Source: a virus. From it: a stretch of 24,914 nt of DNA. The translations under genes were made by a program, and so were the position numbers. Location: IMG/VR virus record IMGVR_UViG_3300032242_001038, positions 1 to 24,914 of that record; one strand, given 5' to 3'. Positions 1 through 24,914 of this stretch are shown in pieces (position 1 is the stretch's first letter; each line of letters begins with the position of its first letter). The notes beneath the pieces were generated by a model, which saw nothing but the letters and a program-made list of their open reading frames with translations, had not been told where the DNA came from and searched no databases.

Positions 1-258
1 GATGACGTCAATCGTGGCGGTGGTGTTCATAATGTTGTGGTTTCTATGGGTAATGATACTGATAAGGACGAGCGAGACGTACCGTGGAGCTTACTCATCG
101 CCGTGGTGGTCTTGTGTTTTGTGTTAGTGATTGCTCTCCCAGTGATGGGCATTATGTATATGGACATGAACAACGCGACAGTTGCTGCAATGAATGAAGT
201 AAAGAAAATGCGTGAGTTACGCGCAAAGATATTGATGGAAATGCAGGGGGAGCAATGA
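1..258 (+). CDS. Small membrane protein, 5' end cut by window
   Basis: The reading frame is open from base 1, so the gene probably begins upstream. Internal starts exist (GTG at 37, ATG at 46), but neither has a clear Shine-Dalgarno sequence. The visible product has a short charged stretch (TDKDERD), then one strongly hydrophobic segment of about 25 residues (from PWSLLIAVVVL to GIMYM), then a Lys/Glu/Met-rich helical tail. This fits a single-span membrane protein with a small soluble tail. It ends in a 4-base ATGA overlap with the lipoprotein gene at 255, so it is translated with the lysis cassette. A holin or a virion-associated membrane protein are both possible. No family was recognised. 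Confidence 0.6.
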   Translation, partial: DDVNRGGGVHNVVVSMGNDTDKDERDVPWSLLIAVVVLCFVLVIALPVMGIMYMDMNNATVAAMNEVKKMRELRAKILMEMQGEQ

Positions 259-425
259 GGTGGTTTGTCTTATTTTTGTTGATTACAGGATGTGAGGAAC
301 GTATTCGGTACTACTGCCAAGACCCTAAGCATTGGGAAGAGCAACGGTGTAAAAGACCTGATTGTGAAGTTAAAGAAGACTGCCCTGACATGTTAATTAA
401 GCCTAGAGATGAAAGAAATCATTAA
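255..425 (+). CDS. Small cysteine-rich lipoprotein
   Basis: A 56-residue gene that starts at the ATGA overlap with the preceding stop and ends inside the start of the gene at 409. The N-terminus is MRWFVLFLLITGC, a very short signal peptide with a lipobox (L-I-T-G-C) that places the acylated cysteine at residue 13. Four more cysteines follow, in YYCQDP, EQRCKRP, PDCE and EDCPD contexts, so disulphides in the periplasm are plausible. Similar Cys/Asp/Pro-rich lipoproteins are, to my recollection, common beside structural and lysis genes of aquatic tailed phages, with no established function. It is not the Rz1 partner, because a better Rz1 candidate lies at 1075. Membrane localisation and a role in lysis or superinfection exclusion are inferences. 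Confidence 0.7.
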   Translation: MRWFVLFLLITGCEERIRYYCQDPKHWEEQRCKRPDCEVKEDCPDMLIKPRDERNH

Positions 426-873
426 AGAATTGTTGTTGCGCAAAAAGGAAAAACTGACAGTCGAGGAATACGATGTCAGGTTGAGATTTTTTGCTGGCAA
501 GATGCTTGTATTGGTTTTTTCTTCAGCTATGGCAGTAATTCTGTACAACTTAGTGTTTGTTGAGCAGCCAATGTCTGGGATGGCTCCCGCGGATAAGGCG
601 TTCTTTGAGATTCTAAAGATGATGGTGGCATTCTTGTCTGGCGTTATTACTACGCTAGTGGCAAAGACCCCTTCATTTAGCCCTCAGCAGCCTCTAGGAT
701 GCCCTCCAGCGATGCGTCAAGGGTTTGGTGCTACTACACCCTTCCAAACGCCCTTTCAGGCTCCTGCAGCCCCTTGGCAGCCCTCTAATATAGTACCTGC
801 AGCACCTCATTTAGATGACGATGACGAACGCGCTAGGCATGCTGAGGCTAGGCATTTACATAAGGATTGGTAA
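409..873 (+). CDS. Two-span membrane protein, putative holin
   Basis: 154 residues. A basic N-terminus (KEIIKELLLRKKEK) is followed by a hydrophobic segment at about residues 30-50 (KMLVLVFSSAMAVILYNLVF) and a second at about 68-86 (FEILKMMVAFLSGVITTLVA). A Pro/Gln/Phe-rich tail then ends in a charged DDDDE/HAEARH segment. Two membrane spans just upstream of spanins and endolysin fit a holin, which would let the GH19 enzyme reach the peptidoglycan. The long Pro-rich C-terminal tail is unusual for a small class II holin. The start overlaps the end of the lipoprotein gene by 17 bases. The stop overlaps the next ATG (TAATG). Holin assignment rests on topology and position only. Confidence 0.6.
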   Translation: MKEIIKELLLRKKEKLTVEEYDVRLRFFAGKMLVLVFSSAMAVILYNLVFVEQPMSGMAPADKAFFEILKMMVAFLSGVITTLVAKTPSFSPQQPLGCPPAMRQGFGATTPFQTPFQAPAAPWQPSNIVPAAPHLDDDDERARHAEARHLHKDW

Positions 874-1355
874 TGTTTAATCCATGGGTAATTATTGGTC
901 TTATCACTTCACTAATAGGAGTCTATTTCTATGGACATCATGAAGGCTATCAAGAGTGCGCTACAGAAAATGCTATCCAAGTTGCAAAACTTAATGAGGA
1001 AGCAAGAAGAAAAGAAGTAGAGTTAACTGAACAGGTTAATGCTACGTCTGCTAATTTAGTAAAGGCGAACAACGATGCTAAACGGAAAATTGATAAGCTC
1101 AATTCTGATCTCGCTACTGGTTCTGTCAGGTTGTCAGTTCCTGTCAAAACCCACTGTCCCGTATCAGCCACCAGCGATACCAGCGTTGCCAGCGGAGATA
1201 GCGTTCAAGAGAGAGCCGAACTTGACGGAACGGTTGCTCAATCTCTTGTCGCCATCACAAACGACGGTGACGCAGGGATCAGGCAACTCAACGCCTGCAT
1301 CGATGCCTACAACCAAGTCAGAGACAAGTACAACCAAGCAGTAGGTGTTAAATGA
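873..1355 (+). CDS. Rz-like inner-membrane spanin
   Basis: 160 residues from the ATG at 873, which overlaps the upstream stop by one base. An in-frame TTG at 867 is possible but less likely. An N-terminal anchor (about residues 4-20, WVIIGLITSLIGVYFYG) is followed by a long charged region (AKLNEEARRKEVELTEQVNATSA) predicted to be a coiled coil in the periplasm. Known i-spanins of the Rz type have this layout. They pair with an Rz1 lipoprotein and fuse inner and outer membranes at the last step of lysis. The identification is strengthened by the fully nested Rz1-like gene in another frame at 1075-1344 and by the endolysin that begins in an ATGA overlap. Confidence 0.8.
   Translation: MFNPWVIIGLITSLIGVYFYGHHEGYQECATENAIQVAKLNEEARRKEVELTEQVNATSANLVKANNDAKRKIDKLNSDLATGSVRLSVPVKTHCPVSATSDTSVASGDSVQERAELDGTVAQSLVAITNDGDAGIRQLNACIDAYNQVRDKYNQAVGVK
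1075..1344 (+). CDS. Rz1-like outer-membrane spanin lipoprotein, nested in Rz
   Basis: 89 residues encoded entirely inside the Rz-like gene in a different frame. The N-terminus has a signal peptide and a clear lipobox (ILISLLVLSGC), placing the acylated cysteine at residue 20. A proline-rich stretch follows (KPTVPYQPPAIPALPAE), which is characteristic of Rz1 o-spanins, and the tail is Ser/Thr-rich. An AAAGG ribosome-binding site precedes the ATG. Nested Rz/Rz1 pairs are known from lambda-like phages. The lipoprotein would sit in the inner leaflet of the outer membrane and bind the periplasmic end of Rz. It is longer than lambda Rz1 because of the Ser/Thr tail. Confidence 0.8.
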   Translation: MLNGKLISSILISLLVLSGCQFLSKPTVPYQPPAIPALPAEIAFKREPNLTERLLNLLSPSQTTVTQGSGNSTPASMPTTKSETSTTKQ

Positions 1356-1948
1356 CGGCAGATCAGTTACAAGCGATGGGGATAGGTCAAGAGTGGTTAC
1401 AACCACTTGAGAATACTTTCCAAATGTTTAACATTATTCATCCTCATCAGCAAGCATCATTTATAGGGCAATGTGCTCACGAATGTAATAACTTTAGAAC
1501 CCTTCAAGAGAATTTAAATTACAAGGCAGAAACTCTTGTCAAACTTTGGCCAAAACGATTTCCTTCTTTGTCCGTTGCTCAATCATATGCTCATCAGCCC
1601 GAAAAGATTGCCAACAAGATTTACGCAGACAGGGGTGGCAATCGGGGAGAAGCCAGCGGTGATGGGTTTCGTTTCCGTGGTCGAGGATGCATTCAGCTTA
1701 CCTTCCATGACAACTACTGGCACTGTGGACAAGCTATCGGAGAAGACTTAGTATCTAATCCTGACATTGTGGCAACACCTCAGTACGCAGCCTTGTCTGC
1801 AGGGTGGTTCTGGGCTACTCATGGACTCAACAATCTTGCGGATAGGCAAGATGATGAGAAGATTACTAAATTGATAAATGGTGGTTTATTTGGACTAAAT
1901 GAGCGAGTCGCATTGACTCAGCATGCATATAGTGTATTAACGGCTTAA
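1352..1948 (+). CDS. GH19 chitinase-like endolysin
   Basis: 198 residues. The start is in an ATGA overlap with the Rz stop. Family features visible are AHECNNFRTLQENLNY at about residues 42-57 (E44 is the likely catalytic acid of GH19), IYADRGGNRGEASGDG at 90-105, and FRGRGCIQLT at 108-117, the signature of the phage GH19 lysozyme-like domain that cuts peptidoglycan glycan strands. The C-terminal part (AALSAGWFWATHGLN, then ITKLINGG) is also typical. There is no signal peptide and no separate cell-wall-binding domain, so release would depend on a holin. Position directly after the spanins makes the lysis role secure. Confidence 0.93.
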   Translation: MTADQLQAMGIGQEWLQPLENTFQMFNIIHPHQQASFIGQCAHECNNFRTLQENLNYKAETLVKLWPKRFPSLSVAQSYAHQPEKIANKIYADRGGNRGEASGDGFRFRGRGCIQLTFHDNYWHCGQAIGEDLVSNPDIVATPQYAALSAGWFWATHGLNNLADRQDDEKITKLINGGLFGLNERVALTQHAYSVLTA

Positions 1949-1982
1949 AAGTTTTATAATTGCTATGTGTTGAGGGAATGAG

Positions 1983-2612
1983 ATGACAGCATCGTTTGTT
2001 CTTACTTATGACAATCTAATCACTACTGTCGAGCAATATCTCGAACGTAATGATGCGGCTGTCGTCAATCAAATCCCTACGTTCATCACTCTTTGTGAAT
2101 TTGAAATAGCTCAGCAGATTAAGACTCTAGGGCAACAACAAGTTGTCGAGAGTGTAATGACTGCTGGAAATCCTGTTATTCCTAAGCCTGCACGTTGGCG
2201 TAAGACAGTATCGATGAACGTGACTAGTAATGGTACGCCTTCTCCTGTTTTACTGCGCAAGTACGAGTATTTACTAAATTACAATAGTGGTGGTACTTCT
2301 GGTTTGCCTTTGTACTATGCAGACTATGATTACGGCCATTGGTTAGTTTCCCCTACACCCGACCAGTCTTATGCGTTTGAGGTTCTTTATTACGAGCGGA
2401 TTAACCCTTTATCGTCAACAAATCAGACGAATTGGTTAACCCAGAATGCCCCAAATGCCATGGTTTTTGGCACATTACTGCAAGCTATGCCGTTCTTGAA
2501 GAACGATCAGCGGCAGATATTCCAGCAGAAATACAGCGAAGCCATTGAATTATTGTCTATAGAAGACAAACTTCGCATTGCTGATCGTCAATCTATTGCT
2601 CAGGATTCGTAA
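1983..2612 (+). CDS. Head-tail adaptor-like virion protein
   Basis: 209 residues, preceded by GAGGGA at a good distance. The N-terminal half is helical (LITTVEQYLERNDAAVVNQIP, then FEIAQQIKTLGQQQ). The C-terminal half has a beta-rich part (VIPKPARWRKTVSMNV, YADYDYGHWLVSPTPDQSYAFEVLYYERI) and a final helical region. This pattern resembles the adaptor proteins of SU10-like podoviruses that sit between portal and nozzle. The downstream nozzle-like gene supports that. The 34-base spacer before it contains TATAAT at 1955-1960 but no convincing -35 box, so an own promoter is possible but unproven. Function is inferred from resemblance and position. Confidence 0.6.
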   Translation: MTASFVLTYDNLITTVEQYLERNDAAVVNQIPTFITLCEFEIAQQIKTLGQQQVVESVMTAGNPVIPKPARWRKTVSMNVTSNGTPSPVLLRKYEYLLNYNSGGTSGLPLYYADYDYGHWLVSPTPDQSYAFEVLYYERINPLSSTNQTNWLTQNAPNAMVFGTLLQAMPFLKNDQRQIFQQKYSEAIELLSIEDKLRIADRQSIAQDS

Positions 2613-2614
2613 TC

Positions 2615-3850
2615 ATGACGACCTACACAAATCCGTTCACCGCTCAAACCATATCTCCTGCTCAAGTTGGTTATGAATATCTAACACTTTCAGCTGATAC
2701 GACTCTCCAGTGGCCTATTAACGGTAACGATACTACTAATGTAGCTGCAAACATTATTGAAGTAACTGCAGGGGTTCCTCCCTCCCCCGCAACAGCCTAC
2801 AACTTGTTGATGCCTTCGGCTTACCAAGTATCGACAGGTCAAGCAGTTATTATTCGTAACGTCGGTGCTAATACGTTTAACGTAACAAATGCTAGTGGCG
2901 CAACCATTAGTGCAGTGGCTTCTGGTGTTGCTGTTTACATTTATCTAACTGACAACACTACAGCTAACGGTACGTGGTCAACAGTTACTTTTGGAGCGGG
3001 TACATCTGCAGCTAATGCAGCTACCTTGGCTGGATACGGTTTAACAGCCATTAGCACTACCTTAAATCAATCGTATTACGTTCAGACTATTAGCTCTACC
3101 TATACCTTAACAAGCACTGCTAGAGCGCAGATGAACGTCTGGACAGGTGGTGTAGGTACGATAACTCTGCCTTCTGCCTCTACGGTAGGTGCTAATTGGT
3201 TTACGATCATTAAGAACGACGGTACAGGTATTTTGACTATATCCCCCGTTGGTTCTGACACGATTGATGGAAACGCTAATCAACAGCTTCAGTTAACAGA
3301 GTCTATTGTTTTAGTTTCTAGTGGTTCGACTTGGTACACCTTTGGTTATGGTCGTTCTAACTCATTTGCCTATACTCAATTAGCGTTGACTTTAACTGGT
3401 GGTACGTACACTGAAACCTCAGCTCAGGCTTCTAATACGATTCAGACTATCTCTGGTACGTTAACCAGCAACCAAATACTTATTATTCCTTCAACTGTTC
3501 AGCTATACAGTTTTACCAATAATACGACTGGTTCATATTCGTTAACAATTAAGACAGCTGTATCAGGTGGTGCTTCAATAACAATTGGTCAAAGTACCTC
3601 ATTGATTGTTATTTGTGATGGTACAAACGTCTATAACGCTGCTTCTGGTTCTGCCAGCTCTATTGTTTCCTTGACTTTAGGTAATGGATCAACTGCTGTT
3701 CCTTCGTTAAAGTTTACTGGTGATACAACGACAGGTCTTTACTTACCTGCTTCTGGTCAGTTGGGAATTGTTATTAGTGGCTCTCTTAATTCGTACTTTA
3801 GTAGCTCAGGATTTACCTCTTTAAATGGTATTTCTGGAGGCACGTTTTGA
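2615..3850 (+). CDS. Beta-rich fibre or appendage-like virion protein
   Basis: 411 residues, dominated by Ser, Thr, Gly, Ala and Asn with alternating beta-type hydrophobicity. No cysteine-rich or enzymatic motif was seen. Repeated units such as [21 protein letters not shown], then [15 protein letters not shown], resemble beta-helix and fibre domains. The C-terminus ([23 protein letters not shown]) matches a motif often found near the end of tail fibres of aquatic phages, just before an attachment or chaperone domain. Here the protein stops about 30 residues later, so there is no S74-type chaperone. It starts two bases after the adaptor stop and ends inside the next start (TTGA). A virion appendage or head fibre is likely, but receptor binding is a guess. 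Confidence 0.6.
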
Positions 3851-5859
3851 CCGCTAAAGTCATATCGTTAGCAATAAACCCCGGAATACAGAGGGACGGT
3901 ACTCTATTTGACTCTCCCATGTATGTGGATGGTCAGTGGGTACGGTTTCAACGTGGCCGCCCTAGAAAGGTGGGAGGTTATCGTGGAATATTTATTAATG
4001 CTCCTGAGATAAGCCGAGGAATGGTAATGCAGTCCCAATCGGGGCTGAACTATGTTTATTCTGGAAGTGCTAGTTATTTAAAATACTGGCAGACGGCCAA
4101 TAATGCAGGTACTGGCGCTGGCCCATTTGATGTTACTCCGTCGTCTAACTTTACGGCTAACGCTAATAATCTTTGGCAGTTTGATGTTGGTTACAACTCT
4201 TCTCAGACTGGCTTACAGGTTATAGCGCATGCAGGTCAGAATTTAACAAATATTGATAGCACGGTTAATACGCCTGTTTTATCTGGTGCATTCCCCGGTG
4301 GAACATTAAGTAAGGTTGGTATCTTTACGATAACTGGTTCAGCTAGTTTGCCTACGTATCAAAATGGCACGACTATTATTATTGGTCAGTCAGATTACAG
4401 GATTGGTTTAGGCCAACTTGTTACTGGAACGGGTATCCCTTCTAATACAACGGTTGTATCTCCTCCTCCTATTGTTTACGCTAACAGTGCAATTACTGGC
4501 TATATTTCTGGAACGACGTTAACTGTAACGGCTAATTTAGGAGCCTTATATGTTGGCCAGACGCTTAGTAGCACTGCGACTGTAGGTATAGCTGCAGGAA
4601 CAACAATTACTGCCTTGGGAACTGGTATAGGCGGTCTTGGAACGTATACAGTCAGTGTTTCACAAACCGTAGGTTCTTCTGGTTCCCCTGTAACTTTTAC
4701 AGGAAGTGCTAATACAGTAGTAACAGTATCAGCATCCGTTACTACATCACAGAATAACGCAATTACTTTTGACAATCAGATTTCTGTATCTGGTGGGGCA
4801 TGTATGTTGTACCCCTATCTTTTTGTTTATGGAAATAATGGATTGATTCAAAATAGTAGTGCTGGAGACTTTACTAATTGGACTGCAGCTGATGCAAATG
4901 CTACTAACGTATCTGCTACCAAGATTGTTAAAGGGATGGCTTTACGAGGTGGTACAACGTCTCCTTCAGGGTTATTTTGGTCACTTGATCAGTTAACCCG
5001 TGTTTCTTTAGCCCCTCAACAAGTAGGAACTTCTACCGTTTATTGGCGGTATGACATTATTTCTACTCAGACATCTATTATGTCTTCTCAGAGTGTTATT
5101 GAGTACGACGGCATTATTTATTGGTGCGGCGTAGATAGATTCTTGGCATATAACGGTGTTGTTCAAGAACTAAATAATGCTGTTAACTTAAATTTCTTTT
5201 TTGACAATCTTAATTATAGTCAACGTCAAAAAGTATGGGCTACAAAAATTCCTCGTTGGGGTGAAATTTGGTGGTTTTATCCTTCTGGTACATCCACAGA
5301 GTGCAACAACGCCATTATTTATAACGTGCGTGAACAAACTTGGTACGACGCAGGCTTTGCTGAAGGCGCTAATCGTTCAGCTGGAGTGTTTTCTGAGGTT
5401 TTTAGATACCCTATTTGGGCTGATAATATTGTTAATCCTACTAACAATACGTATACGTTATGGCAGCAAGAGGTTGGCACAGACAAGATTTATCTAACGT
5501 CGGTTAATGCTGTTAATTCCTATTTTGAGACAAACAGTATTGGTTGGGTAGGTGGAGGCCCCGGAGTTCGTTCTATTGAGGGCGCTAACAAATGGATTCG
5601 CTTAGAACGCGTTGAACCTGACTTTGTTCAATCAGGTCAGATGAGTTTGACAGTTACTGGTAAGGGTTACGCAGACGATAAAGACATTACGTCTGACCCT
5701 TATTATTTTGATGGTACTACTTTAAAGATTGACATGCGTGAACAACGTCGTGAGATGCGTTTACGGTTCACAAGTAATGTATACAATGGCAACTATGAAA
5801 TGGGTAGTGTGTTGTTAAGCGCTGATATTGGTGATGAACGCTCGACAGGAAATCCATAA
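3847..5859 (+). CDS. Tail nozzle / P22 gp10-like DNA stabilisation protein
   Basis: 670 residues from a TTG in a TTGA overlap with the previous stop. GGAGG at 3835-3839 is well placed, and no ATG precedes the conserved-looking N-terminus ([24 protein letters not shown]). That N-terminus, the motif [20 protein letters not shown] at about residues 322-341, the segment [18 protein letters not shown] and the final [16 protein letters not shown] resemble podoviral nozzle / packaged-DNA stabilisation proteins, which form a propeller-like ring closing the short tail. Residues of about 157-310 are a Thr/Ser/Gly-rich beta-repeat block ([21 protein letters not shown], then [12 protein letters not shown]) that looks like an inserted domain. 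Confidence is good for a tail-tube protein, moderate for the exact family. Confidence 0.65.
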
Positions 5860-6107
5860 TGATTGTCTATGATCCTCGTGGAATGACTTGGGATAAATGG
5901 TGCTCTTTAATGGCAGAACTATTTGCTTCTAATCAGTTAGGAACTGTCACTGAAGATAAGTGGCGTGATTGGGCTGATGGTATGCAAGGTATTGGTTATT
6001 TTGTGAACTCTGGGGTTCCTGATTCAAGAGGATTTAAGACTTGGCAGGATTGGGCTTCTAGTTTAGTTGGGATCATGTCTATTAATCCTACGCAGGCAAA
6101 AGTATAA
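5859..6107 (+). CDS. Small tryptophan-rich protein of unknown function
   Basis: 82 residues. The start overlaps the upstream stop by one base (TAATG), so translation is probably coupled. The sequence is acidic and rich in Trp (TWDKWCSLM, DKWRDWADGM, KTWQDWASSL), with two similar Trp-containing helices that could be an internal duplication. There is no signal peptide or membrane segment. It lies between the nozzle-like gene and the first ejection-protein candidate, so it may be a minor virion component or an assembly factor. No family was recognised. Confidence 0.65.
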   Translation: MIVYDPRGMTWDKWCSLMAELFASNQLGTVTEDKWRDWADGMQGIGYFVNSGVPDSRGFKTWQDWASSLVGIMSINPTQAKV

Positions 6108-6109
6108 AC

Positions 6110-8713
6110 ATGGCTAATTCTCAACAACTTAAAGAAATAGTTAATGGATTAGAAAGCGATCTTGCTGACTTAAATCCGGGTAGTGATGCTGCCGAATATC
6201 AGAGAGTATCTGCAAAACTTGCTGACGCTAGAGATCAATTAGCGAATGCTAGTTCTCAGCAAACAGTTATGGGTGGAGTAACGGTCGGTAAAACACCAAC
6301 CCCTGCTCCAGAACCTGCTCCTGCCCCACAACCAGCTCCACTGCAACAAGTTGCACAAGTAGCGCCGGATTCAAATACTAGCGGCTATCAATTTCCTACT
6401 CTTAAACAATCTCTTATTGATAATCAGTTAAACAAACTTAAAACTAATTCATTAACTTCTTTTAATTCTGACATTCGTGATCAAATTTATAACGCAGGTT
6501 GGAATCAAAAATCTGATGCTGTTCAGGTATTAAATGGTGCTGCTGTTTATGGATTAGTAAAGCCAATAAATGCTGGTGTTATGGGTTCGCCCATGTACCA
6601 AAAACCTAACGGCGGGGCAGTTACTGATGCTGATTTTGTAAATGCCGCAAAAGCTGCGGGGATTGATCCTAGTTCGTACTACCACAAGCAAGCTATGGGA
6701 ATGGGTGGTACGCAAAATGTTTTAGATAAAAATGCGCTTTACAACGCAATTAATGACAAAAGCAAAGATTTATATTCAATTACTAATGCTATAGAGGGGG
6801 CTAAACGAGGTGATAAAGCCCTTCACGCAACTGCTTTGTATAAAGCAGACGGTAACGGCAATCTTGTTATTCAAAACGACCCAACAACAGGTCAACCAGA
6901 CGCTAAATATTTCAGCACCGTAAGATATGCTAGTGATCCCGGATTTTTAGCTGATTTAGGCCCACTCCTTGGAATAGCGGGTCTTGCTTTTGGTGCTCCA
7001 TTATTGGGAGAACTTTTTGCTCCTGCAGCTGCTGCAGAAAGCACTCTTGGTTTAGCGGCTGGTGCTGGTCTTGGCACTGGAACTATGGCTGGAGAGATGC
7101 TAGGTGCTGGTGTACTTGGCGCTGGCGCAGCTCCAGTTCTTGGAGAGACTGCTGCTTTAGGTGCTGGCGCTCTTAGTGCATTAGCTCCTGCAGCTACTTC
7201 AGGCGGTTTGAATTTACAGTCTTTAGCTAAACAAGCTGGACAAGGCGCAGTAAAAGGCGTTGTTCAATCAGCCCTTTCAGACATTGTTTCTGGTAAAGGT
7301 TTAAATACATCAGATTTACTTAAAGGTGCATTTTCTGGTGGTTTAGGTGGTGGCGTTGGTAATGTAGCGACTCAGTTTGGTGCAAATCCTATAGTTTCTC
7401 AAGGCTTGTCTGGGGCAACGACTGCTGGAACTAATGCTGCTTTAAACAAAGGTAATGTATTAAAGAGCGTTGAATTAGGTGGTGGTTTAGGTGCGGTAGC
7501 TGGTGGCACAAACATGCTGCTTAGTGGTAAGGATGCTAATGGAAACCCTGTATATAGTCCTGTAGAGAAGGGCGCTATTTCTGGTGCTATACAAGGTGGT
7601 GCGCAAGCTTTATTAAATAAAAAAGACCCAATTACTGGTGCGTTAGTTAATGCCGCAGGTGGTGCTGCAGGTGCAGCTGTTGGTAATGCGACGGGAAATC
7701 CTGTTGTAGATAAGTCTCTTGCTGCGTTAGCGTCTGTTGGAACTAAGATGGCTGCAACAAACATCTTAGGCCAATCCACAGGCGCACTAGGATTAAACCA
7801 AGTAAGTGCGTTAGTTCCCACGACTCAAGGGACTACTACGATAGACCCAATTACTGGTCAGCCTGTACAACAAACAACCCAAAATGGGCAGTTGATGGAT
7901 AGTCAATTAGCTGCTCTTCAGGAAGAATTAAACTTTTTAAATCGTCAGAACTATTTAAAGAATGCTAACGAATATTCTGTTTCTGACTATATTAATGCCC
8001 AAGCTGGTGTTCCTAGTGGAGAAAAAGGATACACAGGCTTTTTAACTCCCGGTGTCATGACTACTTCGGCGGCTCCTATGCAAGAAACACAACAACAACA
8101 ACCTGTTGACACTTATCAACAGATTTATTCTCAATTAGCTAATGTTGATCCTAGACTACTTAATATCTTGAATCAGCGAGTTGCCAAGAATGGTGGTGCT
8201 ATAAAAATGGCTGCAGGTGGGAGTGCTTTAGCTGCTCTTGAAGCTCATGCACAGAAGCTAAAAGATCAACAAATGCTCAGGCATTTTGAAGATGCGTCAA
8301 GACAGTTAGCTTTGCCTAACCAACATATGGGGAATGTTCCTTATGGAAACCCCTCTGGCGGTGCTTTAATGCACCCTATAAGCCCCGGATACTTTGTGAC
8401 TAGGGCTAAGGAAGGCGGTGAAATGGAACATCAACCTGAGTTCATTACAGGGGCTACAGGACACTACGTAAAAGGAAAAGGTGATGGCCAATCTGACGAT
8501 ATCCCTGCTATGTTGGCAGATGGTGAATATGTATTCGACGCAGATACTGTTGCAGCTTTGGGGAATGGATCATCTGACGCGGGAGCCAAGCTATTAGACC
8601 ACTTTAGAGAATCTTTAAGAGAGCACAAGCGTTCTGCTCCTGCAGATAAGATTCCACCTAAAGCAGCTCCGTTACAATATATGAAAGAAGCATTGAGAAG
8701 GCATAAAGGATAA
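6110..8713 (+). CDS. Large Gly/Ala-rich internal virion protein (ejection protein candidate)
   Basis: 867 residues. The N-terminus is a short coiled coil (LKEIVNGLESDLADLN). A Pro/Ala linker follows at about residues 60-85. A long Gly/Ala-rich centre at about 280-560 (for example GLGAVAGGTNMLLSG, GALVNAAGGAAGAAVGNATG) resembles glycine-zipper membrane-active regions. The last 100 residues are charged and contain GKGDGQSDDIPAMLADGEYVF and SPADK/PPKAAP-type linkers. Size, composition and position after the nozzle gene fit the internal proteins that podoviruses eject to form a DNA conduit across the envelope. No lytic transglycosylase motif was seen. The function is inferred, and the conserved GDGQSDDIPAML tail is the best handle for a database search. 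Confidence 0.6.
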   Translation: MANSQQLKEIVNGLESDLADLNPGSDAAEYQRVSAKLADARDQLANASSQQTVMGGVTVGKTPTPAPEPAPAPQPAPLQQVAQVAPDSNTSGYQFPTLKQSLIDNQLNKLKTNSLTSFNSDIRDQIYNAGWNQKSDAVQVLNGAAVYGLVKPINAGVMGSPMYQKPNGGAVTDADFVNAAKAAGIDPSSYYHKQAMGMGGTQNVLDKNALYNAINDKSKDLYSITNAIEGAKRGDKALHATALYKADGNGNLVIQNDPTTGQPDAKYFSTVRYASDPGFLADLGPLLGIAGLAFGAPLLGELFAPAAAAESTLGLAAGAGLGTGTMAGEMLGAGVLGAGAAPVLGETAALGAGALSALAPAATSGGLNLQSLAKQAGQGAVKGVVQSALSDIVSGKGLNTSDLLKGAFSGGLGGGVGNVATQFGANPIVSQGLSGATTAGTNAALNKGNVLKSVELGGGLGAVAGGTNMLLSGKDANGNPVYSPVEKGAISGAIQGGAQALLNKKDPITGALVNAAGGAAGAAVGNATGNPVVDKSLAALASVGTKMAATNILGQSTGALGLNQVSALVPTTQGTTTIDPITGQPVQQTTQNGQLMDSQLAALQEELNFLNRQNYLKNANEYSVSDYINAQAGVPSGEKGYTGFLTPGVMTTSAAPMQETQQQQPVDTYQQIYSQLANVDPRLLNILNQRVAKNGGAIKMAAGGSALAALEAHAQKLKDQQMLRHFEDASRQLALPNQHMGNVPYGNPSGGALMHPISPGYFVTRAKEGGEMEHQPEFITGATGHYVKGKGDGQSDDIPAMLADGEYVFDADTVAALGNGSSDAGAKLLDHFRESLREHKRSAPADKIPPKAAPLQYMKEALRRHKG

Positions 8714-8716
8714 ATC

Positions 8717-9784
8717 ATGGCACTCCCAAACTATGCGACACCGCCCAATCTTGGCGTAACAGCAGGTTCAGCTGCAGGCTCTGGAAGCGTATTTCAGGGT
8801 ACAGCGCTACCTAACATTACGACGACGCAACAGCAGGCGACAGCTACACCTCAGTTCTATACTGACTATCTAAATCAGTTAGCCACACAAGGTGCTGGAG
8901 CTGCTCAAAATGCTCGTTATATAGGTGCTCAGCCTTTGCAAGCCCAAGCTTTTAAGCAAGTTGCTCAGAACGTAGGAAACTATCAGCCTGCTTTAAACGA
9001 AGCAATGAATTATGCAGGTAGTGTAGGCGATTCAAATTTATCTCAAGCTTTAGGTAATTTAAATCAACAAAATATTGCTACTAGCTTAGCTCCTAATGCA
9101 GTAGCTGGAATTGCTGGTACGGGTCAGTTTGGATCACAACGTGGTGCTAATGCTTTGGGAAGTGTTATTTCTAACGCAAACATATCTACACAAGCTCAGC
9201 AAGCTCAGGCTATGCAGCAAGACTATGCTAATCGATTGGCTGCAGCTAGTCAGTTGGGATCATTAGCTGGTCAACAGCAACAGTATGGTTTAGGTGATGT
9301 TAATGCGTTGGCTACTTTGGGTTCTCAGCAACAGCAAATAGCTCAGAATGCTCAGTTATTCCCTATGCAACAGTTAACTGCTGAATCTAACTTGTTGAAG
9401 GGTGCGACTATCCCAACGTCTACTAGCACAGCGTACACAGGCCCAATACCGGGTGCGTATAACTTGTCTCCGTTACAACAGATTGCTGGTTTGGGTGCAT
9501 TGGCTGCAGGTACTGCTGATCTTTTACCTAAGCTTGGGGCTAGTCTTGGTGATTTAACTAAAACTATTGGCGGTGCATTACCTAGTCTTGGTAATATTTT
9601 TAGTGGAACATCTACTACTCCAGATGCATCAATTAATCCAAGCACAGCTGATTTAATAGCTGCTAATGCAAAAATGCCTTCTCAACAAGACATGATTGAT
9701 TACAACAGCGTTCTTCAGCAAGAATTACAAAATAGATATTTTGGCACTTACAACACTGATTTGCCATTTGACGCTCAGATATAA
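8717..9784 (+). CDS. Ala/Gln-rich internal virion protein candidate
   Basis: 355 residues. The start follows the previous gene by three bases, with AAAGGA upstream. The protein is low in charge and very rich in Ala, Gln, Gly, Asn and Ser. A central helical region (about residues 60-240) has many Gln-Ala repeats (QAQQAQAMQQDYANRLAAASQ, GSQQQQIAQNAQ). A hydrophobic Gly/Ala/Leu patch follows (about 250-290, LSPLQQIAGLGALAAGTADLLP), and the tail is acidic. This matches the composition of proteins ejected with DNA by short-tailed phages. There is no signal peptide. A scaffold-like role cannot be excluded, but scaffolds are usually more charged. No precise family name is offered. Confidence 0.6.
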   Translation: MALPNYATPPNLGVTAGSAAGSGSVFQGTALPNITTTQQQATATPQFYTDYLNQLATQGAGAAQNARYIGAQPLQAQAFKQVAQNVGNYQPALNEAMNYAGSVGDSNLSQALGNLNQQNIATSLAPNAVAGIAGTGQFGSQRGANALGSVISNANISTQAQQAQAMQQDYANRLAAASQLGSLAGQQQQYGLGDVNALATLGSQQQQIAQNAQLFPMQQLTAESNLLKGATIPTSTSTAYTGPIPGAYNLSPLQQIAGLGALAAGTADLLPKLGASLGDLTKTIGGALPSLGNIFSGTSTTPDASINPSTADLIAANAKMPSQQDMIDYNSVLQQELQNRYFGTYNTDLPFDAQI

Positions 9785-9793
9785 GGATAAATC

Positions 9794-11557
9794 ATGGCAT
9801 CCAAAACAGGTGTTTCAGCAGATGTACTAAATCCTCCTTTGAGTATGGCGAGTGATCCTAGTGCTCAGACTGAATTAACAAATGCTTATCAGAATATTCT
9901 TAATTCTCTTGAGCAAAGAAATAAGATTAACTGGTTCAACGTAGCTGGTGCATTACTTACGCCCGGACGTACTGGATCAGCTGGTGAAGCTTTAAGTGGT
10001 GCTTCTCAAGCCATTGGTAAGGACTTAGATCGTCAGCAAGAGATGCAGTTACCTATTGCCCAAATGCGAGCACAGATTGCTCAGGGTAAGTATCAGCTTC
10101 AGCAAGATGCACAAGGTTTGCAGATGCTTGGTCAGATTTTAGGTACATCACCAGAAAATGCTAAGCAAAAGCTTGAGACAGGCGACATATCTCAACAAGA
10201 ACTAGACAATGTTAATCCTAAGTTATTTGCTGCCTTAGCAGTCACAAGCCCACGTATTGCTGAGATTCTCAAGACAACCATGGGGTTGACTACAGAACAA
10301 GGTAAGTTGGCTGAGACAAAACGTGCAAACTTAGCTAATGAAAACATTAAAGGGCTTGAGACAAAATTAGCATTTCAAAAGTTTGATTTAGATATTCTCA
10401 AAGCTGGTATGGATGTTGAAGCTCAAAAGAGAGCTACTGTTGAGCTTATTGATAAAGTTGGTATGGATACTGTCAAGGCATCTGGCATAACTTTGCCTGC
10501 TGCTTTAAAAGCTCCTACAGCTCCTCCAGCACCTGCTATTCCTTCAGCGGTTACTCCTCCTGCAGCTAAGTCTTCTGAACCTGCGTTCCCTGACAAAGCT
10601 TCTGTAGTAGCTCCTGTTGCACCACAAAAATCTCCAGAACTATCTGATCTTGATAACAAAATCAGAAAAGCTATGGATGATAGGAATACTGCATTTAAAG
10701 CTGGTGATGGCAAGACTGCTGCAAATTTAGATAAGCAGATTGGTCAGATGACAAAGGCAAGAGATAATCTTTTAAAAGGCTCTACTGCTACATCAACTGC
10801 TGCTGAGCCAACATCAAAAGTAAATATTATTCAGCCTACACAAGCCACTTCATCTGAAGAGGCTGCTTTACCTCCTGCTACTCAACGTGCTATTGCTGAG
10901 GCAAGAGCTAAATCTGATATAGCTATCAAAGAAAAGCAAGCCACAACAAACATTGAGCAAACGAATAAAGATTATTCTGAAAAACGTGCAGGCATACTTG
11001 CATGGGATCCGCAGGTAACTGATGCAAGTAATCGTGATCTACGAGAGTTAACACAGTTAGTCAACAAAAAACCTTACCTTGTAGGTTTGATGCAAAAGTC
11101 TGGAACTATTTCAGGTTTGCAAGCAGCCGCTCAAGAAGGTGTGTCAACTCCTTGGGGATCATTTAATTTGCCTGTAGAGAAGTATTTGACTGCAGCTAAG
11201 ATTCCTGAGAAAGATAAGCCTGAAGCTGCTCGTATTGCCCAGATATTGGCTCGTCAGTTCTTTGCTAACGCTAAGACAGTTAAGAGTGTTCTTGGCCCAC
11301 AGATCAGTAACTCTGATGCTTCTTTAATGAAGGCTCCAATGGTCACGGTATCTGATAGTGCTAAAGCTATTACGTATTGGGCTAAAGAGAATGTACTGTT
11401 GAATAAGCAGCGTGGTGAATTGTTTGATGCACTCCATCAACACGATACACAGCGAGGAACTTCTGGTTCTCCTGCAGAGTTCTTTGGTTCTAAGCCTTAT
11501 ACGAACATCATTAATAAGTATGGCCCATTGTTTCAGTATCTACAAACCCATCATTAA
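9794..11557 (+). CDS. Coiled-coil internal virion protein candidate
   Basis: 587 residues. The spacer before it (AAGGATAAATC) repeats the one before the previous gene. The first 250 residues are largely helical and Gln-rich (QQEMQLPIAQMRAQIAQGKYQL, then AKQKLETGDISQQELDN). A Pro/Ala-rich linker lies at about residues 237-280 (APTAPPAPAIPSAVTPPAA), followed by a second helical block of Lys/Asp-rich heptads and a globular C-terminal part (PYLVGLMQKSGTISGL, KYGPLFQYLQTHH). There is no membrane span and no enzyme motif. It sits third of four similar large genes, consistent with an ejected core protein. The last residues are His-rich. Confidence 0.6.
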   Translation: MASKTGVSADVLNPPLSMASDPSAQTELTNAYQNILNSLEQRNKINWFNVAGALLTPGRTGSAGEALSGASQAIGKDLDRQQEMQLPIAQMRAQIAQGKYQLQQDAQGLQMLGQILGTSPENAKQKLETGDISQQELDNVNPKLFAALAVTSPRIAEILKTTMGLTTEQGKLAETKRANLANENIKGLETKLAFQKFDLDILKAGMDVEAQKRATVELIDKVGMDTVKASGITLPAALKAPTAPPAPAIPSAVTPPAAKSSEPAFPDKASVVAPVAPQKSPELSDLDNKIRKAMDDRNTAFKAGDGKTAANLDKQIGQMTKARDNLLKGSTATSTAAEPTSKVNIIQPTQATSSEEAALPPATQRAIAEARAKSDIAIKEKQATTNIEQTNKDYSEKRAGILAWDPQVTDASNRDLRELTQLVNKKPYLVGLMQKSGTISGLQAAAQEGVSTPWGSFNLPVEKYLTAAKIPEKDKPEAARIAQILARQFFANAKTVKSVLGPQISNSDASLMKAPMVTVSDSAKAITYWAKENVLLNKQRGELFDALHQHDTQRGTSGSPAEFFGSKPYTNIINKYGPLFQYLQTHH

Positions 11558-11568
11558 TAGGTCATACC

Positions 11569-12699
11569 ATGGCTGAAGACAAGAATCCATTGACAGAAGT
11601 TGATCCTATATTTACTGAGGGTCATGCTAGTCATGAAGAGCATAAAACAGAGGAAGACCCATTAAAGGGGTTTGATCCTATATTTAATGAGCCTAGTAAT
11701 GCACATTCGTCTGAGCTGACAAATGAAGAAGCTGCTAAGTTAGCTAACGCTCAAGCCAAAGATCATATTGGTGAGGTTATTGGTGGTGTTACAGGAGCTA
11801 TTGTTGGCTCTGGCGTTCCTAAGTATGTACCTCCACAGACAGCTACAGCTCAAAAAAATGTTGCTGGTCAACGTGCTGCCCATCAAGCTGCTCAAGAGAT
11901 GCTAGGATATCAGCAAGGACAACGTGTACAGACTGTTGCCGACATTATTAATCAGCATCAGGTAGCTCAGGCAGAATTAAATCTTGCAAGAGAAGAGCTA
12001 GAACGTGCTCATCAGTACGCAAAAGCGTTAGGTGTTTCTCCTGAAGCTGAAGGGTTATCTGCTGGTGACAAGTGGAGTCAGAAGGTTGTCGCTGACATGG
12101 GGCCGGGTGGTGAAGGTGTAACTGAGGCTGCTAGGAATTACAGACTGCAACAAAGCTTATCTCCTGAAGAGGCGGCTAGATTTAAGGCTTCTCGTTCAGG
12201 GTTGTTTGTTCCTAACCAAATAGAAACTACTGGCCCTTTCTACAATGAAGAGCAGAAATTAGCTCAAAGACATTTAACTAGAACACAGACATCTCATAAA
12301 GAAGCTATGCAAAATGCAGCTAGGGCAGAATCAGCCATGCATAAACATACTGGCCCTACTGCAACTAAGCCTAATGAGTTACGTCAAGCTGAAACAGCTG
12401 CAGAACGAACTAGAGTAGGCTTATCTAAGGCTGAGGCAGAACTTGCAGAGTTAAACAAGGCTAAATCTTTCTTGTCTAAGATTCCCTACTTCAATACAAT
12501 TATGGGTGGGCTATCTGGTGCTGAGTTGATGCATGCTTATGATGCATTCCAACGAGGTGAAACTCTTGAGGGTGTGATGTCAGGTATGGGTGGTGTTGGT
12601 GGTTTAATCTCTTTAGTTCCACATCCAGCTGCAAAAGCGGTAGGGACTGCCATGACAATCCCTCCACTCATGTATGAAGGTTACAAAGCGTTGAAATGA
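11569..12699 (+). CDS. Virion-associated protein with hydrophobic C-terminus
   Basis: 376 residues. The acidic N-terminus has a repeated motif, EVDPIFTEGHA and GFDPIFNEPSN, suggesting duplicated peptide docking sites. The middle is a long helical region of heptad-like Ala, Glu, Gln and Arg (QVAQAELNLAREELERAHQYAK, TAAERTRVGLSKAEAELAEL). The C-terminal 75 residues are Gly-rich and hydrophobic (IMGGLSGAELMHAY, GMGGVGGLISLVP, AVGTAMTIPPLMYEGY), suggesting membrane contact. It is the last gene before the strand switch and terminators at 12710-12768. This is probably the fourth ejected or internal protein. No family was recognised. Confidence 0.58.
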   Translation: MAEDKNPLTEVDPIFTEGHASHEEHKTEEDPLKGFDPIFNEPSNAHSSELTNEEAAKLANAQAKDHIGEVIGGVTGAIVGSGVPKYVPPQTATAQKNVAGQRAAHQAAQEMLGYQQGQRVQTVADIINQHQVAQAELNLAREELERAHQYAKALGVSPEAEGLSAGDKWSQKVVADMGPGGEGVTEAARNYRLQQSLSPEEAARFKASRSGLFVPNQIETTGPFYNEEQKLAQRHLTRTQTSHKEAMQNAARAESAMHKHTGPTATKPNELRQAETAAERTRVGLSKAEAELAELNKAKSFLSKIPYFNTIMGGLSGAELMHAYDAFQRGETLEGVMSGMGGVGGLISLVPHPAAKAVGTAMTIPPLMYEGYKALK

Positions 12700-12709
12700 T
12701 CCTTCGGTG

Positions 12710-12736
12710 CTCAGGCTTTCCCTCGCTTAGCCTGAG
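12710..12736 (+). terminator. First hairpin of a tandem terminator
   Basis: CTCAGGCT (12710-12717) and AGCCTGAG (12729-12736) form a perfect 8-bp stem with an 11-base loop. TTTT follows at 12739-12742. It lies 11 bases after the last virion-gene stop and inside the 3' end of the convergent gene. Alone it is a weak terminator because the T-run is short. It precedes a stronger one. Confidence 0.5.
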
Positions 12737-13067
12737 ACTTTTCCCCAGCTGAGTCTGGGGATTTTTTTCGCCAATCTTCTAAGACCTCAAACAAGTGCTT
12801 ACGGAAGTTAATTCGCATGATGAGTTCACCGGGCTGATACATATTGATAAACCTCTGTAGGGGGTCTAATTCGCCTTGTATTTGGTCTGTAGCTTCAGGA
12901 AGTGACTTAATCCCATCTGTATTGAATTGAGGGCTTCTGCCGTAGATTTCATCTGTCATAGGGGCATCTCTGCCTTCTCTGATCTTCTCTACAAGGGCAG
13001 CAATCTCTTTCTCTGATAGCTTGTCAACCTTTTCGCCAATGAACAGCTTTGCTTCTTCTTTATCCAT
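12711..13067 (-). CDS. Small charged protein of unknown function
   Basis: 118 residues, last gene of the leftward operon. The N-terminal part is helical and charged (EEAKLFIGEKVDKLSEKEIAALVEKIREG). The middle has a Pro/Gly/Asp-rich segment and QPGELIMRINFRKHLFEVLEDW. The tail is Lys/Ser-rich (KKSPDSAGEKSQAKRGKA), and that tail is encoded across the plus-strand terminator hairpins. It follows the 13070 gene after two bases. There are no membrane segments and no recognised motif. Confidence 0.65.
   Translation of the reverse strand: MDKEEAKLFIGEKVDKLSEKEIAALVEKIREGRDAPMTDEIYGRSPQFNTDGIKSLPEATDQIQGELDPLQRFINMYQPGELIMRINFRKHLFEVLEDWRKKSPDSAGEKSQAKRGKA
12743..12768 (+). terminator. Rho-independent terminator of the virion operon
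   Basis: CCCCAG (12743-12748), a six-base loop CTGAGT, and CTGGGG (12755-12760) are followed by A and seven Ts (12762-12768). This is a compact GC-rich stem with a strong U-tract on the plus strand, directly after the virion operon. On the minus strand the stem is followed by AAAA, so it should not stop the convergent transcript efficiently. It is also coding sequence for the C-terminus of the minus-strand gene ending at 12711. Confidence 0.85.
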
Positions 13068-13069
13068 GA

Positions 13070-13282
13070 TTACCTCAGTAGTTTGCGTTCTAGTTTTAGT
13101 TTGATTTTGTCAGCTGTTTCTTTGTCTGTTTCTGACTCAATTATCTGAGAGGCAAGCATAATGACTTGTCTCCAAGACTCATCCCAAATAGCTTTAGGGT
13201 CATCTAAGAGGTCTGTGGCTTTAGCATCTCTGAGAAGCCTCTCCCAATCCTCGTAGGCTATTTCCCACTGTTGCTTACTCAT
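13070..13282 (-). CDS. Small helical protein of unknown function
   Basis: 70 residues, all predicted helical and charged (WEIAYEDWERLLRDAKATDLL, SETDKETADKIKLKLERKLL). Trp is frequent in the first half. It overlaps the preceding gene by 8 bases and is two bases from the next gene, so it belongs to the leftward operon. There is no motif to assign a function. An accessory role is likely by position. Confidence 0.62.
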   Translation of the reverse strand: MSKQQWEIAYEDWERLLRDAKATDLLDDPKAIWDESWRQVIMLASQIIESETDKETADKIKLKLERKLLR

Positions 13283-13436
13283 TGGGGGTTACCCTCGCTT
13301 TCATCATTGCGTCTGCAATCATGTAGCACTCTTTTGCACATGCCATTAGGCTATCTACATCTCCATGCCACCCAACTTGATTCATTGCTGTAGCCGCAAA
13401 ATAATCACGTAAACTAACGGGTAACTGGATTTCCAT
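13275..13436 (-). CDS. Small phage accessory protein
   Basis: 53 residues with MEIQLPVSLRDYFAATAMNQ as the chosen N-terminus. Many phage accessory proteins begin with a similar PxSLRDYFAxxAM motif, which is why I prefer this start to a GTG at 13487 that adds 17 residues (AAGGA lies upstream of that GTG). The start at 13436 has a weak purine-rich site. It lies inside the last 23 bases of the HNH-like gene, as expected if the HNH gene was inserted upstream. The rest is a helix with three Cys/Met-rich stretches (LMACAKECYMIADAMM). The function is unknown. Confidence 0.6.
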   Translation of the reverse strand: MEIQLPVSLRDYFAATAMNQVGWHGDVDSLMACAKECYMIADAMMKARVTPNE

Positions 13437-13959
13437 TTTCTTTTCTTCTTGCTCTGTATGCTCGTTGGTATTCATTGTACTTATCACGATTTTTTTCCTT
13501 CCATTTATTTACCGAAATGTCTGAACAAGATTTGCAATAACTTTTTCTTTTTGCGACTCCAGACCTACCTTTGTCAGAAGAAAAATTTATCAATGGTTTT
13601 ATTAATTGGCAACAAGGACATAGTTTGTGATCTTTTGGCATTTCACAATAATCATCGTTTTTCATAAATGCATGTCGCGTATTACATGATCTGCAAACAA
13701 TACCTATTGTTCCGTTCCTGTAATGCTGAAGACTAGCAACGGTTGATTGCCCATCTTTAGCTCTCCAATTCATCTTTACCCCACAATCATGGCAAAGCAT
13801 TTTTGGATCAAATAATTCTTCCAATTCATCGTGGCTTGGAACATATTTGTTACTTCTTTTAGCGCCAGACCGCATAGATACAAATCTATAATGCTTTTCA
13901 CAAAACCATTGGCGACCTTGTTTAATAACTGAAGTTAAATTGCATTTAGCGCATTTCAT
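13414..13959 (-). CDS. HNH-like endonuclease with zinc-finger pairs
   Basis: 181 residues from the ATG at 13959, chosen because GGAG lies seven bases upstream. A longer form reaching 14010 lacks such a site. Cysteine pairs are seen at residues 3/6 (KCAKCN), 56/59 (CHDC), 89/92 (CRSC), 114-117 (CPCC) and 142/145 (CKSC). The centre SLQHYRNGTIGIVCRSCNTRH (residues 77-96) has H79, N93 and H96 spaced as in a beta-beta-alpha-metal HNH core. The tail is basic (NKWKEKNRDKYNEYQRAYRARRK), suiting DNA binding. The gene is AT-richer than its neighbours and is separated from the exonuclease gene by 62 bases. It may be a free-standing homing endonuclease. Catalysis is not certain because the first His context is atypical. 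Confidence 0.6.
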   Translation of the reverse strand: MKCAKCNLTSVIKQGRQWFCEKHYRFVSMRSGAKRSNKYVPSHDELEELFDPKMLCHDCGVKMNWRAKDGQSTVASLQHYRNGTIGIVCRSCNTRHAFMKNDDYCEMPKDHKLCPCCQLIKPLINFSSDKGRSGVAKRKSYCKSCSDISVNKWKEKNRDKYNEYQRAYRARRKENGNPVTR

Positions 13960-14021
13960 AATAATCTCCATTGTTATTCCAATGGTATAACACAAATGAT
14001 TATTATGCAAAAGCCTTTGTA

Positions 14022-14780
14022 TTACTCATGAGAGTTCCTTATTTGCCAAAATTTCAATATAAATAAAAACATTGACCAGCTTTTAGCTAAGTCTTCTTGA
14101 CTCCACTCTTTTACAACCGCCAAGTCAGGATGTGTACGAGATACAAACACGTTTGCACAGCGAGCAGTTGGCAAACCTAGTCCTACTCGATAAGCAGCAA
14201 GCTGCATCCCCATCTCTTCGTATGTTGTAACTTTATTAACATCATCAAACTCTTTACTTTTGATGTCTACAACGATTCCAGAAGGGCTAAAAAGGTCACA
14301 TTTACCGCCAAACCCTAATTCATGACCAAAAGACCTCTCAGAAATCCATTCTAAAGCCCCAAAATGGGCTTCTAAGGCGTTTTTACAGGCTTGTACATGT
14401 CTAGAGTAGTCCGAGGTAGTTTTGCCCTCGTAGAACGCCTGTATTGCAGCGTGGATTTCTGTACCCTTGTCTGCAGCATCTCGACCAGTTTGTTTAGAAT
14501 CTTTGATAATCCGTTCAAGATAGACGGCTTCGGATTCTGTTTCCATCCGTGGAAGGGTCAATGCTGCTAAAAGCATATTTTCCATCTTCCATTTCTCAAG
14601 AGCTGGCTTGGATAAGACGTTTAGCAGAGTGGTCACTGAGGGGATTAAGTTAAGTTCCCTAGCGTCTTTTAACGTCGTGTTCCTAAGCCTACCTGTACTC
14701 TTTCCCATGATCGTGTACATGGGTTCGCCATCACGGGTATACCAATGTCCTGCTTCTGAGCTGTGATCTTTAACTATCAT
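14022..14780 (-). CDS. PD-(D/E)XK exonuclease, RecB/Cas4-like
   Basis: 252 residues. Nuclease features in order are G-T-E-I-H110, HELGFGGKCDLF with D162, VVDIKSKE with D172 and K174, and QLAAYR at 193-198. These fit motifs I-IV of the RecB-type PD-(D/E)XK fold used by phage recombination exonucleases and Cas4. No iron-sulphur cysteine cluster is visible, so a Cas4 name is not justified. It overlaps the upstream nuclease by four bases (ATGA). With the SSB-like gene in the same operon it probably makes recombinogenic single-stranded ends during replication. A partner recombinase (Erf/RecT type) was not found in the window. Confidence 0.8.
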   Translation of the reverse strand: MIVKDHSSEAGHWYTRDGEPMYTIMGKSTGRLRNTTLKDARELNLIPSVTTLLNVLSKPALEKWKMENMLLAALTLPRMETESEAVYLERIIKDSKQTGRDAADKGTEIHAAIQAFYEGKTTSDYSRHVQACKNALEAHFGALEWISERSFGHELGFGGKCDLFSPSGIVVDIKSKEFDDVNKVTTYEEMGMQLAAYRVGLGLPTARCANVFVSRTHPDLAVVKEWSQEDLAKSWSMFLFILKFWQIRNSHE

Positions 14781-15202
14781 GTGACCTTTCTAAATGTCTC
14801 AGTAGGAATTAAAACTATAGGTTCGACATCTTGTAGATCATTCCTATCTCTTCTGCCGCCAAATCCATACTTAACTTCATGTTTGCCAGCCACATGAAAA
14901 TAAACACCATTAGTCCATCTAACAATAACAATAAAAGGAATATTTAATTCCTTAGCCAATTCCTTACCTTTCATCCATTTAGACAAAGATAAAAGAAGGG
15001 TTGGGTATTTAGTGCTTTCGTTATTGCGGCATTTAAGTTCTGCAAAAGCCTTGGGTTTTTCTGTAGTGTCAATTAATAGCCAATCGACGTTGTATGAAAT
15101 AGGTAATTTCTGAAATAAACAATTCCATTTGTCAGAAAGATAACTAGCAACATCTTTTTCATTAGAAAGATCAGTTTGACTTTCATACATTGGTCTAGTC
15201 AT
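14777..15202 (-). CDS. PD-(D/E)XK nuclease, resolvase/VRR-like
   Basis: 141 residues. The pattern NVDWLLIDTTEKPKAFAELKCRN has D40 and the E55-x-K57 pair, as in PD-(D/E)XK nucleases of VRR-NUC or Holliday-junction-resolvase size. The C-terminal half is beta-rich (IPFIVIVRWTNGVYFHVAG). It overlaps the HTH gene upstream by 8 bases and the exonuclease downstream by 4. The family fits endonucleases that process branched DNA or presynaptic ends. No zinc site was seen. Overall the fold call is good, the exact substrate unknown. Confidence 0.65.
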   Translation of the reverse strand: MTRPMYESQTDLSNEKDVASYLSDKWNCLFQKLPISYNVDWLLIDTTEKPKAFAELKCRNNESTKYPTLLLSLSKWMKGKELAKELNIPFIVIVRWTNGVYFHVAGKHEVKYGFGGRRDRNDLQDVEPIVLIPTETFRKVT

Positions 15203-15401
15203 GTAAGAACTTTCGTATCTCAGCTACTTCCATGCCTGTCTTTTCATGAATCATTAAGATTAAATCAGCACTTAAATTATGAGACTGAGACCTCACCCTG
15301 CTTATAACGGCAGGATGCGAACCTAACAAATGCGCAAGCTCTCTGTCAGAGCCAATCTCATACTCTTTCTTTAAGAAATCAAACAGTTTGTGCTCGCGCA
15401 T
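15195..15401 (-). CDS. Cro/CI-type HTH DNA-binding protein
   Basis: 68 residues. A helix-turn-helix is visible at about residues 19-45 (DRELAHLLGSHPAVISRVRSQ), followed by a helix (ADLILMIHEKTGMEVAEIRKFL). The size and layout fit small Cro/CI-type phage regulators. Unlike a typical repressor it lies inside the leftward operon, between the SSB-like and nuclease genes, and it is eight bases from the SSB stop. It could autoregulate this operon or act on the divergent region at 16284-16375. A nearby second HTH gene at 16376 makes a two-regulator switch plausible. Confidence 0.75.
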   Translation of the reverse strand: MREHKLFDFLKKEYEIGSDRELAHLLGSHPAVISRVRSQSHNLSADLILMIHEKTGMEVAEIRKFLHD

Positions 15402-15409
15402 AAGTCACC

Positions 15410-16027
15410 TTAAAAGTCTATGTCATCATCAAATGGGTCTTTGTCATCATCAACTGATTTTTTACCTTTTGAATTCCACTCAGGGCTAGACATAATTTTG
15501 TCCTTTGTGTATTTCCCTAAAGACTCAAGCAGCTCCATGTCTGGCTTGTCAATATCAAAAGACTTTGTTTCATTGACGGCTTCAGGTAGTCCATGTTTCT
15601 TAATGGCTGCAGGCACTGGGTTGATGCCATCAATGTTGGCGTATTGCTTGTCACCAGATGTTGAATGAACAACTGTAACCATTCCCCAAATGCCTAAAAT
15701 CTTTTGCAGGTCAAAACCTTTGCGCTCAGCTGGAGTGAATGCCACACCGCGCCAAGACTCTAAGTGAGCTGACAACGTAGATGCTTCGTTTAGGGAGTTT
15801 GTATAGGTTTTGGAGATTGATAGAGGGTCTCCGTTAGGGGTTAACAAAGGGTTGCCTTCGTCGTCTTCCCCGTGAACTTCAAACTGAATCATTACTTGGT
15901 GTTTATCACCAAACTTTGTGGGCTGTGTGCCTAAGTCAATAATTCGATAGCATCGTGCTAAATGCATTCCTGCTGGAACTAACGCAAATGATCCGCTGCT
16001 TTTTGTTTCTTTTGCAATTAATGACAT
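15410..16027 (-). CDS. Single-stranded DNA-binding protein-like
   Basis: 205 residues. The N-terminal 150 residues are a beta-rich domain (SFALVPAGMHLARCYRIIDLG, HQVMIQFEVHGEDDEGNPL) with a replication-type Pro/Gly content. The C-terminus is a highly acidic, flexible tail ending DDDKDPFDDDIDF, the shape of SSB tails that recruit partner proteins. AGGAG precedes the ATG. It is followed on the same strand by the HTH, nuclease and exonuclease genes, as in phage recombination operons. An OB-fold is assumed from layout, not proven. DUF669-type proteins are an alternative. Confidence 0.65.
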   Translation of the reverse strand: MSLIAKETKSSGSFALVPAGMHLARCYRIIDLGTQPTKFGDKHQVMIQFEVHGEDDEGNPLLTPNGDPLSISKTYTNSLNEASTLSAHLESWRGVAFTPAERKGFDLQKILGIWGMVTVVHSTSGDKQYANIDGINPVPAAIKKHGLPEAVNETKSFDIDKPDMELLESLGKYTKDKIMSSPEWNSKGKKSVDDDKDPFDDDIDF

Positions 16028-16061
16028 GTCTTGCTCCTGTAGTTAAGTTTCGCTGCTTGTC

Positions 16062-16283
16062 TTAATTTTTAGTTAAGAATATTACTAAGAATAAAAATGC
16101 TGAAACTATTACAACGCTTCCAATATGTTTAATCTTTTCTCTGCGGATAGATGCCATGTCGTTTAACAAAGACATTTGAATCATCTCCATATCAAAGCTC
16201 ATATTTTTACCATTTGACGGACGCTGGTAATATTTGCCAATCTCTATACCAGTGCGAGTCCGGTAAGGGGTAACTTTGTCCAT
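16062..16283 (-). CDS. Small C-terminally anchored membrane protein
   Basis: 73 residues. The soluble N-terminal part contains TRTGIEIGKYYQRPSNGKN and a Met/Leu helix, and a single hydrophobic segment ends the protein (HIGSVVIVSAFLFLVIFL) with only TKN after it. This is a tail-anchored or N-in topology. It is the first gene of the leftward operon, with AGGAG at 16295-16291, and its start faces the divergent control region. First-position early genes of this kind often affect exclusion or host functions, but this is inference. No family was recognised. Confidence 0.65.
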   Translation of the reverse strand: MDKVTPYRTRTGIEIGKYYQRPSNGKNMSFDMEMIQMSLLNDMASIRREKIKHIGSVVIVSAFLFLVIFLTKN

Positions 16284-16298
16284 AATTTAACTCCTTAT

Positions 16299-16326
16299 TT
16301 GACGGTATTACTTTACACCATGTAAT
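16299..16326 (+). promoter_or_regulatory. Predicted sigma70 promoter, rightward
   Basis: TTGACG (16299-16304) and TGTAAT (16321-16326) are each one mismatch from consensus and are separated by 16 bases. Transcription would begin near 16333, about 43 bases upstream of the repressor ATG at 16376. The -10 box is one arm of the 17-bp palindrome described next, so an operator would block this promoter directly. Confidence 0.6.
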
Positions 16327-16342
16327 TTTGTATTACAATACC
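16304..16342. promoter_or_regulatory. Nested palindromic operator in the divergent region
   Basis: A perfect inverted repeat TGTAAT-TTTGT-ATTACA occupies 16321-16337, with half-sites 11 bp apart (one helical turn), as for Cro/CI-type dimers. A wider inverted repeat GGTATT (16304-16309) and AATACC (16337-16342) flanks it. The site lies between a leftward gene start at 16283 and a rightward repressor start at 16376, overlapping the predicted rightward -10. No well-formed leftward promoter could be assigned. Candidate ligands are the HTH proteins at 16376 and 15195. Confidence 0.65.
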
Positions 16343-16375
16343 TTAAATAATTTAATTTATTCTTTAAGGCATAGC

Positions 16376-16579
16376 ATGACATTACAAGAGTTTTTTGAAG
16401 ATCAGCCGTATGGCAGTAAAGCTGCTATGGCTAAAACATTGGGTGTCAGTAAAACATGGTTGAGTTTAATCATTGGTAAAAAAGCAATACCATCACCTGC
16501 TCTTGCCGTAGCTATTGCAAAATATACCAAAGACAAAGTTACTAGAAACAGTTTGCGAGCCGATATTTTCGGTGTATGA
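16376..16579 (+). CDS. YdaS/Cro-like HTH regulator
   Basis: 67 residues from the ATG at 16376, preceded by AAGG. An upstream TTG at 16328 would lie in the operator and is not used. The helix-turn-helix is SKAAMAKTLGVSKTWLSLIIGKKAIPSPALAVAIAK at about residues 14-49. The ending TRNSLRADIFGV is typical of YdaS/Cro-family proteins found in lambdoid early regions. It would bind the 16321-16337 palindrome and so control both its own transcript and the leftward operon. It is the first gene of the rightward replication transcript, in the position of lambda cro. Repressor or antitoxin-like roles are both known in the family. Confidence 0.8.
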   Translation: MTLQEFFEDQPYGSKAAMAKTLGVSKTWLSLIIGKKAIPSPALAVAIAKYTKDKVTRNSLRADIFGV

Positions 16580-16584
16580 TCAAT

Positions 16585-16643
16585 GGGACTAGCTAGGGAG
16601 TGCAACCCGAAAAGCCGATTCATCACCGGCCTGCTGTGTCCCG
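16585..16643 (+). ncRNA. Candidate C4-like antisense RNA (three-way junction)
   Basis: Between the repressor stop and the next gene the RNA can fold into a three-way junction. The closing stem is GGGAC (16585-16589) with GTCCC (16638-16642), continued by AGC (16591-16593) with GCT (16633-16635). Arm 1 is GGG (16596-16598) with CCC (16606-16608), loop AGTGCAA. Arm 2 is GCCG (16614-16617) with CGGC (16627-16630), loop ATTCATCAC. Eight bases of arm-2 loop (16619-16626) are perfectly complementary to 16654-16661, upstream of the ribosome site of the next gene. Part of arm-1 loop (16600-16604) can pair with 16683-16687, including the start codon. P1/P7 C4 antisense RNAs share this logic: they lie upstream of their target on the same transcript and pair by loops. 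Family identity is inference, since no alignment was run. Confidence 0.5.
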
Positions 16644-16653
16644 CCTTATTTAA

Positions 16654-16687
16654 GTGATGAACCTTCTGATGAGAGGTCTATATGCAT
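16654..16687 (+). promoter_or_regulatory. Predicted antisense target and sequestered ribosome site
   Basis: GTGATGAA (16654-16661) pairs with the loop of the upstream RNA. Immediately after it, ACC-T-TCT (16661-16667) and AGAGGT (16672-16677) form a small hairpin with a GATG loop and one bulged T. Its 3' arm contains the Shine-Dalgarno AGAGG (16672-16676), five bases before the ATG at 16682. Two alternative conformations could therefore decide whether the next gene is translated. Pairing is seen in the sequence; regulation is inferred. Confidence 0.45.
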
Positions 16688-16909
16688 TTCAATTATCCCA
16701 GTGTCAATGACACTGAAATTTACGTATCCGATTCTGGATATGTATGTTTCAAACAAAACAATTATCCCCAAGAAGATCAGCTAATACTTTTGACTCCTCA
16801 CCAAACTGAGTGGTTACTTAGTAAATTGCCACAAATGCTTCAAGAGGCAGAAACTCTTTTTGACCAAAAAATAAGGTTAGAAAGGAGTTCAAATGAATCT
16901 GAAGCCTAA
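16682..16909 (+). CDS. Small protein under the C4-like leader, unknown function
   Basis: 75 residues. The start has AGAGG five bases upstream, buried in a hairpin. The N-terminal part is beta-like and aromatic (FNYPSVNDTEIYVSDSGYVCF), followed by Pro and a helix (LTPHQTEWLLSKLPQMLQEAETLFDQKIRLE). The stop lies 17 bases inside the replication initiator, so both are co-transcribed and perhaps coupled. If the upstream RNA is C4-like, this gene holds the place of the P1 icd/ant control gene, but no similarity to these was recognised. No signal peptide or membrane segment. Confidence 0.65.
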   Translation: MHFNYPSVNDTEIYVSDSGYVCFKQNNYPQEDQLILLTPHQTEWLLSKLPQMLQEAETLFDQKIRLERSSNESEA

Positions 16910-17519
16910 AAACTGGGATAAGTTCCAGCATTACAGAGACCGCTGTCCACCATGGATTAAGCTTCATAGAGACATCCTAAACGATAGGATATTTGCAAGC
17001 TTACCTATTGCTAGCAAAGCGCTAGCACCCTTACTTTGGTTGCTAGCAAGCGAGTCAAAAGACGGTAGTTTTAATGCTGATAGCGAAGAGCTAGCATTCC
17101 GCTTGCATATTGCTAGCAAGGAGATAGCAGAAGGACTTAAGCCTTTGATTGATAAAGGTTTCTTTGTTGATGCTAGCACAATGCTTGCACCATGCTTGCA
17201 AGTTGCTATCCCAGAGAGAGAGAGAGAGACAGAGAGAGAGGGAGAGAGAGAGAAGAAGAAACAATCTCGTGGAACTCGATTGTCTGCTGACTGGTTTCCT
17301 AACGAAGAGGAATTAGAGTTTTGCAAAGTCCATAGAACTGACCTAGACCCTAAAACTACTGCTGAACGCTTTCGTGATTATTGGACTGCTCAACCCGGTT
17401 CAAAAGGGGTGAAGTTAGATTGGACTGCTACTTGGAGAAATTGGGTTCGCAATGAACGTCCTTCGTTAACGGCTCAAGTTTCTACCCAAACTAAAGCCTC
17501 GGGTGTAAAAATCCTATGA
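16893..17519 (+). CDS. Replication initiator / replisome organiser, O-like with DnaT-like C-terminus
   Basis: 208 residues. The N-terminal part (PPWIKLHRDILNDRIFASLP at 19-38, then LLWLLASES and EELAFRLHIASKEIAEGLKPLIDKGFF) resembles the winged-helix DNA-binding domain of phage O-type initiators. A Glu/Arg linker at 107-123 (IPEREREREREGE type) follows. The C-terminal SRGTRLSADWFPNEEELEFCKV and DYWTAQPGSKGVKLDWTATWRNWVRNE (about 125-188) resembles DnaT-type helicase-loader domains. The coding sequence contains an iteron cluster and a purine tract, as lambda O contains its origin. The neighbours are primase-like and helicase genes. The function is to bind the origin and recruit the helicase; this is inferred from domains. 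Confidence 0.75.
   Translation: MNLKPKNWDKFQHYRDRCPPWIKLHRDILNDRIFASLPIASKALAPLLWLLASESKDGSFNADSEELAFRLHIASKEIAEGLKPLIDKGFFVDASTMLAPCLQVAIPERERETEREGEREKKKQSRGTRLSADWFPNEEELEFCKVHRTDLDPKTTAERFRDYWTAQPGSKGVKLDWTATWRNWVRNERPSLTAQVSTQTKASGVKIL
16993..17211. repeat. Iteron cluster, candidate replication origin
   Basis: Copies of GCTAGCA or GCTTGCA, often with a T before (TGCTAGCA is palindromic), begin at 17010, 17021, 17042, 17090, 17101, 17112, 17172, 17183 and 17194. Diverged copies fit the same register at 16999, 17079, 17123 and 17205. Successive copies are exactly 11 bp apart within groups (17079 to 17123; 17172 to 17205). An inverted GCTTGCAA lies at 16993-17000. The copies fall in all three codon phases, so a DNA signal, not a protein repeat, is conserved. 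This organisation inside the initiator gene resembles lambda ori within O. Confidence 0.65.
17213..17261 (+). repeat. Purine (GA) tract beside the iterons
   Basis: Forty-nine bases are all A or G except C at 17230, mostly GA dinucleotides, encoding the Glu/Arg-rich linker of the initiator. It begins two bases after the last diverged iteron. Polypurine mirror-like tracts can form triplex DNA and could help melting or form a polymerase pause, but the sequence is also a simple microsatellite prone to slippage. Confidence 0.8.
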
Positions 17520-17947
17520 GCGCCTTAGAAACTCTTTTATCTCGGCTTACTAAAGTCAAAGGTAAGCGAGACTCGTGGACTGCCTGCTGTCCTGCCCACG
17601 AAGACAAAAGCCCCAGCCTTGCCATACGCCAAATTGATGACGGTCGCATCCTGATGCATTGCTTTGCGGATTGCTCAATCCAAAGCATCGTAGGAGCGGT
17701 TGGTATGGATGTGTCTGACTTGTTCCCTCCTGACGAAAATCGTAAGCTTTACAACGACCCTTTGAAGCCTGTAAAGGTTTCCTTTTACGCAACTGACTTA
17801 ATGAGGATTATTCACTTTGAGTCAACCATTTTGCAGATTGCGGCCTTTGACGTTAGCCAAGGTAAGAGTCTGTCCGATACTGACCGCCAGCGTGTCAGAT
17901 TAGCTCACGAACGAATTACGGAGGCCATGCGTTATGGGAACGTCTAA
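17516..17947 (+). CDS. Zinc-finger domain primase-like protein without catalytic domain
   Basis: 143 residues. The zinc site is C24, C25, H28, H48, C49 and C53 in TACCPAHEDKSPSLAI and ILMHCFADCS, the CHC2-type primase finger used to read priming sites. The rest is a helical region (LMRIIHFESTILQIAAFDV, RQRVRLAHERITEAMRYG) without a Toprim or AEP catalytic core. It overlaps the initiator by four bases (ATGA) and the helicase by 14. It could act with the helicase as a split version of T7 gp4/Twinkle, or as a loading factor only. A catalytic partner is not seen in the window. Confidence 0.75.
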   Translation: MSALETLLSRLTKVKGKRDSWTACCPAHEDKSPSLAIRQIDDGRILMHCFADCSIQSIVGAVGMDVSDLFPPDENRKLYNDPLKPVKVSFYATDLMRIIHFESTILQIAAFDVSQGKSLSDTDRQRVRLAHERITEAMRYGNV

Positions 17948-18950
17948 TCTAACTTTCATTGAGGAAAGAGCTAAAGCTCTGGATGAAGAGCGTCGTTTGA
18001 GAATGATCAAGTCTCAGGATATTGACGTTGAGAAATACTTAAAGTCCAACGACATAACTCACCAAGTTCATGAGCCTGACCATTGGCTACAGGAAATGGT
18101 TAACCAGTTTGATCAACCTGAGCGTAAAGAAGCATTGGGTTATTTATGCTGGGGTAAGACTAGCGATGACTTCCAATACCGTTTAAGTGAGGTAACGATT
18201 TATGCTGGAACCAACGGTGGCGGTAAGTCTTTGGTAACTGGGCAGATTGCACTTGGTTTGATTAAGCAAAACAAAAAGGTTTGCATTGCCAGTTTTGAGA
18301 TGAAGCCTATGCAGACTCTCAACCGTATGCTGCGTCAGTTTTCAGGGATTAACTTTGACAATCCGTACAAGAAAGTTTCTAAGACTGAATTTCAGAATAT
18401 TGCTAATAGGTTTTTAGACTTTTCTCATGAGAAACTCTGGTTATATGACCAGCAGGGAACCACTAATGCTCAGCAGGTTATCGCAATGACTAGGTACGTT
18501 GCAGTTGAGTTAGGTGTAACTCATGTATTCATTGATAGCTTAATGAAATGTGTGGCAGCTGAAGATGCTTACAATGATCAAAAGTATTTCATTGATGAGC
18601 TGTGTGCAGTTGCTAGGGATCACAATATTCATATTCACTTAGTTCACCACATAAGGAAGTTAGGCAGTGAAGAAAATATGCCAAGTAAAACAGATATCAA
18701 AGGTACTGGAGCAATCACAGACCAAGTAGACAATGTGTTTTTGGTATACCGAAATAAAAAGAAGGAACATGACATACAGGCAGGAAAATTAATTAGTGAT
18801 GATGTTCCTGATATGTATTTGATGTGTGAGAAGCAAAGAAATGGAGAGTTTGAGGGATGGATTTCTTTGTGGTACAACGGAGAAAGTCAGCAGTTTGTGG
18901 AGAGATTTGGTAGTCCTCCAATGGCATTTGATCAATCGGGGGAATTTTGA
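17934..18950 (+). CDS. DnaB/Twinkle-like replicative helicase (RecA-fold ATPase)
   Basis: 338 residues. The Walker A motif is GTNGGGKS at 92-99, followed by a conserved SFEMKP containing E122. Walker B is THVFIDSLMKC with D201, and HLVHHIRK (235-242) fits motif H3. GTGAITDQVDNVFLVYRNKK resembles the arginine-finger loop region of DnaB-type RecA cores. There is no N-terminal primase or linker domain of DnaB length, only about 85 residues (QVHEPDHWLQEMV). Together with the preceding zinc-finger gene it makes a split primase/helicase unit. The start overlaps that gene by 14 bases. Confidence 0.85.
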   Translation: MGTSNLTFIEERAKALDEERRLRMIKSQDIDVEKYLKSNDITHQVHEPDHWLQEMVNQFDQPERKEALGYLCWGKTSDDFQYRLSEVTIYAGTNGGGKSLVTGQIALGLIKQNKKVCIASFEMKPMQTLNRMLRQFSGINFDNPYKKVSKTEFQNIANRFLDFSHEKLWLYDQQGTTNAQQVIAMTRYVAVELGVTHVFIDSLMKCVAAEDAYNDQKYFIDELCAVARDHNIHIHLVHHIRKLGSEENMPSKTDIKGTGAITDQVDNVFLVYRNKKKEHDIQAGKLISDDVPDMYLMCEKQRNGEFEGWISLWYNGESQQFVERFGSPPMAFDQSGEF

Positions 18951-19171
18951 ATGACATTGAACAACACAAATATCAATGCCTTGTCAGAGAAGTTATACGA
19001 ATGCGACTTAGAAGTAGAGATGAAGCATATAGGTTTTTATCTGGATGGATTAAACCTGACGGTCGTTGGCAAAAAGGATGGAATGAACTGCATCCCGATA
19101 GCAAGCTTGAAGCTGACGTTAAACAACAATGGAAACTTGGAAACCGTGGCGAAGATGGAGATTGGAAATGA
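18947..19171 (+). CDS. Small phage protein with C-terminal GNRGEDGDW motif
   Basis: 74 residues from a TTG in a TTGA overlap with the helicase stop. GGGGGA is close upstream. The sequence CLVREVIRMRLRSRDEAYRFL, then QQWKLGNRGEDGDWK, resembles a common family of small phage proteins seen near replication genes, to my recollection without assigned activity. An ATG at 18951 opens a different overlapping frame of equal length, with better spacing to the purine site, but the encoded protein does not look conserved. I therefore prefer this frame. The ribosome site favours neither strongly. Confidence 0.6.
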   Translation: MNDIEQHKYQCLVREVIRMRLRSRDEAYRFLSGWIKPDGRWQKGWNELHPDSKLEADVKQQWKLGNRGEDGDWK

Positions 19172-19413
19172 GTGAACTAAATAACTTTCAAAAGAATTTT
19201 CTAGCAGGCAGTGGTCACGTAGAAGTGTTCACCCAAAAAGAGTTTGATGATGCTTTGACGTTAGCCAAGGCTGAGATTATGACTGTGGCGATAGACACCA
19301 CAAAGCAAGCAATATTCATTGAGCGTGAAGAATGCGCAAAGCTTGCAGAAGCAGATGGTGAGATAGAGCTTGCTGAAAAGATTCGTAATCGCATACCGAC
19401 ACAGAGACAATAA
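19168..19413 (+). CDS. Small acidic helical protein of unknown function
   Basis: 81 residues from the ATG at 19168 (ATGA overlap with the preceding stop, with GGAG upstream). A longer form from 19129 is less likely. The sequence is helical (EFDDALTLAKAEIMTVAIDTTKQ, REECAKLAEADGEIELAEKIRNRI), a pattern often seen in short phage accessory proteins. It ends in a TAATG overlap with the resolvase gene. No motif gives a function. Confidence 0.62.
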   Translation: MSELNNFQKNFLAGSGHVEVFTQKEFDDALTLAKAEIMTVAIDTTKQAIFIEREECAKLAEADGEIELAEKIRNRIPTQRQ

Positions 19414-19874
19414 TGCCGGTATGGATAGGAATTGATCCGGGTCTTCGTTCTGGAGCTATCGCATCGATAGACCATAACGGTGGGTTTATTTGGGTTGATG
19501 ACATCAAGGCTGATGGTGACAAGATAGATGTCAAAGCGTTGAAGGAGCAGATTTACCGTATGACAGTTCCCGGTGATGCTTACGCTATCTGCATTGAACA
19601 GGTGGGTGTTAGACCGGGGCAAGGAATATCTAGCTCAGGTAAGTTTATGAGGGCGTTTGGTGCTATTGAAGCTGTAGCTGTATTAACGTCAGATAAAGTT
19701 GAGATGGTATTACCGCAGGCATGGAAAAAAGCAATGGGTTTAAAGGCAGACAAAGAACAATCGTTGGTAATGGCTAGGATATTATTTCCTAGTGCTATGC
19801 TAAATCTAAAAAAACATCATGGGAAAGCAGAAGCCCTTTTATTAGCTGAGTATGCGAGGAGAACATTTGGATGA
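19413..19874 (+). CDS. RuvC-like Holliday junction resolvase
   Basis: 153 residues, RNase H fold. The first catalytic acid is in GIDPGLRSGA (D8), the second is E62 in CIEQVG, and the C-terminal HHGKAEALLLAEYARR carries H136 and E140 where RuvC has an acidic pair. Phage RuvC-like proteins often use Glu there. It would cut branched DNA in late replication or before packaging. It lies directly after the small gene with a one-base overlap and ends in an ATGA overlap. The second acidic residue of the final pair is not certain. Confidence 0.75.
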   Translation: MPVWIGIDPGLRSGAIASIDHNGGFIWVDDIKADGDKIDVKALKEQIYRMTVPGDAYAICIEQVGVRPGQGISSSGKFMRAFGAIEAVAVLTSDKVEMVLPQAWKKAMGLKADKEQSLVMARILFPSAMLNLKKHHGKAEALLLAEYARRTFG

Positions 19875-20047
19875 TTGAAAGTGATGAGATGCGGTGCATG
19901 TTTGCAGCGTTTGCCCTTCAAGGGTTAATGGCTGGGATAGACCCAGAGATTTTAGAAAGTGATCAAAATCGAAAGTTTGTTGCTGAGACTGCTTTTGATA
20001 TGGCTGATGCCATGATGGGAGTGCGTAATGCGACCACAAGACACTAG
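19871..20047 (+). CDS. Short hidden phage gene of unknown function
   Basis: 58 residues, start in the ATGA overlap with the resolvase stop. The protein MIESDEMRCMFAAFALQGLM is followed by an Ala/Asp/Met-rich helix (AETAFDMADAMMGVR). Many phages carry a similar short protein with an AAFALQG(L/M) motif and an ADAM(M) helix. The stop lies 20 bases inside the next gene. It is short but fits the operon by its overlaps and frame. The function is unknown. Confidence 0.65.
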   Translation: MIESDEMRCMFAAFALQGLMAGIDPEILESDQNRKFVAETAFDMADAMMGVRNATTRH

Positions 20048-20225
20048 CATTTATGAAGCGTTTATGAATGGTCATTCTATTGGCTCATTAGCCAAGAGAC
20101 ATAAGTTAGACAAGTCACAGATTAGGAAGGTAATTAGCCGTGTCAGTAGCGAAAGAAGCAGCACAGAATCCGAGGTTTTGCACGAACTGCATGATGACCA
20201 AGCCCATAGCGGGCGGCACATATAA
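20028..20225 (+). CDS. Small HTH-containing protein
   Basis: 65 residues. GGGAG lies six bases before the ATG. The region SIYEAFMNGHSIGSLAKRHKLDKSQIRKVISRV has the size and hydrophobic pattern of a helix-turn-helix resembling resolvase or sigma-region-4 HTHs. The tail is His/Ser/Asp-rich. It overlaps the next small gene by 86 bases. An unspecified regulatory role is likely. The last 28 residues are in a region also coding in another frame, so the tail could be less constrained. Confidence 0.55.
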   Translation: MRPQDTSIYEAFMNGHSIGSLAKRHKLDKSQIRKVISRVSSERSSTESEVLHELHDDQAHSGRHI

Positions 20226-20313
20226 GGTATTTGCTGATGGCAAACGACAAAGATGGATTTGCGAGAGCTGCTCGCTTAGAAAAAGCAAAGCCGACAGAGA
20301 AAGAGGAGCGTGA
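20140..20313 (+). CDS. Small zinc-ribbon protein
   Basis: 57 residues from a GTG at 20140 with AGGAAGG nine bases upstream. CTNC (residues 15-18) and CESC (about 42-45) form a four-cysteine zinc ribbon in RFCTNCMMTKPIAGG and RWICESCSLRKSK. Phages often carry a zinc protein of this size in early regions. Its start lies inside the HTH gene and its end inside the following membrane protein gene, in a third frame. The Cys pattern is strong evidence that the frame codes. Confidence 0.65.
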   Translation: MSVAKEAAQNPRFCTNCMMTKPIAGGTYKVFADGKRQRWICESCSLRKSKADRERGA

Positions 20314-20413
20314 CTTTAGGTCTCTTGTTTTAATGTTAATTGTTGTTTTGTTTTCTATATTTGTAATGGGGATAGTGGGTAGCGCCATATTATTTTGGAG
20401 AATATTTGGATGA
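20237..20413 (+). CDS. Small single-span membrane protein
   Basis: 58 residues from the ATG at 20237, chosen over a TTG two codons upstream; AAGG is seen nine bases before. A charged N-terminus (DKDGFARAARLEKAKPTEKEERDF) is followed by one hydrophobic segment (SLVLMLIVVLFSIFVMGIVGSAILFW). It overlaps the zinc-ribbon gene by 77 bases and the next gene by 4 (ATGA). It is a membrane protein with the basic/acidic N-terminus probably in the cytoplasm. The function is unknown. Confidence 0.6.
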   Translation: MANDKDGFARAARLEKAKPTEKEERDFRSLVLMLIVVLFSIFVMGIVGSAILFWRIFG

Positions 20414-20745
20414 GCGAAAGAGAGATAGACCCACAAAAAGCCGTAGACTTTATTCGTGACCATGGAGCAAAGCTTGCGCATGCCAAGGCTACTCGGATAT
20501 ACCTTGAGGAGTTCCGTAAATCTAAGAAGGCGTTGCTAATGAAACAATCTTTAGAGACTGCGGTGAATGCACAGGAACGAGACGCTTACAGCCATCCAGA
20601 ATACCTTCAGCTTTTAAATGATCTCAGAGTTGCTGTAGAGGCTGAGGAAGCGCTCAAATGGCACATGGTGGCAGCTGAGGCTAGGATCGAGGTTTGGAGG
20701 TCACAGGAAGCCTCTAATCGCGCCGAGTATAGGGCTACGATTTGA
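20410..20745 (+). CDS. Conserved-type phage protein, helical, unknown function
   Basis: 111 residues from the ATG at 20410 in an ATGA overlap. The protein is nearly all helix: AVDFIRDHGAKLAHAKATRIYLEEFRKSKKA, then YSHPEYLQLLNDLRVAVEAEEALKW, then ARIEVWRSQEASNR. Similar proteins are frequent in phages beside recombination and replication genes, without a firm function. It is probably cytosolic. The stop overlaps the following TTG start. Confidence 0.7.
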   Translation: MSEREIDPQKAVDFIRDHGAKLAHAKATRIYLEEFRKSKKALLMKQSLETAVNAQERDAYSHPEYLQLLNDLRVAVEAEEALKWHMVAAEARIEVWRSQEASNRAEYRATI

Positions 20746-21035
20746 ACAACAAACTCACAGCTGCTGAGCGTAAGCATTTGGCTAGGGTCAAGAGCTTGCC
20801 TTGCAGCGTCTGCAATGCCCCTCCCCCAAGCTCAGCCCATCATGTTAAGCAGCACCAGCAATATACGGCTGTAGCTCTATGCTATGACTGCCACCAAGGG
20901 TCTATGATGGGTTGGCACGGCAACCGTAGGGCATGGGCTATTCGTAAGATGGATGAACTTGACGCTTTGAATGTCACTATTCAACGATTATTGACTGATG
21001 GCTTGATAGCAGAGGACAAAGAAAATTCATTTTAA
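20742..21035 (+). CDS. Ref-like HNH nuclease
   Basis: 97 residues from a TTG in a TTGA overlap. The zinc/HNH pattern is C21 and C24 (PCSVC), H33-H34 (SAHHV), C47, C50 and H51 (CYDCHQG), and H59 (GWHG). It resembles the RecA-dependent nuclease Ref (P1) and related HNH proteins of about this size. The gene order after the recombination and resolvase genes fits a role in DNA breakage or processing. RecA dependence is family knowledge, not seen here. No ATG is available before the conserved region, so TTG is likely. Confidence 0.7.
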   Translation: MNNKLTAAERKHLARVKSLPCSVCNAPPPSSAHHVKQHQQYTAVALCYDCHQGSMMGWHGNRRAWAIRKMDELDALNVTIQRLLTDGLIAEDKENSF

Positions 21036-21104
21036 ATCATGCGTTTAACACAGATTTCATAATTGCATGTTAGGTTTTAGCTAATTTCACTCACTAGAAT
21101 CAAA

Positions 21105-22067
21105 ATGTCTAAAATGAAAATTAGCGATGATGAATTTGTTGCTTTATGGCGCAAACTAGGAAGTGCTTCTGAAGTATCAAAAATTACTGGGATTGGTGTT
21201 CGTTCCGTACATTCTAGGCGAAGAACACTTGAAATGAAGCTTGGTGAAAAACTTATAGCAGTTGCTACGCAAAGCCCAGACTTCCAGATAACTATTCCTG
21301 AGAATGGTGTTAGAACAAAAGTAGATTTAAAAGACGGTGTAATTTTAGTTGCAAGTGATTGTCATTATTGGCCGGGAGTTATATCAACAGGGCATAAATC
21401 TTTCGTCAAATTAATTAAAGACATTAAGCCAAAAATAGTCGTACTCAATGGTGATGTATTTGACGGCGCTGCAATTAGCAGATTCCCTGCGGGCGATTGG
21501 CAAACACTACCAAGCGTAAAACAAGAATTAGAAGCTTGCCAAGAACGAATAAATGAAATTGAAGAAGTAGCTGGCAATGCTAAATTGCTATGGGCATGGG
21601 GGAACCATGACCTCCGCTTTAATTCCAAACTCGCTCAGCAAGTCGGTGACGGTTTCAAAGGTCTTCAAGGTTTTAATCTCAAAGATTACTTCCCTCGTTG
21701 GAAATTCCAAACATCAATTATGGTCAATGGTAGCTTAATGATTAAGCATCGTTGGCATAATGGAATACACGCTGTTTACAATAATATAACAAAATCAGGT
21801 GTTAGCTTTTGTACAGGACACCTTCATTCCCTAAAAGTTACACCTTTCTCAGATTACCATGGCGCTCGATATGGCATCGATTGCGGGACATTAGCGCCTA
21901 TTTATGATGAAGGGTTTAGCTATATGGAAGATTCTCCCCGCAACTGGCGCAGTGGCGGCGCTGTACTCACGTTTTACGATAATAAGTTAATGCCACCTGA
22001 GCTTTTTGAGGTAATCGATGAGGATGGTGGTATGACGTATTTTAGAGGTGAAGTTTTTAAGGTTTAA
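21105..22067 (+). CDS. Calcineurin-type metallophosphoesterase with N-terminal HTH-like region
   Basis: 320 residues. Metal ligands of the family are D85 and H87 (SDCHYW), D117 (NGDVFDG), N167 and H168 (GNHD), H215 to H218 (KHRWHNG) and H239/H241 (GHLH). Residues of about 8-40 (DEFVALWRKLGSASEVSKITGIGVRSVHSRRR) look like a helix-turn-helix, as in many phage members. Substrates could be DNA ends (Mre11/SbcD-like) or phosphoester metabolites. The gene is AT-richer than the preceding block. The 69-base spacer before it has no clear promoter or strong ribosome site. A phage-encoded phosphoesterase is a frequent accessory. Confidence 0.85.
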   Translation: MSKMKISDDEFVALWRKLGSASEVSKITGIGVRSVHSRRRTLEMKLGEKLIAVATQSPDFQITIPENGVRTKVDLKDGVILVASDCHYWPGVISTGHKSFVKLIKDIKPKIVVLNGDVFDGAAISRFPAGDWQTLPSVKQELEACQERINEIEEVAGNAKLLWAWGNHDLRFNSKLAQQVGDGFKGLQGFNLKDYFPRWKFQTSIMVNGSLMIKHRWHNGIHAVYNNITKSGVSFCTGHLHSLKVTPFSDYHGARYGIDCGTLAPIYDEGFSYMEDSPRNWRSGGAVLTFYDNKLMPPELFEVIDEDGGMTYFRGEVFKV

Positions 22068-22074
22068 ACCTATT

Positions 22075-22090
22075 TTTACTGTGCAGTAAA
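22075..22090. promoter_or_regulatory. Perfect palindrome, operator candidate
   Basis: TTTACTG (22075-22081) and CAGTAAA (22084-22090) form a perfect inverted repeat separated by TG. The spacing suits a small dimeric regulator. It lies eight bases after the phosphoesterase stop. A T-rich flank could also allow weak transcription stopping, but the stem is AT-rich. Confidence 0.4.
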
Positions 22091-22101
22091 TTTCATTATT
22101 G

Positions 22102-22131
22102 TTTTTATGCAGCCAACATAATTTTTATGCA
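22102..22131 (+). repeat. Direct repeat TTTTTATGCA
   Basis: TTTTTATGCA occurs at 22102-22111 and 22122-22131, exactly 20 bp apart (about two helical turns), just upstream of the coiled-coil gene ribosome site. It could be a regulator binding pair. The sequence is AT-rich, so chance is not excluded. Confidence 0.4.
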
Positions 22132-22144
22132 AAGGTAGGTAGTT

Positions 22145-22348
22145 ATGGACAATTTTATACAAAAACAAATCGAACTATCGGAGCGTTTATACAAAATAAT
22201 GCTTGCCGACCATAAGTCACGGTTTGAAAAAATTGCAGAAGCTTACGCCTTAAGTGAAAATCTGCAAAAAAAACTAAAAGAACGTGACGATGAAATACAA
22301 AAACTAAAACGTAAATTGCTCACTTATGAGTCATTAGAGCGTATGTGA
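22145..22348 (+). CDS. Small coiled-coil protein
   Basis: 67 residues. AGGTAGG precedes the ATG. The whole sequence is a charged amphipathic helix (QKQIELSERLYKIMLADHKSRF, then LSENLQKKLKERDDEIQKLKRKLL). It has the size and shape of dimeric adaptors or small phage regulators of host machines. No DNA-binding or enzymatic motif is seen. It stands alone between a palindrome-containing spacer and a separate leader for the acidic gene. Confidence 0.65.
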   Translation: MDNFIQKQIELSERLYKIMLADHKSRFEKIAEAYALSENLQKKLKERDDEIQKLKRKLLTYESLERM

Positions 22349-22411
22349 CCTGTTTATAGCTCAAATTTGTACGTTTTTGATTTGTCATATTTGGCGTGTA
22401 GGATAATTTTT

Positions 22412-22429
22412 GCAACCAGCGGAGGTTGC
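22412..22429 (+). promoter_or_regulatory. Leader hairpin before the acidic gene
   Basis: GCAACC (22412-22417) and GGTTGC (22424-22429) make a perfect 6-bp stem with an AGCGGA loop, 22 bases before the ATG at 22452. It contains GGAGG in the loop and 3' arm, a strong decoy Shine-Dalgarno. GATAAT lies just upstream (about 22402-22407), but no correctly spaced -35 box was found, so a promoter is not claimed. The hairpin could stabilise the mRNA 5' end. Confidence 0.4.
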
Positions 22430-22451
22430 TAATTTGACCACGGAGCTTATC

Positions 22452-22694
22452 ATGAATATAACATTCACTATTACTGGCAGCCTTGATGAATTGTTTGATT
22501 TGTTAGACCTTGAAGTTATTGATGCAGAAGAAATTGAGTACGACGATGATGTAGAGTTTGATGATCAAGATGGTATTGAGTACGACGAAGACGGTGTAGC
22601 TTGGTGGTACGACGAAGAGACTGATGTGTACTACTACTTTGATGAAGAAGCTGATGACTGGGTAGAGTACGACGAAGACGTAGCATCTTGGTAA
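22452..22694 (+). CDS. Extremely acidic protein, DNA-mimic candidate
   Basis: 80 residues from the ATG at 22452, with GGAG seven bases upstream (a longer form from 22410 would start in the leader hairpin). I count 19 Asp and 14 Glu, with no Lys, Arg or His. The rest is rich in Tyr and Trp. An N-terminal beta-like segment (NITFTITGSLDELFDLLDLEV) precedes a repetitive acidic region with EYDDD, EYDEDGVAWWYDEE and EYDEDVASW repeats. Net charge and size recall DNA-mimic inhibitors (Ocr, some anti-CRISPR and anti-restriction proteins), but no homology was recognised. A strong terminator follows, so it forms its own short transcription unit. Confidence 0.75.
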   Translation: MNITFTITGSLDELFDLLDLEVIDAEEIEYDDDVEFDDQDGIEYDEDGVAWWYDEETDVYYYFDEEADDWVEYDEDVASW

Positions 22695-22701
22695 TACAAA
22701 G

Positions 22702-22737
22702 GGCTGGTATATATTCCGGTATATATCAGCCTTTTTT
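22702..22737 (+). terminator. Strong Rho-independent terminator
   Basis: GGCTGGTATATAT (from 22702) pairs with GTATATATCAGCC (ending 22731) through a 12- to 13-bp stem with two G-U pairs and a TCCG loop. TTTTTT follows at 22732-22737. It lies seven bases after the acidic gene stop. The A/T alternating stem also reads well on the opposite strand, but there the flank AAAGG has no T-run, so it is directional. Confidence 0.85.
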
Positions 22738-22897
22738 CAGTTATAAAAATGCCATCAATAGATATTACCTATCTTTATTGTAAATCCCATAAAAAAATAT
22801 ATTTAAATAAATTGTGTTTAAGGTCTTGTATACCGTTTAATTCCTAGTTAAAGTGTAGTCACTGCGATGTGCAGGACAAGCGAAACAGGAGCGAAAC
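22738..22897. promoter_or_regulatory. AT-rich intergenic promoter region
   Basis: A 160-base non-coding spacer between a terminator and the accessory operon. It includes an inverted repeat AGATA-TTACC-TATCT (22760-22774), a long A/T stretch, and possible sigma70 elements (TTGTGT with TTTAAT 18 bases away). The -35 box matches poorly. A transcription start is expected here because the terminator isolates the downstream genes. AGGAG before the next ATG is clear. No ORF or tRNA is seen. Confidence 0.4.
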
Positions 22898-23185
22898 ATG
22901 AAAAACGATCTCAACACTATCGATAGCTTAGGTTCATTACTGGCTCAAATTGCTGAGTTGACGAAGCAAGCTGATGCAATCAAAGACGAGTTAAAAGACT
23001 CAGCCACAGCCCCAAATGGTTCTAAAGTTTTCGAGGGCGACATTTTCAAAGCCACAGTCATTGAGTCCAATCGTTCAACGATTGATTGGAAAGCTTTGTC
23101 TAAAGACTTAGGCATCACTGACGAACAGTTGGCAGCTTACACAAAGACATCAGCAGTCTTCTCAGTCAAAGTTACTTCACGTTAA
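22898..23185 (+). CDS. Phage accessory protein with coiled-coil N-terminus
   Basis: 95 residues with AGGAG at good spacing. An N-terminal coiled coil (SLGSLLAQIAELTKQADAIKDELKDS) precedes a small folded part (GSKVFEGDIFKATVIESNRSTIDWKALSKDLG, then YTKTSAVFSVKV). Proteins of this pattern are common in phages, often first in an early accessory operon, and unassigned. The coiled coil resembles host-nuclease-inhibitor (Gam-like) coiled coils, but that is only shape. It is the first gene after the 22738 region. Confidence 0.7.
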   Translation: MKNDLNTIDSLGSLLAQIAELTKQADAIKDELKDSATAPNGSKVFEGDIFKATVIESNRSTIDWKALSKDLGITDEQLAAYTKTSAVFSVKVTSR

Positions 23186-23196
23186 AAGGGGTCAAG

Positions 23197-23490
23197 ATGA
23201 CTAAAGATGACATTATCCGAATGGCGCAGAAAGCTAATCTTTGCGATGAAGAAGGATATTCTTACAACGGCAATATGCCCGATATTGAACGTTTTGCAGT
23301 TTTAGTCGCAGCAGCAGAGCGCGAAGAGTGTGCGCAATTATTGTTGTCAACCGATTTAGGTGGTTTAAAAGGTGACATCCCTATGCAAAATTTTATTGCA
23401 AATTTATTGGCTAATTACGCCGCAGCTATCCGCGCAAGGGGACTTAGTAAGTATTTGGAACAAGACCCACCATTTCCTTTGATGCCATGA
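23197..23490 (+). CDS. Small phage accessory protein
   Basis: 97 residues, preceded by AAAGGGG. The sequence MTKDDIIRMAQKANLCDEEGYS, then FAVLVAAAEREECAQLLL, then LANYAAAIRARGLSKYLEQ is a pattern seen repeatedly in phage accessory regions, and it resembles residues 41-81 of the next gene (SLEAIEEAIRSRGQ). No membrane segment or enzyme motif is visible. The function is unknown. Confidence 0.7.
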   Translation: MTKDDIIRMAQKANLCDEEGYSYNGNMPDIERFAVLVAAAEREECAQLLLSTDLGGLKGDIPMQNFIANLLANYAAAIRARGLSKYLEQDPPFPLMP

Positions 23491-23500
23491 GGGGATAGGG

Positions 23501-23764
23501 ATGAATTGGTTACCAGAACATAAATGTGGTTTGTATTTGACGCACAATGAACATCGAGACGGCTATGAATCAGCCATAGATTTTATTGAAAACCGTGACC
23601 TTCAGGAAGATTTTGTAACGCCTGAAGAAATGGAAAAAGCTATTGCTGAAGATTCAATCTGGCAGTTGCAATGGTATCCAGAAACACCAGTAGGCTTTTA
23701 TAAGATTTGCGCGGCATCACTGGAAGCTATTGAAGAAGCTATTCGCTCAAGGGGGCAATCATGA
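23501..23764 (+). CDS. Small acidic phage accessory protein
   Basis: 87 residues. GGGGATAGGG precedes the ATG. The sequence is acidic with Trp and Tyr (NWLPEHKCGLYLTHNEHRDGYESAIDFIEN, then IWQLQWYPETPVGFYKICAASLEAIEEAIRS). The C-terminal AASLEAIEEAIRSRG is similar to the previous gene's end. Probably part of the same accessory family. It overlaps the next gene by four bases. The function is unknown. Confidence 0.68.
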   Translation: MNWLPEHKCGLYLTHNEHRDGYESAIDFIENRDLQEDFVTPEEMEKAIAEDSIWQLQWYPETPVGFYKICAASLEAIEEAIRSRGQS

Positions 23765-23997
23765 ACGAACTTACTTTGTACGACATAGGTGTTGCTTTCC
23801 CAATATGCGCGGTATGTGACAAACCAGTAGACAAAGTGGAATCCATGTATCTTCCAGAATATGACGGAAAAATATTCAGGGTCTACTGTCACGGCAAGAT
23901 GGAGCAGCAAATCCTTAGCGCATTCATCATGATGGATGCAAAAGATATTACGTTTGGCAAGGCGTTTAATTACCCAAAGTTAAGGGGGCAGGGATGA
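23761..23997 (+). CDS. Small protein with Cys/His cluster
   Basis: 78 residues, ATGA overlap with the previous stop. A possible metal site is C16 and C19 (PICAVC) and C43-H44 (YCHGK). The remainder is beta-like (SMYLPEYDGKIFRVYC) and then a helix. The Cys pair suggests a zinc knuckle, but a second clean pair is missing. The stop overlaps the next ATG by four bases. The function is unknown. Confidence 0.65.
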   Translation: MNELTLYDIGVAFPICAVCDKPVDKVESMYLPEYDGKIFRVYCHGKMEQQILSAFIMMDAKDITFGKAFNYPKLRGQG

Positions 23998-24224
23998 AAG
24001 GCGTAGTGGTTGGGTACACAGGGTGGTTTGGCGGTACTACACCTGCTAACAACTGCAAGATTGTTGAGATTAAAGGTGATCGTATTCTTGTGGAGTTAAT
24101 GGATGATGCAAGACAAGGTTGGATTGATGCAAAAGACTTTGTTCCTATGTACTTCAAAGGTGCAGGACAAGAGGCGTTGTACAACTTAAACAAAGAAGCT
24201 AAGAAGAATGGGGAGGAGTTATGA
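23994..24224 (+). CDS. Small beta-rich accessory protein
   Basis: 76 residues, ATGA overlap. The N-terminal 45 residues form a beta-rich pattern (GVVVGYTGWFGGTTPANNCKIVEIKGDRILVELM) like a small SH3-type barrel, then DARQGWIDAKDFVPMYF and a charged helix. No motif specific to a known family was recognised. Co-transcribed with its neighbours. Confidence 0.65.
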   Translation: MKGVVVGYTGWFGGTTPANNCKIVEIKGDRILVELMDDARQGWIDAKDFVPMYFKGAGQEALYNLNKEAKKNGEEL

Positions 24225-24409
24225 ATCCAACTAATAAACTACGGTTCGTTAAACGATTTGTGCCCATATATGGCGAACCACATGGCCCCAATGGTGCAGT
24301 AGGAGTGTCAAAAATGATTCTTCAGCAGTATTGGGAGTCTGATACCCGCGATGCGTATACAGGAACTAATTTAGGCGAATGGCGTGACGTACCTACGGAG
24401 GAAGCATGA
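24221..24409 (+). CDS. Small phage protein with QQYW / GEWRDVP motif
   Basis: 62 residues, ATGA overlap. The pattern LRFVKRFVPIYGEPHGPNG, MILQQYWESD and GEWRDVPTEE is a recognisable conserved arrangement of small phage proteins (LRxVxR, LQQxW, EWRDVP). The function is not established. It overlaps the next gene by four bases. Confidence 0.7.
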   Translation: MNPTNKLRFVKRFVPIYGEPHGPNGAVGVSKMILQQYWESDTRDAYTGTNLGEWRDVPTEEA

Positions 24410-24735
24410 CTGACACAGACATACACAGTTGCGGGTATTACTGCAATAGACCTGCTTGTATTGAAGCACAGCGTAATGAGTTGAGAGATAAGCTGTTTGA
24501 AATCCGCACGACCGGAACGTTTATACATATTTCGGACAAAGAAACACCAGAATCCTCACAACCGTGGGTAAAGACGTATTCAGGTGGCAAGCCGAACTAC
24601 ACGCAGCCGATAGAGAAAGAATGGGTAGAACTGACGGATGATGAGATGCTAATGATTTACGCGCAACCTCATGAAGGTTTTAAATATAGCTTAGGTCGTA
24701 TGGTACAAGCTAAGCTAAAGGAGAAAAACACATGA
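24406..24735 (+). CDS. Phage protein with CxYYCxRPxC motif
   Basis: 109 residues, ATGA overlap. The N-terminus HSCGYYCNRPACIEAQRNELRD contains three cysteines in the arrangement C-x3-C-x4-C, suggesting a metal or disulphide site. The C-terminal part is acidic and helical (EWVELTDDEMLMIYAQPHEGFKY). Similar N-termini occur in many phage proteins of this length and position. The function is unknown. Confidence 0.7.
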   Translation: MTDTDIHSCGYYCNRPACIEAQRNELRDKLFEIRTTGTFIHISDKETPESSQPWVKTYSGGKPNYTQPIEKEWVELTDDEMLMIYAQPHEGFKYSLGRMVQAKLKEKNT

Positions 24736-24914
24736 TTAACTTAACACGCGAAGAAGCGCAGCAAGTGTTGAATGCGTTGGAAGAATTTCCCTACAGCGAA
24801 GGAATTAAAACCATATTGCGCAACAAACTAATCGCGCCTGACGTAATGATTAACGGACTGACTGAACAAGAGACTGCGGAAACTATGTCAGTTAAAGGAC
24901 TAAGCGAACCTGAA
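24732..24914 (+). CDS. Small acidic protein, 3' end beyond window
   Basis: The frame starts at ATG 24732 in an ATGA overlap and stays open to the window end, giving at least 61 residues. The start MINLTREEAQQVLNALEEFPYSEG continues with helical sequence containing ILRNKLIAPDVMING. The AQQVLNALE pattern is common in small phage proteins. The end cannot be seen. Confidence 0.7.
   Translation, partial: MINLTREEAQQVLNALEEFPYSEGIKTILRNKLIAPDVMINGLTEQETAETMSVKGLSEPE

Follow-up and report, generated by a model that had tools for sequence, protein, structure and literature searches.

The gene at positions 22452-22694 (plus strand) of the window, a 24.9-kb virus record from IMG/VR (24,914 nucleotides) with genes for phage lysis, replication and presumed structural proteins, encodes an ultra-acidic protein of 80 amino acids with one Trp/Tyr/Asp module. 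The protein belongs to a real family, not described before, of very small phage proteins with an extreme negative charge, and the family is carried on a moron-like mobile phage cassette that has passed as a block from one phage type to another. This uncharacterised family and its cassette are what is new here, while the mechanism that we prefer, a polyanionic decoy, is hypothetical and offered tentatively. A preliminary description of this DNA had observed the acidity of the protein and read it as a candidate DNA mimic; the observation is confirmed and the interpretation is supported in part, in that the gene is real, falls into no known family, has an acidity that appears to be selected and possesses a private leader and terminator.

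Translation of the gene gives 19 Asp and 14 Glu and no Lys, Arg or His, in agreement with the 33 acidic and no basic residues originally counted, and the product has a net charge of -33 and a pI of about 4.05. The richness in Tyr and Trp that had been pointed out is borne out by a content of 19% Phe, Trp and Tyr. Similarly, the DNA repeat GAGTACGACGA does occur at 22536, 22578 and 22665, with the first copy encoding EYDD and the other two EYDE, and the suggestion of repeat expansion is right at the level of the family, because some relatives, L030 and L006 among them, carry the module in tandem duplicate.

Relatives were collected from IMG/VR, where a first scan found 27 and a profile scan 66 loci, to which extra loci were added, and these amount to 59 distinct proteins including that of the window, i.e., at least 58 further relatives. 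When the profile was run against 12 source records the gene was present in all 12, at a single place in each. Across all 59 distinct members the share of Asp and Glu is 38-53%, basic residues number 0-5 (none at all in 30 members) and net charge per residue is -0.35 to -0.53, while only one of 920 comparison ORFs on the same contigs falls below -0.3; thus, the acidic ORF is not a compositional accident. That sole exception appears, by its length and position, to be a second family copy in L035, a 4-kb contig with two acidic cassettes on opposite strands (830-1241, plus; about 3480-3789, minus), which could be real or an assembly artefact. Close family pairs have dN/dS values of 0.04-0.20 (NG86), and the family, including its extreme acidity, is by sequence comparison under purifying selection. 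A chance or low-complexity ORF is ruled out by the homologues, by these dN/dS values and by the leader described below. One relative, L104 (minus strand, about 6300-6700 of the reverse complement), has the same leader and a convergent HNH gene and lacks the W/Y module; its shorter ORF keeps only the N-terminal segment and acidic tail, and resembles the N-terminal part of L084.

Searches of Pfam, PHROGs, NCBIfam and PADLOC gave no credible family for any of the 59 members, the window protein itself having no Pfam or PADLOC match, and in the PDB there was no sequence match at E<=10 and no significant fold match. The earlier statement that no known family could be recognised has therefore held up, and no homology was found to the DNA-mimic, anti-CRISPR or defence-linked families represented in Pfam, PADLOC and the PDB. 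Matches to US22, DUF and Imm61 in single or few members (E 1e-4 to 1e-2; for US22 five members, best 8.5e-05) were judged compositional, those to US22 tentatively. The protein is absent from 84,980 prokaryote genomes, and tblastn against GenBank phages gave no match, a negative result that is weakened because the low-complexity filter of BLAST may mask acidic proteins. The best structural matches found, in BFVD, are weak (28-44% identity) and are to A0A6J7WIK2, A0A6J5NEZ6 and A0A6J7WGB1, three unannotated and uncharacterised proteins of 'uncultured Caudovirales phage' that are very likely members of the family.

Members of the family contain one or two copies of a Trp/Tyr/Asp module of about 28 residues, with the conserved core EYDEDGVAWWYDEE-x-x-YYYFDEDxDDWxE, preceded by a short variable N-terminal segment and often followed by an acidic C-terminal tail. 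There is one core in the window protein and there are two in tandem in L030, L006 and L033. In the window the conserved module spans residues 42-73 (the EYDEDGVAWWYDEETDVYYYFDEEADDWVEYD region, 22575-22670, plus strand), for which AlphaFold2 predicts a four-stranded β-meander (strands 42-44, 50-54, 59-64 and 69-73; pLDDT 85-90), the only helix being at residues 11-17. Structure prediction had been proposed as a check on the original reading, and the resulting model is only moderately confident (pTM 0.42 with either 22 or 59 aligned sequences), the middle and N-terminal half being uncertain. Specifically, W51, D54, W70 and G48 are invariant in A1 and near-invariant in A3. The invariant W/Y/G/D module is something more than charge, and its aromatic pattern points to a specific surface for binding or to a structural role.

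The gene had also been described as having its own leader and terminator, and the evidence for the leader is stronger than was described. About 75 nt 5' of the ATG are conserved, and incorporate, in order; 1) TTGTMAYAWTY; 2) after 6 nt, TAnnAT, which is invariant in anchored leaders; 3) a 6-bp hairpin; 4) a T-rich spacer; and, 5) GGAG. In the window, all on the plus strand, these correspond to a promoter-like element at 22382-22404 (TTGTCATATTT at 22382-22392, 6 nt, and TAGGAT at 22399-22404), a hairpin at 22412-22429 (GCAACC at 22412-22417, AGCGGA, and GGTTGC at 22424-22429) and a ribosome-binding site, GGAG, at 22442-22445, 6 nt before the ATG. An intrinsic terminator with a long stem and T6 lies at 22698-22738 (plus strand; -20.5 kcal/mol, z = -6.4), and a simple scan found a terminator in 52 of the 59 distinct members. 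Over 42 leaders 96% of cells in the hairpin are paired, with compensatory changes on both sides at four of the six pairs. The covariation of the counted two-helix structure exceeds that of all 500 shuffles and of all slid versions, although the leader sequences are related and the shuffles are thus not a formal probability. The second helix, which would close the leader over the ribosome-binding site, is only 74% paired and would include the -10, and it is not claimed.

A covariance model run over 0.59 Mb recovered the leader of the acidic gene at almost all loci and, besides these, a single match at E of about 1, with an extra match in L035 being the leader of its second acidic gene. Moreover, a strict leader pattern identified 26 stretches in all of IMG/VR, 26 of 26 lying before an acidic-family or related acidic ORF (24 full family ORFs, the start of a family ORF that is truncated by the end of the contig in L103, and the shorter acidic ORF of L104), and was absent from the 84,980 prokaryote genomes. 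The core element is at chance level outside acidic leaders on the same contigs (8 seen vs 3-8 expected); it is therefore specific to them, and its reading as a general phage promoter was rejected. In the leaders of a few divergent members (e.g., L026 and L077) a clear element or hairpin was not seen. The element is a putative promoter with a predicted transcript start, and, as an alternative, the hairpin and the T-rich sequence behind it may form a weak attenuator. A conserved promoter-like GTTTAACACAGATTTCATAATTGCATGTTAGGTT that loosely resembles the element of the acidic gene, and is without a hairpin, lies 5' of the metallophosphoesterase gene in the window (21030-21104) and in L031, L032, L054 and L066.

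The mobile unit consists of a gene for a 67-amino acid coiled-coil-like protein (22145-22348, plus strand), the leader and the acidic gene, sometimes with a convergent HNH nuclease gene. The 67-amino acid gene is directly upstream of the acidic gene in 28 of the 59 distinct members. Its product is found in the window and 36 distinct relatives, at 38 of 70 loci and in 8 of 12 whole records, usually encoded upstream of the acidic gene and sometimes elsewhere on the same contig, and database searches gave it no confident match. At least three genomic slots are occupied: 34 distinct members lie just 3' of a Mu gpT/HK97-like capsid gene (MCP), in phages with their own GroES; eight, including that of the window, follow a metallophosphoesterase gene (phrog_221; 21105-22067, plus strand, in the window), which marks this slot and is outside the cassette; and 17 are in other or truncated contexts. 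In L057 (2151-2552) and relatives, the GroES gene of these capsid-slot phages (Cpn10, E 1.6e-7) is a few genes upstream of the capsid gene. The capsid-slot phages are related to Pelagibacter phage HTVC027P, phage DSL-LC04 and Roseobacter phage CRP-901, and in these and other sequenced relatives the acidic gene is absent from the capsid-to-cement slot, which is empty or holds other genes.

Evidence for movement comes from DNA comparisons between slots. L066, in the metallophosphoesterase slot, has 81-83% DNA identity over about 550 bp with L033, L068 and L070, in the capsid slot, and this match begins at the 67-amino acid gene and ends in the acidic gene, the flanks being unmatched except for a separate 263-bp stretch shared with L068. 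Likewise, L081, in which a DNA polymerase gene precedes the cassette, shares with L065 and L074 a match of ~930 bp that comprises the 67-amino acid gene, leader, acidic gene and HNH gene. As the matches are confined to the cassette, it moves as a block. Like phage morons, which are independently transcribed accessory genes, the cassette has, by sequence and conservation, its own promoter-like element and terminator, uses variable slots at several sites, occupies a given slot in some phages but not in their relatives and is transferred as a unit. Unlike in morons, the promoter and 5' hairpin are inseparable from the gene in the different phage types, and the leader sequence is otherwise unrecorded. 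Such behaviour fits an accessory host-interaction gene.

One possibility is that the acidic protein is a stoichiometric polyanionic decoy, DNA- or RNA-mimic-like, for a basic protein. We regard this as the best explanation, although a tentative one, because the protein is accessory, apparently transcribed separately, horizontally moving and ultra-acidic. Host RNA polymerase would transcribe the gene separately from the surrounding phage genes, and the 5' hairpin may protect or tune its short mRNA. The product would fold as a β-meander of one or two modules behind the variable N-terminal segment and would occupy, stoichiometrically, the basic surface of a host protein. The target would most likely be a nucleic-acid-binding defence, nuclease or transcription protein, as for T7 Ocr, a small acidic phage protein acting by DNA mimicry (PMC7261183), T7 gp5.9, a small acidic RecBCD inhibitor and DNA/charge mimic (PMC9836394), and SPO1 Gp44, a host-takeover protein with acidic repeats whose flexible acidic DNA-mimic domain inhibits RNA polymerase (PMC8208478).

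DNA mimics are small and strongly acidic, as is the window protein (net -33 in 80 residues), and its charge per residue of -0.41, compared with -0.24 for Ocr and -0.15 for gp5.9, is consistent with a polyanion or DNA-mimic decoy. Like Ocr (gene 0.3, anti-restriction), it is small, very acidic and accessory to replication, with the same pI of about 4.05. However, Ocr has 6 Lys/Arg and 4 His, is a helical dimer and has no sequence or fold similarity to the W/Y-rich predicted β-meander. The very small, acidic gp5.9 is a parallel coiled coil, again with no similarity, and Gp44, also a phage protein with acidic repeats, additionally has a DNA-binding domain, none being detectable in the acidic family. 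No sequence or fold link to any known DNA mimic or anti-CRISPR was found in the PDB, Pfam or PADLOC, and acidity alone does not prove mimicry. The decoy reading also has against it the pTM of only 0.42, a module with features other than charge, and L104, which keeps the leader without the module. The DNA-mimic claim of the preliminary description fits a charge per residue above that of Ocr and gp5.9 and the mobility of the cassette, and it is a fair hypothesis that is not established. It is doubtful, but conceivable, that there is a new and widespread class of phage counter-defence proteins, DNA mimics built from tandem Trp/Tyr/Asp β-meander modules, which travel between unrelated phages on a cassette with its inseparable promoter and 5' hairpin and are often dispersed by a neighbouring HNH endonuclease of the homing type.

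Because many of the anti-defence proteins known from phages evolve fast and are small and acidic, they escape searches by homology alone. The acidic family has a regulatory signature besides its sequence, so that a search with nothing but the leader can bring up further members, even ones as divergent as L104. If the protein is a decoy, the 58 or more natural variants are a ready panel for target mapping, and a protein without a single basic residue would test polyanion mimicry at its extreme. Since promoter, hairpin and gene stay tightly linked in different phage types, one may also ask which host polymerase or factor recognises the leader.

The main rival to the decoy is a peptide-binding adaptor, in which the W/Y/D/G meander would serve as an OCRE/WW-like aromatic module and bind a peptide, perhaps basic or proline-rich, from a protein of the host or of the phage, with acidity merely tuning affinity and solubility. 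The near-complete conservation of W51, D54, W70 and G48 and the tandem duplication of the module are consistent with this, as is the resemblance to OCRE and WW domains, which are also short aromatic meanders with spaced Trp/Tyr. Two members have Pfam OCRE (PF17780) matches at E 0.045-0.084, but these score 13.3 and 14.2 bits against a gathering cut-off of 24.7, every such match is sub-threshold and there is no PDB fold match. Moreover, the extreme acidity of the family, which extends to the N- and C-terminal regions, sets it apart from OCRE and WW domains, and these are described mainly from eukaryotes. We consider an adaptor, with acidity in a tuning role, to be unlikely.

That the acidic protein is an antidote or immunity protein for the adjoining convergent HNH endonuclease is improbable. 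In 31 of the 59 distinct members the acidic gene borders at its 3' end on the HNH gene, whose product is basic (median net charge +15); the two genes share a terminator and they are co-mobile in L081, L065 and L074. However, many acidic genes, that of the window included, have no adjacent HNH gene, and among the 80 nearest relatives of the HNH gene 55 are not accompanied by an acidic ORF within 2.5 kb, so that the obligate linkage of nuclease and inhibitor seen in toxin-immunity pairs is lacking and obligate immunity is disfavoured. By the same observations, the HNH gene is more probably a homing-type driver or a hitch-hiker than the toxin of a toxin-antidote pair; its product looks like a free-standing homing-type nuclease and may drive the spread of the cassette. 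In L033, L053, L043 and others the HNH C-terminus (KKKGAEAP) is encoded through the shared bidirectional terminator GGGGCTTCGGCCCC.

A capsid-associated role, whether in decoration, as a scaffold-like protein or as a packaged one, is suggested by the 34 of 59 members that follow the HK97/Mu gpT-like capsid gene, but is disfavoured and seems quite improbable, given the gene's own promoter-like element and terminator, its non-structural slots in other phages and its absence from the capsid-to-cement slot of HTVC027P, DSL-LC04, CRP-901 and others; unlike genes for decoration or cement proteins, it has no constant place among the structural genes. Finally, phosphate-starvation control, with the leader as a PhoB (pho box) promoter and the polyanion serving cells or phage under phosphate limitation, is very improbable and retained as no more than a lead: host PhoB does control cyanophage genes (PMC10976474), and the proximal 11-bp half-site TTGTMATAWTC, 6 nt before TAnnAT, has the spacing of E. 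coli K-12 pstS, phoA, phoB, phoE and ugpB, but the distal (upstream) half-site fits far less well, the two-half-site score being -0.6 in the window and at most 10 in relatives vs 19-27 at the five sites of E. coli used for training.

Elsewhere in the window, the ORF layout at 867-1355 and 1075-1344, in different frames, is that of a nested Rz/Rz1-like spanin pair.
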